From positions 1 to 64,000 of the forward strand of contig JAIBBQ010000011.1 in NCBI GenBank assembly GCA_019694595.1: 64,000 nt of DNA, written 5' to 3'. The DNA comes from Myxococcaceae bacterium. GTDB lineage: Bacteria > Myxococcota > Myxococcia > Myxococcales > Myxococcaceae. The notes beneath the pieces are model-generated. The model was not told the origin of the DNA and searched no databases. It saw nothing but the letters and a program-made list of their open reading frames with translations. Shown here in pieces: positions 1 through 64,000 of the stretch (position 1 is its first letter; each line of letters starts with the position of its first letter). The translations under genes and the position numbers were made by a program.

Positions 1-1
1 G

Positions 2-2110
2 GCGAGCGGCGGCGGCTCGGCCAGCGGTGGCGGCTCGGGTGGTGGCAGCGTCCTCGACGCGGGCGTGCTCTGCCAGAGCGTGAGCTGCACGAGCTCGGCA
101 GTGTGCGTGGAGCAGAACGACGCGGGCGTGTGTCTGCCGCGCTACGGCCAGCTGGCGTGGACCTCGCCCGACGCGGGCGCCACCACCAGCGCTGCGCCGG
201 TGACCTTCACCGCGCAGCTGACGGCGGTGCGCACCCCCAGCTATCCCCCGACGCTCGACTTCTCCTACGCGCCGCTGCTCGGCGACGGCGGCCTGCAGCT
301 CGATGCGGGCGTGGCCGCGCAGCTCAGCTACGTGGCGGCGAGCGCGGGCCTGTACACCGCGGGACAGGCGCTGCCGCTCGACGGCACCTACCGCGCCTTC
401 CTGGCGTACCCCGACGCCGGCCTCGACGCCGGGCAGCTCGTCTTCTCGGTGGACCGCACCCCGCCGCAGCTCGCGGTCGTCTTCCAGACGTTCACCCGCA
501 CCGCGGGGCAAGTCGACCCGGGGGCCGTCGGCGCCTACAAGCGCGACGAGGTGGTGCGCGCGCTGGTCCTCGGCTCCGCCGACGTGAGCCCGTCCTCGGT
601 GAGCCTCACCCAGCCGCTGCGCGATGGCGGCGCCCTGGCCGCCGCGGCGCTCGGGCAGCTCGCGTGCGCCGACGCCGGTCTGGCGTGCGTCGACGGGGGC
701 TACTGCGGCTGCTTCCAGCTCGACCTCGCCGCCTCACCCCTCGACGCCTTCCGCGGCAGCCTCGCGCCCGCGCTCTCGGGCCAGGACCTGGCGGGCAACC
801 GGGCCGATGCAGGCGTGGCGCCGCTGTCCGTCACCCGGCTGCGCTTCACGGCCAGCCTGCCTGGCACCACCAGCGCGGTGCGCGGCTCCATCGCGCTCGG
901 GCCCGACGGCGTGCTCTACGTGCCGCACACCGAAGGCGTCACCTCCCTCTCTCCGCAGGGCAGCGTGAAGTGGTCCTTGGGCAACGACGCCGGCGCCTTC
1001 GCGGTGGCCTTCGGCGACAACGACGCCGGCACCCAGCTCGTCTTCGCCGTGCGCGGCTACAACCCGAGCGCCCTGGCGGCCATCACCACCGCGGGGAGTC
1101 TGTCCGCGGAGTGCGCCGGCCTCACCGACGTCAGCTTCCCGTCGGCGAGCAGCCTGGCCCCGACGGTCACCTCGAGCGGCGGCACCCGGCTGGTGGCCAG
1201 CACCGTCATCCGCAACTACCGCGGCTACTTCAACTACCTCTCGGGCTCCCCGAACATCGCGGCCAACGCGGTGGTCACCCTGGCGTCGAACCCGCTCGCC
1301 TGCAGCGACAACGCGGTGGGCTCCGACGGCGTGCTCACCTCCGCCTCGGCGAAGGTCACCCGCTCGGCGCGCGACAGCGCCGACCAGCCGGCGACCTCGG
1401 TCGCGCTGGGGACCCAGTTCCTCTACCCCACCGCCGCGGACGAGCTCACCTCGTACACCGGCAACGGCGTCGCCTACACCGACGAGGACAACGGCTGGCC
1501 GGTCGCCACCACCGCGGGCACGCTGGGCGCGCTGGCGGCGTACCCGGTCTCCGGCGGCCAGCGGCTCATCGGCGGCACCGGCACCAACCTGGTGGCCGTC
1601 TCCAGCAACCACGCGGTGGCCTTCAAGCCCCTGGTGGCGGCCAACGGCGCCGCGGTGGGCAGCGACCTGTCCATCTACTTCGGGGTGAGCGACGCCACCT
1701 TCGGCCTGCGCAAGCGCGACCAGAACGGGCTCGGCGAGCAGCAGCTCAACACCGGCACCCCGGTGCGCGGCACGCCCGCGCTCGGCCGCGGCGGCCTGGT
1801 GTACGCGGTGGGCGACAACGGCGTGCTGGTGGTGGCCCAGGCGGCGACGCTGGCGCCCCTCTGGAGCTCACCGGCGCTCGCCGCGGGCCCCATGCCCGGC
1901 TCTCCGACGCTCGACTGCGCGCGGTCCTCGACGGGCACGCCGCTCGCCGGGCGGCCGGGTGTGCTGCACTTCGCCAGCGGGCGCACCATCACCAGCGTGG
2001 TGGTCGACTCCGCCGGCGTGGACACCGCGGCGGCGTGGCCCAAGTACCAGCACGACCCCTTCAACTCGGGCGCGCTGGACCTGGCCCTGTCGCGCTTCGC
2101 CTGCCCCTGA
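2..2110 (+). CDS. Secreted lipoprotein with beta-propeller-like body (5' end outside window)
   Basis: The frame is open from the left edge, so the true start lies upstream; 702 residues are visible. The first residues are a Ser/Gly/Ala linker (ASGGGSASGGGSGGGS), the type that follows the lipidated cysteine in other lipoproteins of this window. A short Cys-rich EGF-like stretch follows (CQSVSC, VCVEQ, GVC). The middle is rich in Asp-Ala-Gly, and the C-terminal half has repeated blades such as GSIALGPDGVLYV and GTPALGRGGLVYAVGDNG, as in PQQ-like/quinoprotein beta-propellers. I infer a surface or outer-membrane lipoprotein; no catalytic motif is visible and no function is assigned. It converges on the next gene with 12 bases between stops. 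Confidence 0.75.
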   Translation, partial: ASGGGSASGGGSGGGSVLDAGVLCQSVSCTSSAVCVEQNDAGVCLPRYGQLAWTSPDAGATTSAAPVTFTAQLTAVRTPSYPPTLDFSYAPLLGDGGLQLDAGVAAQLSYVAASAGLYTAGQALPLDGTYRAFLAYPDAGLDAGQLVFSVDRTPPQLAVVFQTFTRTAGQVDPGAVGAYKRDEVVRALVLGSADVSPSSVSLTQPLRDGGALAAAALGQLACADAGLACVDGGYCGCFQLDLAASPLDAFRGSLAPALSGQDLAGNRADAGVAPLSVTRLRFTASLPGTTSAVRGSIALGPDGVLYVPHTEGVTSLSPQGSVKWSLGNDAGAFAVAFGDNDAGTQLVFAVRGYNPSALAAITTAGSLSAECAGLTDVSFPSASSLAPTVTSSGGTRLVASTVIRNYRGYFNYLSGSPNIAANAVVTLASNPLACSDNAVGSDGVLTSASAKVTRSARDSADQPATSVALGTQFLYPTAADELTSYTGNGVAYTDEDNGWPVATTAGTLGALAAYPVSGGQRLIGGTGTNLVAVSSNHAVAFKPLVAANGAAVGSDLSIYFGVSDATFGLRKRDQNGLGEQQLNTGTPVRGTPALGRGGLVYAVGDNGVLVVAQAATLAPLWSSPALAAGPMPGSPTLDCARSSTGTPLAGRPGVLHFASGRTITSVVVDSAGVDTAAAWPKYQHDPFNSGALDLALSRFACP

Positions 2111-2122
2111 AGCGGGCGGGGG

Positions 2123-3523
2123 TCACTTCACCCCGAAGAGTCCGCGGAGCTCTTCGGTCTGGCTGATGGGGTTGAGCTGCTGACCGCGGGCGGTCACCCG
2201 CCACTGGTAGACCTGGCCCGCCTTGAGCGTCGGGCCGCCGTAGGCCTGCTCCACGTTCCCCTGCGCGTTCTTCACGTCGAGGACCAGCGGCTGGCTCCAC
2301 AGCTCGGTGCCGAAGGTGTCGTACACCTTGAGCCCGTAGGTCTTGGCGCTGGAGTACGGCTTCCACTGGAAGAGCGGGCTGCCGGAGACGAGCTCCACCT
2401 CGCCGGAGGCACCGGGGCCGACCATCTCCACCGCGCCCGTCACCTTGAAGACGGGGTTGGCGCTCGGCATTCCGCCCGACACCGTGACGTGGGCCACCTG
2501 GGTCCCGGAGATGTTGGGGTCGGGGTCGCGCACGTTGCCGTCGTTCTCGAAGGCCGCGAGCACCACGTACTTGCCGTCGGGCACGCCCGCGATGCTCCAC
2601 GCGCCGGTGACGTTGGGGGCCGCCGAGCCTTCAGGGGCGCGCAGCCCCGGCAGCGCCTCGCCGCGCGCGAGCGCCTGGTTGAAGGTGCTCTCGAGCACCA
2701 CCACCACGCTGGTGCCCGCGCCGTTGGCGCCGGCCACGAGCTGCACCGAGCCCTGCAGGGTGCCGGCGGCCTGGGTCGACTTCTTGAGCGCAAGCCCGGT
2801 GACGCTCGCGCCCGACTGCACGTCGATGCTGAGCGCGGTGTAGTTGAGGCCCTTGGTGTAGCCCTGCACCTTCTGCCCGCCGCCCGCGGGCACGTTGAAG
2901 ACGCGGAAGGCGCCGCTCGAGTCGGCGACCGCGGTGTGCACCTCGCCGTTGCCTTCCACCGCCACCAGGGTGGCCGCGCCGCCCGACTCCACGGTGCCCG
3001 AGACCGACGGCCGGCCCTGCATCGCGTCCGCCAGCTTGTCGAGCCCGAGGTCGGTCTGCGCCGTCTTGAGCACCCACGGCTTGCCGTCGGCCGCGCGCAC
3101 CGCGGCGGCGGTGTCCAGCGGCAGCGACACGCGCAGCCCCGACGGGAAGTTGGCGTACCCGGTCGCGCCCGCGCGCAGCGTCAGCTTCACGGCCACCGGC
3201 GTGCCCTTGTCGTCGCTGCGCTCGGACGGAACGGCGAGCGTGTAGGTGCCGTCGCTGCCCGAGGTGGCGAGGGACCCCAGCGGCGCGCCGTCCAGGTTGA
3301 CCGCGGCGACGTCGGCGTTGGCCAGCGCGGCCGCGGTGGCCAGGTCCTTCACGGTGCCCTGCACCTGCACCGGCGCGAAGCACGCACCCTTGTCCTTGCC
3401 CGACACCTTCTCGCAGACGAGCCCGGTGGCGCAGCCCTTGGGGTCACCCAGCTTGCACTCGTTGCCTCCGCAAGCGACGAGGGCGACGGCGAGCGACAAG
3501 ACGAGCAACGAGCGCGTGAACAT
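2123..3523 (-). CDS. Lipoprotein with carboxypeptidase-regulatory-like beta domains
   Basis: This 466-residue protein starts at an ATG preceded by GAAAGG. The start gives a clean lipoprotein signal (MFTRSLLVLSLAVALVAC, lipobox VAC, then GG). A small Cys-rich segment (CKLGDPKGCATGLVCEK...ACF) follows, as in many myxobacterial lipoproteins. Downstream are several beta-sandwich units beginning VQGTVKDLATAAALANADV, VSGTVESGGAATLVAVEG and LQGSVQLVAGANGAGTSV, the pattern of carboxypeptidase regulatory-like domains. The C-terminus (PLFQWKPYSSAKTYGLKVYD) resembles a fibronectin/Ig-type fold. It is probably anchored at the outer membrane as a structural or binding protein. No enzyme signature is seen. 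Confidence 0.75.
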   Translation of the reverse strand: MFTRSLLVLSLAVALVACGGNECKLGDPKGCATGLVCEKVSGKDKGACFAPVQVQGTVKDLATAAALANADVAAVNLDGAPLGSLATSGSDGTYTLAVPSERSDDKGTPVAVKLTLRAGATGYANFPSGLRVSLPLDTAAAVRAADGKPWVLKTAQTDLGLDKLADAMQGRPSVSGTVESGGAATLVAVEGNGEVHTAVADSSGAFRVFNVPAGGGQKVQGYTKGLNYTALSIDVQSGASVTGLALKKSTQAAGTLQGSVQLVAGANGAGTSVVVVLESTFNQALARGEALPGLRAPEGSAAPNVTGAWSIAGVPDGKYVVLAAFENDGNVRDPDPNISGTQVAHVTVSGGMPSANPVFKVTGAVEMVGPGASGEVELVSGSPLFQWKPYSSAKTYGLKVYDTFGTELWSQPLVLDVKNAQGNVEQAYGGPTLKAGQVYQWRVTARGQQLNPISQTEELRGLFGVK

Positions 3524-3540
3524 GGCGGGACCTTTCGCGA

Positions 3541-3571
3541 GGGCGTGACGCCCTTCCTTTGTCACGGAAGG
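3541..3571 (-). terminator. Paired short hairpins downstream of tatC
   Basis: Two adjacent inverted repeats lie between the tatC stop and the next gene on the same strand: GGGCG-TGA-CGCCC (3541-3553) and CCTTCC-8 nt loop-GGAAGG (3552-3571). They overlap slightly, so they are alternative folds. No T-tract follows on the minus strand, so this is only a weak candidate for a Rho-independent terminator. Confidence 0.25.
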
Positions 3572-3605
3572 CCGCGCCCTGCCAAGCGAGCGGCGGGGGC
3601 GGCGG

Positions 3606-4853
3606 TCAGCCTTCGGCGGGCGGCGGCGCGGCGCTCGCGCGGCGCTTCTCGACGATCCACACCAGCAGCACGCCGAGCTCGTAACAGGCGAGCATCGGGC
3701 CGGCCATCAGCGCCAGGTTCACCGCGTCGCCGGTGGGCGTGATGATGGCCGCGGCGATGAGGCAGACCACGAAGGCGTGGCGCTGGTACTTGAAGAGCCA
3801 GCGCGACTTCACCAGGCCGACCATGCCCAGCACCATCATCACCAGCGGCAGCTCGAAGATGACGCCGAAGGCGAGCTCCAGCACCAGCACCAGCGTGAGC
3901 TGCTCGCTCATCGAGAGCATCGGCCGGGTCCAGTTCTGCGACTCGTAGGTGGCCTGCCCGAGCGACACCAGCCGCTGCACGCCCCAGACGTCGTTGACGT
4001 CGGCCGACCAGTCGCCGCTCGCGGTGGCCAAGAGCGCTGCGGCTTCGTCGGAGAGGCCGATGGCGGTGTCGTAGTCGCGGGTGGCGTAGGCCTCGACCGC
4101 GGCGAGGCGCTTGTCCATCACCGGCCGCAGCCCTTCCACCACCGCCTCGCCCTGCCCCATGCGCAGCGCGTCGATGAGCAGGCCCAGCGCCTGGAGTCGT
4201 TCCTTGGCCTCGGTGGAGCGCCGCGGCAGGAGCGAGGTGCCGAACTGGCCCTGCAGCACCTTGCCTTCGGAGCTGTCCTCGAGCGCCTGGCCTGCCTTCC
4301 GCGCGAGCTCGGCGGCGCGGCCGTGGTCGCCGAAGCGCAGCAGGCGCACCGAGTCGTCGGCGCGCATGCGGGCGGCGTTCATGCGCCCCTCGAGGATGAT
4401 GGCCGACTCCTCGCGCAGCAGGAACTGGAACATCTGCGGCAGGAGCACCAGGTAGCAGAAGGTGGCGCCGGCCACGAAGGCCACGGTGCCGAAGATGATG
4501 AAGGGGCCCGCGAGCTTCTTCTCGTCCTGGTACAGGCCGGGCGCGACGAAGCCCCAGATCTGCCAGAGGATCACCGGCGTGGTCAGGAAGATGCCGGCGT
4601 AGAGGCCGACCTTCATGTACACGTTGATCTCTTCGATCGCCGACGTGTACACGAGCGCCGCCGACTCGGGCGGCAGCGCCACCAGCACCGGGCGCATCAG
4701 GAGCCCGTAGAGCTCCTTGGCGAAGACCAGCGCGGCGCCGCCGAGCACGAACACCGAGATGGTGATGCGCAGCATGCGCGAGCGCAGCTCGACCAGATGC
4801 TCCGCGAGGCTCATGCGCGCTTCGCCTGCGTCCGGCATCGTCGCGGTCGCCAC
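3606..4853 (-). CDS. tatC: Sec-independent translocase TatC with large periplasmic insertion
   Basis: TatC is the multi-spanning receptor that binds twin-arginine signal peptides with TatB. The N-terminal MSLAEHLVELRSRM, the loop GFVAPGLYQDEKK (Glu111 aligns with the conserved signal-binding Glu) and six membrane segments are recognisable. At 415 residues it is far longer than the usual roughly 250. The extra length is about 160 residues (about 150-310) between TM3 (ending YLVLLPQMFQFLLREE) and TM4 (MSEQLTLVLVLELAFGVIF). That is the second periplasmic loop, short in E. coli. The insert is Ala/Leu/Glu/Arg-rich and looks helical, possibly TPR-like. The GTG at 4853 is the longest start; ATG at 4838 or 4814 is also possible. 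It lies 1 base after tatB in an operon. Confidence 0.93.
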   Translation of the reverse strand: MATATMPDAGEARMSLAEHLVELRSRMLRITISVFVLGGAALVFAKELYGLLMRPVLVALPPESAALVYTSAIEEINVYMKVGLYAGIFLTTPVILWQIWGFVAPGLYQDEKKLAGPFIIFGTVAFVAGATFCYLVLLPQMFQFLLREESAIILEGRMNAARMRADDSVRLLRFGDHGRAAELARKAGQALEDSSEGKVLQGQFGTSLLPRRSTEAKERLQALGLLIDALRMGQGEAVVEGLRPVMDKRLAAVEAYATRDYDTAIGLSDEAAALLATASGDWSADVNDVWGVQRLVSLGQATYESQNWTRPMLSMSEQLTLVLVLELAFGVIFELPLVMMVLGMVGLVKSRWLFKYQRHAFVVCLIAAAIITPTGDAVNLALMAGPMLACYELGVLLVWIVEKRRASAAPPPAEG

Positions 4854-4854
4854 G

Positions 4855-5376
4855 TCAGCTCGCCTTGGGCAGATCGCCGCCGGCCGGGGCCGGCGCGGCG
4901 GGCGTGGCGTCGGAGCTCTTGGGCTCGGCCGCGGCGGTGGTCACCGGGGCCGCGCTGCCTGCGGCCGCCGGCGCGTCGATGGCCGGCTCGCTGCGGTAGT
5001 AGTCGGGGTGGCCGGGGTCGCTCTCGTCGAGCGGCAGCTGCGCCTGGGTCGGCTCGCTCGACTCCGGCACCGGCTGCGGCACGTGCGCGTGGAGCTCGGC
5101 GTGGCCCAGCGGGTCGTGGGCGTGCGGGTCGCCTGCAGGCAGCGCCCCGCCCTGCGCGACCGCGTCGGGCGCGGGGGAGATGCGCGGCGCGTCCATCTCC
5201 TGGTCCATCTTGTAGAACTCGCGCTCCACCACGTTGCGGACCTCGTCGGTCTGCTTGCGGAACTCGCGCAGCATCTTGCCCAGGCCACGGGCCAGCTCCG
5301 GCAGCCGCTTGGGGCCCAGCACCAGGAGGGCCACCACGGCGATGAGGATCAGCTCGCCCGTGCCGATGTTCAGCAT
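4855..5376 (-). CDS. tatB: Sec-independent translocase subunit TatB
   Basis: This 173-residue protein begins MLNIGTGELILIAVVALLVLGPKRLPELARGLGKML. It has the single N-terminal membrane helix with a conserved Glu, the GP hinge and an amphipathic helix typical of the TatA/TatB family. The IGxxE start, the LGPKRLPE motif and the longer charged tail (REFRKQTDEVRNVVEREF) favour TatB over TatA. The C-terminal half is low-complexity, rich in Ala, Pro and Asp. It is followed immediately by tatC. No separate tatA is present in the window, so it is either elsewhere or this protein covers that role. Confidence 0.88.
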   Translation of the reverse strand: MLNIGTGELILIAVVALLVLGPKRLPELARGLGKMLREFRKQTDEVRNVVEREFYKMDQEMDAPRISPAPDAVAQGGALPAGDPHAHDPLGHAELHAHVPQPVPESSEPTQAQLPLDESDPGHPDYYRSEPAIDAPAAAGSAAPVTTAAAEPKSSDATPAAPAPAGGDLPKAS

Positions 5377-5385
5377 CGAGCCCTG

Positions 5386-5391
5386 GTTATA
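5386..5391 (-). promoter_or_regulatory. -10-like TATAAC upstream of tatB
   Basis: Read on the minus strand, TATAAC ends 9 bases before the tatB ATG. No TTGACA-like -35 is visible at the expected distance. If it is used, the transcript would have a leader of at most a few bases. The region between this box and the start codon has no purine-rich Shine-Dalgarno sequence at normal spacing. Confidence 0.45.
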
Positions 5392-5433
5392 GCCCTGCCT
5401 TTGGGCGGCGGCTCGTCGTTCTGGCCTTGACGG

Positions 5434-5976
5434 CTACTTGGTGCCGGCGTCGGCGGGCGCGGCGCTCGGCTTGAGCGGCATGCGAATCGAAGGCTTGACC
5501 TCCGCGGGCTTGGCCGGCTCCTCGGGGGGCTTGGCGGCCTCGGCGGGCTTCGCCTCTTCCACCTTCTCGCCCTTCTTCCCCTTCTTGCCCTTCTCGGCCT
5601 TCTCCGCCTTCTCGGGCTTCTCGCCCTTCTTGGGCTCCGGCTTGGCGGCGGCCTTCTTGGCGTCTTCCTCCGCCTTCTTGGCGTCCGCTTCCTTCTTGAG
5701 CTTCTCGTCCTCGGCGCGCTGCTTGGCCTCGGCGGCCGCCTTCTTGGCGTCTTCTTCCGCCTTCACCTTGGCCTCGGCGTCGGCCTTCTTCTTCGCTTCT
5801 TCCTCGGCCTTCTTGCGCGCCTCTTCTTCCTTGAGCGCGGCCTTGCGCATCTCGGGGGTGATGACCTTGCGCTCGCCGGACGAGCCACCCGACGGCGGCT
5901 CGGGGTCTTCCTGCGCGGCGGCGCGGGCAGCGGTGCAGAGGACGAGGGCGGCGAGGAGCGAGCGCGAGAGCGTCAT
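5434..5976 (-). CDS. Secreted Lys/Glu/Ala-rich single-helix protein
   Basis: This 180-residue protein has an N-terminal signal peptide (MTLSRSLLAALVLCTAARAAA, then QEDPEPP). Residues roughly 45-110 are an almost uninterrupted pattern of charged E/K pairs with Ala (for example KKAEEEAKKKADAEAK). This is typical of a stable single alpha-helix or a TolA-like domain II. The C-terminal third is Lys/Pro/Ala-rich and disordered (KPEPKKGEKPEKAEKAEKG). I infer an extended periplasmic spacer protein, perhaps spanning part of the envelope; no known family is recognised. The ATG was chosen because it yields the signal peptide. It sits 11 bases downstream of the MFS gene and may share its transcript. Confidence 0.7.
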   Translation of the reverse strand: MTLSRSLLAALVLCTAARAAAQEDPEPPSGGSSGERKVITPEMRKAALKEEEARKKAEEEAKKKADAEAKVKAEEDAKKAAAEAKQRAEDEKLKKEADAKKAEEDAKKAAAKPEPKKGEKPEKAEKAEKGKKGKKGEKVEEAKPAEAAKPPEEPAKPAEVKPSIRMPLKPSAAPADAGTK

Positions 5977-5987
5977 GGCGCTGGCGC

Positions 5988-7250
5988 TTAGTCCACGCGC
6001 GCGCGCTTGAGCAACACTCGGCCTTCGACCGTGTAGACGAGCAGCGGCACCAGCGCGGTGAGCGCCATCGACATCAGCGCCAGGGTGGGCATGCCGGCGA
6101 GCTGGGTGGGCTCGCGGCCTGGGCTGTCGCCGGGCTGGGGCGCGCGCGGCACCACCGACAGCAGCCAGGTGCCGGACATCGCCGCCAGCGCGGACGCGCC
6201 GTGCTGCACCGCCGACTGGAACGAGGTGAAGCGCGCGCGCTCGGTGGGCCCGGGCACCTTGGAGGTGAGCGAGTTGTAGGAGACGTTGCGGAAGCCCATG
6301 CCGACCATGAAAGCGGTCTGCACCACCACCACCGGCAGCACGAGCTCGCCCCGGTAGTAGACCGAGTACACGACGGGCAACACGATGAGCGTGCCCACCA
6401 CCGCGACCTTGAAGCTGCCGAAGCGGTCCACCAGGCGGCCGGCGGCCTGGGTGGCGGCGAGGCTGCCCAGCCCGCCCACCAGGTAGAAGTGCTTCATCTC
6501 GTCGAGCGGCACGCCCAGGTTCAAGTGCAGGTAGTTGGAGATGTTGGGGATGATGGCGAACCCCGCCGCCATCACCACCGCGGTCATCAGGTAGGAGATG
6601 AGCACCAGCGGCCGGGTGAGCAGCTCGAGCGTGCTGCCCGGGTGGCCCGCGGCCAGCGCGAGGTGACCGCGCAGCGGCGGCAGCTGCACCGCGGCGAGCG
6701 CGATGACCACCGCGGCCACCAGCCCCACCACCACGAAGGGCGCGCGGAACGACCACTGCTCGGCGCACCACAGGCCGAAGGGCACGCCGAAGACGGTGGC
6801 CGCCGCGAAGGCCGCCATCACCAGCCCCATGGCGCGCCCGCGCAGGCCGGGCTGCACCGTGTCGGCGATGATGCTCACCGCGAGCGAGGTGGCGGGGCCA
6901 CCGAAGGCACCGGCCACCACCCGCGCCAGGAGCAGCGTGGGCAGGTCGACCGCCAGCGCGCCGCCCAGGGTGCCCAGCGACAGGCCGACCAGGCAGACGA
7001 GAATGGCGGCCTTGCGGCCGAAGCGGTCGAGGAAGCTCGCGCCCGCGAGGCCCGCCACGCACGCCGCGAGCGTGTAGGCGCCGCCCACCAGGCCCATCTG
7101 GCTGGGGGAGATGCCGATGGCGCTGAACCAGGGCCCCAGCGGCATCACCATCACGAAGTCGAGGATGTTGACGAGCTGGATGAGCCCCACCAGGCCGACG
7201 ATGCCGAGCTGCTCTCGGGTGAAGCGCTCGACTGACGCCGGCGGGGCCAT
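5988..7250 (-). CDS. Major facilitator superfamily transporter
   Basis: This 420-residue integral membrane protein has about 12 hydrophobic segments. It carries the MFS loop 2-3 signature in the form GASFLDRFGRKAAIL. The first helix (LGIVGLVGLIQLVNILDFVMVMPLGP) resembles the drug-resistance and sugar-efflux branch of the superfamily. A second-half repeat (ATQAAGRLVDRFGSFK) supports the two-fold 6+6 structure. Substrate cannot be told from sequence. The ATG at 7250 is preceded by AGGAG 10 bases upstream; an upstream in-frame ATG at 7289 would start directly at the chemoreceptor stop. It lies between the chemoreceptor and the secreted helical protein, all on the minus strand. Confidence 0.85.
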   Translation of the reverse strand: MAPPASVERFTREQLGIVGLVGLIQLVNILDFVMVMPLGPWFSAIGISPSQMGLVGGAYTLAACVAGLAGASFLDRFGRKAAILVCLVGLSLGTLGGALAVDLPTLLLARVVAGAFGGPATSLAVSIIADTVQPGLRGRAMGLVMAAFAAATVFGVPFGLWCAEQWSFRAPFVVVGLVAAVVIALAAVQLPPLRGHLALAAGHPGSTLELLTRPLVLISYLMTAVVMAAGFAIIPNISNYLHLNLGVPLDEMKHFYLVGGLGSLAATQAAGRLVDRFGSFKVAVVGTLIVLPVVYSVYYRGELVLPVVVVQTAFMVGMGFRNVSYNSLTSKVPGPTERARFTSFQSAVQHGASALAAMSGTWLLSVVPRAPQPGDSPGREPTQLAGMPTLALMSMALTALVPLLVYTVEGRVLLKRARVD

Positions 7251-7288
7251 CGGGAGAGGACTCCTAACGTGCCCCTTGCCCGGGCGCA

Positions 7289-9370
7289 CTACACGCGGAA
7301 GCGTCGGACTTCACCGCGCAAGACTTCTGCCTGCTGACGCAGGGTCTCGATGGCTTCCTCGAGCTGCTTCACCGAGCGGTTCTGGGTGTCGGCGACCGAC
7401 TTGATGGTCTCGACCGCCTTCAGCACCTGCTCGCTGCCGCGCGTCTGTTCCTTCTGGGCGCGGTTCAGGTGGGTCACCATCTCGTTGATGTTCTCGATGG
7501 ACCGGGTGATCTGCTTGGAGCCGTGCGCCTGTTCCTGCACCGAGCGCTGCGCGTGCTGGGTGAGCAGCCGCATCTTCTCGGCGCTCTTCATGATCTGCTC
7601 CGAGCCGCGCGCCTGCTCGCTGGAGGCCTTGTTGATGCTCTGCACCGTGCCCGCGATGCGCTCGATGCTGGCGGTGACTTCCTTCGAGCCGCGCGCCTGT
7701 TCCACCGTGGCGCGGGCGATGGCCTTCACCATCTGGGTGCTCTTGTTGGCCGAGTCCTGGATCTTCTTGAGCGCGCCTTCGGCCTCGCGGCCGAGCGCCA
7801 CGCCTTCCTCGACCGCGCGCATGCCCTGGCCCATCGCCCCCACCGCGTTGCGCGACTCCTGCTGCACCGCGCGGATCAGGTCGCCGATCTCCTTGGTCGA
7901 GGTGGCGGTGCGCTCGGCGAGGTCCTTGATCTCCTCGGCCACCACCGCGAAGCCCTTGCCGTGCTCGCCGGCCTGGGCGGCGATGATGGCGGCGTTGAGC
8001 GCCAGCAGGTTGGTCTGTTCCGCGACGTCGTCGATGACGTCGACGATGTTGCCGATCTCCGCGATGCGCCGCTGCAGCTGCTCCATCACCTGCGACGCGG
8101 TCGCGCTGGAAGCCTTGATGCGGTCGATGCCGTGCAGCGTCTTGGACAGACTTTCCACCCCGGTCTCGGCGTCGCGCGAGGTCTGCTCCGACAGGCGCGC
8201 CGTCTCGTAGGCGTTGGTCTCCACCTGGCTGATGGCCACGTCCATCTCGCGCATCGAGGCGCTGGTGCCTTCGGACGAGCGGTGGAGGTCTTCGATGTTC
8301 CGCGCCACTTCCTTGATGGCGTACGTCATCTGCTCGATGGCCGAGGTGGTCTCTTCCACGCTGGAGGCCATGGCGCTGACGTTGCCCGACACCTCGTCGT
8401 TGGTGGCCGCCATCTCCATGATGCTGGAGCTCGACTCCTCGGCGCTCTGGTAGAGCACCTCGACGTTCTCGGCGATGCCGCGGAGGCTGGCGAGCATCTC
8501 CACCATCGAGCTCGACGTCTCTTCCACGCGGGTGAGCACGGTGGCGCTGCCCGAGGTGGTGGTCGACGCGGTGCGGGAGATCTGGTCGATGACCTGGGCC
8601 ACGCTCTCCGCCACGCCGCGCACCCGGCCGAGCGTCTCGCGCAGGCTCTGGCCGATGGTGTTGAGCGCCTCGGCGAGCTGGTCGAGTTCCTGCGTCTGGC
8701 CGCCTTCGAGCCGGCCGGTCAGGTCGGCCTCGGAGATGCGCGAGGCCTGCAGCATCATCGCCTTCACCGGGCGCACGATGAGGAAGCGGGAAATGAAGCC
8801 CACCAGCGCCAGGAACACCGTCATGCCGATGAGCAGCGCGATGAGCAGCGTGCGGCGCAGCTGCGCCAGGCCGGCGTCGATGCGGTCGCGCTTGAGCGAG
8901 ACCAGCACCCACGCCTTGCCCTGGGTGACGGTGGCCACCACCAGCTGACCCGACTCCAGCTCCAGCTGGCGGGGCATGTTCTGGCCGATGAAGGCCTTGA
9001 AGACGTCGGCGAAGTCCTTGGGGTCGGTGCCCGGGCGCTTGGCGATGAGGTCGCTCGAGCGGCACTCGCCGTCGCACAGGAGCACCCAGGCGGACGTGAT
9101 CTCCTGCTCGTCCTTCACGATGCGCTCGATCTGCGCCGAGGCCGCCTCGTCGTAGCCCTTGGTGCCCGCAGCGAGCCGCGCCTCGAGGTCGAGCCGGCGC
9201 TCGACTTCGTGGGCCACCGCCTTGCCGCGCTCGCCCAGCACCGCGGTGAGGGTGTCGTTCGCCTGGTTGGGCAAGATGATGAACAGCGCCAGCACCAGCA
9301 CCATCAGGGCGAAGGAGAACGACCCGAAGATGGCCCAGGTGAGCCCGACCCGCTGTGTCCGCGCCGCCAC
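7289..9370 (-). CDS. Methyl-accepting chemotaxis protein
   Basis: This 693-residue chemoreceptor has an N-terminal membrane helix (about residues 11-33) and a periplasmic domain of about 145 residues containing a Cys pair (LLCDGECRS). The second membrane helix (about 172-197, [22 protein letters not shown]) is followed by a HAMP domain ([20 protein letters not shown]). The long cytoplasmic coiled coil contains the conserved hairpin tip ([21 protein letters not shown]), where CheA/CheW dock. Many Glu/Gln-rich heptads are possible methylation sites. No C-terminal CheR-tethering pentapeptide is present (it ends RGEVRRFRV). The start is GTG. It is divergent from the HDAC gene with 56 bases between. 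No other che genes are in the window. Confidence 0.93.
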
Positions 9371-9426
9371 GAGGCGTGTGACCTTACCCGCACCCGCGCC
9401 TTTTGGGGTCCGGTAGAAAGGCCTTC

Positions 9427-10452
9427 GTGACCCGCCTCTACGTGCACCCGACCTTCCTGCTCCACGACCCCGGGGAACGGCACCCGGAGTCGCCGTCGCG
9501 GCTGCGCGCGATCCACGACCTGCTCGCCGAGAAGCCCGTCGACCGGGTGGAGCTGGTGGCCGCCCGGCCGGCGACGGCGGCCGAGCTCGCCCGCGCCCAC
9601 GCGCCCGGGCACCTCGAGGCGCTCGAGGCCCTGCGCGGCAAGCACGCCCAGCTGGACCCCGACACGGCGGTCAGCCCCCACAGCCTCACCGCCGCCACCC
9701 TCGCCGCGGGGGCCGCGGTGCAGGCGGTGGACGACGTGTGGCACCGCCGCGCCGACAACGGCTTCGCGCTGGTGCGCCCGCCCGGGCACCACGCCGAGCG
9801 GGACCAGGCGATGGGCTTCTGCCTGCTCAACAACGTGGCGGTGGCCGCGGAAGCCGCGCTGGCGCTGGGCGCGAAGAAGGTGGCGATCCTCGACTGGGAC
9901 GTGCACCACGGCAACGGCACCCAGCACACGTTCCTGAACCGCCGCGACGTGCTCTACGTGTCGACCCACCAGCACCCGTACTACCCGGGCACCGGGGCGC
10001 CCTGGCACGTGGGCGAAGGCGAAGGAGCGGGCTTCAACGTCAACTTCGCCCTGCCCGGCGCGCAGAACGACGCCGACTACGGCGCCATCTTCGAGGCGGG
10101 CGTGCTCCGGGTGCTCACCGACTACCGGCCGGACTTCATCCTGGTGTCGGCGGGCTTCGACCCCCACCGCGCCGACCCGCTCGCGGGCATGCAGGTCACC
10201 GAGCGCGGCTTCGCGGCGATGTGCAGCAGCGTGAAGCAGGTGGCGGAGTCGGTGTGCCAGGGCCGGCTCGCCCTGGTGCTCGAAGGCGGCTACGCGCTGG
10301 AGGCGCTGGCCGACTCGGTGCACGCCTGCGTCGAGGTGCTCGCCGGCGCGCGCACCGACGACTTCCCCCGGACGGGCGTGCGGCCGGACACGGTGGCCGC
10401 GCTGCAGGAGACGGCGCACGCGCACGCCGGGCGCTGGGGCTTCCAGAAGTGA
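9427..10452 (+). CDS. Histone deacetylase / acetylpolyamine amidohydrolase family protein
   Basis: This 341-residue zinc-dependent deacylase belongs to the arginase/HDAC superfamily. Visible active-site elements are the tandem His pair ([11 protein letters not shown]), the zinc ligands in [16 protein letters not shown] and [12 protein letters not shown], and the catalytic-pocket Tyr in EGGYALEAL. Bacterial members act on acetylpolyamines, acetoin-utilisation enzymes or small acylated substrates; which one applies here cannot be decided. The start chosen is GTG at 9427, because AGAAAGG sits 6 bases upstream and the protein then begins MTRLYVHP like its relatives. Its stop overlaps the GTG of the next gene by 4 bases, so the two are probably translationally coupled. 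Confidence 0.9.
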
Positions 10453-11228
10453 GCCAGGGGTACGTGCACGGCGGCAGCGACGCGCGGGAAGTGGCGCGGC
10501 TCGAGAAGCAGGCCCGCTGGGCGGCCCCGGTGCTGCTGCGCGACTTCCACGCCGGGCCCGGCATGCGGGTGCTCGACCTGGCGACCGGGGTGGGCGCGAT
10601 GGCCCACGAGCTGCGCTCGCGCTTCGCCGGCGCGCAGGTGCTGGGGCTCGACTTCGCACGCGCCCAGCTCGACCGGGCGCGGCAGCGGCAGCCGTGGCTC
10701 CCGCTGGTGCAGGCCGACGCGGCGGCGCTGCCGTTCCGCGACGGCAGCTTCGACCGGGTGCACGCCTCGTGGTTCCTCGAGCACGTGCGCACCCCGGTGG
10801 AGATCCTCCGCGAGGTCCGGCGGGTGCTGAAGCCGGGCGGGCGCTGCCACTTCGTGGAAGTGGACAACGACACCTTCCGCGTCGAGCCGCCGCCGCCGGA
10901 CGTGGCGCAGATCCTCGCGGCGCTCAACGAGGCGCAGCGCGCGGGCGGCGGCGACCCCTTCGTGGGGCGACGACTGGCGCAGTACTTCGCGGAGGCGGGG
11001 TTCCGTGGCGCGCGGGTGGTCGACCTGCCCATCGAAGGCAGCGCCGCGGACCCGGTCTTCTTCCAGGGCTTCGCGGAGGAGTTCGCGGAGATCTTCGAAG
11101 GCCTCGACGAGTCGCTGCCCCACCTGGTGGAGGTGGCGAGGCGGGCCGCGCAGGCGCTCCGGGCGCTCCCGGCGCAGGGCGGTCGCATGGCGTATGCCGC
11201 CAAGCTCGCCCAGGCCGTGCGTGACTGA
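10449..11228 (+). CDS. Class I SAM-dependent methyltransferase
   Basis: This 259-residue protein has the Rossmann methyltransferase motif I (VLDLATGVGAMAHEL), an acidic residue after beta-2 (VLGLDFARAQL), the post-I motif (LVQADAAALPFRDGSFD) and the VLKPGGRCHFVEVD motif. These are typical of Methyltransf_11/UbiE-like enzymes. The substrate is unknown. It starts at a GTG overlapping the HDAC stop (GTGA), which suggests the two enzymes act on related small molecules, although the sequence does not say which. It has no signal peptide, so it is cytoplasmic. Confidence 0.88.
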   Translation: MSQGYVHGGSDAREVARLEKQARWAAPVLLRDFHAGPGMRVLDLATGVGAMAHELRSRFAGAQVLGLDFARAQLDRARQRQPWLPLVQADAAALPFRDGSFDRVHASWFLEHVRTPVEILREVRRVLKPGGRCHFVEVDNDTFRVEPPPPDVAQILAALNEAQRAGGGDPFVGRRLAQYFAEAGFRGARVVDLPIEGSAADPVFFQGFAEEFAEIFEGLDESLPHLVEVARRAAQALRALPAQGGRMAYAAKLAQAVRD

Positions 11229-11407
11229 AGGGCAGCTGCGCTTGGTGCGCACGCCCAGAACCCCGGGATCACACGTGTAGGTGTGGCACCCAGAGCCGCG
11301 CCGGCAGCGCCGGCCAGGACCCTTTCCATTCGGGGCGGATTCTCGAACCTCGAGACGCAGGAGAACTCCAGTGGAAGCGGCACTTCGCAACGGAAACGGG
11401 TTCTCCC
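11229..11407 (+). other. Intergenic region upstream of the LysM-GH19 gene
   Basis: These 179 bases lie between two plus-strand genes. I see no convincing Shine-Dalgarno sequence directly before the ATG (GGGTTCTCCC precedes it), no sigma-54 box pair, and no terminator hairpin with a T-tract. There is a short self-complementary stretch (CACACGTGTAGGTGTGG). The promoter for the muralytic gene is presumably here but cannot be pointed to. Confidence 0.3.
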
Positions 11408-12187
11408 ATGAGCGACTACACGATTCGGCGCGGCGACACCCTGAGCGCACTGGCGCGGCGGTTCCACACCACGGTGCAGGAGCTCGCGCAGCGCAACGGC
11501 ATCAAGAACCCGGATCTGATCCTCGCCGGCGCGAACCTCACCATTCCCGACGGCTTCTCGGGGCCGGGCCGCGCGGGGCCGGACCTCGGCGGGCAGAGCG
11601 CGCCGGGCACCGAGGTGAACCCGGCCAACGAGATCGGCCCGCCGCCGGGCGACGTGAAGGGCGGCGTGTCGCTGGCGCAGCTCAAGCGCATCATGCCCAA
11701 CCTGTCGGACGCCAAGGCGCAGAAGTACCTGCCGTACCTGAACCAGGCGATGGCCGAGCAGGGCATCAACACCCCGAAGCGGCAGGCGGCGTTCCTGGCG
11801 CAGCTGGCCCACGAGTCGGGCGAGCTCAAGTACATGGAAGAGATCGCCTCCGGCTCGGCGTACGAAGGCCGCCGCGACCTCGGCAACACCCAGCCGGGCG
11901 ACGGCGTGCGCTTCAAGGGGCGCGGGCCGATCCAGCTCACCGGGCGGGCGAACTACGCGGCGGCGAGCCGGGCGCTGGGCATCGACCTGGTGAACCACCC
12001 CGAGCGCGCGGCGGACCCCGACGTGGGCTTCCGCATCGCGACCTGGTTCTGGAAGACGCACGGGCTCAACCAGCTCGCCGACCAGGGCAACTTCAGCGAG
12101 ATCACCCACCGCATCAACGGCGGCTACAACGGCGCCTCCAGCCGCAACCGCTACTGGGAGACCGCGAAGTCGGTGCTCGGGGGCTGA
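11408..12187 (+). CDS. LysM domain-GH19 muralytic enzyme
   Basis: This 259-residue protein has an N-terminal LysM domain (residues 3-48, YTIRRGDTLSALARRF...NLTIPDG), which binds peptidoglycan or chitin. A Gly/Pro-rich linker follows, then a GH19 chitinase/endolysin-type catalytic domain (about 105-259). The latter shows FLAQLAHESGELKYMEE (catalytic Glu in HESGE), FKGRGPIQLTGRANYAAAS and EITHRINGGYNG, all characteristic of phage-type GH19 lysozymes. There is no signal peptide, so export would need a holin, a contractile system, lysis or a non-classical route. It could serve in predation, toxin delivery or cell-wall turnover. No phage genes adjoin it. Confidence 0.88.
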   Translation: MSDYTIRRGDTLSALARRFHTTVQELAQRNGIKNPDLILAGANLTIPDGFSGPGRAGPDLGGQSAPGTEVNPANEIGPPPGDVKGGVSLAQLKRIMPNLSDAKAQKYLPYLNQAMAEQGINTPKRQAAFLAQLAHESGELKYMEEIASGSAYEGRRDLGNTQPGDGVRFKGRGPIQLTGRANYAAASRALGIDLVNHPERAADPDVGFRIATWFWKTHGLNQLADQGNFSEITHRINGGYNGASSRNRYWETAKSVLGG

Positions 12188-12262
12188 AGCCCGGCAAGGT
12201 CCGCACGAAAGGTCCGGCAGTCCGTGACCACGCCGGGGCCTTGGGTTATGGCCCCTTTGGCC

Positions 12263-12679
12263 ATGCGGCGCCTCGCCCTCGTCCTGCTCTGCACCTGCGG
12301 CCCTCGCACCTTGCTGGTGCAGATGACCGCGGAGAACAACTCTGGCCAGTCGGGCACCGCCACGCTCACCGACCAGGGCAAGAAGACCGGCGTGAGCATC
12401 GAGATCCGCCGCAGCGTCGACCCGCAGGTGAAGCGGCAGGCCGTGCACTTCCACCCCGGGCGCTGCGGGGAAATCGACGCCAAGCTCGCCGACGACCTGG
12501 CCGGCCTGCCTGACATGCAGGACCCGGCGGAGTTCGGGAAGCCTTCCGACGGCGGCACGGTCTACACCGAGGCCACCATCTCGGTGCCCTTCACCGAGCT
12601 GACCAACGGCACCAACGTCATCAACGTGCACGACGCGCGCGACTTCGGGCTCTACGTCTCCTGCGGCAACATCAACTGA
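12263..12679 (+). CDS. Small CHRD-like domain protein
   Basis: This protein of about 138 residues contains a single all-beta domain: VQMTAENNSGQSGTATLTDQG, HFHPGRCGEID and INVHDARDFGLYVSCGNIN. It resembles CHRD-like or superoxide-dismutase-like small secreted proteins of unknown function, with two Cys that could pair. The N-terminus (MRRLALVLLCTCG) looks like the beginning of a signal peptide. It is very short, with no good lipobox and almost no space before the first beta strand, so the start is uncertain. An in-frame ATG at 12248 and a GTG at 12224 are alternatives. It stands alone between the GH19 enzyme and the MATE exporter. Confidence 0.6.
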   Translation: MRRLALVLLCTCGPRTLLVQMTAENNSGQSGTATLTDQGKKTGVSIEIRRSVDPQVKRQAVHFHPGRCGEIDAKLADDLAGLPDMQDPAEFGKPSDGGTVYTEATISVPFTELTNGTNVINVHDARDFGLYVSCGNIN

Positions 12680-12724
12680 GCGGCCCTGTCAGGTTCCGTC
12701 AGTGGCCTTCGTGAGAGCGCGCGC

Positions 12725-14122
12725 ATGAGTTCCACTTCCGAAGCGCTGGAAGCCCCCGCGCAGGAGACCCCTGCCCCCGAGGCCGGCTCTGCGGGCCTGG
12801 GCACCCTGCTGTCGCTCGCCTGGCCGGTGATGGTCTCGCGCAGCACCCAGGTGGTCATCGGCCTGGTCGACGCGCTGATGGTCGCCAAGCTCGGCCGCGC
12901 GGCGCTCGCCGCCACCGGCGCGGGGGCATTCAACACCTACGCGGTGCTGATCCTGCCCATGGGCTGCCTGTTCATCGTGGCGTCCTTCGCGTCGCAGTTC
13001 CACGGCAAGGGCGACCCCGCGGGCGCACGGCGCTACGGCTTCTACGGCCTCGCGGTGGCGGGCATCACCCAGCTGATGTGCGTGGCGGCCATTCCCGGGC
13101 TGCCGTGGGTGCTGTCTCACCTGAGCCTCGAGCCCGAGGTGCAGGCGCTCATGGGCAGCTACATGGCCATTCGCCTGCTCAGCGGCGGCGCGGCGATGGG
13201 CATGGAAGCGCTGGGCAACTACTACGGCGGCATCGGCAACACGCGCCGGCCGATGGTGGGCAACGTGGTGCTGATGGTGCTCAACGTCTTCTTCTGCTGG
13301 CTGCTGGTGCAGGGCCGGCTGGGCGCACCCGCGCTGGGCGTGGCGGGGGCGGCGTGGGCGGCGGTGGCGGCGACCTGGCTGGCCTTCCTCGGCCTGCTCG
13401 CCCCCTTCATCCTCGAAGGCAAGGGCTTCGGGCCGCTGGGCATGAAGCGCAGCGAGTTCGGCCGCATGCTGGCCTTCGGTCTGCCGTCGGGCCTCAACTG
13501 GTTCTTCGAGTTCTTCGCCTTCAACGTCTTCATCAACGTGGTCATCGGCGGGCTGGGCACCACGGCGCTGGCGGCGATGATGTCGGTCTTCCAGCTCAAC
13601 TCCATCTCCTTCATGCCGGCCTTCGGGCTCGCCACCGCGGGCTCGGTGCTGGTGGGCCAGGCCATCGGCGCGGGCAACAAGCGGGCGGTGCCCGGACTGG
13701 TGCGGCTGACGCTCAAGGCGGCGGCGGGCTGGCAGGGCGCGGTGAGCGTGCTCTACGTGGCGATCCCCGGGCTGCTCCTGCTCCCCTTCGCCAGTGAGGA
13801 CGGCGGCGCGGAGTTCCTCGAGGTGGGCGCGCGGCTGCTCATGCTGTCGGCGGGCTGGCAGGTGCTCGACGCCGCGGTGAACACGGTGGCGGAGTCGCTG
13901 CGCGCGGCGGGCGACACCACGGTGCCGCTGCTCGCGCGCCTGGTCATCGCCTGGCTGGTCTTCGTGCCCGGCAGCGTCATCTCGGTGCGCGTCTTCCACC
14001 ACGGAGAGATGGTCGCGGTGGGCTGGGTGGTGGCCTACATGGCGCTGCTGTCGGCGGTGCTGTGGCTGCGGCTCCAGTCGGGCGCCTGGGAAAAGGTGAA
14101 GCTCATCGAGCCGGCGCCGTGA
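12725..14122 (+). CDS. MATE family multidrug/cation efflux transporter
   Basis: This 465-residue inner-membrane protein has twelve hydrophobic segments in two homologous halves. The N-half begins LGTLLSLAWPVMVSRSTQVVIGLVDALMVAKLG, and the C-half has LAFGLPSGLNWFFEFFAFNVF with GLATAGSVLVGQAIGAGN. These are hallmark MATE stretches. MATE pumps export cationic drugs or metabolites using Na+ or H+. A 24-residue Glu/Pro/Ala-rich cytoplasmic extension precedes the first helix. Its stop overlaps the GTG of the next small membrane gene by 4 bases. Confidence 0.92.
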   Translation: MSSTSEALEAPAQETPAPEAGSAGLGTLLSLAWPVMVSRSTQVVIGLVDALMVAKLGRAALAATGAGAFNTYAVLILPMGCLFIVASFASQFHGKGDPAGARRYGFYGLAVAGITQLMCVAAIPGLPWVLSHLSLEPEVQALMGSYMAIRLLSGGAAMGMEALGNYYGGIGNTRRPMVGNVVLMVLNVFFCWLLVQGRLGAPALGVAGAAWAAVAATWLAFLGLLAPFILEGKGFGPLGMKRSEFGRMLAFGLPSGLNWFFEFFAFNVFINVVIGGLGTTALAAMMSVFQLNSISFMPAFGLATAGSVLVGQAIGAGNKRAVPGLVRLTLKAAAGWQGAVSVLYVAIPGLLLLPFASEDGGAEFLEVGARLLMLSAGWQVLDAAVNTVAESLRAAGDTTVPLLARLVIAWLVFVPGSVISVRVFHHGEMVAVGWVVAYMALLSAVLWLRLQSGAWEKVKLIEPAP

Positions 14123-14493
14123 GCCGGCTGCGCCCGGTGGTGCGGGTGGCGTTCGTGCTCTTCATGGCGGGGGCGGGCGTCCTGCACTTCGTCACCCCCG
14201 AGCCCTTCGTGCGCATCGTCCCGCCGTGGCTGCCTTCGCCGCTGCTCTTGGTCTGGGTGAGCGGCGTGGCGGAGATCGCGCTCGCCGCGCTGCTGCTGGT
14301 CCCGCGCGCGCGGAGGCTCGCCTCCTACGGGCTGGTGGCGCTCCTGGTCGCGGTGTTCCCCGCCAACGTGCACATGGCGCTGGCGCAGGTGCAGATGGAC
14401 CCCGAGCACCCGGCGCCTGCGTGGTTCCCCTGGGCGCGGCTGCCGTTCCAGGCGCTCTTCATCGCGGTGGCGCTCTGGGTGGGCCGCCGGTGA
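14119..14493 (+). CDS. DoxX-like small membrane protein
   Basis: This protein has 124 residues and four predicted membrane segments. It shows the DoxX/DoxD-like opening VVRVAFVLFMAGAGVLHFVTPEPFVRIVPPW and a second helix pair (GVAEIALAALLLVPRARRLASYGLVALLVAVFPANVHMAL). The family is poorly defined functionally (quinone-linked redox in some members). The GTG start overlaps the MATE stop (GTGA), and its own stop overlaps the next GTG, so three genes form a tightly coupled unit. Confidence 0.75.
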   Translation: MSRLRPVVRVAFVLFMAGAGVLHFVTPEPFVRIVPPWLPSPLLLVWVSGVAEIALAALLLVPRARRLASYGLVALLVAVFPANVHMALAQVQMDPEHPAPAWFPWARLPFQALFIAVALWVGRR

Positions 14494-14765
14494 ATCGCAC
14501 CCGCCTCGCGCTGGTCGCCTTCTTCGGCCACTGGCCGGGCCTGTGGCTGCTCCACCGCTTCCGCTTCAACGCGCCCACGCTCAAGCTCAACCTCTGGGCG
14601 GCCTTCTTCACCGCGCTCGCGGTGGCCGGCGGCGCGCTCTCGTGGGGCGGCTGGGCGGCGCTGGGCGCCTTCCTGCTCGGGAGCGTCGGCTGGAGCGTGG
14701 TGCTGGCGCGGCGGGTGTGGCGGGGCGAGGCGGGCGCGCCGGCTTCCCTTTCGCCGCCACCTTGA
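14490..14765 (+). CDS. Small hypothetical membrane protein
   Basis: This 91-residue protein starts at a GTG overlapping the upstream stop by 4 bases. It contains two or three hydrophobic helices (LNLWAAFFTALAVAGGALSWGGWAALGAFLLGSVGWSVVLA) and a short basic/polar tail. I do not recognise a family. The overlapping start, the in-frame coding character and the position between the DoxX-like gene and the SDR gene support it as a real gene. It may be a partner of the DoxX-like protein. Confidence 0.55.
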   Translation: MNRTRLALVAFFGHWPGLWLLHRFRFNAPTLKLNLWAAFFTALAVAGGALSWGGWAALGAFLLGSVGWSVVLARRVWRGEAGAPASLSPPP

Positions 14766-14779
14766 GGGAGAAGGCGCGC

Positions 14780-15532
14780 ATGACCTTCACCACCGCCCTC
14801 ATCACCGGCGCCTCGAGCGGCCTGGGCCGTGGCCTCGCGCTGCACTTCGCGAAGGCCGGCACGCACGTGTACGCGGCGGCGCGGAGGAAGGACGAGCTCG
14901 AAGTCCTCGCGCAGGAAGCCAAGGCGGCGGGCGGCGCGCTCACCCCGGTGGTGCTCGACGTGAGCGACGCCGACCAAGCCTTCGAGGTGCTGCAGCGGCT
15001 CGACGGAACCTCGGGCGGCTTCGACCTCCTGGTGGCCAACGCCGGCGTGGGCGACGACAGCAACGGCCGCAAGCTCGACTGGAAGAAGGTCAAGCGGGTG
15101 CTCGACGTCAACGTGCTGGGCGCGGCGGCGACGGTGTCCGCGGTGCTGCCGGGCATGGTGGCGCGCGGCAAGGGGCACGTGGTGGGCATCAGCTCGCTGG
15201 CGGCGTTCCGCGGGCTGCCGCGGTCGGGGGCCTACAGCGGCTCGAAGGCCTTTCTGCACACCTTCCTCGAGTCGCTGCGGGTGGACCTCGCGGGCACGCC
15301 GGTGACGGTGGGCGCCATCTACCCGGGCTTCGTGAAGAGCGAGCTGACGGCGAAGAACAAGCACCCGATGCCGTTCCTGCTCGAGACCGACGACGCCGTG
15401 CGCCGCATGGCGAAGGCCATCGAGGCGCGGGAGAAGACCTTCGCCTTCCCCTGGCAGATGTCGCTGGGCGTGCGCACGCTGAGCGCGCTGCCGCTGCCGC
15501 TCTACGGGCTGGCCGCCAAGCGCCTGCGCTGA
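14780..15532 (+). CDS. Short-chain dehydrogenase/reductase
   Basis: This 250-residue classical SDR has the NAD(P)-binding TGASSGLGRGLA motif at residues 9-20 and the NAG motif (LLVANAGVG). The catalytic Ser is in VVGISSLAA and the YxxxK is in YSGSKAF. The Arg-Arg-Lys stretch after beta-2 (AAARRKDEL) favours NADP(H). Members reduce or oxidise small alcohols and ketones; the substrate is not predictable. The start ATG has GAGGGAGAAGG upstream. It is convergent with the phosphoesterase gene, with 9 bases between stops. Confidence 0.9.
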   Translation: MTFTTALITGASSGLGRGLALHFAKAGTHVYAAARRKDELEVLAQEAKAAGGALTPVVLDVSDADQAFEVLQRLDGTSGGFDLLVANAGVGDDSNGRKLDWKKVKRVLDVNVLGAAATVSAVLPGMVARGKGHVVGISSLAAFRGLPRSGAYSGSKAFLHTFLESLRVDLAGTPVTVGAIYPGFVKSELTAKNKHPMPFLLETDDAVRRMAKAIEAREKTFAFPWQMSLGVRTLSALPLPLYGLAAKRLR

Positions 15533-15541
15533 GGGAACGGT

Positions 15542-16378
15542 TCAGCCGTACAGCGGGAGGATGGCGCCGCTCGCCTCGACGCTCCTGGCGTCGTCGTAGT
15601 GCGAGGCGAGCTCCAGGCGCACGTAGCGCTTGTCGGCGTCGAACAGCCCGAAGCTGGTGGACACGCAGAGCTGCTGGGCGCCTTCGACCGCGTAGCCTTC
15701 GCGCACCACGTCGTGCCCGAAGATGGCGACGTTGCCGCCGCACGCGCGCAGGAAGGCCTCGGCGTCGGCTTCCGACGCGCGCCGGGCCCACAGCAGCCGG
15801 CCGAGCACCTCGTCCTCGAAGAAGGCGTCGATCGACGGGCGCTCCACGGGGACCAGGGCGGCGCGCTCGAGCTCGGAGAGCGAGCGGAAGCGGGCGCCGG
15901 GCGCCGCGTGGCAGAGCACCACGCCGCAGCGAGAGGTGGCGACCCACGGGAGCGCGGCCACCCACGCCCTGAGCCGCGCGGCCCCCGCCTCGCCGAGCCG
16001 CGCTTCCAGCGCCTGGGCCTCGTCGTCGTGGAACTTGCTCGTCACCGGGCCGCCCACGTGGGAGTGCTCGTGGTTGCCCAGCAGAGCGTGCACCCGCCCC
16101 GGGAAACGCGCCTGCGCCTGCCACACCAGCTCGAGCAGCGCGGGCGTCTCGTCGCGGTACGGCGTGCCGAGGAAGTCGGGCCAGGCGTCCTGCAGGTCGT
16201 CGTGGGGCCCGTGCACCACGTCGCCGGTGAGCACCAGCTGGGCGTCGGGGCCTTCGGCCTCGAAGCGCTCGAGGAGCTTCCGCCCGTCGGCCAGGTTGCC
16301 CTGGAGGTCGGTGCCCACGAGGAGGATGCCATGCGCCGGCAGCTCGAGGACCCGGCCCCCGTGGGTGAGGCGGCTCAC
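15542..16378 (-). CDS. Metallophosphoesterase (calcineurin-like)
   Basis: This 278-residue cytoplasmic phosphoesterase has the family metal-binding elements in order: VGTDLQGN (a variant of DxHGN), LVLTGDVVHGP (GDxx), LLGNHEHSHVGG (GNHE) and the downstream His motifs VLCHAAPGARF and FGHDVVREG. It resembles PPP-type serine/threonine or dinucleotide phosphatases; the exact substrate is unknown. The start is a GTG overlapping the PBP1A stop by 4 bases, so it is the second gene of a mrcA-phosphoesterase operon. Confidence 0.82.
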   Translation of the reverse strand: MSRLTHGGRVLELPAHGILLVGTDLQGNLADGRKLLERFEAEGPDAQLVLTGDVVHGPHDDLQDAWPDFLGTPYRDETPALLELVWQAQARFPGRVHALLGNHEHSHVGGPVTSKFHDDEAQALEARLGEAGAARLRAWVAALPWVATSRCGVVLCHAAPGARFRSLSELERAALVPVERPSIDAFFEDEVLGRLLWARRASEADAEAFLRACGGNVAIFGHDVVREGYAVEGAQQLCVSTSFGLFDADKRYVRLELASHYDDARSVEASGAILPLYG

Positions 16379-18984
16379 GGCGCCTGGAGCAGGAAGTTGC
16401 CCACGTCGACGCTGCCGTTGCCGCTCTCGTCCTTGGGCTCGGTGCCGCGCTTGAACCACATGTCGGCGACGTTCTTGGTGCCGGGCACCGCGACCTTGCC
16501 GGTCTTCTTGTCGATGCGCAGGTGCACCAGGTCGAGGCCGGGCGGCGGGCTGAACTCCGGCTGCTCGCGGCCGTCGAGCGCCTGCTTCATGTACATGAGC
16601 CAGATGGGGAGCGCGGCGCGGCCGCCGGTCTCGTAGCGGCCGAGCGGGTGCGGGTTCAGGTCGTAGCCGACCCACGCGCTGGTCACGAGGTCCTTGGTGA
16701 AGCCGGTGAACCAGGCGTCGAACGAGTCGTTGGTGGTGCCGGTCTTGCCGGCGGCGGGCTTGCCCAGCTTCTGCGCCGGGGCGCCGGTGCCTTCCTTCAC
16801 CACGCCGCGCATCAGGTCGGTGACGATGTACGCCGACTCCTTGGTGATGGGCTGCTCGCCGGGCTCGTAGAGGCGCGCGTAGCCGGCGGCGATGCGGTCC
16901 TGCAGGCTGGCCCAGGGGTCGTCGAAGGCGGTGTGGTCTTCCACCGCGCGGCCGAAGCGGTCTTCCACCTTGCGGATGTAATAGGTCGGCCGCTTGTTCC
17001 CCAGGCGGTTGAGCGTCGCGTACACCTGCACCAGCTCGTACGGGTACACGCAGGAGCTGCCGAGCGCCGCGGAGTAGTCGGGGTTGATGGGCGTGGACAG
17101 GCCGAGCGACTTGGCGAACTCGCCGATCTTCTGGATGCCGATGACCTCGTTCTTGTTGCCGAGGTCCTTGGCGAGCGCGATGAAGGTCTTCACCGCGGGG
17201 ATGTTCATGGAGTTGACCAGCGCGGTGCGCAGCACCACCTCGCCCTGGAAGTCCTCGCCGAAGTTCTCCGGCTTCCAGCGGTTCTGGTTCTCGGGGTCGT
17301 CCATCACGATGGGGCTGTCGACGATGATGGTCGCTTCCGTCCACCCCATCTTCTCGATGGCCCCGGCGTAGACGATGGGCTTGAAGCTCGAGCCCGGCTG
17401 CCGGCATGCCTGGAAGGCGCGGTTGAACTCGTTGGCGTCGAAGTCGTAGCCGCCGACCATCGCCACCAGGTACTGCCGGTGGGGGTCGATGCTCACCACC
17501 GCGCTCTGCAGCTCGGGCTCCTGCTCGAGCCGCACCAGGAGCCCGGTCTCCGGCACTTCCTTCATCAGGCTCTCGGAGTACTGCTCCTTGTCGTCGTAGA
17601 GGTCCTTCTTGTCGACGGGCCGCACCACCACCACGTCGCCCACCTTGAGCGCAGCGCTCACCTTGTTGATGAGCACGCTCGGGTAGTACTGCTCGCTCTT
17701 GAGCTCGCGCGCCCAGCGCATGCCGGCGGCGGGCAGCTTGGCCACGGTGTCGCCCAGGGTGACGTCGGCGGAGAGCCCGTCCTTGTCGATGGCGGTGACC
17801 AGGCCCACGTAGAAGTGGCCCTTCGAGGGCACCTCGCCGGCGAGCGCCTTCTTCTGCTTCTCGATGAAGGCCTTGCGGTCGGCCGGCGTCTCGAGGTGCT
17901 GCACCGGGCCGCGGAAGCCCTGGCGCTTGTCGACCATCAAGAGCCCGCCGAGCACCGCTTCCTGCGCGGCGCGCTGGCGCTCGCTGTCCATGGTGGTGAA
18001 GACCTTGAGGCCGCCTTCGAGCAGCGTCTTGTTGCCGTAGCGGTCGACGATGCCGCGGCGCACCTCTTCGGTGAAGTACGGGGCGAACTCGTGGAAGACG
18101 TCTTCCACCGGGAAGACGTGGACTTCCTCGGTCATCGCCTGGTCGTGCTCGGCGCGGGAAATCATGCCTTTCTCGAGCATCTGCCCGAGCACGTACTTGC
18201 GGCGGGTCTTCGCGGCCTCGGGCCGGGTGAACGGCGAGTACGCCGACGGGGCCTGCGGGAGCCCGGCGAGCAGCGCCATCTCGCCCAGGGTGAGGTCCTT
18301 CACGTCCTTGCGGTAGTAGTTCTCGGCCGCCGACTGCACCCCGTAGCTGTGGTGCCCGAGGTACACGTTGTTCAGGTAGAGGTAGAGGATCTCTTCCTTG
18401 GTGAGCGCGTTCTCGAGCCGCCGGGCGAGCAGCGCCTCGCGGATCTTCCGCTTCACGTTCTTCGCGGTGGCCGACTTGTAGCCTTCCGACGAGATGAGCA
18501 CCGCCTTGGCGGTCTGCTGGGTGAGCGTGGAGCCGCCCTGCACGCTGCCCTTGCCGGTGACCTTCTTCATCACCGTCTTGAAGACCGCGCGGCCGGTGCC
18601 CAGCACGTCGACGCCGAAGTGGTCGAAGAAGCTCGAGTCCTCGGCGGCGATGAAGGCCTGCACCAGCCGCTTGGGAATGCGCTCGTACGGCACCACCTTG
18701 CGGCGCTCGTTGAAGAACTCGCCCGCCAGCACCGCGTCCTGCGTGTAGACCTCGGTCAACACCGGCGGCCGGTACTCGTCGACCTTGGGAATCTCGGGCA
18801 GGCCGCTGCCGAAGATGACCCACATCGCCTGGTAGCCGAGGAACGCCAGGGTGAGCCCGGTGAGGCCCATCACCGCGAAGAACTTGAAGATTCGCTTCCA
18901 CCACGCGCTCTTGGGCACGTCGACCAGCACCAGCTTCGTCTGGGAGCTGGCAGCGGAGTTCGGCTCGGTGGGCGCGGAAGGCAT
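16375..18984 (-). CDS. mrcA: Bifunctional penicillin-binding protein 1A
   Basis: This 869-residue class A PBP polymerises and cross-links peptidoglycan at the inner membrane. A cytoplasmic tail and one membrane helix (about 34-57, FFAVMGLTGLTLAFLGYQAMWVIF) precede a GT51 glycosyltransferase domain with EDSSFFDHFGVD and the QGGSTLTQQTAK motif. The transpeptidase domain follows. The nucleophile is Ser532 in QPGSSFKP, the SxN motif is in VNSMNIPAVK, and the KTGT motif is in AAGKTGTTNDSF. The inter-domain region (about 330-500) is long, as in Gram-negative PBP1A (OB-like domain). Its stop overlaps the phosphoesterase start. Confidence 0.95.
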   Translation of the reverse strand: MPSAPTEPNSAASSQTKLVLVDVPKSAWWKRIFKFFAVMGLTGLTLAFLGYQAMWVIFGSGLPEIPKVDEYRPPVLTEVYTQDAVLAGEFFNERRKVVPYERIPKRLVQAFIAAEDSSFFDHFGVDVLGTGRAVFKTVMKKVTGKGSVQGGSTLTQQTAKAVLISSEGYKSATAKNVKRKIREALLARRLENALTKEEILYLYLNNVYLGHHSYGVQSAAENYYRKDVKDLTLGEMALLAGLPQAPSAYSPFTRPEAAKTRRKYVLGQMLEKGMISRAEHDQAMTEEVHVFPVEDVFHEFAPYFTEEVRRGIVDRYGNKTLLEGGLKVFTTMDSERQRAAQEAVLGGLLMVDKRQGFRGPVQHLETPADRKAFIEKQKKALAGEVPSKGHFYVGLVTAIDKDGLSADVTLGDTVAKLPAAGMRWARELKSEQYYPSVLINKVSAALKVGDVVVVRPVDKKDLYDDKEQYSESLMKEVPETGLLVRLEQEPELQSAVVSIDPHRQYLVAMVGGYDFDANEFNRAFQACRQPGSSFKPIVYAGAIEKMGWTEATIIVDSPIVMDDPENQNRWKPENFGEDFQGEVVLRTALVNSMNIPAVKTFIALAKDLGNKNEVIGIQKIGEFAKSLGLSTPINPDYSAALGSSCVYPYELVQVYATLNRLGNKRPTYYIRKVEDRFGRAVEDHTAFDDPWASLQDRIAAGYARLYEPGEQPITKESAYIVTDLMRGVVKEGTGAPAQKLGKPAAGKTGTTNDSFDAWFTGFTKDLVTSAWVGYDLNPHPLGRYETGGRAALPIWLMYMKQALDGREQPEFSPPPGLDLVHLRIDKKTGKVAVPGTKNVADMWFKRGTEPKDESGNGSVDVGNFLLQAP

Positions 18985-19023
18985 CGAAGAACGCGACAGG
19001 TAGAACGAAAACGCTCGCGGGGT

Positions 19024-19992
19024 CTACCAGCTTCCCGGCACTGGCTCCACGTTCAGGCCGGCGGCGGTGAGCGCCTGGGTGAGCTCGGGCGGCAGGGGGC
19101 TCTCGAGCACCACGCGCCGCTTGTCGATGGGGTGGGGAAAATCGAGGAACCCCGCGTGGAGGAACAGGCGTTTCAAGCCGAAGCGGGCCTTCGCCTCGCG
19201 GTTGAAGTGGAAGTCGCCGTGCTTGCCGTCGCCCACCACCGGGTGGCCGATGGCGGCGAAGTGGCGGCGAATCTGGTGGGTGCGGCCGGTCTCGATGGCG
19301 CATTCCACCAGGGCGACCTCGTCGGTCTGCAGGAGCACCTTCCAGCGGGTGAGCGCGTCCTGGAGGTTCACCCCCCGGCGCTCGCGCGACTCGCGGGTCT
19401 GCTGGTGCTCGGCGAGCGGCAGGTCGATGACGCCGCGGGCTTCCGGCATGCGGCCCTTCACCAGCGCGAGGTACTTCTTGCGCGCGAGGTGGCGGGTGAA
19501 GACGTCGGTGAAGTGCACCATCGCCGGGCGGCGCTTGGCGACCACCAGGAGCCCCGAGGTCTCGCGGTCGAGCCGGTGGGCGGGGCTGGCGGCGAACTCG
19601 TTCTTCACGCCCTTGGGGCCCAGGTACGCGCGGGTGAGCTCGACCACGGTGGCGCCGGTGATGCCGCTGCCCGGGTGGGCGGCGAGCCCCGACGGCTTGT
19701 CGATGACCAGCACGTACTCGTCTTCGAAGACCACCTTGAGCTGGCTCAGGTCGATGGCGACGGGCGGCTTCTCGGTCGCGGGGCCGAGCAGCTTCTGCTC
19801 CTCGCCGCGCACGGTGACCAGGTCGCCCAGCACCAGCGGCTGATCGGGCTGGGCGCGCTTGCCGTTCACCTTGATCTTCTTGACGCGGATCATCTTGAAG
19901 AGATGAGACGCGGGCACGCGATCGAGCTTCGCCCGCAGGAACTTGTCGAGGCGGACCCCGGCGAAATCGGCGCTGACCTTGAGCTCGACCAT
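19024..19992 (-). CDS. rluD: Ribosomal large subunit pseudouridine synthase (RluD/RluC family)
   Basis: This 322-residue RNA-modifying enzyme has an N-terminal S4 RNA-binding domain (FAGVRLDKFLRAKLDRVPASHLFKMIR) and a RluA-family catalytic domain. The catalytic Asp is in AHRLDRETSGLL. Other family elements are VIDKPSGLAAHPG, IETGRTHQIRRHFAAIGHPVVGD and KRLFLHAGFL. It converts specific 23S rRNA uridines to pseudouridine; RluC versus RluD specificity is not certain. ATG at 19992 is preferred over a TTG at 20013. It is divergent from the pentapeptide gene with a 51-base, relatively AT-rich gap. Confidence 0.88.
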   Translation of the reverse strand: MVELKVSADFAGVRLDKFLRAKLDRVPASHLFKMIRVKKIKVNGKRAQPDQPLVLGDLVTVRGEEQKLLGPATEKPPVAIDLSQLKVVFEDEYVLVIDKPSGLAAHPGSGITGATVVELTRAYLGPKGVKNEFAASPAHRLDRETSGLLVVAKRRPAMVHFTDVFTRHLARKKYLALVKGRMPEARGVIDLPLAEHQQTRESRERRGVNLQDALTRWKVLLQTDEVALVECAIETGRTHQIRRHFAAIGHPVVGDGKHGDFHFNREAKARFGLKRLFLHAGFLDFPHPIDKRRVVLESPLPPELTQALTAAGLNVEPVPGSW

Positions 19993-20043
19993 GAGTGGGG
20001 AATTACTGGTCAATCACCAAACCATGTGAATAGAAGCGCCGCC

Positions 20044-21261
20044 ATGGCCAAGGCCCCAAGCATCGAGGATTTGCTCAAGCGCGGCTCGAAGGAATGGAAC
20101 ACCCTGAAGTCCAAGGGGGCGGTTCCCATGGACCACACCGGGGCCACCTTTGCCCAGCTGTTCTCGGCGAACGCGGACCTCTCGGGGGTCACCCTGATCG
20201 GCACCGAGTGGGAGAAGTGCGACCTGTCCAAGGTCTCCTTCAAGGAAGCCGACCTCTCGAACGCCTACTTCCACGGCGGCCGCCTGCAGGACTGCGACTT
20301 CCGCGGCGCCAACCTCGAAGGCTGCACCTTCGAGAAGCTGAAGCTCTTGCGCTGCGACTTCTCGGGCGCGCGTGGCCTGGAAGACCTGGACCTCGACGAC
20401 GTGGACATGGACCGCGTGGTCGGCCTCGACGGCGAGGAAGCGCCGCCTCCGCCTCCGCCGCCCGCGGTGGGCATCACCAGCTTCACCCGCGAGCAGCGCA
20501 CCGCGGCGCTGGCGGCCGAAGGCCCCGGCGACAACGACCTGCCGCCGTTCCGCCCGGAAGACCCGGCGGGCTCGCTCCTGTTCCGCGGCCTCAAGTTCCT
20601 CGGCAACCCGCCGATGTGGGTGCTCGACGTGCCGGGCCTGCGCCCGCCCCTGCCCGGCCGCTTCACGCCGGGCACCAGCTTCGAGTCGCTCTACCGCGAG
20701 GCGGTGAAGACGCGCCTCGAGAACCGCCGCCCGGTGGCGGACAACCAGGTCGTGGTGCGCGCCAACGAGGTCATCGCCTCCGGTGGCCCCGACGTGGCGC
20801 ACGCGGTGATGTACCTGCGCGAGGTCGGCGTGGAGCCGCAGGTGTCGGAAGCCGCCGTCGACGCGCTGGAAGACATGCTGCGCGAAGAGGTGGAGGCCGA
20901 GGACCTGACCGGCCAGGTGGACCCCCGCGTCACCGGCGCACTGCTCGAGCTGCGCGCGACCAAGGAAGCGCTGGAGCACATCGGCGAGCTGCGCATCCGC
21001 CTGTCGGCCGCGCAGCTGTTCACCTCGCTGCTCGAGGCCGGCTTCGCTCCCGACAACAACTGGGAAGAGGCGGTGGAGTCGCAGCAGGCGGCGCAGGACC
21101 TCGCGCAGATCGCCTCCGGCGGGAACCGCGAGCTGCTCACCCAGGGCTTCCAGGCGTTCGCCGGGCTGCCCGACGAGGTGCGGCTGCGCCGGCTGGCGTA
21201 CCTCGCCGAGGCGACCGCGCACGTCGAGGCGATGGTCTCCGGCGGCGGCGGGGCGGCCTGA
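20044..21261 (+). CDS. Pentapeptide-repeat protein with C-terminal helical domain
   Basis: This 405-residue protein has an N-terminal right-handed beta-helix of pentapeptide repeats (about residues 30-125). The A(D/N)LXX pattern is visible in NADLSGVTLIG, EADLSNAYFHG, GANLEGCTFEK and RCDFSGARGL. A run of seven prolines follows. The rest is an Ala/Glu/Leu-rich alpha-helical domain with no recognised family. Pentapeptide proteins can mimic DNA or act as binding scaffolds; nothing shows which applies here. It is likely cytoplasmic, with no signal peptide. RNase J follows 22 bases downstream, so they may be co-transcribed. Confidence 0.8.
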   Translation: MAKAPSIEDLLKRGSKEWNTLKSKGAVPMDHTGATFAQLFSANADLSGVTLIGTEWEKCDLSKVSFKEADLSNAYFHGGRLQDCDFRGANLEGCTFEKLKLLRCDFSGARGLEDLDLDDVDMDRVVGLDGEEAPPPPPPPAVGITSFTREQRTAALAAEGPGDNDLPPFRPEDPAGSLLFRGLKFLGNPPMWVLDVPGLRPPLPGRFTPGTSFESLYREAVKTRLENRRPVADNQVVVRANEVIASGGPDVAHAVMYLREVGVEPQVSEAAVDALEDMLREEVEAEDLTGQVDPRVTGALLELRATKEALEHIGELRIRLSAAQLFTSLLEAGFAPDNNWEEAVESQQAAQDLAQIASGGNRELLTQGFQAFAGLPDEVRLRRLAYLAEATAHVEAMVSGGGGAA

Positions 21262-21283
21262 GCCAGTCTGCTGAAGGGCGGCG

Positions 21284-22927
21284 ATGAAGCTCGCGCCGCT
21301 CGGCGGTCTGGGGGAGATCGGCCTCAACGCGATGGCGCTGGAGCACGGCGCCTCGCGGATCCTCATCGACTGCGGGCTTTCCTTTCCGCGCGGCGCGATG
21401 CCGGGCGTCGACGTGCTGTTGCCCGACTTCTCGCACCTGCTGGCGGCGCCCGAGCGGCTCCAGGCGGTGGTGCTGACCCACGCGCACGAGGACCACGTGG
21501 GCGCGCTGCCGGTGCTCTTGCGCGACCTGCCCAACGACGTGCCGGTCTACGGCACGCCCTTCACGCTCGCGGCGGCGCGGCACCGGCTGGAAGAGGTGGG
21601 CCTGCACCCCGAGCTGCGCGCGGTGCACCCCGGGGAGCGCTTCGAGGTGGGGGGCTTCACGCTGGAGCCGCTCACCGTCACCCACTCGGTGCCGCAGGCG
21701 ACCGGCTACGCCATCGAGGCGGGCGGCCTGCGGGTGGTGCACACCGGCGACTTCAAGCTCGACGAGGCGCCCATCGACGGGCACCACACCGCGGTGGACC
21801 GGCTGGGCGAGCTCGGCGAGCAGGGCGTGGACCTGCTCCTGTCCGACTCCACCAACGCGGCGGTGGAAGGGCACACCCGCTCGGAGACCGTGGTGGAGCT
21901 GGCCTTCGCGCGGCTGCTGTCCGAGGCCAAGGGCCGGGTGGTGGTGGCGATGTTCGGCTCGCACGTGCTGCGGGTTCGCCACCTCGTCGCCACCGCGGCG
22001 CGGCTGGGCCGGCGGGTGTGCATTCTCGGCCGCAGCCTCGACCGCAACGTGAGCACCGCGCGCGAGCTGGGGCTGATGCCGGTGCCCGACGGCGTGCTGG
22101 TGGACCCGGACACGTGCGCGCGCCTCGCGCCGGAGCGCTCGCTCATCGTCTGCACCGGCGCGCAGGCCGAGGAGCGCAGCGCGCTGTCCAACCTGCTGTC
22201 GACCGAGCCGCGCGACCTCTTCATCACCCCCAACGACACCGTGGTGCTGAGCTCGCGCACCATTCCGGGCAACGAGCCGCAGGTGATGCAGCTCATCGAC
22301 CGGCTCTACGCGCGCGGCGCCAAGGTGGTGTGGACCGGGAACGACCCCGACGTGCACGTCAGCGGGCACGGCGCGCGCGGCGACCTGCGGCGCATGATGG
22401 AGCTGGTGCGGCCGAAGGCCTTCACGCCGATTCACGGCGAGCTGCACCACCTCCACCGGCACCTGGACCTGGCGCGCGAGGTGGGCATCGCGGCGAGCGG
22501 GCTGGTGCTGGCGACCGACGGCGACGTCATCTCGCTCACCCGCGACGGCGCGGGGCTCGACGGCCGGGTCCCGGTGGGCCAGCTGCTGGCGCAGCGCGAC
22601 GGCTTCCGGCTCACCACCCCCGAGGCGGTGCAGGAGCGCCGGGCCATCGCCGAAGGTGGGCTGGTGGTGGTCGCGGTGGCGCTGGAGGCGAAGACCGGCG
22701 CGCTGCTGGGCGGCCCCACGCTGGTCGGCCGCGGCCTCACCGACAGCGAGCGGCACGTGCTGTCGCACTGCGCGGCCGAGGTGAAGGCGGCCTACCTGCA
22801 GGTGCCGTCGCTCTCGCGGCTGGACACCGTGCTGTCGAACGAGGTGCTCACCCAGTCGACCCGCAGCGCGCTCAAGGCGCGGCTGGGGCGGCGGGTGATG
22901 GTGGTCCCCGCGCTGGTCCGCGCCTAG
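21284..22927 (+). CDS. rnj: Ribonuclease J
   Basis: This 547-residue metallo-beta-lactamase/beta-CASP ribonuclease functions in 5'-end-dependent mRNA decay and RNA maturation. The metal-binding motif is THAHEDHVG (residues 65-73; Ala replaces the common Gly). Further elements are the GDFKLDEAPI histidine/aspartate region, the SDSTNA motif, the beta-CASP segment VVAMFGSHVLRV, and PIHGELHHLHRHLDLAREVGI near the C-terminal part of the active site. The length matches RNase J without a very long extension. It probably belongs to a two-gene unit with the pentapeptide protein. Confidence 0.93.
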   Translation: MKLAPLGGLGEIGLNAMALEHGASRILIDCGLSFPRGAMPGVDVLLPDFSHLLAAPERLQAVVLTHAHEDHVGALPVLLRDLPNDVPVYGTPFTLAAARHRLEEVGLHPELRAVHPGERFEVGGFTLEPLTVTHSVPQATGYAIEAGGLRVVHTGDFKLDEAPIDGHHTAVDRLGELGEQGVDLLLSDSTNAAVEGHTRSETVVELAFARLLSEAKGRVVVAMFGSHVLRVRHLVATAARLGRRVCILGRSLDRNVSTARELGLMPVPDGVLVDPDTCARLAPERSLIVCTGAQAEERSALSNLLSTEPRDLFITPNDTVVLSSRTIPGNEPQVMQLIDRLYARGAKVVWTGNDPDVHVSGHGARGDLRRMMELVRPKAFTPIHGELHHLHRHLDLAREVGIAASGLVLATDGDVISLTRDGAGLDGRVPVGQLLAQRDGFRLTTPEAVQERRAIAEGGLVVVAVALEAKTGALLGGPTLVGRGLTDSERHVLSHCAAEVKAAYLQVPSLSRLDTVLSNEVLTQSTRSALKARLGRRVMVVPALVRA

Positions 22928-23033
22928 CGCCCGGGGAGGCAGACGCGCAGGGTTTGCGCGTCACTTTGCGGCAGCCTCCGGCGCGAGATCTGGTTTCATT
23001 CGCGGCGCGTCGCTCCCTCGAAAGGACCTCTTC

Positions 23034-24569
23034 ATGTCGCCGCCGCCGCTCCGCGCTGCCGTGCTGCTCTGTGTCGCTCTGACCGCTTGCTCCGGGACGG
23101 GTGGCTCGGGCTCGGGAGGCGGAGCCGGTTCCTCCGGCGGCGGGTCAGGCGCGTCGGGTGGCGGCGCGGCGTCGGGCGGTGGCGCGGCGTCGGGTGGTGG
23201 CGCGGCGTCGGGCGGCGGCGCTGGCGGTGGCGCGCCGAAGCCCTGCACCACGCGCATCACGTACGGCACGGGCTGGCTGCGGCCGGCGGGTCACCCGGCG
23301 GACTACGACGACGTGCCCGGCGTGGTGACGTGGGACGGGAGCTGCCCGGTCGATGGCTCGGGCAACGGCATGGCGACGCTGTCCAACGGCTTCAAGCCGT
23401 TCTTCAACGGGAAGAGCTGCATCCTCGCGCTGGACTACGCGGCGAGCTGCACCGGGGTGCCCACCGCGTGTGGAACGCGGGTGTCTTACGGCCCGGCGTG
23501 GATGGCGCCGCCCAACCACAGCGACCGCTTCGACGACGTCGCCGGGGCGCTCACCTGGGACGGCGTCTGCCACCCCGGGAGCGGCACCTCGTCGGCGGTG
23601 CTGTCCAACGGGTGGACGCCCACCTTCTCGGGCGGCGGGGCGTGCGACCTGTCGATGCGCCACACCCAGTGCGGCGGGCTCTACGCGAACTCGGTGGTCG
23701 ACGTGGACTGCCCGGACCCCGGCGTCCTCAAGGATGGGGCGACCTATTACATGGTGTGCACCGGCGGGAATTACCCCATCCGCTCCTCCACCGACCTGGT
23801 GCACTGGACCTACCGGGGCACCGTCTTCACCGCCGCCACCAAGCCGTCGTGGGCGAGCGACAGCTTCTGGGCGCCGGAGATTCACAAGGTCGGGGCCAAG
23901 TACGTCGTGTATTTCAGCGCGCGGAACTCGGCGAACAACGCGCTGTCGGTGGGCGCCGCCTCGGCCACCAACGTGCTGGGGCCGTACACCGACCGCGGGT
24001 CACCGCTGGTGAACGACCCCAACCCGGGCGTCATCGACGCTTCCGAGTTCGAGACCGGCGGCAAGAAGTACGTGCTGTGGAAGGTCGACGGCAACGCGGT
24101 CGGCGCGGCGACGCCCATCAAGATCCAGGAGCTGAGCGCCGACGGCCTCAACCGCGTGGGCACGGCGACGACCATCCTCGACAAGACGCAGGCGTGGGAA
24201 GGCGCGCTCGTCGAAGGCCCGTGGATGATCGAGCACGGCGGCTTCTTCTATTTGTTCTACAGCGCCAACGGCTACGCGAGCCCCAGCTACGCCATCGGCG
24301 TCGCGCGGGCGACCTCGCCGCTGGGGCCCTTCACCAAGTACTCGGGCAACCCCATCCTGGTGTCGAAGGGCGCCTGGACCGGACCGGGACACGGCTCGGT
24401 GGTGGTGGGGCCGTCGGGCGACCTGGTGCAGGTCTTCCACGCGTGGGTGGCTGGCAAGACGGGCCAGAATCCCCCGGGCCGGCTGGTGCTGGTGGAGCGC
24501 ATCATCTGGGAGAACGGCTGGCCGGTGATGCACGGCGGCCCGTCGTCGCGCTCGCAGCCGATGCCCTGA
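23034..24569 (+). CDS. GH43-family glycoside hydrolase lipoprotein
   Basis: This 511-residue lipoprotein has a signal peptide MSPPPLRAAVLLCVALTAC (lipobox LTAC) with GAAAGGACC as ribosome site. A Gly/Ser/Ala linker follows (about 20-66). Next come two tandem Cys-rich modules of about 65 residues (RITYGTGWLRPAGHPADYDDV and RVSYGPAWMAPPNHSDRFDDV) and then a five-bladed GH43 beta-propeller. Catalytic candidates are the Asp in DCPDPGVLKDG, the Glu in WEGALVEGPWM, and the GPGHGSVVV segment common in arabinanases and xylosidases. The likely role is cleaving arabinose- or xylose-containing polymers outside the cell. The duplicated module may bind carbohydrate. Confidence 0.88.
   Translation: MSPPPLRAAVLLCVALTACSGTGGSGSGGGAGSSGGGSGASGGGAASGGGAASGGGAASGGGAGGGAPKPCTTRITYGTGWLRPAGHPADYDDVPGVVTWDGSCPVDGSGNGMATLSNGFKPFFNGKSCILALDYAASCTGVPTACGTRVSYGPAWMAPPNHSDRFDDVAGALTWDGVCHPGSGTSSAVLSNGWTPTFSGGGACDLSMRHTQCGGLYANSVVDVDCPDPGVLKDGATYYMVCTGGNYPIRSSTDLVHWTYRGTVFTAATKPSWASDSFWAPEIHKVGAKYVVYFSARNSANNALSVGAASATNVLGPYTDRGSPLVNDPNPGVIDASEFETGGKKYVLWKVDGNAVGAATPIKIQELSADGLNRVGTATTILDKTQAWEGALVEGPWMIEHGGFFYLFYSANGYASPSYAIGVARATSPLGPFTKYSGNPILVSKGAWTGPGHGSVVVGPSGDLVQVFHAWVAGKTGQNPPGRLVLVERIIWENGWPVMHGGPSSRSQPMP
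23163..23216 (+). repeat. Three tandem 18-bp units encoding an Ala/Ser/Gly linker
   Basis: The unit GGCGCGGCGTCGGGCGGT occurs three times with single-base changes. It encodes GAASGG and lengthens the linker between the lipidated cysteine and the first folded module of the GH43 protein. It is prone to copy-number change. Confidence 0.8.
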
Positions 24570-24585
24570 CGCGCGCGGCGCGCTC

Positions 24586-24591
24586 TAGACT
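24586..24591 (+). promoter_or_regulatory. -10-like TAGACT before the redox fusion gene
   Basis: TAGACT ends 9 bases before the ATG at 24601 and lies just after the GH43 stop (24569). The intervening GCGCGCCCC has no Shine-Dalgarno character. No -35 is visible. It is a candidate for a leaderless or near-leaderless start. Confidence 0.4.
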
Positions 24592-24600
24592 GCGCGCCCC

Positions 24601-27600
24601 ATGGCGCAGGTGCGTTTCCTCGAGCGGTCGCTGGAGTGGAGAGACGGAGAGTCGCTGCTCGACTGCCTCGAGCGGCACGGCGCCGACATTCCCTCGTCGT
24701 GCCGGTCGGGCGCGTGCCACAGCTGCCTCGTCCGGGTGACCGAAGGGCCGATCTCTCCCGTCGCCCAGCTGGGCCTCAAGGAGACCTGGAAGGCGCAGCG
24801 GCTGGCGCTCGCCTGCATGAGCACCACGCCCGAGGACGTCACCGTCGCTCCCAGCGACCTCTCGGTGCAGGTCTCCGCCACCGTCGAGGACAAGCGCGAG
24901 CTCGGGCGCGACGTGGTGCGGCTCAAGCTGCGGCCGGGCGCGCCGTTTCCGTTCCGCGCCGGGCAGTACGTCAACCTCACGCGCTCCGACGGGCTCACCC
25001 GCAGCTACTCGGTGGCGAGCCTGGAGTCCGACGGGGTGGTCGAGCTCCACGTGCGGGTGGTGCCCGACGGGCGCATGAGCTCGTGGGTGAAGGCCACCCT
25101 CAAGGCGGGGGACACCGTCTCGCTGCGCGGCCCCACCGGCGACTGCCTCTACGTCGAAGGGCGCCCCGACCAGCCGCTGCTCCTCGTCGGCACCGGCACC
25201 GGGCTCGCGCCGCTGGTGGGCATCGCGCGCGACGCCCTGGCCCAGAAGCACCGCGGCTCCATCACCCTGGTGCACGGCGGCCGCGGGCCGGACGACCTCT
25301 ACCTGGACCTCGAGCTGCGCCGGCTCGCCAAGCAGCACGCCAACTTCCGCTACCTGCCCGCACTGTCCCAGGGCGAGCCGGTGCCCGGCACCTTCCAGGG
25401 CCGTGTCGACGCGGTGGTGAAGCAGCAGTTCCCGAGCCTCGCCGGCTTCCGCGTCTTCCTCTGCGGCAGCCCGGCGATGGTGAAGGACGCGCGCGCGCTC
25501 GCCTACGCGCTTGGGGCGGCGCTCGACGACATCCTCGCCGACAGCTTCATCGCCGCGCCGCCGCCGAAGGCGCAGGAGCCCCACGCGCACGCGCTGCCGG
25601 TGCTGCCCGCGCACCCTCCGAAGAAGTTCGAGGTGAAGACCGGCACGCCGCGGCTGCAGAAGCTGCGCTTCACCGTGCAGGCGGCCATCTTCGCCGGCTT
25701 CCTGGTGCAAGGGCTCCTCTACTACCTGGCGCGCCTGCGCCCGGTGGGGTCGATGCTGCCCTTCATGGCGTACGACTCGCTCGGCCACCTCGTCGTCTCC
25801 TCGACGCTGGTGCTCTGGGCGACGATGTTCGCGCTCATCTTCGTGCTGGGCCGCTTCGCGTGCGGCTGGCTGTGCCCGCTGGGCTTCATCCAGGACCTGG
25901 GCGAGAAGGTGCTCAAGGCGCTCAAGGTGCCGCTGCGTCGGCCGGTGCGGCAGTCGAACACGGTGCGCTTCGGCATGGCGGCCATGGTGCTGGGCCACTT
26001 CGTGGTGATGCCGGTGCTCGCGGCGCCGGTGCGCGTCTGGCAGCTCGACTGGCTGTACCGGGAACCGTGGCTCCTGGGCTTTCCGTTCCGCGTCGGGCTC
26101 TTCGCGCTCGACCTGGTGGCGGTCTTCGTGGTGCTCGGGCTGGTGCTGCCGTACTTCTTCGGGCCGAGGCCGTACTGCAAGCTGGTCTGCGAGACCGGGT
26201 ACCTGATGGACCTGACCTCGCGCTTCGCGTTCGGCCGCATCCGCCGCAACGAAGGCTTCGAGCGCGACACCTGCCTCAGCTGCCAGCGCTGCACCAACAT
26301 CTGCCCGCAGGGCATCAACGTCTTCGAAGAAGTGCACCTCTTCGACCGCGTGGTGAACGGCAACTGCATCACCTGCCTGCAGTGCGTGAACACCTGCCCC
26401 AACGACACCATCGTCTACTCGCTGCGCAAGAAGGCGTCCGACACCAGCCGCGTCACCGGCTACCTCGCCGCGCTGCAGACCCGCGCCGAGGACCTGCCCC
26501 GCTACGCGCTCACCGGGCTCGGCGTCTTCGCGGGCGGCGCCTTCGGCTTCCTGGTGCTGCCGCCGTCGTACTTCCACACCTACGCGATGTTCGCGTCTCT
26601 CGGCGGGCTGACCGGCTTCCTCGCCTGGCGCGCGGTGGCCGCGGTCTTCGCGGGGAAGCTCGAGCCGCTGCTGCAGGGCGCCCCGGTCTCGCAGGTGGAA
26701 CGCGAGAAGGCGGCGCGCATCGTGCCGCTCACCACCGAGGAGCGGCTGGGGACCCGGGGCAAGGCCGCCCAGGGGCCAGGGCGGGTGCTCGCGGTGGCGG
26801 CGGTGGTGACGCTGGCGTCGGGCGCCGCGGTGTGGGCGCTCTGGCGGCACGTGCCGTCGCGCATCGGGACGCTCGACGAGCTGCCGTCGGCCTCGAGCTC
26901 GCCCGAGCAGCGCCGCGCGGCGGGCACCTTCTTCCTCGGGGTGCCGACCGAGACGTCGGCCGAGGTCACCCAGGCGACCTACGCGGGGCTGCGCGACGTG
27001 CTCGCCGACGAGGTGGGCGAGGCCAAGGTCTTCCGCGCCGAGAGCTACGGCGCGCTGGCCTACGCGGTGGAGCACGGCCGGGTGGACGCGGCGTTCCTGC
27101 CCGGCGCCTCGACGTACGCCCTGCTCAAGCGCACCCGGCTGCAGGTCGACGTGCTCGCCCAGGCGCAGCACCAGGGCGCCACCACGTACACCGGGCTCCT
27201 GGTGGCGCGGCCGGGCTTCGCCGCGACGACCGAGGCGCTGGTGGGCGCGCGGGTGGCCTTCGTGCAGCCCGACTCGCTGTCCGGCTACCTGGCGCCGGTG
27301 CAGTGGCTCAAGACGCGGGGCGTGCGGCTGTCCGACCTGGGCGAGGTCATCTTCAGCGGCACCCACGCGCGCGCGCTGTCGCTCCTGCAGTCGGGCCGGG
27401 TCGACGTGGCGGCCACCTTCGACTCGGTGGTGCGCGCCTCGCCCGGAGGCACCGAGCTCGTCGAGCTCGCCCGCTTCGAGAACCTGCCCAACACCTTGCT
27501 GGTGACCCGCCCGGGCATGCCGGAGGCCGAGCGCCAGCGGCTCCTGGAAGCGCTGCTGCGCATCTGGGCCGACGACGGCCTGCTGTCGGTGCGCCGCGCC

Positions 27601-27684
27601 CTGGCCGACGGCGCCGCGATGGACGCGCTGGTCCCCGCGTCGGTCGACGGCGTGCAGAGCGTGGGCGACTACCTCGAGGAGTGA
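24601..27684 (+). CDS. Ferredoxin-flavin reductase / NapH-like polyferredoxin / PhnD-like binding domain fusion
   Basis: This is a 1027-residue multidomain protein. (1) A plant-type 2Fe-2S domain has C34, C39, C42 and C72. (2) An FAD/NAD(P) reductase module (about 90-320) has RSYSVASLE and LVGTGTGLAPLVG. (3) A NapH/NosR-like membrane part (about 355-680) has CGWLCPLGF and YCKLVCETGY, then two 4Fe-4S motifs, CLSCQRCTNICP (about 558) and CITCLQCVNTCP (about 589). (4) After another helix (about 730-750) comes a PhnD/phosphonate-type solute-binding domain (777-1027), with LGVPTETSAEV, VDAAFLPGAS and GTHARALSLLQSGRVDVAATF. Counting helices places parts 1-3 on the cytoplasmic side and the binding domain in the periplasm. 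I infer electron flow from NAD(P)H through flavin and FeS centres, gated by or linked to a periplasmic ligand. All cluster cysteines appear intact. Confidence 0.88.
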   Translation: MAQVRFLERSLEWRDGESLLDCLERHGADIPSSCRSGACHSCLVRVTEGPISPVAQLGLKETWKAQRLALACMSTTPEDVTVAPSDLSVQVSATVEDKRELGRDVVRLKLRPGAPFPFRAGQYVNLTRSDGLTRSYSVASLESDGVVELHVRVVPDGRMSSWVKATLKAGDTVSLRGPTGDCLYVEGRPDQPLLLVGTGTGLAPLVGIARDALAQKHRGSITLVHGGRGPDDLYLDLELRRLAKQHANFRYLPALSQGEPVPGTFQGRVDAVVKQQFPSLAGFRVFLCGSPAMVKDARALAYALGAALDDILADSFIAAPPPKAQEPHAHALPVLPAHPPKKFEVKTGTPRLQKLRFTVQAAIFAGFLVQGLLYYLARLRPVGSMLPFMAYDSLGHLVVSSTLVLWATMFALIFVLGRFACGWLCPLGFIQDLGEKVLKALKVPLRRPVRQSNTVRFGMAAMVLGHFVVMPVLAAPVRVWQLDWLYREPWLLGFPFRVGLFALDLVAVFVVLGLVLPYFFGPRPYCKLVCETGYLMDLTSRFAFGRIRRNEGFERDTCLSCQRCTNICPQGINVFEEVHLFDRVVNGNCITCLQCVNTCPNDTIVYSLRKKASDTSRVTGYLAALQTRAEDLPRYALTGLGVFAGGAFGFLVLPPSYFHTYAMFASLGGLTGFLAWRAVAAVFAGKLEPLLQGAPVSQVEREKAARIVPLTTEERLGTRGKAAQGPGRVLAVAAVVTLASGAAVWALWRHVPSRIGTLDELPSASSSPEQRRAAGTFFLGVPTETSAEVTQATYAGLRDVLADEVGEAKVFRAESYGALAYAVEHGRVDAAFLPGASTYALLKRTRLQVDVLAQAQHQGATTYTGLLVARPGFAATTEALVGARVAFVQPDSLSGYLAPVQWLKTRGVRLSDLGEVIFSGTHARALSLLQSGRVDVAATFDSVVRASPGGTELVELARFENLPNTLLVTRPGMPEAERQRLLEALLRIWADDGLLSVRRALADGAAMDALVPASVDGVQSVGDYLEE

Positions 27685-27703
27685 CGGGACCCCGGCACGC
27701 GGC

Positions 27704-29608
27704 TCACGGCGTCAGCCGCAACCACAGCACCGAGTGGGCGTCGACCGCGAAGGTGAGCTGGTTGTCGGGCCGGGTGTGGGTCTTGGTGATGACCACCGCG
27801 TCGGGGTGGTCGGGCGTGTTCACCGCGAAGGGCGAGCCGTCGACCGAGTTGACCCGCCAGGCGGTGCCGTCGCCCTTGCCGGAGAAGTGCGACGCGTCGA
27901 CCTTGAGGCGGTAGCGGTTGGTGCGCGAGCGGTTGACCGCGAACACGTTGAGCGCGCCGGTCTCGTCGATGGTGGCGGTGGCGAGCAGCGCGGCGAACGG
28001 CGAGGCCGCGGGACCTTCGGAGACGTTGTTCATCAGGTTGGCGCGCACGTGGTGACCTCCGCGCTCGAGCATCGCGCCCAGCGTCTCGAGGATGCGGGCG
28101 TGCGCCGACGGCACCAGGGCGTCGCCGAAGCTGCTCAGCACCGAGCGCGACCCGGCGGCGGTGAGCGTGCCGCCCTGGGTGTAGCCGAGGCGCTGGTGGA
28201 GCCCCCGCGCCAGCACCGACGCCATGTAGATGGCGTGCATCTGGGTCGCCGCCCAGTCCGTCAACAGCGTCTGCTCGCCGATGGCGCCGAACTCCGAGGC
28301 CGCCACGTACGGGCGCCCCGGGGTCTTGTTCACCGCGGCCACCAGCTCGCGCAGCTTGGCGCCTTCGTCTTCCTCGCCGCCCATGTGCACGTTCCACAGC
28401 TCGGCCGTGGTGCCCGCGGACCTCTGGAAGATGGTGTACGGGTGGGCGATGGCGCAGTCGAAGCGCTGGCCGCGGCGCGCCATGCCGGCGGCGAACTCCG
28501 GCCGGCCCCACGACGAGCAGACGTCGATGGTGGGGTCGACGCGCTTCATCGCCGCGACGAACTCGCTGAAGCCCGCGTGGTCGAGCGTGTAGCTCACCCG
28601 CAGCTTCGCGCCCGCCGGGGGAATGCGCCCGTGGGCGCCGTCGCCGAAGCCGACCTCGCCGGTGCCCACGTCGACGGTGAAGACGCGCTCGGTGCCGTCG
28701 TGGCCCGCGAGCGAGGCCACCCTGGTCCACGCGGCGCCGTCGACGGTGAGCGCCACGTCCTTGAGCGGCGGGTAGTGAATCTGGAACACCTGCGACGCGG
28801 AGCCGTCGCTGGTGGCCGGGGTGCGGTAGTCGCAGTCCTTGCCCAGGGGCTGGTCGTTCAGCCGCTGCCGGTGCTCGCCGTCGATGAACTGGTCGAGCGC
28901 CGCCGACTGCGAGGTGTCGTTCATCCAGTAGCGCTGGCCCGCGTAGTACGGCTCGTTGCCGAGCTCGAAGAGGTGGATGCCGTAGGGGGCAGGGTGCCCG
29001 TCGCTCGCGCGCACGTCGGCCCAGGCCACGCCGCCGTTGGGGTTGGTGCCCGCGGGGGCGTTGAAGTACTCGACGTAGTCGGCGGCATCGCGCGGGCTCG
29101 CGTTGACGAACGGGACCTGGATGTTGGCCTTGGCGCCCACCGCTTCCACGAAGCGCATGTGTTCGGCCGGGCCGTACGGCGTCGACTTCTGGGGCGCGGT
29201 GTCGAACACCCACGCGCCGGCCGCGTTCTGCGAACGGAAGGGCAGCACCTGGCAGCCGCGGTTGGGCCCGGTGGCGCGGGCGAGCGAGAAGAGGTTGGCG
29301 TCGGTACCGCCGGGCCAGCGCAGGAGCCCCACGCGGGCTTCCTGGGTCTGCGCCACCACCGCGGGGTCGGGTGCGCCCTGGTGCCAGGCGCCGAACGCCG
29401 ACTGCTCGAAGCGGTGGTTGGTGCCGGTGTCGTGCGGGCCCACCTTGGCCCCGAGCGCGGCGGCGTCGACGGCGAGCACCACGGTGCCGGCTGCGGGCGC
29501 GGCGGTGAGCGCTTCCTCGGGGAGCTGGGCGGGGTCTTCGGTTCCGTCGAGCGGGCCGCAGGCGGCCGCGAGCAGGACGGCGGAGGCGAAGTGGGCGGAC
29601 GATCGCAT
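27704..29608 (-). CDS. GH51-like alpha-L-arabinofuranosidase lipoprotein
   Basis: This 634-residue lipoprotein has the signal MRSSAHFASAVLLAAAC (lipobox AAC, then GPLDG). The ATG was chosen to give this signal. The body is a clan GH-A TIM barrel with the GH51-like motif GLLRWPGGTDANLF. The putative acid/base Glu is in FELGNEPYY and the nucleophile Glu is in VAASEFGAIG. A C-terminal beta domain follows (FAVNRSRTNRYRLKVDA). The predicted role is releasing arabinofuranose from extracellular polysaccharide. It is convergent with the redox fusion gene (19 bases between) and 3 kb from the GH43 enzyme, which could act on the same polymer. Confidence 0.8.
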   Translation of the reverse strand: MRSSAHFASAVLLAAACGPLDGTEDPAQLPEEALTAAPAAGTVVLAVDAAALGAKVGPHDTGTNHRFEQSAFGAWHQGAPDPAVVAQTQEARVGLLRWPGGTDANLFSLARATGPNRGCQVLPFRSQNAAGAWVFDTAPQKSTPYGPAEHMRFVEAVGAKANIQVPFVNASPRDAADYVEYFNAPAGTNPNGGVAWADVRASDGHPAPYGIHLFELGNEPYYAGQRYWMNDTSQSAALDQFIDGEHRQRLNDQPLGKDCDYRTPATSDGSASQVFQIHYPPLKDVALTVDGAAWTRVASLAGHDGTERVFTVDVGTGEVGFGDGAHGRIPPAGAKLRVSYTLDHAGFSEFVAAMKRVDPTIDVCSSWGRPEFAAGMARRGQRFDCAIAHPYTIFQRSAGTTAELWNVHMGGEEDEGAKLRELVAAVNKTPGRPYVAASEFGAIGEQTLLTDWAATQMHAIYMASVLARGLHQRLGYTQGGTLTAAGSRSVLSSFGDALVPSAHARILETLGAMLERGGHHVRANLMNNVSEGPAASPFAALLATATIDETGALNVFAVNRSRTNRYRLKVDASHFSGKGDGTAWRVNSVDGSPFAVNTPDHPDAVVITKTHTRPDNQLTFAVDAHSVLWLRLTP

Positions 29609-29673
29609 GCCCGATTGTCGCGGCGTGCCCCCGCCGCGCCCCGGCCCGTCCTGGGGCGTCGGTTGACAGCGTC

Positions 29674-29689
29674 CTGTCCGGGTGGACAG
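29674..29689. promoter_or_regulatory. Perfect 6-bp inverted repeat upstream of the GH51-like gene
   Basis: CTGTCC-GGGT-GGACAG lies about 65 bases before the GH51-like start codon and 29 bases from the ahcY terminator hairpin. Its symmetry and position fit an operator for a dimeric regulator of the arabinofuranosidase gene; no regulator is identified. A TTGACA (29663-29668) sits beside it on the plus strand. Confidence 0.3.
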
Positions 29690-29706
29690 CGGCCGCACAA
29701 CCCTTT

Positions 29707-29745
29707 GAAAACACCACGGCCCTCCTCGCGCGAGCGGGGAGGGCC
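29707..29745 (-). terminator. Rho-independent-type terminator of ahcY
   Basis: On the minus strand an 8-bp perfect stem (GGCCCTCC with GGAGGGCC, 29718-29745) with a 12-base loop is followed by GTGGTGTTTTC. It begins 17 bases after the ahcY stop. The T-tract is short (four T) and offset by seven bases from the stem, so strength is uncertain. Confidence 0.6.
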
Positions 29746-29762
29746 GGGGGGCAAACCAGCGC

Positions 29763-31100
29763 CTAGTAGCGGTAGTGGTCGGGCTTGAACGGCCCGGTGA
29801 CCGCCACGCCGAGGTACTTCGCCTGCTCGGCGGTCAGGGTGGTCAGCTTGGCACCCACCTTGGCCAGGTGGAGCTGGGCGACCTTCTCGTCGAGCTTCTT
29901 GGGCAGCACGTAGACCTTGCCCTTCTCGAGCTTGAGGCCGGCGTCGATGGCGCCCCAGAGCGCGAGCTGCGCCAGCGTCTGGTTGGAGAACGAGTTCGAC
30001 ATCACGAAGCTCGGGTGGCCGGTCGCGCAGCCCAGGTTCAGCAGGCGGCCGCGGGCCAGCACGGTGATGCGCTTGCCGCCCGGGAAGATGAACTGGTCGA
30101 CCTGCGGCTTTACGTTCTCTTCACGGATCTCCGGGTTCTTCTCCAGCCAGGCGATCTGGATCTCGGAGTCGAAGTGGCCGATGTTGCCCACGATGGCGCC
30201 GTCCTTCATCGCGGTCATGTGCTTGCCGGTGATGACGTCGGAGCAGCCGGTCGCGGTGACGAAGATGTCGCCGATGGGGGCGAGCTCTTCCATCGTGTTG
30301 ACCTCGTAGCCTTCCATCGTCGCCTGCAGCGCGCAGATGGGGTCGACCTCGGTGACGTACACGCGAGCGCCGAGGCCCTTCGCGGCCTGCGCGCAGCCCT
30401 TGCCCACGTCGCCGTAGCCCGCGACGACCACCTTCTTGCCCGCCACCATCACGTCGGTGGCGCGCTTGATGCCGTCGAAGAGCGACTCGCGGCAGCCGTA
30501 GATGTTGTCGAACTTCGACTTGGTGACCGAGTCGTTGACGTTGATCGCCGCGCACTTGAGCTTGCCGTCGCGCGCCATCTCGTAGAGCCGGTGCACGCCG
30601 GTGGTGGTCTCTTCCGACAGGCCCTTGATGCCGTCGGGGCCGTCGAAGAGCTTGGCGTGCTTCTGGTGGATCCAGATGGTGAGGTCACCACCGTCGTCGA
30701 GGATCATGTTGGGGCCCTTGCCCCCCTGGAAGGCGTAGATCTGCTGCTCGAGGCACCAGTCGTACTCCTCGAGGGTCTCGCCCTTCCACGCGAAGACCGG
30801 AACGCCGGCCTTGGCGATGGCCGCGGCCGCGTGGTCCTGGGTCGAGAAGATGTTGCAGCTGGTCCAGGTGACCTCGGCGCCGAGCGCCTTCAGGGTCTCG
30901 ATGAGCACCGCGGTCTCGATGGTCATGTGCAGGCAGCCGGCGATGCGCGCGCCCTTGAGCGGCTGCTTCGCGGCGTACTCCGCGCGGATCGACATCAGGC
31001 CGGGCATCTCCTTCTCGGCGTTGGCGATCTCCTTGCGGCCCCACTCGGCGAGCTTGAGATCCTTGACCTTGTAGGCGGGGTATTCGGTGCGGTGGTCCAT
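29763..31100 (-). CDS. ahcY: S-adenosylhomocysteine hydrolase
   Basis: AhcY splits SAH to adenosine and homocysteine, relieving product inhibition of methyltransferases. At 445 residues it has the expected length. Seen are the substrate region ([29 protein letters not shown]), the catalytic Asn/Asp/Lys region ([13 protein letters not shown]), the NAD-binding [15 protein letters not shown], the second NAD contact [10 protein letters not shown], and the conserved C-terminal KPDHYRY. The gene lies 40 bases downstream of the ArsR-methyltransferase fusion on the same strand and is followed by a terminator hairpin, so the two form an operon. Confidence 0.97.
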
Positions 31101-31140
31101 CGTGTGACTCCGGTGAAGGTACGGCGTGGGACTGCGGGAT

Positions 31141-32163
31141 TCAGCGCTTCAGCTCCAGCACTGGGGGAAGGGGTTTGAGGGCCGCCCAGACGTGCCACTG
31201 CACGCGCGCGTCGGGCCCGAGCGGGTGCCACTGCGAGGGAATCGGCCGGTCGCTGAGCACGGTGAGCCCGGCGCCCTCGAGGAAGCCACGCAGCTCGTCG
31301 GGCGCGAAGCCCTGCCACACGTCGCCGCCCTCGGTGCGCAGCGCCTCGTCCTGGTGGGGCAGGTAGTCGAGCACCACCAGGTGCCCGCCCGGGCGCAGCA
31401 TGCGCGCGAAGGCCTGCACCGCGACCGCGGGCCGCGCCGCGTGGTGCAGCGTGCGGCCGGCGAACACCAGGTCGGCTCCGCCCGCGCGGTCGATGCGCTC
31501 GAGCAGCGCCGCGTCGTCGTAGCTGCCTTCGAACAGGCTCACCTGGTGGAAGCCGCGCGCCGCCACCAGCCCCTGCACCTTGGCGAGCTGTGCCCGGCTG
31601 CGGTCCACCGCGATGACCCGCTCGAAGAGCGGCGCCAGGAGGTCGAGCATCAGCCCGTCGCCGGTGCCCACGTCGATGGCCAGCGCGCGCCCGGGCAGCA
31701 GCGGCGCGAGCGACGAGAGGTGGGCGAGGTGCTCCGGCAGCGCCGGCACCGTGCGCGACGGCGCCTTGGCCGAGAAGACCTCGAGCCCCGAGTCCTCGCG
31801 CCGCGCGAGCACCGCGGGCAGGCGGGCCAGGCTGCCGTCGCTCAGGCACAGCCGGCGGCCTTCGGTGATGGCGGTGTCGACCACCGCCGAACCGCGCGCC
31901 GACTTCTCGAGCTTCACCAGCACCCGCCGCCCGTCGCGCCGCACCGCCACCACCTGGGCGGCCTTGAGCGCGCTCACCTTGCGGCTCACCTGCGGCTGGC
32001 TGTCCTTGAGCAGGGTGGCGAGCTCGCCGATGGACAGTTCCTCTTCGGCCGCGAGCGCCAGCACCTGCAGCCGCGCCGGCTCGGAGAAGAGCCCGAACAG
32101 CTCCACCGCGCTGGGCAGCTCGGGGACCTCGGTGCGGAGGCGGCGCAGGACCATCGCCCGCAT
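31141..32163 (-). CDS. ArsR-type regulator fused to a SAM-dependent methyltransferase domain
   Basis: This 340-residue protein has an N-terminal winged helix of the ArsR family (about 18-90; [31 protein letters not shown]) and a C-terminal class I methyltransferase fold. The latter has [28 protein letters not shown] and [15 protein letters not shown]. ArsR regulators next to ahcY that sense SAH or SAM are known in bacteria (SahR type). The methyltransferase fold here could be the ligand sensor rather than an enzyme. I infer control of its own operon and ahcY. ATG at 32163 is used; ATG at 32154 is an alternative. Confidence 0.88.
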
Positions 32164-32190
32164 TCATATTCACATTTGCGCAACAAAGCA
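32164..32190 (-). promoter_or_regulatory. AT-rich upstream region with TTGCGCAA palindrome (ArsR-ahcY operon)
   Basis: The bases just upstream of the regulator gene are distinctly AT-rich against the GC-rich background. They contain the perfect 8-bp palindrome TTGCGCAA (32176-32183) and the direct neighbour CATATTCACA. This is a plausible promoter/operator for autoregulation. The site does not match a motif I can name with confidence. Confidence 0.35.
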
Positions 32191-32211
32191 ACCGATGGCC
32201 CGGAAGGCTGA

Positions 32212-34200
32212 TCATCGGACGTAGCCGAGAATGAACTCCGTGGTGGTGCCCGCCGGGCAGGTGCCGGTGGTGGAGTGGGAATGGAAGGCCCCCTGGAGGC
32301 ACCGGGCGAGGGGCCTGGGGGTGGCGCTGGTCTTCACGGTGGAGATGAACCCCAGCGCACCTTCGACCACCTGGCCTTCGCAGTTCGCCGAGGTGCTCAG
32401 GAAGTGGTTCACCCCGAAGAGGCAGCGGTTGAGCGCGGCGCGGTTGGTGCCCGCGGCCGAGTAGAGGCGAAACGGCCCGGCAGTGTCCCCGTTCTGGGTG
32501 CAGAGATACGGAGTGCCGCCGTACGGGGTGCAGCGCTCCTTCCAGTTGCCCTGGCCGACGAGTGCGTTCTTCTCGGCGGCGCTGGTGGTGGGCAGGAAGT
32601 CGCCGCCGGTCTCCTTCAGGCTGTAGACGGTGACGAAGGGGTCGGCCGCCTGGCAGCAGGCCTCGCCCGCGAGGTCGCAGGTGGCGTGGCCCGAGCGGTA
32701 GACGCGCACGCAGGAGGCGACGAGGTCGGTGTAGCGGGTGCCTTCTTCCTTGGTGGGCATCATCGCGCGGTCGAACTCCACGCCGTAGGTGTCGACCCAC
32801 TGCCGGCCTTTCAGGGGGGCGTTGGCGGGCTCGTACTCGAGACCCATGGAGCCGCCGCCCTGGGTGTCGGTCTGGGGCTGGGCGATGACCTCGTTCCAGC
32901 CGTTGAGGAAGAGGTAGTCGACGTGCTGGGCGAAGGCGGCCTCGAACTGCCTGCGCAGCGTGAAGCCTTCGAGCTTGCCGGAGGCCTGGAAGGGCACGCT
33001 GGCGAAGCCGACCTGGTAGCTCAGCGACACCGCGAGCTGGCTGCCGACCGGGCTGTTGGTGGTGCGCAGCTGGTCGCAGCTTCCGGTGGGGAAGTAGGTG
33101 GTGAATTCCCCGCTCGGAGTGCGGCAGGGGGACATGAAGGACCAGCGCCCGGCGGCGTACTTGCTGCCGTCCATGTTCCCCCACATCCACACCGCGGTGA
33201 CGTCGTTGCGGCCGCCGTTGGACTGGATGGCGTTGAAGAGGTCCTGGCGGCCCGGGTCGACCACGAACATGAGCTTCTTGCCCGTCTTGGTGTCGCGCAT
33301 CACCAGGTCGGAGAAGCGCGGGTCGTTGTAGAGGTCGAGATCCTTCGAATAGAGGTCGGCGTTGGCGGAGCCGATGTTGGCCCAGATGGCGAGCTGCGGC
33401 GTCACCACGCCCTGCGCGCGCAGCGCCGCCCACTCCTCGAAGAGCACCTCGGCGGGGCGCAGCTGGATGCCGTCGGAGAACGCGCTGAAGGTGTCGAGGT
33501 TGGTCGCGTCGATGAGCACGAAGTCCACGTCGAGCGCGCGCAGCTGGTCGGCGTGGAAGCGCGCCGCCTGGGAGATGTTGGGGCAGTCGGCGTAGACGCC
33601 GGTCTGGCCCGGGCGCGCGCGGTAGAGGCAGCTCGGCCCGAGCGACGGCGTCACGTGGTAGTGGAACGCGGCCGCGTTGTTGTACTCGCCGGGCGTGTAG
33701 AGCAGGTCGGAGACCTTCGCAGCCCCGTTGCTGCGCAGCACGTCTTCCACCGTGTTGACGGTCTGACCAGCGGCCTCGCGGCGCGCGCGCGCCTGGGCCG
33801 CTGGAGCGTCCCAGCCGGTGAAGAAGATGCCGATGCGGTGCGCGGGAATCGTCAGGTGGGCCACGCTGCCGCCACCCGAGCCGCCACCCGAGCCGCCGCC
33901 GCTGGACGCGGAGCCGCCGCCGCTGGACGCGGAGCCACCACCGCTGGATGCAGAGCCACCACCGCTGGATGCAGAGCCACCACCGCTGGATGCCGAACCA
34001 CCACCGCTGGATGCAGAGCCGCCGCCGCTGGATGCAGAGCCACCACCGCTGGATGCAGAGCCACCACCGCTGGATGCAGAGCCACCACCGCTGGATGCCG
34101 AGCCACCACCGCTGGATGCCGAGCCACCGCCGGAAGCGGAGCTGCCGCCATCGGGACATCCCAGGGCCACCACCGCGAGGACCAGGAGGGCAGGTCGCAT
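32212..34200 (-). CDS. Lipoprotein with long Ser/Gly repeat linker and glycoside-hydrolase-like domain
   Basis: This 662-residue lipoprotein has the signal MRPALLVLAVVALGC (lipobox ALGC). Residues about 20-110 are a spacer made of eleven SASSGGG-type heptads. The main domain (about 115-560) has HRIGIFFTGWDAPA, FVLIDATNLDTFSAF, LAIWANIG and LFLNGWNEVIAQPQ. This resembles GH71/GH99-like TIM-barrel hydrolases, where a WNE motif is common. The C-terminal about 95 residues have two Cys-containing repeats (LNRCLFGVNHFLSTSANCEG, LARCLQGAFHSHSTTGTCPA), similar to DUF5648-type or lectin-like modules. The substrate is unknown; the repeat spacer would hold the enzyme away from the membrane. Confidence 0.72.
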   Translation of the reverse strand: MRPALLVLAVVALGCPDGGSSASGGGSASSGGGSASSGGGSASSGGGSASSGGGSASSGGGSASSGGGSASSGGGSASSGGGSASSGGGSASSGGGSASSGGGSGGGSGGGSVAHLTIPAHRIGIFFTGWDAPAAQARARREAAGQTVNTVEDVLRSNGAAKVSDLLYTPGEYNNAAAFHYHVTPSLGPSCLYRARPGQTGVYADCPNISQAARFHADQLRALDVDFVLIDATNLDTFSAFSDGIQLRPAEVLFEEWAALRAQGVVTPQLAIWANIGSANADLYSKDLDLYNDPRFSDLVMRDTKTGKKLMFVVDPGRQDLFNAIQSNGGRNDVTAVWMWGNMDGSKYAAGRWSFMSPCRTPSGEFTTYFPTGSCDQLRTTNSPVGSQLAVSLSYQVGFASVPFQASGKLEGFTLRRQFEAAFAQHVDYLFLNGWNEVIAQPQTDTQGGGSMGLEYEPANAPLKGRQWVDTYGVEFDRAMMPTKEEGTRYTDLVASCVRVYRSGHATCDLAGEACCQAADPFVTVYSLKETGGDFLPTTSAAEKNALVGQGNWKERCTPYGGTPYLCTQNGDTAGPFRLYSAAGTNRAALNRCLFGVNHFLSTSANCEGQVVEGALGFISTVKTSATPRPLARCLQGAFHSHSTTGTCPAGTTTEFILGYVR
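33893..34123 (-). repeat. Eleven tandem 21-bp units in a lipoprotein linker
   Basis: Exactly eleven in-frame 21-bp copies encode the heptad SASSGGG. Nine copies carry GGATGC and the two proximal to the catalytic domain carry GGACGC, suggesting recent expansion of one variant. All copies are in phase, so slippage changes spacer length without frameshift. Confidence 0.95.
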
Positions 34201-34276
34201 GGAGGCGCACCGTATGCGCTTTCCCGGGCCCCGCGTGGCTCCCACGGGAAAATCGGGCAGTGATCGTTTGACCAAG

Positions 34277-34298
34277 GTCCCCACCACAGTGTTGGGAC
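34277..34298. promoter_or_regulatory. Imperfect palindrome between divergent lipoprotein and arylsulfotransferase genes
   Basis: A 22-bp inverted repeat (GTCCCCAC...GTGTTGGGAC; seven of eight arm positions pair) lies in the 138-bp divergent gap, directly after a TTGACC (34268-34273). It could be a shared operator. No -10 could be assigned with confidence. Confidence 0.3.
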
Positions 34299-34338
34299 AG
34301 GGAGGCCGCCCCCAAGGTGGATGGGGCGACGAAACGAC

Positions 34339-35832
34339 ATGCTCACTCGCCGCTGCTGGACGCTCGTGGCTCTCGCGGTCGCTGGCTGCTCCGGCTCGAG
34401 CCCCCTCGGGGGCGAACCGCCACAGGTCGCTGGTGCGGAGGCACCGGTCCAGGTGTCGCCGGAGGTCGCCCTCCCACGAACCGCGACCTCCACCGCGCTC
34501 GCGGCGCTGGCGGTGAGTGTCGGCCCACTCGACCCGGCGTTCGCCCCCGACGTCTCCGACTACGTCGTTCACGGCGTCAACCGGCTGACCCCCATCGAGG
34601 TCTCGGTCTCGGCGCGTGCTCCCGAGGCGACGCTGCAGGTGAACGGTGTGCCGGTGCTCGACGGCCTCCCGGTGCGGCTCACCCTCGGCGCCGGGGAAGA
34701 CCTCACCATCACCAGCGTCGCGCCCGGCGCGGCGCTGCAGGAGACCCACGTGCGCTTCTCGAGCGCGGGCGTGCCGCCCTTCACGGTGACCTCCGCGCCC
34801 GGCGCCGGCCGCGAGCCCGTCCTCCTCACGCCCGGCTTCACCTCGCTGCTCGCGGTCGATCGTGACGGGGCCGTGCGCTACTTCCAGGATCTCGGCAACC
34901 GCCGGGCGACCGACTTCAAGGAACACCACCCGCCCGAAGGGGGAACCGTCTTCAGCTACATCGGCACCGACCCCTCGGGGTTGACGGTGCCGCAGGTCCA
35001 CCTCCTCGACGGGCTCTTGCGCGAGACCGCGAGCGTGCGCCTGCTGCCCCACGGCGACCACGGTGAGCTCGACCCCGACGTGCACGACTTCCTCGTCCTC
35101 GGCGCGCAGCACTACGTGGCCGTCGCGTACCACCAGCGCTTCGCCGACCTGGGCGCCCTCGACCCGTCGTGGAAGCTCACCATGGTCACCGCCGGCGTGG
35201 TCCAGGAGATCGACCACGGACAGGTGGTCTTCGAGTGGGAGAGCACCGCCGTCCCTTCGTTCTTCGAGGACAGCACCGAAGGCAACGCCTACGGCGAGGT
35301 GGGGTCGCACGACTACGTGCACCTCAACTCGGTCACCATCGACCCCGTCGACGGCGACTTCGTCGTCTCGCTGCGCCACACCGACTCGGTGGTGAAGCTC
35401 GATCGCGCCACCGGCCAGGTGGTGTGGACCCTGGGCGGGCGCTCCGACGACTTCGGCCTCACCGCCGAGCAGCGGTTCGCCCACCAGCACTACGCCCGCT
35501 ACGACGCGACGCACCGGCTGGTGCTCTTCGACAACGGCAACGACCTCCACCAGTCGCGCGCCGTCGCCTTCACGCTCGACGAGGGGGCCCACCAGGTGCG
35601 CGAGTTCGAGGTGCTCTACGAGAAGCCCGCCGACCAGCCGCAGACCACCTTCATGGGCTCGGTCGAGGTGCTGCCGCAAGGGCGCACCTTCATCGGCTGG
35701 GGCGGCTGGCCGGTCGGCGAGCTCGCCCCGCCCTCGGCCACCGAGGTGGTCGGCGGCGTGCCGGTCTGGTCGCTCACCTTCCAGAACCCCGGGCTGTTCT
35801 CGTACCGCGCCACCGTGCTGCGCGGAAACTGA
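34339..35832 (+). CDS. Arylsulfotransferase-family lipoprotein
   Basis: This 497-residue lipoprotein has the signal MLTRRCWTLVALAVAGC (lipobox AGC). Residues about 45-125 look like a cadherin-like beta-sandwich (ALAVSVGPLDPAFAPDVSDYVV). The rest is an arylsulfotransferase (ASST) beta-propeller with HHPPEGGTVFSYIG, DVHDFLVLG, SHDYVHLNSVTIDP and FAHQHYARYDATHRLVLFDNG. The propeller His residues are those expected in PAPS-independent ASST enzymes, which move sulfate between phenols in the periplasm. Whether this one is a sulfotransferase or a structural relative is unproven. An ATG at 34321 is possible but directly abuts a purine-rich stretch. Confidence 0.82.
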   Translation: MLTRRCWTLVALAVAGCSGSSPLGGEPPQVAGAEAPVQVSPEVALPRTATSTALAALAVSVGPLDPAFAPDVSDYVVHGVNRLTPIEVSVSARAPEATLQVNGVPVLDGLPVRLTLGAGEDLTITSVAPGAALQETHVRFSSAGVPPFTVTSAPGAGREPVLLTPGFTSLLAVDRDGAVRYFQDLGNRRATDFKEHHPPEGGTVFSYIGTDPSGLTVPQVHLLDGLLRETASVRLLPHGDHGELDPDVHDFLVLGAQHYVAVAYHQRFADLGALDPSWKLTMVTAGVVQEIDHGQVVFEWESTAVPSFFEDSTEGNAYGEVGSHDYVHLNSVTIDPVDGDFVVSLRHTDSVVKLDRATGQVVWTLGGRSDDFGLTAEQRFAHQHYARYDATHRLVLFDNGNDLHQSRAVAFTLDEGAHQVREFEVLYEKPADQPQTTFMGSVEVLPQGRTFIGWGGWPVGELAPPSATEVVGGVPVWSLTFQNPGLFSYRATVLRGN

Positions 35833-35873
35833 AGGGACGCGGTCGCAAAGGCGGGCCTTCTTCCCGCGCCTGC

Positions 35874-35879
35874 TACGCT
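35874..35879 (+). promoter_or_regulatory. -10-like TACGCT upstream of adenylate cyclase
   Basis: TACGCT within CTGCTACGCTCG lies 28 bases before the ATG of the cyclase gene. No -35 is evident. It shares the GCTAC context with the boxes before trpE and the M28 peptidase. Confidence 0.35.
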
Positions 35880-35907
35880 CGCGCCCGGTCGCCCTCGCGA
35901 CCCCGCG

Positions 35908-37233
35908 ATGGAACTTTCCCGTGAACACGTCTCGCGCCCGCTCGAACTCTCCGGGCGCGAGAACCTGACGCTGGCGGCGTTCGGCAGCCGGTTCTCGGAT
36001 CCCGACGTCGAGCGCGACTACCGCCGCTGGCTCGATCGGTTCGTCGCGGTGCTGGTGAAGCGCGGCGTCGTCGCGGCCACCTTCATCTGGGTGGCCACGC
36101 TCGCCCTGGTCGCCGTCGCCGTCCCCGAGCGCGCGATGGGCGCGACCGTGCTGATCGGCGGCATGGAGCTCATCATCCTCCTGACGGTCGGCGTGCTGGG
36201 CCGCCGGCCCGACTACGACCGCCTCGCGGTACCGCTGGCGATGGGGCTCAACACGCTCACCGGCCTGGGCACCGTGGTGCTCGCCTTCCGCGTCATCGAC
36301 GCGCCGGTGGTGTCCACCGCGGGCCTGATGGTGGTGCTGGCCTTCGCCTTCACCGTGTTCCGGCTCCGGCCGTCGCTCGGGCTCGTCGCCGTGGTGCCGT
36401 ACGTGGTCGCCCACACCGTGCTCATGGCGAGCTACGGGCCGTACCCCGACGTGAGCGGGCAGATCATCTCCGCGGTCGCGGTACCGCTGGTCGCGGTCAG
36501 CACCGCGATGCTCGGCTTCTTCCAGGACCGCTTCGCTCGCGAGACCTTCGTGCTCGAGCGCCTCAACGCCCAGCAGTCGCGCGACCTGGAGCGCGAGCGG
36601 CTGCGGTCCGACCTGCTGCTCAAGAGCATCTTGCCCGCCGACGTCGCCGAGCAGCTCAAGACGAGTTCCTCGCAGGCCATCGCCACCACGCTCGACGAGG
36701 TGACCGTGCTGTTCGCCGACCTGGTCGGGTTCACCGCGCTCGCGGGCCGGCTGAAGGCCGACGTGCTGGTGCAGCTGCTCGACGAGGTCTTCCGCGAGTT
36801 CGACGCTCTCGCGGTCGCCTACGGGGTGGAGAAGATCAAGACCATCGGCGACGCGTACATGGCGGTCGCCGGCGCCCCCAGGCCTGCGAAGGGCCATGCC
36901 GCCGCCGCCGCCGACCTCGCGCTCGCGATGCAGGAAGCGGTGGCCCGCCTCACCCAGCGGCTCGGCGAGCCGCTCGCGCTGCGCATCGGCCTGGCGTCGG
37001 GGCCCGCCGTGGCGGGCGTCATCGGCACTCGCAAGTTCGCGTACGACCTGTGGGGCGACACGGTGAACACCGCGTCCCGCATGGAATCGCACGGTGCGCC
37101 CGGCGCCATCCAGCTCGCGGCGTCGACGCGCGAGCGGCTGGGCCCCGAGTTCACGGTGGTCGAGCGGGGCGAGGTCGACGTCAAGGGCAAGGGCGTGATG
37201 CGCACCTTCTGGCTCGAAGGCCGCGCGCGCTGA
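35908..37233 (+). CDS. Membrane-bound class III adenylate cyclase
   Basis: This 441-residue protein has six predicted membrane helices (about 50-210) and a short coiled linker (QQSRDLERERLRSDLLLKSILP). A C-terminal class III cyclase domain follows (about 255-441). All key residues are present: metal Asp in VLFADLVGFTALA, adenine-selecting Lys and second metal Asp in EKIKTIGDAYMAVAG, adenine Asp in YDLWGDTVNTASRMES, and transition-state Asn and Arg in the same motif. It should make cAMP from ATP. The six-helix membrane domain without a recognisable ligand domain suggests a membrane or lipophilic signal. It is followed by the M28 peptidase 27 bases later. Confidence 0.92.
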   Translation: MELSREHVSRPLELSGRENLTLAAFGSRFSDPDVERDYRRWLDRFVAVLVKRGVVAATFIWVATLALVAVAVPERAMGATVLIGGMELIILLTVGVLGRRPDYDRLAVPLAMGLNTLTGLGTVVLAFRVIDAPVVSTAGLMVVLAFAFTVFRLRPSLGLVAVVPYVVAHTVLMASYGPYPDVSGQIISAVAVPLVAVSTAMLGFFQDRFARETFVLERLNAQQSRDLERERLRSDLLLKSILPADVAEQLKTSSSQAIATTLDEVTVLFADLVGFTALAGRLKADVLVQLLDEVFREFDALAVAYGVEKIKTIGDAYMAVAGAPRPAKGHAAAAADLALAMQEAVARLTQRLGEPLALRIGLASGPAVAGVIGTRKFAYDLWGDTVNTASRMESHGAPGAIQLAASTRERLGPEFTVVERGEVDVKGKGVMRTFWLEGRAR

Positions 37234-37246
37234 CCTCGCGTTGGGC

Positions 37247-37252
37247 TACAGC
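37247..37252 (+). promoter_or_regulatory. -10-like TACAGC before the M28 peptidase gene
   Basis: TACAGC in TTGGGCTACAGCGC ends 8 bases before the ATG at 37261. The intervening GCTCACCC has no Shine-Dalgarno sequence. It is a weaker match than those before aroG and trpE. Confidence 0.3.
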
Positions 37253-37260
37253 GCTCACCC

Positions 37261-40068
37261 ATGCGCCCACTCGTCCTCGGGGTCCTCGCGGTCTCGTGCG
37301 CCACCGCGCCCACCACGGCGTCCCAGGCACCGGCGGTTTCGCCCCTCGCGCTCGCCCCTGCGCCCGGTGAGCGGCACTTCGCCGACCTGCGGCAGCTCAC
37401 CTTCGGCGGCGAGAACGCCGAGGCCTACTGGCGCTTCGACGGCCAGGGCTTCTCGCTCCAGGCCCGCGGGCCGGGGGAAGGGTGCGACCACATCGAGACC
37501 CTGCGGCTGTCGGGAGACGGTCCGCTGCTGCGCTCGCGGGTCTCGAGCGGCAAGGGCGCCACCACCTGCGCCCACTTCTTCCCCGGCGACCAGCGGCTGC
37601 TCTACGCGTCGACCCACCTCGGCGGCGACGCCTGCCCGCCGCGCCCCGACATGCGCCAGGGCTACGTGTGGGCGCTCTACGACAGCTACGACATCTTCTC
37701 GGCCCAGGCCGACGGGAGCGCGCTCACCCGCCTCACCGACACGCCCGGCTACGACGCCGAAGGCACCGTCTGCGCGAAGGACGGCAGCGTGATCTTCACC
37801 TCGGTGCGCGACGGCGACCTCGAGCTGTACCGCATGGACGCCGACGGCAAGAACGTGAAGCGGCTCACCTTCACCCCCGGCTACGACGGCGGCGCCTTCT
37901 TCAACCGCGACTGCAGCAAGATCGTCTGGCGCGCCTCGCGGCCCAAGGTGGGCCCCGAGCTCGACGAGTTCCGCGCGCTGCTCAAGCAAGGCCTGGTGCG
38001 GCCCACCCAGCTCGAGCTCTACGTGGCCAACGCCGACGGGAGCGACGCGCACCAGGTCACCCACCTGGGCTCGGCCTCGTTCGCGCCCTTCTTCACGCCG
38101 GACTCCAAGCGCATCGTCTTCTCGTCGAACTACCCCGACCCCAAGGGGCGGGAGTTCGACCTCTGGGCCATCGACGTCGACGGCACCCGGCTCGAGCGCA
38201 TCACCACCGCCAAGGGCTTCGACGGCTTCCCGATGTTCTCGCCCGACGGAAAGTTCCTCGCCTTCTCGAGCAACCGCGCCACCGCCGAAGGCCAGCACGA
38301 CACCAACCTCTTCCTCGCCCGCTGGGTGGACACCGACGTCGCGCCGCCGCCGTCGCCCGCCGACCAGGCCAAGGCCGACGTCAGCTTCCTCGCCGCGCCC
38401 GAGCGCGAAGGCCGCGGCCTCGGCACCGCCGGGCTCGAGGCCGCCGCGCAGTACCTGGTGCGGCGCTTCGAGGCATTGGGGCTCTCGCCCGCGGGCGACC
38501 AGGGCACGTTCCTGCAGCACTTCGAGTCGGTCACCGCGCTCGGCCTCGCGCCCGCCACCAAGCTCACCATCAACGGCGTCGCCGTCGCCGCCGCCGACTT
38601 CACGCCGCTCGGCTGGTCGGGGCAGGGGAGCGTGAGCGGCGAGGTGGCCTTCGTCGACTACGGCATCGTCGACGAGCAGCCCCGCCGCAACGACTACGAC
38701 GAGCTCGACGTGAAGGGGAAGGTGGTGCTGGTGCGCCGCTTCGCCCCCGACCTGGGCCCCGACGACTCGCCGGCCTCGCAGCGCCGGCGCGGCGACCTGC
38801 GACACAAGGCCTTCGTGGCGCGCGCCCGTGGCGCGAAGGCGCTCCTGGTGGTGGACCTGCCGCCGCCCATGGGGCCGGTGGCCATCGACGGCCAGAAGCT
38901 CGACGAGCTGCCGCCCGACGCGCGCTTGCCCGCGCTCGAGCCCGAGGGCACCGGCGACGCCGGGCTGCCGGTGGTGGTGGTCAAGCGCGAGGTGCTGCGC
39001 AAGGCGCTCGCCGCCTTCAAGGGCAAGCCGACGCTCAAGCACTCGGGCAGCGTGCCGCGCTTCACGGTCTCGCTCACCGTCGCGCTCCAGCCGGTGGTGA
39101 GCCCCGCGGCCAACGTGGTCGGGCGCATCGAGGTGCCGGGGGCCACGCGCACCGTGGTGCTGGGGGCCCACTACGATCACCTGGGCCTCGGGGGCCGCGA
39201 CTCGCTCGCCCCCGACGTGCGCGCGCCGCACCCCGGCGCCGACGACAACGCGTCCGGCGTGGCGGCCGTGCTCGAGGCCGCGGGCGCGCTCGTGCAGCGC
39301 AAGGCCGAGCTCAAGGCGAACGTGCTGGTGGTCGCCTTCTCCGGGGAGGAAGCCGGCGTCCTCGGCTCGAGTCACCTGGTCAAGAGCGCGCCCGAGCTCA
39401 TCGCCCACACCAGCGCGATGCTCAACCTCGACATGGTGGGCCGGCTGCGCTCGAACCGCCTGCAGCTGCTGGGGAGCGAGTCGGCGGTGGAATGGAAGGG
39501 CCTGGTCGACGCCGCGTGCCTGAAGGCCCGGGTGGACTGCGAGCCTTCGGGCGACGGCTACGGCCCGAGCGACCACATGCCGTTCTACACGGCGGGGGTG
39601 CCGGTGCTGCACCTCTTCTCGGGCGCGCATTCCGACTACCACAAGCCGTCGGACACCCCGGACACGCTCAACTACACCGGCGTGGTGGAAGCGGCGCAGG
39701 TGGTGACCGAGCTCGCGGTGGCGGCCGCGGGCGCGTCGTTCACCTACCAGAAGCTCGCGGCGCCGGTGCGCGGCGACGCCCGCAGCTTCGGCGCCTCGCT
39801 GGGCACCGTGCCCGACTACGGCGGTCCGCCGCCGGGCGAGCGGGGCGTGCTGCTCGCCGACGTGCGCCCGGGTGGCGGCGCGGACAAGGGCGGCCTGCGC
39901 AAGGGCGACGTGCTGGTGAAGCTCGGCACCCAGGACGTGGGCAGCGTGGAAGACCTGATGTACGTGCTCATGGGCGCCAAGCCCGGCCAGACGGTGAAGG
40001 CGGTGGTCCACCGCGCCGGCGCCACCGTGGTGCTCGAGGTGACCTTCCAGGAAGGGCGCCGGCGGTGA
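37261..40068 (+). CDS. Secreted PD40-M28 aminopeptidase-PDZ protein
   Basis: This 935-residue protein has an N-terminal signal (MRPLVLGVLAVSCATAP, possibly a lipoprotein), then a TolB/PD40 beta-propeller (about 40-360; repeats such as SKRIVFSSNYPDPKG and GKFLAFSSNRATAEG). A PA-like insert and an M28 zinc peptidase domain (about 375-830) follow. Zinc-site motifs are GAHYDHLGLGG, PGADDNASGVAA, FSGEEAGVLGS (catalytic Glu), LNLDMVGRL and SGAHSDYHKPSD. The C-terminus is a PDZ domain (RGVLLADVRPGGGADKGGLRKGDVLVKLG). It probably degrades peptides outside the cytoplasm, with the PDZ and propeller controlling access. It overlaps the next gene by 4 bases. Confidence 0.92.
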   Translation: MRPLVLGVLAVSCATAPTTASQAPAVSPLALAPAPGERHFADLRQLTFGGENAEAYWRFDGQGFSLQARGPGEGCDHIETLRLSGDGPLLRSRVSSGKGATTCAHFFPGDQRLLYASTHLGGDACPPRPDMRQGYVWALYDSYDIFSAQADGSALTRLTDTPGYDAEGTVCAKDGSVIFTSVRDGDLELYRMDADGKNVKRLTFTPGYDGGAFFNRDCSKIVWRASRPKVGPELDEFRALLKQGLVRPTQLELYVANADGSDAHQVTHLGSASFAPFFTPDSKRIVFSSNYPDPKGREFDLWAIDVDGTRLERITTAKGFDGFPMFSPDGKFLAFSSNRATAEGQHDTNLFLARWVDTDVAPPPSPADQAKADVSFLAAPEREGRGLGTAGLEAAAQYLVRRFEALGLSPAGDQGTFLQHFESVTALGLAPATKLTINGVAVAAADFTPLGWSGQGSVSGEVAFVDYGIVDEQPRRNDYDELDVKGKVVLVRRFAPDLGPDDSPASQRRRGDLRHKAFVARARGAKALLVVDLPPPMGPVAIDGQKLDELPPDARLPALEPEGTGDAGLPVVVVKREVLRKALAAFKGKPTLKHSGSVPRFTVSLTVALQPVVSPAANVVGRIEVPGATRTVVLGAHYDHLGLGGRDSLAPDVRAPHPGADDNASGVAAVLEAAGALVQRKAELKANVLVVAFSGEEAGVLGSSHLVKSAPELIAHTSAMLNLDMVGRLRSNRLQLLGSESAVEWKGLVDAACLKARVDCEPSGDGYGPSDHMPFYTAGVPVLHLFSGAHSDYHKPSDTPDTLNYTGVVEAAQVVTELAVAAAGASFTYQKLAAPVRGDARSFGASLGTVPDYGGPPPGERGVLLADVRPGGGADKGGLRKGDVLVKLGTQDVGSVEDLMYVLMGAKPGQTVKAVVHRAGATVVLEVTFQEGRRR

Positions 40069-40877
40069 GGCGGCTGCGCCCCGAGCAGGTGCGCAGCTAC
40101 CTGGAGCTGCTCGACGTGCAGGAACTCCCGGCGGATCCGCTCGAGCGCCTGCGGGTGCTGCAGTGGGCACACCTCGCGCGGGTGCCGTTCGAGAACCTCG
40201 ACCACTTCCTGCCGCGCCAGACGCCGTTGCGCGTGCAGGCGCTCTTCCGCAAGGTGGTGGGGCGCCATCGCGGCGGCATCTGTTACGAGCTCAACCTCCT
40301 CTTCGGCGCGCTGCTGCGCTCGCTCGGGCACCGGGTGCGGCTGCTGTCGGCCCGGGTGTGCCTGGGGCCGGGAAGACTGAGCAAGCCGTTCGACCACCTC
40401 GCTCTGCTGGTGGACGGACGCTGGCTGGTCGACGTCGGCTTCGATCCCAGCGTCTCGGCGCCGCTGGAGGTGCGCCGGGGGGCGAGGGCCGTGCACGGGC
40501 GCGGCACCCAGCGGTTGGTGCGCCAGGCGGGAGAATGGCTCGTGTGCACGCGAGATCTGCGTGGCTCGCTTTCGTACGCCTACCGGTTTTCCACCCGCCG
40601 GCGGACGCTGCGAGAATTCCTGCCCCAGCGACGCTTCCACCGCGTGGGGCCCGGGTCTCCGTTCTCGTCGTCGTGGGTGTGGGGGGTGGCCACGCCCGAA
40701 GGGTCGAACATGCTGCGTGGAGGCCGGCTGGTCGTCGAGGTGCGCGGGCGTGAGACCGAGCGCCCGGTCCGCTCGGTCGCCCACGCCGCGCGCCTGCTGG
40801 CGTCGATGGGCAAGCGCGGGCCGCCTTCGCTCTGGCGACTGCGACGGCCGCCGGGAGCGGCCCCAAGGCAACGCTGA
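40065..40877 (+). CDS. nat: Arylamine N-acetyltransferase
   Basis: This 270-residue NAT-family enzyme transfers acyl groups from CoA to arylamines or related amines. The catalytic triad is visible: Cys in RHRGGICYELN, His in KPFDHLALLVDG and Asp in WLVDVGFDPS. The opening helix set with VPFENLDHFL is typical. The C-terminal about 35 residues are Arg/Pro-rich and probably unstructured. The GTG start overlaps the peptidase stop (GTGA), so the two are translationally coupled. Confidence 0.9.
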   Translation: MRRLRPEQVRSYLELLDVQELPADPLERLRVLQWAHLARVPFENLDHFLPRQTPLRVQALFRKVVGRHRGGICYELNLLFGALLRSLGHRVRLLSARVCLGPGRLSKPFDHLALLVDGRWLVDVGFDPSVSAPLEVRRGARAVHGRGTQRLVRQAGEWLVCTRDLRGSLSYAYRFSTRRRTLREFLPQRRFHRVGPGSPFSSSWVWGVATPEGSNMLRGGRLVVEVRGRETERPVRSVAHAARLLASMGKRGPPSLWRLRRPPGAAPRQR

Positions 40878-40935
40878 TCTGCTATGCGAGTCGCCCTGAA
40901 CGCCGGGGGGACCGGCGGTGAACGAGGGGTGCACC

Positions 40936-42345
40936 ATGCTTGGCGTCATCGGCGGCAGCGGCATCTACGAACTCGACGGACTCAAAGGGGCCCGCTGGAC
41001 GAAGGTGAACACGCCGTTCGGCCCGCCGTCCGACGAGATCCTCGTGGGCGAGTTCGCCGGCGCTCCGGTCGCCTTCCTCCCGCGTCACGGTCGTGGTCAC
41101 CCGATCCCTCCGTCGGAGCTCAACTCCCGGGCCAACCTCGCCGCGCTCAAGCAGCTCGGCTGCACGGACGTGCTCTCGCTGTCCGCGGTGGGGTCGCTGC
41201 GCGAGAACCTGCCACCGGGCACGTTCGTCCTCGTCGACCAGTTCATCGACCTCACCAAGGGCCGGCCGTCGTCGTTCTTCTCCCGCGGGCTGGTGGGCCA
41301 CGTCTCGCTCGCGCACCCGACCTGCGGGCGACTGGGTGGGCTGGTCCAGGGGCCGAAGACGCCGAAGGCCTTCCAGGTCGGGGGCACGTACCTCTGCATC
41401 GAAGGCCCGCAGTTCTCGACCCTCGCGGAATCGAAGCTGTACCGCAGCTACGGCGCCGACGTGATCGGCATGACCGCGCTCCCCGAAGTGCGCCTGGCGC
41501 GAGAGGCCGAGCTCTGCTTCGCCTGCGTGGCGATGGTCACCGACTTCGACTGCTGGCACCCGGACCACGACGCGGTGACCGCCGCCCAGGTGGTCAAGAT
41601 TCTCCAGCAGAACGCCGCCACCGCGCGCACCCTGCTCGCCGACACGCTGCCGCTCGCGGCCAAGGCCCACGGTCCCTGCAGCAAGGGCTGCGACACCGCG
41701 CTCGGCGCTGCGCTGATGACCGGCGAAGCGGTGCGCGACCGCCAGGTCGTCGAGAAGCTGCGGGGCGCGGGGCTGCGGGTGCCTGCGTTGCCGTCGCCCG
41801 CCGATCCCACCGACCCCCACGGGCTCAAGCCGCTCATTCGCACGGTGCACGACTGGCCCAAGAAGGGCGTCGGTTTCCGCGACGTCACCACGCTCCTGGA
41901 AGACGCCAAGGGGCTGGCCAAGGTGATCGACGCCCTGGCGGACCGCTACCGCGGGCAGAAGCTCGACGCGGTGGTGGGCGTCGATGCGCGAGGCTTCATC
42001 CTCGGCGGGGCGCTGGCCATCGCGCTCGGCGTCGGGTTCGTGCCGGTGCGCAAGAAGGGCAAGCTGCCCGGGGCGACCCTGCGGGTGGAGTACGCGCTGG
42101 AGTACGGCACCGACACCGTGGAGATCCGCGCCGAGGCGCTCGGCGAAGGCAAGCGGGTGGTGGTGGTCGACGACCTCATCGCCACCGGCGGCACCGCCAC
42201 CGCGGCGGCGCAGCTCGCGCGGCTGCGCGGGGCGGACGTGGTCGAGGCGTGCTTCATCGTCGAGCTGCCGGACCTCAAGGGGCGCGCCAAGCTCGAGCAG
42301 CAGAAGATCGCGGTGCACGCGCTCTGCCAGTACGAGGGCGACTGA
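40936..42345 (+). CDS. mtnP-apt: Fused methylthioadenosine phosphorylase-adenine phosphoribosyltransferase
   Basis: This 469-residue bifunctional protein has an N-domain (1 to about 270) that is a PNP-family MTA phosphorylase. It shows GVIGGSGIYEL, LPRHGRGHPIPPSELN, CIEGPQFSTLAES, IGMTALPEVRLAREAE and the adenine-binding TDFDCWHPDHDAV. The C-domain (about 290-469) is an adenine phosphoribosyltransferase with KGVGFRDVTTLL, VGVDARGFILGGALA, VPVRKKGKLPG and the PRPP loop VVVVDDLIATGGTA. Together they would turn MTA, phosphate and PRPP into methylthioribose-1-phosphate and AMP. ATG at 40936 follows GAGGGG. It overlaps mtnA by 1 base (TGATG). Confidence 0.93.
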   Translation: MLGVIGGSGIYELDGLKGARWTKVNTPFGPPSDEILVGEFAGAPVAFLPRHGRGHPIPPSELNSRANLAALKQLGCTDVLSLSAVGSLRENLPPGTFVLVDQFIDLTKGRPSSFFSRGLVGHVSLAHPTCGRLGGLVQGPKTPKAFQVGGTYLCIEGPQFSTLAESKLYRSYGADVIGMTALPEVRLAREAELCFACVAMVTDFDCWHPDHDAVTAAQVVKILQQNAATARTLLADTLPLAAKAHGPCSKGCDTALGAALMTGEAVRDRQVVEKLRGAGLRVPALPSPADPTDPHGLKPLIRTVHDWPKKGVGFRDVTTLLEDAKGLAKVIDALADRYRGQKLDAVVGVDARGFILGGALAIALGVGFVPVRKKGKLPGATLRVEYALEYGTDTVEIRAEALGEGKRVVVVDDLIATGGTATAAAQLARLRGADVVEACFIVELPDLKGRAKLEQQKIAVHALCQYEGD

Positions 42346-43403
42346 TGCGCGTCGAAGGCGTGTGGCGGCGCTCGATCGCCGCCGGCAGCGACCGCCGGAG
42401 CGTCGAGGTCATCGACCAGCGTCGGCTCCCGCACGCGTTCGTGCTGGCGACGCTGCGGTCCGAAGGCGAGGTGGTGGAAGCGATTCGCTCGATGATGGTG
42501 CGCGGAGCGCCCCTCATCGGCGTCAGCGCCGCCTTCGGGCTCGCCTTCGCGTTGCAGCAGGACCCTTCCGACGCCAACCTCGCCCAGGCGTGCGCGCGGC
42601 TCATCGCGGCCCGGCCGACGGCGGTGAACCTGGCGTGGGCGGTCGAACGGGTCCGCGCCCTGGTGCAGCGGCTCCCGCCGCCGGCGCGTGCCGACGCGGC
42701 GTTCACCGAGGCGTGCGCGCTCGCCGAGGCCGACGTCGCGGCCTGCGCCGCGATGGGGCGCAACGGGCTGCCGCTCCTCGAGGCGGCCCGTCGGGCCAAG
42801 AAGGGGAACGGCCCGCTCCAGGTGCTGACCCACTGCAACGCCGGCTGGCTCGCGACGGTCGATCACGGCACCGCGCTCTCGCCCATCTACGCCGCCCACG
42901 ACGCGGGGCTGCCGGTTCACGTCTGGGTCGACGAGACGCGGCCGCGCAACCAGGGGCTGCTCACCGCCTGGGAGCTGCGCCAGCACGGGGTGCCCCACAC
43001 CGTGGTGGTGGACAATGCGGGTGGGCTGCTCATGCAGCGCGGGCAGGTCGACCTCTGCATCGTGGGCACCGACCGCACCACGGCCCGTGGCGACGTGTGC
43101 AACAAGATCGGCACGTACCTCAAGGCGCTGGCCGCCAGGGCGTCGGGGGTTCCGTTCTACGTGGCCGCCCCCAGCTCGAGCATCGACCTGCGACTCGACG
43201 ACGGGGCCGACATCGAGATCGAGGAGCGCAGTGGCGACGAGGTGCGGGTGGTCGAAGGCGCCCGGCTGCTGCCGCCGGACAGCCCGGTCTTCAACCCCGG
43301 CTTCGACGTCACCCCCGCCGCGCTGGTCACCGCACTGGTGACCGAGCACGGGGTGTGCGCGGCGGAGCGGGGGGCCATCGCCAAGCTCCTGGGCGCGGCA
43401 TGA
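42345..43403 (+). CDS. mtnA: Methylthioribose-1-phosphate isomerase
   Basis: This 352-residue aldose-ketose isomerase of the eIF2B-like family converts methylthioribose-1-phosphate to methylthioribulose-1-phosphate. Family features are IRSMMVRGAPLIGVSAAFGLA, the catalytic Cys in VLTHCNAGWLAT, the catalytic Asp in IVGTDRTTARGDVCNKIGTY, and YVAAPSSSIDL. Its start overlaps the fused mtnP-apt stop by one base, and its stop overlaps the aldolase start by four. The order therefore follows the pathway order. Confidence 0.94.
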   Translation: MRVEGVWRRSIAAGSDRRSVEVIDQRRLPHAFVLATLRSEGEVVEAIRSMMVRGAPLIGVSAAFGLAFALQQDPSDANLAQACARLIAARPTAVNLAWAVERVRALVQRLPPPARADAAFTEACALAEADVAACAAMGRNGLPLLEAARRAKKGNGPLQVLTHCNAGWLATVDHGTALSPIYAAHDAGLPVHVWVDETRPRNQGLLTAWELRQHGVPHTVVVDNAGGLLMQRGQVDLCIVGTDRTTARGDVCNKIGTYLKALAARASGVPFYVAAPSSSIDLRLDDGADIEIEERSGDEVRVVEGARLLPPDSPVFNPGFDVTPAALVTALVTEHGVCAAERGAIAKLLGAA

Positions 43404-44074
43404 CGCAGGAACGGTGGTTTCCTTCCGAACGCAACGCGATCCTCGCCGCGGTCGCCGAGCTCAAGGAAGAAGGCTTCCTGCCCGGCACGTCGGGCAACCT
43501 CTCGGTGCGGGTGCGGGGCGGCATGCTGGTCACCCCGACCGGCATGCGCTGGGCGACGCTCAGCGCGGCCGACCTGGTGTTCCTCGACGACCAGGGTGAA
43601 GCGGCGCCCGGTCAGCGCACGCCGACCAGCGAATGGCGCATTCACACCGACATCTACGCCGCCCGCCGCGAGGTGAACGCGGTGGTGCATGGCCACCCGC
43701 GCTACGCCACGTCGCTGTCGTGCGTGCGCCAGAACCTCCCCGCGGTGCACTACATGATCGCGGTCGCCGGGACCGCAGAGGTCCGGTGTGCGCCCTACGC
43801 GGTCTACGGCAGCCAGGCGCTGTCCAACGCCGTGCTGGAAGCGCTCGGGCCCAGCAAGGCCTGCCTGATGGCGAACCACGGCATGGTCGCCCTCGGGAGC
43901 ACCGTGGCGGAAGCGGTGAAGGTCGCGCTGGAAATCGAGCGGGTGGCCGACCTCTGGTTCCACGCCCGACAGCTGGGCACTCCGGTGGTGCTGGGGCCGG
44001 TGGAGATGCAAGACGTACAGCAGCGCTTTGCCACCTACGGGCAGCAGCGTCCGCGGCGCCCGGGGGGCAGCTGA
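43400..44074 (+). CDS. Class II (FucA-like) aldolase, likely methylthioribulose-1-phosphate aldolase
   Basis: This 224-residue class II aldolase/adducin-family protein has LPGTSGNLSVRV, LVTPTGMRWATLS and PTSEWRIHTDIYAAR (catalytic Glu). The zinc His residues are in VVHGHPRYATSL and MANHGMVALGS. Residue by residue it follows L-fuculose-phosphate aldolase (HYMIAVAGTAEVRCAPYAVYG, QQRFATYG end) more closely than MtnB dehydratase. Downstream of MtnP and MtnA, this points to the DHAP shunt, where methylthioribulose-1-phosphate is cleaved to DHAP and methylthioacetaldehyde. No MtnB-D or MtnE genes follow. Confidence 0.85.
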   Translation: MTQERWFPSERNAILAAVAELKEEGFLPGTSGNLSVRVRGGMLVTPTGMRWATLSAADLVFLDDQGEAAPGQRTPTSEWRIHTDIYAARREVNAVVHGHPRYATSLSCVRQNLPAVHYMIAVAGTAEVRCAPYAVYGSQALSNAVLEALGPSKACLMANHGMVALGSTVAEAVKVALEIERVADLWFHARQLGTPVVLGPVEMQDVQQRFATYGQQRPRRPGGS

Positions 44075-44104
44075 AGCGCTCGGGCCAGGTCGCGCTCACG
44101 CTGC

Positions 44105-44110
44105 TACACT
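44105..44110 (+). promoter_or_regulatory. -10-like TACACT before trpE
   Basis: TACACT ends 7 bases before the trpE ATG, in a 43-base gap after the aldolase gene. Transcription would begin at or next to the start codon. The gap holds no attenuator hairpin and no Trp-codon leader peptide. No -35 element is recognisable. Confidence 0.5.
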
Positions 44111-44117
44111 GCCGGCG

Positions 44118-45572
44118 ATGCCGATCGCCCCCGCGCTGAGCTGGCGAGAATTCGCCAGGCTGTGCCGACCGGACACCAGGATTCCCGTCACCGCGAGCTG
44201 GCCTTCGGACACCGAGACCCCGGTCGCGGCGTTCCTCAAGCTGGCGCAGCGGGCACCCCGGGCCTTTCTCTTCGAGTCGGTCGAGGGCCCCGAGCACGCC
44301 GGGCGGTGGACCTTTCTGGGGGTCGGGCCGCGGCGGGTGATCCGCTGGAAGCTCGGTCAGCCCGGGCACCCCCTCGACGCCATCCGCGACTACCTGCAGC
44401 GGCCAGCGACCCCGGTCGAAGGGCTGCCTCCGTTCGCCGGGGGCCTGGTGGGGCACGTGTCGTACGACGCGGTGCGCGCCTTCGAGCCCCGCGTGCCGTG
44501 CCGGCACGACGACGAGCTCCATTTCCCCGACGCGCTGTGGATGGAGTTTCCCACCACGCTCGCCTTCGACGCGGTCCGCCGCACCGTGCACGCCACCCAC
44601 CTGGTCGACGTGACGACCGGCGCTTCCCCCCGGGCGCTCTATGCCGACGCCGTGCGCCGCCTGCGGGGACTCCACCGTGCGCTCGCCCGGCCGCTGCCGA
44701 GGCCGCCCGCGCGGGCGCGCACCAAGGCGCGCGTGGTGCTCGAGCCCCGCCTCACCAAGGCGCAGTTCGTGGCCGCGGTGCGGCGCGCGAAGGAAGCGGT
44801 CCGCGCCGGCGACTGCCAGCAGATCGTGCTCTCGCAGCGGTTCGACGCCCAGAGCACCCTGGACCCCTTCTCGCTGTACCGCGTGCTGAGACGGGTGAAC
44901 CCGTCGCCGTACCTGTTCTTCGTGCGCGACGGCGACCGCTCGCTCGCCGGGAGCTCGCCCGAGACCCTGGTCAAGCTGCGCGACCGGCGCATCACCCTGC
45001 GCCCCATCGCCGGCACCCGCCCGCGCGGGGCGACCAGCGTGGCCGACGAGCGCCTGGAAGCCGAGCTCCGCGCCGACGTGAAGGAGAACGCCGAGCACGT
45101 GATGCTGGTCGATCTCGGCCGCAACGACGTGGGCCGGGTGTCGACGACCGGGAGCGTGCGGGTCACCGAGCTCAAGGTGGTGGAGCGCTACTCGCACGTG
45201 ATGCACCTGGTGTCGCAGGTCGAAGGTCAGCTCAAGCGCGGCCTGGGCGCCGCCGACGTGCTGACCGCCACCTTCCCCGCGGGCACGGTGAGCGGCTCGC
45301 CGAAGGTGCGCGCGATGGAGCTCATCGACGAGCTCGAGCCGGCGCGCCGCGGGCCGTACGCCGGTGCGGTCGGCTACGTCGACGCCTTCGGCAACATGGA
45401 CCTGGCCATCGCCATTCGAACCTTGATGCAGAGCGGACAGCGGCTGTCGGTGCAGGCGGGCGCGGGCATCGTCTACGACTCCGACCCCGCGGCCGAGTAC
45501 CAGGAGTCGGTGAACAAGGCGCAGGCCCTGTTCCGCGCGCTGGCGGTCGCCCAGTCCGGGGGGAACCGGTGA
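44118..45572 (+). CDS. trpE: Anthranilate synthase component I
   Basis: This 484-residue chorismate-utilising enzyme, with TrpG, makes anthranilate. The C-terminal chorismate-binding domain shows [74 protein letters not shown] and [16 protein letters not shown]. The N-terminal tryptophan-feedback segment is LFES in place of the usual LLES, so feedback inhibition is likely but could be altered. First gene of a seven-gene trp operon; its stop overlaps trpG by 4 bases. Confidence 0.95.
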
Positions 45573-46156
45573 GGCCTCGGGTCCTGATGGTGGACAACTA
45601 CGACTCGTTCACCTTCAACCTGGTGCAGTACCTGGGGCAGCTCGGGGCGCGGGTCGACGTGGTCCGCAACGACCAGCTCACGGTCGCCGATGCGCTCGCA
45701 CGCGGCGCCGACGGCATCGTGCTGTCGCCGGGGCCCTGCACGCCCGACGAGGCGGGCATCACGCTCGAGCTCATCACCGCGGCGGCAGGCAAGGTCCCGC
45801 TGCTCGGCGTCTGCCTCGGCCACCAGGCCATCGGCCAGGCGTTCGGGGGCAAGGTGGTGCGCAACACCCGCATCGTGCACGGCAAGGCGAGCCCGGTGCG
45901 CCATCGCGGCAAGGGGATCTTCGCCGGGTTGCCGTCGCCCTTCGCCGCCGGGCGCTACCATTCGCTGGTGGTGGAACGGCGCAGCCTGCCGAAGGTGCTC
46001 GAGATCACCGCCGAGACGCCCCAGCGGGAGATCATGGGCCTGCGTCACCGGCATCTCCCCATCGAAGGCGTGCAGTTCCACCCCGAGTCGATCCTCACGG
46101 AGCATGGCCACCGCCTGCTCGCCAACTGGCTCAAGCCGCTGATGGGGCGCCGATGA
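45569..46156 (+). CDS. trpG: Anthranilate synthase component II (glutamine amidotransferase)
   Basis: This 195-residue class I glutamine amidotransferase supplies ammonia to TrpE. It begins [18 protein letters not shown]. The nucleophilic Cys is in [12 protein letters not shown] and the His/Glu pair is in [14 protein letters not shown], with the oxyanion loop [11 protein letters not shown]. In many bacteria the same subunit also serves p-aminobenzoate synthase. It starts at GTG overlapping trpE, and its stop overlaps the trpD ATG. Confidence 0.95.
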
Positions 46157-47169
46157 TGCTGCAGACGCTGGAGTCGCTCCTGCGGCGAGAAGACCTGTCG
46201 CGGGACACCATGGCGCAGGCGATGGCGGTGATCGCCCAGGGCCAGGTGCCCCCGGCGCAGCTCGCCGCCTTCCTCACCGCGCTGCGTGCCAAGGGCGAGA
46301 CGGCGGAAGAGCTGGTCGGCGCCGCCGAGGTGGTGCGGCGGCACGCGGTCGCGGTGAAGGCCTCGACCGAGGCGCTGGTCGACACCTGCGGCACCGGCGG
46401 CGATGCGCAGGGCACCTTCAACATCTCCACGGCCGCGGCCATCGTCGCGGCGGCCGCAGGGGCGCGGGTCGCCAAGCACGGCAACCGGTCGGTGTCGTCG
46501 AAGTGCGGGTCGGCCGACGTGCTGCAGGCGCTCGGCCTGCCGGTGCAGCTCACCGCGGAGCAGGTGGGCACCTGCGTGCGCGAGGTGGGCATCGGCTTCC
46601 TCTTCGCGCCCGGGCACCACCCCGCGTTCGGCGCGGTGGCCGCGGTGCGCCGCGAGCTCGGCTTCCGCACGGTGTTCAACCTGCTGGGGCCCATGGCCAA
46701 CCCCGCGGGGGCCCTGCGGCAGGTGATGGGGGTCTTCGACGTGCGCTGGGTGAGCGTGGTGGGAGAAGCGCTCGCGCAGCTGGGCACGGTGCATGCGCTG
46801 GTGGTGCACGGCGACGGGCTCGACGAGATCTCGCTCAGCGGGGTGACGCACGTCTGCGAGGTGCGGCGGGGCACCACCCGCCGCCTGAGCCTCACCCCCG
46901 AAGAACTCGGGCTGTCACGCTCGCCGGTGAGCGCGCTGCGCGGCGGCGACGCCGGCGTGAATGCGGGCATCATCTCCCAGGTGCTGGCCGGCGAGCGGGG
47001 GGCTCCCCGCGACGCGGTGGTGGCCAACGCGGGCGCGGCGCTCTACGTCGGCGGTGTCGCCGAGAGCGTGGGCGACGGGGTGCAGCGGGCCCAGGCGGCG
47101 CTCGATTCCGGGGCCGCGCGCAAGAAGCTCGCCGCCTGGGTCGAGCTCGCGCGGAGCTTCACGCCATGA
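46153..47169 (+). CDS. trpD: Anthranilate phosphoribosyltransferase
   Basis: This 338-residue enzyme joins anthranilate to PRPP. Seen are the PRPP/magnesium loop [39 protein letters not shown] and [12 protein letters not shown], all diagnostic of TrpD. Two adjacent ATGs (46153 and 46156) could start it; the first overlaps the trpG stop. It overlaps trpC by 4 bases. Confidence 0.96.
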
Positions 47170-47951
47170 GCGACGTGCTGCGCGGCATCCTCTCGAGGAA
47201 GGTGGAAGAGGTCGCTTCGGCCCGCCGCGCCCGGCCGGTGGAAGCGCTGCGGTCGTCTCCGCTCTACGCGGCGCCGCGCCGTTCGCTGGTGGGCGCGCTG
47301 GCGGGCCGCGGGCAGCCGTCGCAGATCATCGCCGAGGTGAAGCGCGCCTCTCCGTCGGCGGGCGCCATTCGCCCCGGCCTCGACGCGGTGGCCCAGGCGA
47401 CCGAGTACGCCTCGGCCGGCGCGGCGGCGGTCTCGGTGCTCACCGACGGCCCCGGCTTCGGTGGCTCGCTGCGCGACCTCGAGCAGGTGCGCGCGCGGGT
47501 GGGCGTGCCGGTGCTGCGCAAGGACTTCATCGTCGACGCCTACCAGCTCGAGGAAGCGAAGGCGTCGGGGGCCGACGCGGTGCTGCTCATCGTCGCCGCG
47601 CTCGAAGCGCCGGTGCTCGCGGCCTTGCACCAGCAGGCGGTCGCCCTGGGGCTCGACGTGCTGGTCGAGGTGCACGACGAGGCCGAGCTCGACGTCGCCC
47701 TGGGCATCGGGCCGGCGCTGGTGGGCGTGAACAACCGCAACCTGTCCACCTTTCACGTCTCGCTCGAGGTCTCGGAGCGGCTCCTGCCGCGGCTTCCCAC
47801 CGGCGTGAAGGGGGTGGCGGAGAGCGGGGTCACCGGCCCGGCCGACGTGACCCGACTGCGCCGCTGCGGCGCCGCCAACTTCCTCGTCGGAGAGGCGCTG
47901 GTCCGCGCGCCGTCGGCTTCGACGCTCCTCGCCGCGCTCAAGGACGCGTGA
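47166..47951 (+). CDS. trpC: Indole-3-glycerol-phosphate synthase
   Basis: This 261-residue TIM-barrel enzyme performs the ring closure that forms indoleglycerol phosphate. Motifs are [13 protein letters not shown] (catalytic Lys), [28 protein letters not shown] (catalytic Lys), [11 protein letters not shown] and [12 protein letters not shown]. It is monofunctional, not fused to TrpF, which follows as its own gene with a one-base overlap. Confidence 0.96.
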
Positions 47952-48562
47952 TGACCGTGAAGGTGAAGATCTGCGGACTGACGGTGGCGGGCGACGTCGA
48001 CGCCGCCGTGGCGCTGGGCGCGGACGCGCTGGGCTTCAATTGCTGGCCGGGGTCCAAGCGCTACGTGACCCCCGACCGCGCCGCCCGCCTGGTGGAACGC
48101 CTGCCGCCCTTCGTGGCCGCGGTGGGGGTGTTCGTCAACCAGCCGCGCGCCCACGTGCTGCGGCTGATTCGCGAGGTGGGCCTCACCCACGTGCAGCTGC
48201 ACGGCGACGAGCGGCCCGAGGACTGTGCCGGGTTCCCGGTGCCGGTGCTGCGCGGGGTGCGGGTGACCGGCGCCGCGGCGCTGCGCGGCCTGCGCGCCTA
48301 CCCGGTGCAGGGCCTGCTCATCGATGCGCCGGCGCCGGGCTACGGCGGAGGCGGGCAGCCGTTCGACTGGCGCCTGCTGCGCGGGTGGCGCGCCCCCCGG
48401 CCTTTCCTGCTCGCCGGAGGCCTCACCCCGTCGAACGTGGCGCAGGCGATTCGCGCGGTGCGCCCGTACGGCGTCGACGTGGCCTCGGGGGTCGAGCAGG
48501 CTCCCGGGCGCAAGAACATGAAGAAGCTGCGCGCCTTCCTGCGCGCGGCGAAAGGGGCCTGA
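47951..48562 (+). CDS. trpF: Phosphoribosylanthranilate isomerase
   Basis: This 203-residue TIM barrel has the catalytic Cys in VKVKICGLT, plus [13 protein letters not shown] (catalytic Asp), [10 protein letters not shown] and [16 protein letters not shown]. It carries out the Amadori rearrangement in tryptophan synthesis. One-base overlaps (TGATG) connect it with trpC upstream and trpB downstream. Confidence 0.95.
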
Positions 48563-49749
48563 TGCTGCCTGACACCAGGGGACACTACGGAGACTTCGGC
48601 GGGCGCTTCGTGCCCGAGACGCTGGTCCCGGCGCTCGACGAGCTGGAGGCGGCGTACGCGGCGGTGAAGGGCGACGCGAGCTTCACCGCGGAACTCGACG
48701 CGCTGCTCAAGGACTTCGTCGGCCGGCCGACCCCGCTCACCGTCGCGCGCCGGCTCGGGGGCGACGGCGCCCGGGTGCTGATGAAGCGCGAGGACCTGTG
48801 TCACACCGGCGCGCACAAGATCAACAACACGCTCGGGCAGGCGCTGCTCGCCAAGCGCATGGGCAAGCAGCGCATCATCGCCGAGACGGGGGCAGGTCAG
48901 CACGGCGTGGCCACGGCGACCGCGTGCGCGCTGCTCGGCTTTCCCTGCGAGGTGTTCATGGGTGCGCTCGACGTCGAGCGGCAGGCGCTCAACGTCTTCC
49001 GCATGGAGCTGCTGGGCGCCAAGGTGCACCCGGTGACCTCGGGGTCCAAGACCCTGAAGGACGCGATGAACGAGGCGATCCGCCATTGGGTCACCAACGT
49101 GCGCGACACGCACTACATCATCGGCAGCGTCGCCGGGCCGCACCCGTACCCGATGCTCGTGCGCGACTTCCAGGCGGTCATCGGCCGCGAGGCCCGCGCG
49201 CAGGCGCTGGCGGCGCACGGCCGGCTCCCCGACGCGGTGGTGGCCTGCGTCGGTGGCGGCAGCAACGCCATGGGCATCTTCTCGGGCTTCTTCGGCGACC
49301 CCTCGGTGCGCCTCATCGCGGTGGAGGCAGGCGGCCACGGCCTCGACTCGGGCGCGCACGGCGCCTCGCTCGCCCGGGGCCGGGTGGGGGTGCTGCACGG
49401 CGCGCGCAGCTACGTGCTGCAGACGCCCGAAGGGCAGATCGCCGAGGCGCATTCCATCAGCGCGGGCCTCGACTACCCGGGGGTGGGGCCGGAGCTCTCG
49501 TACTGGAAGGAACAGGGGCGCCTCGAGCTGCGGCAGGCGACCGACGCGCAGGCGCTGGAAGCGCTCCAGGCGCTCGCGCGGGAAGAAGGCATCATCCCCG
49601 CGCTGGAATCGGCCCACGCGGTGTACGTCGCACGCCAGGTCGCGCGCGAGCTGGGGAAGGGGGCGCTGGTGCTGGTCAACGTGTCGGGCCGCGGCGACAA
49701 GGACGTGGACTCGGTGCGGCGCGCGCTCGCGCAGGGGGGCAAGACGTGA
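48562..49749 (+). CDS. trpB: Tryptophan synthase beta chain
   Basis: This 395-residue PLP enzyme of the TrpB1 type condenses indole with serine. The PLP Lys is in [18 protein letters not shown]. Other hallmarks are [15 protein letters not shown] (catalytic Glu), [14 protein letters not shown] (phosphate loop) and [10 protein letters not shown]. The N-terminal [15 protein letters not shown] is diagnostic for the alpha-associated form. It partners with TrpA, which overlaps by 4 bases. Confidence 0.97.
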
Positions 49750-50549
49750 GCGACCGCCTCCAGAAGTGCTTCGCAGCGTGCAAGGCCCAGGGGCGCGCGG
49801 CGCTCGTCACCTACCTCATGGGCGGCGACCCGTCGCTCGACGAGTCGGAAGCGTTGACCCGCGCGTGCCTCGAGAGTGGCGCCGACATCCTCGAGCTGGG
49901 CATGCCGTTCTCCGACCCCATCGCCGACGGGCCGGTGATCCAGGCGGCGGCCGAGCGCTCGCTCAAGGCGGGCACCTCGCTGGCGCAGGTGCTGGAACTC
50001 GCCGCCCGGCTGCGCAAGCGCAGCGACGCGCCCATCGCGCTCATGGGCTACCTGAACCCGGTGCTGTCGATGGGAGAAGGGAAGTTCTTCGAGGCCTGCG
50101 AGAAGGCCAAGGTCGACGCGGTCATCATTCCCGACCTGCCGCCCGAGGAAGCGGGGGCGTTCTGCGCCGCGGCCAAGAAGCACGGGGTGGCCACGGTGTT
50201 CATGCTGGCGCCGACCTCGACGCCCGCACGGGTGGCGGCGGTGCGCGCGGCGGCGAGCGGGTTCATCTACTACGTGACCGTCACCGGGGTGACGGGGGCG
50301 CGCCGCACCATGGCCCAGGACGCCGTCGAGAACCTGAAGGCGCTGCGGGCCGGCAGCCCCTGTCCGGTGGTGGCGGGCTTCGGCATCTCGAGCGGCGAGC
50401 AGGCGCGCGAGCTGGGCCAGCACGCCGACGGGGTGGTGGTGGGCAGCGCGCTGGTGGCGCGGGCCGCCGCACCGGAACCCCTGTCCGCGCGGGTCGCCGC
50501 GGTGTCGGCGCTGGTCAAGGACCTGCGCGCCGGTCTCGCCCCCCGCTGA
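49746..50549 (+). CDS. trpA: Tryptophan synthase alpha chain
   Basis: This 267-residue TIM barrel cleaves indoleglycerol phosphate. Catalytic Glu is in [21 protein letters not shown] and catalytic Asp is in [14 protein letters not shown]. The [11 protein letters not shown] loop and the phosphate loop [12 protein letters not shown] are present. It is the last gene of the operon, starts at GTG overlapping trpB, and is followed by the tandem 31-bp repeats. Confidence 0.96.
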
Positions 50550-50578
50550 GCGGGTCTGGGCGCGAATCCCCCGGAGCG

Positions 50579-50660
50579 TTCGGTCGTTCGATCCGACCAC
50601 TTGTTGGAGTTCGGTCGTTCGATCCGACCACTTGTTGGAGTTCGGTCGTTCGATCCGACC
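50579..50660. repeat. 2.6 tandem copies of a 31-bp repeat carrying T-arm-like hairpins
   Basis: Two identical 31-bp units (50579-50609, 50610-50640) and the first 20 bases of a third (50641-50660) lie between the convergent trpA and aroG genes. Each unit holds GGTCG-TTCGATC-CGACC, a 5-bp stem with a 7-base loop. This is exactly the geometry and TTCRANY loop sequence of a tRNA T-arm. The flank ACTTGTTGGAG is not an acceptor stem with CCA, so this is not a tRNA gene. Function unknown; it may act as a 3'-end structure, a protein-binding array or a recombination relic. Confidence 0.9.
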
Positions 50661-50673
50661 GTCATTCGTGGGA

Positions 50674-50688
50674 CGAGGCGAAGCCTCG
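50674..50688. other. Small hairpin between trpA and aroG
   Basis: CGAGGC-GAA-GCCTCG is a perfect 6-bp stem with a 3-base loop just after the tandem repeats and 45 bases before the aroG stop. It lacks a T-tract on either strand. It could help end transcription from either convergent operon. Confidence 0.35.
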
Positions 50689-50732
50689 CCGCCTCGAGCT
50701 GCGGGAGCAGGCGAGAGGCAGGAACCAGCCAG

Positions 50733-52055
<1,323 letters not shown>

Positions 52056-52061
52056 GGGGCG

Positions 52062-52067
52062 ATTGTA
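52062..52067 (-). promoter_or_regulatory. -10 box TACAAT upstream of aroG
   Basis: On the minus strand TACAAT is followed by six bases (CGCCCC) and then the aroG ATG. This is a near-perfect -10 at the spacing expected if the mRNA begins at the ATG itself. No -35 or ribosome-binding site is present. Confidence 0.6.
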
Positions 52068-52223
52068 GAGGCTTGGCCTCCGGGTGCGACTTCCTCTTCT
52101 TGCGACGCTCCGGTCGCGGTTTCGGGGCCGTCGCGCGGCGCGGCCGCATTTGTGTTGCGGCGCACCGATCGCCTTGCTGAAGCGCGCCGGGCAGGCCGCC
52201 ACCAGTCGGCAGCCGGCGGGCGG

Positions 52224-52266
52224 GGCTCCGGTTTCCTCCCCCTTTGGCCGGAGCCTCGCTCTTTTT
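52224..52266 (+). terminator. Orphan intrinsic terminator-like structure on the plus strand
   Basis: GGCTCCGG and CCGGAGCC form an 8-bp perfect stem (52224-52255) with a 16-base loop. The stem is followed on the plus strand by TCGCTC and five T (52262-52266). The surrounding 248-base gap (52056-52303) has no plus-strand gene; both flanking genes are on the minus strand. It may end a small RNA or antisense transcript. The hairpin alone could also serve the minus-strand pilin operon, but there it has no T-tract. Confidence 0.4.
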
Positions 52267-52303
52267 CCCTTCGGGCCTGCCCTTCGACGCCGCGTCAGCA
52301 GCG

Positions 52304-52936
52304 TCAGGGGCAGAGGTCGTCCTTGGGTGCCTTGCCGCAGTCGAGGAAGCGGGGGAACCCGGTCGCCGGCTCGATGTTCAGCATGTAGCCCTGCCGCGCC
52401 GGGTTGCTTTCCTTGAAGTTGAAGTTGCCGGTGACGGTGGTGAGCGCCGCGCCGGTGTTGCACTGGGAGAAGGTGCCGCTCGCCTTCCGGGGCGCCCCGG
52501 TCCCGCCCTGGAAGCAGAGGTTGGCCAGCCCGGACACCTGGACCCCGCCGTCGGGGTCGGTGCTCAGCTGCCGCGGGATCTCGACCCAGGGGCTCACCTC
52601 GGTGCACGTGCACGAGCCCCCGTTGTCGCTGCAGGCGGCGCTGGTGACGCCGTCACAGGTGCTCGCCGGGCAGGTGCCCGACCAGCGGTTGGAGCACGGC
52701 AACACTTCCCAGCGCATTCCGCCGGCATCCGGCTTGAAGGCCACGCGCGTGTACGTGTTGGCGATGCGGGCCTTGTTCCGCGCCTGCAGCACCACGTTGT
52801 ACACGTCGCGCGCCGCCGCGCTGGCGCGCTGGTTGTCGAGCGCCCGCTGCAGGTTGATGCCCGCCATCGCGGCCATGATCCCGGCGATGGCCACCACCGT
52901 CATCATCTCGAGCAGCGTGTAGCCACCTCGTCTCAC
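52304..52936 (-). CDS. fimU: Minor pilin of the FimU/GspH family
   Basis: This 210-residue type IV prepilin-like protein has cleavage expected after Gly5 in MRRGG-YTLLEMMTVVAIAGIMAAM, with Glu at mature position 5. The globular part has a Cys-rich loop (CSNRWSGTCPASTCDGVTSAAC). The GTG start overlaps the pilW stop by 4 bases. It is the last gene of a six-gene minor pilin/PilY1 operon whose products are expected to prime pilus assembly and sit at the pilus tip. Confidence 0.82.
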   Translation of the reverse strand: MRRGGYTLLEMMTVVAIAGIMAAMAGINLQRALDNQRASAAARDVYNVVLQARNKARIANTYTRVAFKPDAGGMRWEVLPCSNRWSGTCPASTCDGVTSAACSDNGGSCTCTEVSPWVEIPRQLSTDPDGGVQVSGLANLCFQGGTGAPRKASGTFSQCNTGAALTTVTGNFNFKESNPARQGYMLNIEPATGFPRFLDCGKAPKDDLCP

Positions 52937-54207
52937 GGCGCTCCTCCGTACGAGAAGCTCCGCGGCGAGACGTTGAAGGTGATGACCCGGCGCTTGCGGC
53001 CGTCCATCGGGTGGCCCTGGGCGTCGACCACCGGGTTGCCGGTGGTGATGACGTACTGGGCCTGGTCCTTGTCGGCGCGGCGCGAGCGCAGCATCAGCGT
53101 CACCTCGATGGCCCGCACCCGGCGCATCAGCGCCCACTGGAGCAGGTCGGGCATGCCGCTGCCGGCGTCGTCGCGCGACTGGAAGCCGCCCAGCTGGTTG
53201 AGCAGGTTCTGCTGCTGCGAGGTGGTCATCATGTCGATGGGGGGCTGGGGCGGGGTGCCGCCGTCGGCGCCACCGCCGAAGTCACCCACGTACACGAGGC
53301 CCACGCCGCTGTCGGAAGTGTCGGTGAGCCCGAGGCGCACCTTCATCTGCTCCACGTCGTACGAGAGGTCGACCCAGCCGCTGTCGGGCATCAGCGGGCC
53401 GTCGCTGTCGTACTGCAGCACCGGCAGCGGCGCCGACCCGGCGTCGGTGCGCCAGCTGATCTGGTACGAGGTCGACACCAGCGGCATCAGCAGCGGCGCA
53501 GGGTTCGAGCTGATGTTCCAGAACGGGTGCGACGAGTTGCCGGGGTTGCACGGCTCGTTGCCGAACGCCTGGCCGGAGTAGCCCCAGCTCAGCGAGATCT
53601 GCTTGCCCGTCGGGAAGCCCGTCACCGTGCCCAGGCAGCCCATGCCGAGCTGCGGGCTGGTGATGAGCACGCGCTTGTTCATCAGCGCCGCCTGCGCGCC
53701 CGAGGGAATCTGCGCCAGCGTGCACACCGTGGTGCCGCCGGTGAGGAAGGTGCCGCTGTTGGTGCTGCCGGAGCAGTCGCCGAGGATGAGCAGGCTCGGG
53801 CTCGCGCCGCCGTCGGGGAAGCTGAAGCCCTGGGCCAGGCCGCCGAAGATGTTGAGCCGGTCAGACGGGCCGATGAACACCGTGCCACCGTCGGTGACCG
53901 GCGGGGGCGGGGGGGTGGCGTTGGTCTGCACGTTGATGGCGTAGATGAACATCGGCATGCCGGCGTCGTTGTTGCCGACGTGCACGCGCGACGGGCCCAG
54001 CGCGGTGCCGATGCTCGAGAGGTCGACTTCCAGCTGGTCGCGCACCGCGCGGCTGAGCGCCTGGGTGTCGTTCACTTCGCGCTCCTGCACCGAGCGCTTC
54101 TGCAGCGACGTGCCCGCGACCACCGCGCCCGCGAGCAGCACCACGGAGATGCCGCTGGCGACCATCAACTCCATCAACGTCATGCCACGGACCGCGCGCT
54201 GCTTCAT
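52933..54207 (-). CDS. pilW: Minor pilin of the PilW family
   Basis: This 424-residue protein has a class III signal (MKQRAVRG-MTLMELMVASGISVVLLAGAVV) with Glu at mature position 5 and one N-terminal hydrophobic helix. A large beta-rich globular domain with Asp/Gly-rich loops follows. The size and position between pilV and fimU fit PilW/GspJ-like pilins. ATG at 54207 overlaps the pilV stop (ATGA), so an upstream in-frame start is unlikely. Confidence 0.82.
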   Translation of the reverse strand: MKQRAVRGMTLMELMVASGISVVLLAGAVVAGTSLQKRSVQEREVNDTQALSRAVRDQLEVDLSSIGTALGPSRVHVGNNDAGMPMFIYAINVQTNATPPPPPVTDGGTVFIGPSDRLNIFGGLAQGFSFPDGGASPSLLILGDCSGSTNSGTFLTGGTTVCTLAQIPSGAQAALMNKRVLITSPQLGMGCLGTVTGFPTGKQISLSWGYSGQAFGNEPCNPGNSSHPFWNISSNPAPLLMPLVSTSYQISWRTDAGSAPLPVLQYDSDGPLMPDSGWVDLSYDVEQMKVRLGLTDTSDSGVGLVYVGDFGGGADGGTPPQPPIDMMTTSQQQNLLNQLGGFQSRDDAGSGMPDLLQWALMRRVRAIEVTLMLRSRRADKDQAQYVITTGNPVVDAQGHPMDGRKRRVITFNVSPRSFSYGGAP

Positions 54208-54746
54208 GGCCGCACCCGGGTCTGGAGCGCGACCGACTGCATCACGCCGCCGCCGTCGTCCCACACCACCGTCACCCGAACGTTCACCACGCCGCCGGTG
54301 GTGAGCAGCCCCGCCGAGGCGTAGCTCTCACCCGACTCGAACGGAGGGTCGACGTCGACGTAGGCGATGTAGTGCTTGGCGTCGGGCGGGGGCTGGCCGC
54401 CCTGCAGCGGCAGGCCCTGGTAGTCGGTGGTGCTCAGCTTCTCGGCCAGGCGGCCGTCGACCGACCAGTAGAAGTCGCGGGTGGTCTGGTCGAGCGCCTT
54501 CACGTTGCCGCAGGCGTCCGACCCCATGCCGAAGATCGGCTGGCAGCCGCGGGAGCTGATCTCTTCCAGCACCCGGTCGGCGATGGTCTGTGCCTGCGTG
54601 CCCGACGACGAGCGGCGGTTGTACTTCACCGTCTCGCTCACCACCGCCATGGTGCCCAGCATGCCGGTGGTGAGCACCGCCATGGTGAACATCACTTCCA
54701 GCATCGTCATGCCGCGCCTCGTGGTGCGCATCGCGGTCGTCCTCAT
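54204..54746 (-). CDS. pilV: Minor pilin of the PilV family
   Basis: This 180-residue prepilin has TTRRG-MTMLEVMFTMAVLTTGMLGTMAVV: short basic leader, Gly before the cleavage site, Glu at position 5 and the long N-terminal helix. PilV/GspI-like proteins of this size belong to the tip-priming complex. ATG at 54746 overlaps the pilY1 stop (ATGA) and is preferred. An internal ATG at 54731 has GAGGA upstream and would give a shorter leader. Confidence 0.8.
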   Translation of the reverse strand: MRTTAMRTTRRGMTMLEVMFTMAVLTTGMLGTMAVVSETVKYNRRSSSGTQAQTIADRVLEEISSRGCQPIFGMGSDACGNVKALDQTTRDFYWSVDGRLAEKLSTTDYQGLPLQGGQPPPDAKHYIAYVDVDPPFESGESYASAGLLTTGGVVNVRVTVVWDDGGGVMQSVALQTRVRP

Positions 54747-57700
54747 GGAGGCATCTTCCCGTTCTTGACCGCTTCCCAGAGCAAGATCCTGGGAGCGCCG
54801 ACGCCGTTGGCACCCGCGGTGTTGTTGAAGGTGTTGCCGCCGCGCATCTTCACCTGGCCGTCGATGGTCGAGACCATCAGGTGCTCGTCGTAGACCACCG
54901 GCGCCGACACCACGTGGGTGTTGAGGTCGGTGCCCGAGCCCGCCTGCGCCACACCGGCCGCCTGGCTGTACGCGTAGAACTTGCCGCCCTTCACCTCGCT
55001 CAGGTTGCACGCATCGGCCGCGGTACCGACCGCGGTCGCCGTGTAGACCGAGCCTGCCGACAGGGTGACGCCGCCCCACACCTGCTGGCCGTCGTCGAGC
55101 TTCTGCGCCCAGCGGAACCGGGCGAGGTCGGAACAGGTGCCACTCGGGGTCGGGTCGATCAGCGACAGCACGTAGTAGTTGGTCGCCGTGGCGTCGTTCG
55201 GGTTGTCCGGGTTGTCCGAGGTGCCGACGTAGAGCTCGACCTGCGAGCCGTCGTAGCGCACCGCGATGGGCGAGTAGATGCCCTGGAGCGCCGCCTGGGC
55301 CGCGGTGGTGGCCACCGAGGCGTTCTGGGCGACGTTGGCCATGAGCATCGTGCGCACGTCGGCGATGGGGCAGAAGCCGATCGCCTTGCCCGCCGACCGG
55401 GTGGTGTCCACGTCGTAGAAGTTCAAGCGGTAGATCTTCCCGTTGGTGGTCGCCACATACGCCACGTCGTACTTGCCGTCGGGCGCCGAGCCAGCAGTCG
55501 AGCCGCGCACGTCGAGCACCGCCGGGGACCCGCCGATGCCGAAGTTGGTCTCCGAGGTGGGCGTGATGCCCGTGTAGACCTGCGTGTCGTTGGCCGAACC
55601 GGTGGCCAGCGCCGCGCCGGTGCTCAGGTCGATGGTGTAGACCGTCGCCGCAGTGTTGGTGTTGGGCACGTAGTCCGTCGCCACCAGCGCCACCCACTTG
55701 CCGTCGATGGCGTTGTTGTTGCTGCCGATGCGCACGATGGGCGGCGAGTGCCGCGAGCCCAGCGTGTCCATCGGAGGCATGGGACTGGTGCCGCCGTCAC
55801 GGCCGACCCGCAGCTGGCTCGACGCCGAGACGCCGCGTCCGAGCTGGTACTCCCAGAGGGCGACCGGGTTGTTGGGGTCGTCGACGTTCAGGGCGAAGAC
55901 CGCGTCCTGCCGGCTGCCCGTCGCGGAGACGATGACCGTCATCGCACCCTTGCGCTTGATGGTCGCGGTGTCGCGCACCCACGGACCGCCGACCACGCCG
56001 CCCAGGTCCACGTCGGCGACCGACGGGGTGGCGTCGAGCACCGCCTTGTCGAGGGTGATGTTCTTCAGGTACCCCACGTAGTGGTTGCGGTAGTCGTCGA
56101 TGAGCAGGCGGGGCAGGTAGGCGAACAGCTCCGCACCCGAGCCGTACTTGCGGGTGGTGAGGCACGCCGAGGTGTGGGCGAAGTACCCGCGCTGCTCGAC
56201 GTTGCTGCTGGTGCAGCTGTCGTCGCCGAAGAGCACCGTGCCGGTGTCGAAGGCGTGGAAGAAGCCCAGGCTGGTGCCGACGTAGGTCACCGTGTTGCGG
56301 GTCGAGCCGATGCCCGAGGTCGCGTACGTGCGGTAGGCGGAGGCTTCCGACACCGACACGCGGTTGAGCCAGTCGGGCGCCACCGGCGGGCCGACGATGG
56401 CCGGGGTGGACAGCGTCACGCCGCCCATGGGCCACGCGCGCTCGACGTCGACCGCGCCGCCCTGCACGAAGCAGTCACCGGCGTCGCAGCGCAGCGCCAC
56501 GCCCTGCTTGTCTTCCCACCCGAAGAGCCAGTCGCGCAAGAACACGCGGTCCTGGGCGTTGCACACGCCGTCGCGGTTCAGGTCGTAGAGGTAGTCGGGC
56601 TTGCCCACCGGGTTGATGACGTTGCAGACGTTGCCGCCACCGTCGGTGGGGAACGCCGGCGTCCCGTGGTTGGTGCTCGCGAGCTCGGTGGTGACCGAGA
56701 TGGTGCCGCCGTCGACGCCCAGGGTGAGCAGCTTGCGCGCCTCGAGCTGCGCCGGGCCGGCGTCCGCCAGCCACGCGCCCGCTTCCCAGCGCACGTTGCG
56801 CGACGGAGCCGTCGGGGTCTCGGGGTCGTAGAAGGTCTCGAAGTAGAAGTGACCGCGGAGCATCAGGTCCTTCTTGTTGTCGTAGGTGCGGCGGGTCGGC
56901 GCCGGCGACAGCTGCTGGCCCGGCGTCTCGTACTGGCCGTAGGTGATGGCGTTGGCCATCGGCGTCACCGACGACTTGGCGTAGTTGCCCGCGCGCAGCG
57001 CCTGGTACCCGACGTCGACGTTGGTGATGGTCGGGGTGCAGTTCTCGTTGTAGCTCTCGAGGTCCGCCTTCCAGCAGAGCTGCGAGCCGAGGTAGCCGAG
57101 CGACAGCAGGTCGATGTCGGTGGTGACCGCGTTCGACGGGGTGAAGATGACCGGCACCCAGTTGATGAGCGAAGGGTCGTTGGGAATGCAGACCCCGTTG
57201 TCGCAGACCTTGCAGTCCACCGCGACCGAGTAGCTGATCTTCGGCAGCGGCACCGTGCTGCAGGCGCCGGCGACGAGCTCGGTCCACGTGCCGCGCGACA
57301 CGTCGTCGGCGCGGGTGAAGCGCACGCTGGAGATGGTGAAGTCCTCGGCGATCGACGGCGAGATGTCGCCAGTCAGCACCGACGACTGCACGTAGCCGCC
57401 GTTCTTCTTGTCGATGAGGAAGACGATGTCGTTGAAGTCGCGGTCACCGCCACCGGTCAAGTCTTCCACGCCGAAGATCCACCGCGTGGGGTCGGTCGTC
57501 GGCGCACCGACGAAGATATGGGGCATGGTGCCGCGGGGGTCGGAGATCACCGCGTTCGCTTCGTGCGGCATGGTGAGCCCGAAGCCGCCCGACGCCGGCG
57601 CCGCCGCGAGGCGGGTGAGCGCCGCGCTGTCCAGCCAGCCGTCGAGGCTGGTGCCCGTCTGGCTGCAGTGCGCACTGCCGGTGTAGTTGCAGCCGATGTC

Positions 57701-58888
57701 GAGCTTCTTGATCGACGAACCCGCGACCGGCGTGTTGCCTTCGAGGTCCAGGTTCAACATCGTCTTGGTGAAGAAGACGTTGATCGGCGATTTGATGGCC
57801 AGACGGCAGCCGTTGTAGACGCCCGGCGCGCGGATGAGGCACGTCTGGTTGGGCGAGTTCGCCGAGTAGTAGACGATGGAGAAGAAGACGATCTCGCGGT
57901 TGCCGGGGATCGTGCCCAGCGAGACCGTGCGGTCGCTCGAGGTGATGCCCGGGTCGGGGTTCGAGCCCACCGCGTTGCCCAGGGCGTCGTACGCGCTCAC
58001 GTCGTAGTCGGGCACGCCGTCGTAATTGCTGTTGCTGTCGCTGACCGGCGCCATGCTGTTCCACACCGAGTTGTCGGTGTCGTCGTCCATCAGCAGGAAG
58101 ACCAGGCGGCCCAGGCCCTTGAAGCCGTTGGCGGTCGCCGCCGGCTCGAGCAGGTTGGGAATGTGGGTGTAGGTGCCGTTGTCCGAGTTGGTGTTCGCAC
58201 CGCTCGGCGCGTCGGTGCCCACGATGAAGTTGGTCGAGCCCGACGGGTTGGTGGCGAAGGTGTTGGTGCAGCTGTCGTCGAGCGCGATGTCGGGCTGGTA
58301 GAACTTCTTCGCGCCGGCGAAGAAGCTCCCGCCGTCGGGCCGCAGCACGGTGCCGGCGTCGATGCTGAACTGCAGCGAGCTCGAGGTGCAGCGGCGCCCG
58401 CCGGACCCGCCGACGTAGGCGCGCGGACTGGTGGCGCGCACTTCCTGCACGTTGAAGAGGTCTTCGTGGAAGTCGGCGATGCCGTTGTTGTCGGAGTCGA
58501 CGAGGACGTCGTCGGTCGAGTCGTTCGGCGTGCCGCGGGTGTCCACGTACCCGCGCGAGACGAGCGCGTCGTAGAAGAAGTAGCCCACCGAGTGAGACGC
58601 ACCGGCGGACTCGAACACGAAGCTCATGTCGAGCCGCTGGTCGAAGGGCACGGTGATGTTGTTGGGGTTGAACACCGTGCGCGCGGTGTTCACCTGCACG
58701 CCCTTGGGCGAGATGTAGTTGACGCCCGTGGCCTGCGAGAGCGCGCCGCCGTCGGCGGTGAGGTCCGGCTGGCGGTCCTGGGTGAGGTCGTTGCGGCACA
58801 GCGCCGCGGTGCCGGCGTCGAAGGCGCCGGCATCCTGAGCGAGCGCCGAGGCGCCCACCAGCAGACAGAGCGAGAGAACGATCTTCAT
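54743..58888 (-). CDS. pilY1: PilY1-like pilus tip adhesin
   Basis: This 1381-residue secreted protein has a signal peptide (MKIVLSLCLLVGASALA, then QDAG). The N-terminal half contains calcium-loop motifs (DSDNNGIADFHE at 131-142; DSNSNYDGVPDYD) and a DUF4114-type segment (GVEDLTGGGDRDFNDIVFLID). Near residue 765 is another EF-hand-like loop (DLNRDGVCNAQD). The C-terminal third is the PilY1 beta-propeller (GTSLGFFHAFDTGT, LFAYLPRLLIDDYRN, ATPSVADVDL, VSATGSRQDAVFALNV). It is expected at the tip of type IVa pili with minor pilins, promoting extension and adhesion. It lies 3 bases after the cytochrome gene. Confidence 0.92.
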   Translation of the reverse strand: MKIVLSLCLLVGASALAQDAGAFDAGTAALCRNDLTQDRQPDLTADGGALSQATGVNYISPKGVQVNTARTVFNPNNITVPFDQRLDMSFVFESAGASHSVGYFFYDALVSRGYVDTRGTPNDSTDDVLVDSDNNGIADFHEDLFNVQEVRATSPRAYVGGSGGRRCTSSSLQFSIDAGTVLRPDGGSFFAGAKKFYQPDIALDDSCTNTFATNPSGSTNFIVGTDAPSGANTNSDNGTYTHIPNLLEPAATANGFKGLGRLVFLLMDDDTDNSVWNSMAPVSDSNSNYDGVPDYDVSAYDALGNAVGSNPDPGITSSDRTVSLGTIPGNREIVFFSIVYYSANSPNQTCLIRAPGVYNGCRLAIKSPINVFFTKTMLNLDLEGNTPVAGSSIKKLDIGCNYTGSAHCSQTGTSLDGWLDSAALTRLAAAPASGGFGLTMPHEANAVISDPRGTMPHIFVGAPTTDPTRWIFGVEDLTGGGDRDFNDIVFLIDKKNGGYVQSSVLTGDISPSIAEDFTISSVRFTRADDVSRGTWTELVAGACSTVPLPKISYSVAVDCKVCDNGVCIPNDPSLINWVPVIFTPSNAVTTDIDLLSLGYLGSQLCWKADLESYNENCTPTITNVDVGYQALRAGNYAKSSVTPMANAITYGQYETPGQQLSPAPTRRTYDNKKDLMLRGHFYFETFYDPETPTAPSRNVRWEAGAWLADAGPAQLEARKLLTLGVDGGTISVTTELASTNHGTPAFPTDGGGNVCNVINPVGKPDYLYDLNRDGVCNAQDRVFLRDWLFGWEDKQGVALRCDAGDCFVQGGAVDVERAWPMGGVTLSTPAIVGPPVAPDWLNRVSVSEASAYRTYATSGIGSTRNTVTYVGTSLGFFHAFDTGTVLFGDDSCTSSNVEQRGYFAHTSACLTTRKYGSGAELFAYLPRLLIDDYRNHYVGYLKNITLDKAVLDATPSVADVDLGGVVGGPWVRDTATIKRKGAMTVIVSATGSRQDAVFALNVDDPNNPVALWEYQLGRGVSASSQLRVGRDGGTSPMPPMDTLGSRHSPPIVRIGSNNNAIDGKWVALVATDYVPNTNTAATVYTIDLSTGAALATGSANDTQVYTGITPTSETNFGIGGSPAVLDVRGSTAGSAPDGKYDVAYVATTNGKIYRLNFYDVDTTRSAGKAIGFCPIADVRTMLMANVAQNASVATTAAQAALQGIYSPIAVRYDGSQVELYVGTSDNPDNPNDATATNYYVLSLIDPTPSGTCSDLARFRWAQKLDDGQQVWGGVTLSAGSVYTATAVGTAADACNLSEVKGGKFYAYSQAAGVAQAGSGTDLNTHVVSAPVVYDEHLMVSTIDGQVKMRGGNTFNNTAGANGVGAPRILLWEAVKNGKMPP

Positions 58889-58891
58889 CGG

Positions 58892-59371
58892 TCAGTTCCC
58901 CTTCTGGCCAGCGCCAGGGCTGGTGACGGCGCCGTTGTTGGGTCGCGTGGTGCCGCCCCCGGGAGGCGGGGTGGGGCGGTGCTTCTCGGCCTCGACCGAG
59001 GCCTGGAGGTCGGCGAGCTGCCGCTCCTTGAGCGGCAAGGGCTCGGGGAACTTCGCCGCCACCAGCCAGGTCTGCAGCACCTGGAGCTCGCGCTCGCTCA
59101 GGTGCCCGGGGCGGCAGCCGGTGAACTTGGCGCCCAGACCCGGCTTGGCCAGCCACTCGGCGACCTGCGTCGGGCTCTTGCGCGACATCACCTCCACCAG
59201 GTCGGGCGCCCGCAGCCGCGAGGGCCGGGGCTTCGCCTTCTCACCCGGGCGCGGCGGCGAGAACGCGGTGTGGCAGCGGCTGCAGTTGTCCGCGTAGATG
59301 CGCAGGCCGTCGTTGCCGTCGGCCGCCAGGACCGGGAGGCTCACGAGGGTACAGAGCAGAGCGAGTCGCAT
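58892..59371 (-). CDS. tfcP: TfcP-like noncanonical cytochrome c
   Basis: This 159-residue secreted c-type cytochrome has a signal peptide (MRLALLCTLVSLPVLA) and a single heme motif C30-S-R-C33-H34. Where class I cytochromes carry the distal Met, this protein has Cys86 in FTGCRPGHLSERELQ, consistent with His/Cys ligation. The tail is Pro/Gly-rich and disordered. In Myxococcus xanthus, TfcP, an unusual His/Cys cytochrome encoded with a minor pilin/PilY1 set, promotes calcium binding by PilY1.1. This gene directly precedes pilY1, so the same role is inferred. ATG at 59371 has AAAGGG upstream; a GTG at 59389 is less likely. Confidence 0.85.
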   Translation of the reverse strand: MRLALLCTLVSLPVLAADGNDGLRIYADNCSRCHTAFSPPRPGEKAKPRPSRLRAPDLVEVMSRKSPTQVAEWLAKPGLGAKFTGCRPGHLSERELQVLQTWLVAAKFPEPLPLKERQLADLQASVEAEKHRPTPPPGGGTTRPNNGAVTSPGAGQKGN

Positions 59372-59390
59372 GGTGGTGTGCCCTTTCACT

Positions 59391-60134
59391 TCAGAAACCC
59401 GCGGTGACCGCGGCCACCGAGGCCGGGTTCAAGTCGGAGCTGCGGCTGTTCTTGTCGGCGCCCTGGCCGCCCTGGCTGTAGTTCGCCGGGCCGCCCACGG
59501 TGACGCCGTCGGCCTTGATGTAGGTGACGATGGCCTGGCGCGCGAGCACCGTGCCGTTGGGCCGCTGCACCTCGCCCACCGCGATGAGCCGCGCGACGCC
59601 GTTGGCGTCCACCGTGTAGTCGGGAACACCTTCGTCGGCGTCGTCGCGCAGGAAGACGCGGTACTTGATGTTCACCGGGTTGGGCAGTGCGGCAGCGCGG
59701 TTGTTGAAGCCCATCGCCGTCGCCTCGGTCGAGGTGTAGCTCAGGTCGACCTGGCACCACGACGGCGAGTTGGAGTCGGCGTGAATGCACTGGCCCGACT
59801 GCGAGCCCCCGAGCACCTCGTACCAGATGTTGTCGTTCGTCGGCACCGACGCGCTGCCCGCGCCGATGTCGGTGGCGATGTTCGCCGCCACGAACGCCGA
59901 GTTGAAGGTGCCCGCGCCTGCCACCACCGTGGTGAGCCGGCCGCGCGCCTCGGCGAGCGCCGCCTCGGCGGCGAAGAACGCCTGCCGCTGGTAGCGCGAC
60001 GCGGTCTGCGTCTCGGCGTCGGCGCGAGACGAGCTGTAGCCGACCAGCACCGCCATGGTGAAGACGGCCACGGTCCCCACCGCGACCATGGAAGTGACGC
60101 CACGAGGCCTCTGCAACCTTTTCACGTTGAACAT
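59391..60134 (-). CDS. pilX: Minor pilin of the PilX family
   Basis: This 247-residue protein has an N-terminal basic leader and a hydrophobic helix (MFNVKRLQRPRG-VTSMVAVGTVAVFTMAVLVGY). The mature sequence lacks Glu at position 5, as seen in some PilX/GspK-type subunits. The helix continues as AFFAAEAALAEARGRL, the AAEA pattern common in PilX-like pilins. A globular part with one Cys pair follows (GQCIHADSNSPSWCQ). It is the first gene of the pilX-tfcP-pilY1-pilV-pilW-fimU operon. ATG at 60134 has GGAG upstream. Confidence 0.78.
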   Translation of the reverse strand: MFNVKRLQRPRGVTSMVAVGTVAVFTMAVLVGYSSSRADAETQTASRYQRQAFFAAEAALAEARGRLTTVVAGAGTFNSAFVAANIATDIGAGSASVPTNDNIWYEVLGGSQSGQCIHADSNSPSWCQVDLSYTSTEATAMGFNNRAAALPNPVNIKYRVFLRDDADEGVPDYTVDANGVARLIAVGEVQRPNGTVLARQAIVTYIKADGVTVGGPANYSQGGQGADKNSRSSDLNPASVAAVTAGF

Positions 60135-60215
60135 GGGAATGGGCTCCACTGAGCAAGCCACGTACCGGCCCGCCATGCTCCCCCAACCAGCCCGCAGATC
60201 AACAAACCCGCGGCG

Positions 60216-61610
60216 TTAGGTGCCGCTGGGGGCGACCAATTTCAATGTAGCGAAACCTGCGTCTGGCAAGACTTGCCAGATCTCGTACTTCGACGACGGC
60301 GCCCCCGCATCGACGTCGAAGTCCAGATCACCCGACGCGCCGACCACATTGAGCGCGGGAGACGCACCCCGCATCGCGGTGGTGCCGAGGATGTAGTTCT
60401 CGGGGAGCAGCTTCACTTCCGGCGCCCCCTGGACCGAGAGGAGCTTGAGGCCCTCGGTGAGGCGCGCGCCGCTCAGCCCGCCGTGGCCGTCGGCGTAGGC
60501 GCTCGCCAGCAGCACCAGGTACATCGCGTCGTAGCTGTGCGAGGTGTACGAGAACGTCTGCGGGTCGAACCCGAACTTCTGCACGAAGTTGGGCTGGAAG
60601 CCGCCGAAGGTGGGCCCCGCATTCTGCGCCGGGGCGGTGCCCATGGTGCCGGCCAGCACGTCGAGCGTGCCCTGGAGAATCGCCGGGTCCTTCGCGCTGT
60701 CGGTGAAGAACCAGCGGTGGTTCTTCACCGCGCTCAGGTTGGGCGCCGCCAGCCGCGCCCGCTCCACGATGCGGCGAATGTCGGGGGGAAAGGCGACCAC
60801 GATGGTCACCGCCGGCGCGAGCGTGTTCACCCGGTCGACCGGCACGTTGATGTCGCCGCCGCGGTCGAACGGCACGATGGTCACCTGCAGCCGCGGCGCC
60901 AGCCGGTCGCGCAGCGCGCCCGAGAGGCCCTCGCCGTACGCCTTCTTCTCGTACAGCACCGCCACGTTGGCCCCGGGCGCCACGCCGCCGTCGGCGGCGA
61001 AGAGGTCGGAGATGACGCGCGCCTGCAGGGTGTCGGGCGGCGCCACCCGCCACACCCGCTGGTGCTGGCCCTGGAAGACGCCGATGAGGTCGGGCGAGGT
61101 GGCGGTGGCGCTCATCAGCGCGGGCGCGCCCGCGTCCTCGGTGGCCACCGCGGCGGCGATGGTCTGCGAGCTGCCCGAGGTGAAGATGGCCGGCGCGCCG
61201 AGCTCCCGGGCGAGCCAGGCGCTCTGGCTGCGCACCAGGTCCTCGCTGCCGGTGGTGTTGCAGACGTAGAGCGCGAAGCGGCGCCCGTTGAGGCCCTGCT
61301 TCTCGTTCGCCTCGCCCACCGCGAGCCGGAAGGCGTCGAGCCCCGCGGTCTCCGAGTCGTCGGCCACGCCGCCGTCGAGCGAGTCGGTGAGCGGCAACGC
61401 CGCCGCCAGCACCGCGTGGTCGGCCGAGGTGAAGTCCCCGAAGTCGCGGCGGCAGCCCGGCGGGAGCGGAATGCAGTAGCGCTTGAGGCACACCTGCGCG
61501 GCGCCGCACTCGGTGTCGTTGTTGCACTCCTGGAACCCGGTGGCAGTGGTGAACGAGCACCCGCCCCAGAGCGTCGAGAGCGCCAGCACGAAGGCCGCGG
61601 CGCGGCGCAT
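60216..61610 (-). CDS. Periplasmic-binding (LivK-type) lipoprotein
   Basis: This 464-residue lipoprotein has the signal MRRAAAFVLALSTLWGGC (lipobox GGC). A Cys-rich segment follows (CNNDTECGAAQVCLKRYCIPLPPGC). The body is a type I periplasmic-binding fold like branched-chain amino-acid receptors: AAALPLTDSLDGG, FRLAVGEANEKQGLNGR, AIFTSGSSQTIAAAVATEDAGAPALMSATATSP, VAVLYEKKAYGEGL and PQTFSYTSHSYDAMYLVLLASAYAD. No permease or ATPase gene is nearby, so it may be a sensor or surface receptor. Its ATG overlaps the TPR gene stop by one base. Confidence 0.85.
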   Translation of the reverse strand: MRRAAAFVLALSTLWGGCSFTTATGFQECNNDTECGAAQVCLKRYCIPLPPGCRRDFGDFTSADHAVLAAALPLTDSLDGGVADDSETAGLDAFRLAVGEANEKQGLNGRRFALYVCNTTGSEDLVRSQSAWLARELGAPAIFTSGSSQTIAAAVATEDAGAPALMSATATSPDLIGVFQGQHQRVWRVAPPDTLQARVISDLFAADGGVAPGANVAVLYEKKAYGEGLSGALRDRLAPRLQVTIVPFDRGGDINVPVDRVNTLAPAVTIVVAFPPDIRRIVERARLAAPNLSAVKNHRWFFTDSAKDPAILQGTLDVLAGTMGTAPAQNAGPTFGGFQPNFVQKFGFDPQTFSYTSHSYDAMYLVLLASAYADGHGGLSGARLTEGLKLLSVQGAPEVKLLPENYILGTTAMRGASPALNVVGASGDLDFDVDAGAPSSKYEIWQVLPDAGFATLKLVAPSGT

Positions 61611-62416
61611 CAGAACTCGCCTCCGACGGTAGCGACCGCGCCGCCCGAGATGGGCACCACGCTCACCTGCGGCCCGCTGCTCGAGCCGGGGTAGAGCACC
61701 ACCGCGGTGATGGCCGCCGCCAGGCTCAGGCCCAGCGAGACGTCGGCCACCAGCGCCCGGGTGCGGGTCTCGCTCTCGAGCCGCTGCTTGTCGGCCACCG
61801 TCTCCGCGCGGGTGAAGGCCGACTTGCTCGAGTTGGCGGCGACCCCGAAGCCGATGCCCACGCCCAGGCCGGCGACCGCCAGCCCGCCCACGGTGAAGGC
61901 GGCGATCTTCCGCCCCGACGACTTCTTGTTCGCCGATTCCTCGGCAGCGCGCTTCTCGGCTTCGAACTGCTCGCGCTGGAGCCGGGCCTTCTCGGCCTCG
62001 CTCTGGGCGCGGCTGCGTTCCTTCTGGGCGTCGCCTTCGAGCCGCTTGCGCTCGGCTTCCTGCAGGCGCTGGTCGGCTTCGGCGCGCGCCACGAGGGTGC
62101 GCAGCCGGTCCATCGCCAGGTTGGCCTTCTTCACCAGGGCGGGGTCGGCGCCTTCCAGGCCCACGAAGGTGCGGTACTGGTCGAGCGCCTGCTGCAGCTC
62201 GCCGGCCTGATCGAGCGCGCGGGCGATGTTGTAGAGCAGGGTGGGGTTGGGCTCGAGGGCGTAGGCGTCCTTCAAGGCGGCGGCCGCCTCGAGGTACTTG
62301 TTTTCCTTGTAGAGGCGATCGCCTTCCTTGATGAGCGCCTGCGCGCGCGGGTTCGCCGCGAGCGCCGGAGCGCCCGCGAGGGAAACGGCCACCGCGAAGA
62401 CCAGGAACCCGCGCAT
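61610..62416 (-). CDS. Secreted/membrane TPR protein
   Basis: This 268-residue protein has a signal peptide (MRGFLVFAVAVSLAGAPALA, then ANPRAQ). One or two tetratricopeptide repeats follow (ALIKEGDRLYKENKYLEAAAALKDAYALEPNPTLLYNIARALDQAGELQQAL). Next is a Glu/Arg/Ala-rich coiled coil (about 110-165). Two hydrophobic segments (IAAFTVGGLAVAGLGVGIGFGVA and LVADVSLGLSLAAAITAVVLY) anchor it in the inner membrane. This layout is common in myxobacterial envelope proteins of unknown function. It is coupled to the binding-protein gene and may assemble with it. Confidence 0.78.
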   Translation of the reverse strand: MRGFLVFAVAVSLAGAPALAANPRAQALIKEGDRLYKENKYLEAAAALKDAYALEPNPTLLYNIARALDQAGELQQALDQYRTFVGLEGADPALVKKANLAMDRLRTLVARAEADQRLQEAERKRLEGDAQKERSRAQSEAEKARLQREQFEAEKRAAEESANKKSSGRKIAAFTVGGLAVAGLGVGIGFGVAANSSKSAFTRAETVADKQRLESETRTRALVADVSLGLSLAAAITAVVLYPGSSSGPQVSVVPISGGAVATVGGEF

Positions 62417-62434
62417 TGCGGGCCACAGACTGCG

Positions 62435-64000
62435 CTACGCGAGCCGGGCGAGCAACAATTGCCGCTGCAGCTCGAGCGCCTTGGGCAGCCGGTCGCCGAA
62501 CTGCTGGAAGAACTCGGAGGTGCTCTCGAGCTCCTTCTTCCACTCGTCGACGTCGATGTTGGTGGCGGCGTCGACCTGCTCCGGCGAGATGCTGAGGCCC
62601 GAGAGGTCGATGTGGCCTTCCTTGGGCACCCAGCCGAGCGGCGTCTCCTGCGCGCCCACGCGCACGTGCGCGCGGTCGACGATCCACTTCAGCACGCGCA
62701 TGTTCTCGCCGTAGCCCGGCCAGAGGAACTTGCCGTCCTTCTTGCGGAACCAGTTCACCAGGAAGATCTTCGGCGGGTTCGAGACCTTCTTCTGCATCTC
62801 GAGCCAGTGCGCGAAGTAGTCGCCCATGTTGTAGCCACAGAACGGCAGCATCGCCATCGGGTCGCGGCGCACCACGCCGACCTTGCCGGTCGCCGCCGCG
62901 GTGGTCTCCGAGCCGATGGTGGCGCCCATGAACACGCCGTGGCCCCAGTTGAAGGCCTGCATCACCAGGGGCACCGTGTCGCTGCGGCGGCCGCCGAAGA
63001 TGATGGCCGAGATGGGCACGCCTTCGGGGTCGTTGACGTTGCGCGAGAGGATCGGGTTGTTGGTCGCCGGCGCGGTGAAGCGGCTGTTGGGGTGGGCCGC
63101 CTTGTCCGGGCTCCCCTTCTTCCACGGCTTGCCCTGCCAGTCGGTGAGCTCGTCGTGGGTGTTGCCGTCCATGCTCTCCCACCAGACCTGGCCGTCCTTG
63201 GTGACGGCGACGTTGGTGAAGAGCGTGTCCTTGGCGATGGTCTTCATCGCGTTGGGGTTCGATGCCCAGTCGGTGCCCGGCGCCACGCCGAAGTACCCGT
63301 TCTCGGGGTTGACCGCCCACAGCCGGCCGTCGTCGCCCACGCGCAGCCAGGCGATGTCGTCGCCCACCGTGTAGACCTTCCACCCCTTGAAGCGCTTGGG
63401 GGGAATCATCATCGCGAAGTTGGTCTTGCCGCACGCGCTGGGGAAGGCCGCCGCCACGTAGGTGGTCTGCCCTTCGGGGCTCTCGACCCCGAGGATCAGC
63501 ATGTGCTCGGCGAGCCAGCCTTCCTTCTTGCCGAGGTAGCTGCCGATGCGCAGCGCGAGGCACTTCTTGCCGAGGAGCGCGTTGCCGCCGTAGCCCGAGC
63601 CGAACGACCAGATCGCGTTGTCTTGCGGGAAGTGGCAGATGTAGCGGCGCTCGGGGTTCAAGTCGCCGGTGCAGTGCAGGCCGCGGTTGAAGCCGTTGCC
63701 GTCGCCCAGCATGTCGAGCGCGCCCTTGCCCATGCGGGTCATGATCCGCATGTTGAGCGCCACGTAGACCGAGTCGGTGAGCTCGATGCCCACCTTGGAG
63801 TGCTGGGAGCCCAGCGGCCCCATCACGTACGGCACCACGTACATGGTGCGCCCGGCCATGGAGCCCTTGAAGAGGCCGCGCAGCTTCCCGTACGCCTCGT
63901 CGGGCGCCATCCAGTTGTTGGTGGGGCCCGCCTCTTCCTTGGTCTTGGTGCAGATGAAGGTGAGGTGCTCGACGCGGGCGACGTCGTTGGGGTTCGAGCG
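62435..64000 (-). CDS. pckG: Phosphoenolpyruvate carboxykinase (GTP), N-terminus outside window
   Basis: 521 residues are visible; the frame is open to the right edge, so about 80 N-terminal residues are missing (the family is about 600). Catalytic elements are the P-loop [49 protein letters not shown], the guanine-contacting [13 protein letters not shown], and [14 protein letters not shown]. It interconverts oxaloacetate and PEP using GTP, for gluconeogenesis. PEP made here would also feed DAHP synthesis. The downstream TPR gene begins 18 bases after its stop. Confidence 0.95.

Follow-up and report, generated by a model that had tools for sequence, protein, structure and literature searches.

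The window analysed here, a 64,000-nucleotide stretch of a Myxococcaceae bacterium contig (JAIBBQ010000011.1), contains a reading frame that joins an NAD(P)H reductase, a NapH-like membrane polyferredoxin core and a PhnD-type binding domain. What might a protein do that combines an electron donor, a membrane electron-transfer core and a receptor in one chain?

Domain content of the fusion protein

The gene (24601..27684, forward strand, as are all features of the protein given below) runs in one unbroken frame from the ATG at 24601 to the stop codon at 27684 and encodes 1027 amino acids. The initial annotation had described a single-polypeptide fusion, and its coordinates proved exact. The Pfam matches follow from the N-terminus in the order Fer2 (residues 9-74), FAD_binding_6 (93-184), NAD_binding_1 (195-298), Fer4_5 (402-440, in two stretches), a 4Fe-4S dicluster (~554-603) and PF12974 (780-1014; 121 bits, above the gathering cut-off of 27). 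The same full-length architecture is present at five other loci (L034-L038), and all cofactor motifs are invariant across the six fusion proteins.

The reductase module comprises a plant-type [2Fe-2S] domain (residues 1-84, 24601..24852, PF00111), in which Cys 34, 39, 42 and 72 are invariant in the six members, an FAD-binding domain with the motif R134-S-Y-S (residues 90-185, 24868..25155, PF00970) and an NAD(P)H-binding domain with invariant GTGTG and CGSP motifs (residues 190-318, 25168..25554, PF00175), bearing out the reductase assignment made at the outset. The closest solved reductase is GcoB (5ogx), by sequence (157 bits) and as a Foldseek structure match to the FAD/NAD part (34% identity). 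The module shares the [2Fe-2S]-FAD-NAD order of GcoB/BenC-type ferredoxin reductases (PRK05713 family), but those enzymes are soluble, whereas the reductase here is joined to a membrane core. Its scores lie below the curated PRK05713 and BenC-type cut-offs (162 against 338 and 119 against 430 bits), with the cofactor motifs present. AF2 pLDDT values were ~75-94 for the FAD/NAD and PhnD domains and lower for the [2Fe-2S] domain.

Sixteen of the 19 cysteines are accounted for by the [2Fe-2S] site, two membrane CxxxC motifs and two [4Fe-4S] motifs, leaving C22, C182 and C288 outside cofactor motifs. The [4Fe-4S] motifs (C558/561/564/568 and C589/592/595/599; residues 558-600, 26272..26400, PF13237 and PF13187) follow the membrane core as in NapH and NosR (PMC5928378, PMC8238504), and their eight cysteines are invariant in the family. 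Since C599 is the final cysteine of the protein, the PhnD domain is Cys-free. Judging by these motifs, the cofactors are probably all bound, and the sequence supports a predicted chain of NAD(P)H, FAD, [2Fe-2S] and two [4Fe-4S] clusters forming one cytoplasmic assembly on the membrane core.

Membrane core and topology

Seven helices were predicted from hydropathy and two AF2 models: TM1 (residues 351-378, 25651..25734; hydropathy and AF2), the TM2 region (~396-417, 25786..25851; alignment and AF2), TM3 (453-474, 25957..26022; alignment and AF2), TM4 (494-520, 26080..26160; AF2), TM5 (629-652, 26485..26556; AF2), TM6 (658-682, 26572..26646; alignment and AF2) and TM7 (726-749, 26776..26847; hydropathy and AF2), which leads into the periplasmic domain. 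The initial annotation had counted one more helix after the ferredoxin motifs, but hydropathy and AF2 give three (~629-652, 658-682 and 726-749). As three is still odd, the periplasmic placement of the PhnD domain is unchanged. Lysine plus arginine counts per loop are 7, 14 and 7 on the predicted inside and 1, 2 and 0 on the outside, which fits an N-in topology. Helix number and positive-inside charge thus agree with the earlier placement, with the reductase and Fe-S clusters probably cytoplasmic and the PhnD domain probably periplasmic.

The first membrane cysteine motif, CGWLCP (residues 421-426, 25861..25878, PF12801), lies on the cytoplasmic side, and its cysteines are invariant in a 29-sequence core alignment. 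The second, CKLVC (residues 526-530, 26176..26190; alignment), is followed by E and not P. The expectation of CxxxCP-bearing segments therefore held for the first motif (C421-P426) and failed for the second (C526-E531): in place of the NapH/NosR-type CxxxCP pair, all six members have one CxxxCP and one CxxxCE. Three histidines are also invariant in the fusion family and lie toward the periplasmic side by predicted topology: His396 at the periplasmic end of TM2, His466 in TM3 and His659 at the TM5-TM6 periplasmic turn. We can only conjecture that they bind heme, quinone or metal.

The earlier likening of this membrane part to NapH and NosR units is upheld by its NapH-like core and two 4Fe-4S motifs. 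It shares with NapH, NosR and RdhC (PceC) a four-helix core with two cytoplasmic-side CxxxC motifs (PMC5928378, PMC8238504), but differs from them in its three extra helices, its second motif (CxxxCE), its own NAD(P)H reductase, its PhnD-type periplasmic domain and the absence of an FMN-binding domain. CcoG/FixG/RdxA cupric reductase is likewise a polyferredoxin; it has membrane helices and two 4Fe-4S clusters and ends in a periplasmic domain (PMC7558416), but that domain is Ig-like and no electron donor is fused to the protein. Profile scores fell below the cut-offs for NapH (TIGR02163, 70.5 against 213 bits; NF007013, 69.2 against 234), NosR (NF046105, 23.4 against 1000, with no FMN_bind match in Pfam) and CcoG/FixG (TIGR02745, 21.5 against 316.7), which places the core in the superfamily but in none of these three families. 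The full-length model had a pTM of only 0.46 and no significant PDB match was found for the core model, so the membrane electron step is structurally unsupported.

Among the sequences compared, the clade closest to the fusions in the tree consists of planctomycete NapH-TPR proteins. The NapH-TPR proteins of Planctomycetota and Acidobacteriota have the same core and the extra helices, but a TPR region replaces the PhnD domain, the N-terminal reductase is missing and the first motif is CxxxCH; the three family-specific histidines are not generally conserved in them (alignment). One other Myxococcota genome (L098) encodes a TPR-type core lacking the reductase. Read most simply, these differences reflect the exchange of modules at either end of a shared core. 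The proteins with a NapH-like core, extra helices and C-terminal TPR (L039-L049, L086, L090 and L098) constitute a widespread and apparently undescribed family.

The PhnD-type receptor domain

The C-terminal PF12974 domain (residues 775-1027, 26923..27681) was anticipated to be a complete PhnD-type fold. Its Pfam score agrees, and in Foldseek the AF2 model of the domain matched the arsenate sensor ArrX (6x8w) and the phosphite binder PtxB (5jvb), with a TM-score by target length of 0.81 for each; phmmer matches included HtxB, PtxB and AioX. Along one side of their pockets, AioX and PhnD have Ser161, Ser163, His192, Tyr88 and Tyr131 (AioX numbering) in common (PMC5908839). By phmmer alignment the counterparts in the fusion are S892, S894, H922, Y816 and Y863 (27046..27366), invariant in all six members, although identity over the domain drops to 37% in the most distant of them. 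On the opposite side of the pocket, AioX Cys106 corresponds to Pro834 and PhnD Thr128 to Leu893 (Val in L038), and the AioX Asp210 position is Asp or Glu in the fusion family. With the five residues kept and Pro at the Cys106 position, the pocket looks oxyanion-type, without the thiol chemistry of arsenite binding. It thus looks, at the residue level, built for an oxyanion to which no specificity can be assigned. PF12974 pockets can also drift to other ligands; BstB, of the same fold, binds sterols (PMC10942540). The domain content, conservation, modelled PhnD fold and pocket conservation of the fusion are directly supported.

Domains of this fold are known in several roles. AioX/ArrX, PtxB/HtxB/PhnD and the TtrS/ThsS domains share it together with the five oxyanion residues (PMC5908839); AioX and ArrX are sensors rather than transport components (PMC5908839), and the PhnD-like domains of the histidine kinases TtrS and ThsS are covalently attached sensors of tetrathionate or thiosulfate (PMC5408782). 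The fusion differs from these systems in its output module, where an electron-transfer core takes the place of a kinase or transporter. As the initial annotation held, the binder does not appear to be a transport component: no ABC transporter was found among the examined neighbours of the gene, and the six genomes share no neighbourhood. Scores on the PhnD model TIGR03431 (66.8 against 261 bits) and the phosphonate-transport binding-protein model TIGR01098 (81.8 against 112) are below the cut-offs. An ABC-transport role was rejected on the strength of the examined neighbours. Being Cys-free, in a protein with no heme- or FMN-binding domain among its Pfam matches, the PhnD domain looks like a receptor and not an electron carrier.

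Two minor observations concern this domain. The Archangium members L034, L035 and L036 carry an insertion of ~25-45 residues, which contains IREAGA.TEV, before the DSLSGY segment, and other PF12974 proteins are encoded in the same genome as the window protein.

A possible receptor-controlled electron relay and its rivals

The reading that we favour, tentatively and at somewhat less than even chances, is that the protein works on its own as a membrane polyferredoxin of the NapH/NosR/CcoG superfamily, driven by NAD(P)H, and that the covalently attached periplasmic oxyanion receptor controls its electron output. Electrons would pass from NAD(P)H to FAD, the [2Fe-2S] cluster and the two cytoplasmic [4Fe-4S] clusters, and from there through the CxxxC membrane core to quinone or to a bound metal or periplasmic acceptor. 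When the PhnD-type clamshell closes on a small oxyanion, the signal would travel via TM7 to the core, a form of control modelled on PhnD-like domains acting on histidine kinases such as TtrS. The path beyond the clusters, the gating and the identities of ligand and acceptor are proposed by analogy only. Transfer into the CxxxC core is suggested by NapH, for which electron exchange with quinones is presumed (PMC5928378), and by CcoG, which reduces Cu(II) (PMC7558416). The gated conduit or sensor proposed in the initial annotation agrees with the conserved oxyanion pocket, the kinase precedent (PMC5408782) and the AioX/ArrX sensors (PMC5908839); a metal chelate as ligand might be proposed by analogy to CcoG only. 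Against receptor control, no allosteric path from receptor to core is visible, and TM7 with the linker, through which the signal would pass, evolves faster than most of the protein.

A more specific idea is that the receptor itself acts as the switch that sends NAD(P)H electrons into the membrane or periplasm, bypassing kinases and transcription; it is possible, and we hold it with less confidence, at about one chance in three. If true, such a ligand-gated relay would amount to sensing by one protein, and the architecture suggests that in some bacteria electron flow may be directly under the control of an outside anion. PhnD-type domains are known from transport receptors and as inputs of signalling kinases, and NapH-type cores as components of electron chains encoded by several genes. 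Here donor, membrane core and receptor share one polypeptide, and purifying this one protein would allow two questions to be tested: how electrons pass a CxxxC membrane core, for which the PDB yielded no structural counterpart, and whether electron flow can be controlled directly by a periplasmic ligand.

Direct reduction of a captured substrate by the fusion protein is a serious rival, although on balance we consider it unlikely. The PhnD domain would hold a reducible oxyanion or metal chelate, and the core would reduce it on the periplasmic side with electrons from NAD(P)H. The related NapH-like units of NosR, PceC and NapH serve periplasmic reductions (PMC8238504, PMC5928378), and CcoG offers a precedent for reduction within the same superfamily (PMC7558416). 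The receptor is moreover covalently tethered, no separate periplasmic reductase gene lies beside the fusion, and the three invariant histidines near the periplasmic side are absent from most TPR-type relatives. However, the periplasmic side of the fusion shows no recognised redox cofactor. The oxyanion reductases known so far depend on Mo, heme or Fe-S centres, and ligands resembling phosphate cannot be reduced. The lack of a redox cofactor signature in the PhnD domain makes control of electron flow likelier than reduction in the pocket.

Could the protein instead be an oxidoreductase that passes NAD(P)H electrons to quinone or to a partner protein, with a PhnD domain that serves only for docking and binds no small ligand? 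In the nearest relatives the core ends in TPRs, the usual protein-docking modules, so the C-terminal slot is swappable. Mere docking would not need an oxyanion pocket that is fully kept at low overall identity, and we regard this reading as improbable. Marginally less probable still is a CcoG-like metal reductase, in which Cu(II) or another metal would be reduced at the CxxxC pair and the PhnD domain would be an accessory sensor of a chelate or anion. The layout of CcoG is comparable: it combines two Cu sites with two 4Fe-4S clusters and has an Ig-like C-terminal domain in the periplasm (PMC7558416). Its physiological electron donor is unknown, whereas here a reductase is fused on. Against this stand the low score on the CcoG model, the second membrane motif without Pro and a true CcoG encoded separately in the same genome (415 bits on TIGR02745). 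Lastly, the joining of separate genes by sequencing or assembly error has a negligible probability and was ruled out by five independent members: these carriers are MAGs and the assembly that holds the window is broken into 394 contigs, but the domain junctions are the same and in frame in all six genomes, which span four genera and two families.

Distribution and conservation of the architecture

Whole-genome searches recovered the full-length fusion, at 51-73% identity, in five other Myxococcota MAGs: three of Archangium, one of Myxococcaceae and one deltaproteobacterial (68, 73, 70, 72 and 51% identity to the window protein). This recurrence argues that the fusion is neither chance nor the joining error considered at the outset. 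The six cores form one clade (support 100/100), and branching within it broadly follows taxonomy.

In the closest pair (L034/L035), where dN/dS is measurable, the fusion is under purifying selection: ratios are 0.00-0.17 for the reductase, membrane, ferredoxin and PhnD modules (0.09 for the PhnD domain), and TM7 with the linker, at 0.52, is among the fastest-evolving parts. More distant pairs gave higher ratios by the simple counting method (for example, 1.0 for the PhnD domain between the window protein and L038), which we do not read as lost constraint because this method and the strongly GC-biased codons underestimate dS at distance.

The pairing had been called unusual, and domain co-occurrence is indeed rare. 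A pattern scan of 84,980 species (one genome each) found only five MAGs with the PhnD fusion; it used two peptide patterns and may have overlooked distant fusions that lack these. Searched directly, 246 Planctomycetota, 297 Acidobacteriota and 148 Nitrospirota genomes and a plasmid collection yielded NapH-like and PhnD-like matches as separate proteins only, and no fusion. Across the searched genomes, the PhnD fusion was seen only in the six Myxococcota proteins. In the papers retrieved by a literature search, the architecture is nowhere described. These results confirm a rare, conserved and real domain architecture, a new combination made from known modules.

Gene neighbourhood and other features of the window

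A gene for a glycosyl hydrolase family 43 lipoprotein-like protein lies 31 bases upstream of the fusion on the same strand. Downstream, on the opposite strand, are a gene at 27704-29698 (-) and then S-adenosylhomocysteine hydrolase. The product of the former is a secreted-looking protein of 664 amino acids with no Pfam match at 1e-4. As far as the contigs reach, no neighbourhood is conserved among the six loci, which fits a single-protein system. An anti-phage defence role was rejected, there being no PADLOC match.

In other Myxococcaceae, in a stretch of about 1-3 kb at each of four loci (L009, L010, L012 and L013), stand-alone homologues of the reductase module (43-48% identity) adjoin a truncated globin. 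At L009, L010 and L013 there is also an Rrf2-family regulator, whose best scores are on the NsrR and RirA models, and we consider the combination of reductase, truncated globin and Rrf2 regulator a candidate split NO-detoxification operon. At a further such locus (L015), only the reductase is clear. Because the fusion genomes do not show this globin/Rrf2 operon, we rejected a link between the fusion and NO detoxification. Among 60 genomes, two carried the fusion and eight a stand-alone reductase; this exclusivity is not significant, and the pattern was not used as functional evidence.

Elsewhere in the window, a long Ser/Ala/Gly-rich repeat of the SASSGGG type follows a lipoprotein-like signal at 33900-34250; the window has similar linkers (GGGASGGG) at its start and at 23.1-23.3 kb. 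At 54743-59389 (-), an exported-looking protein of 1381 amino acids has no NCBIfam match; beside it is encoded a small CxxCH-motif protein that resembles a c-type cytochrome.
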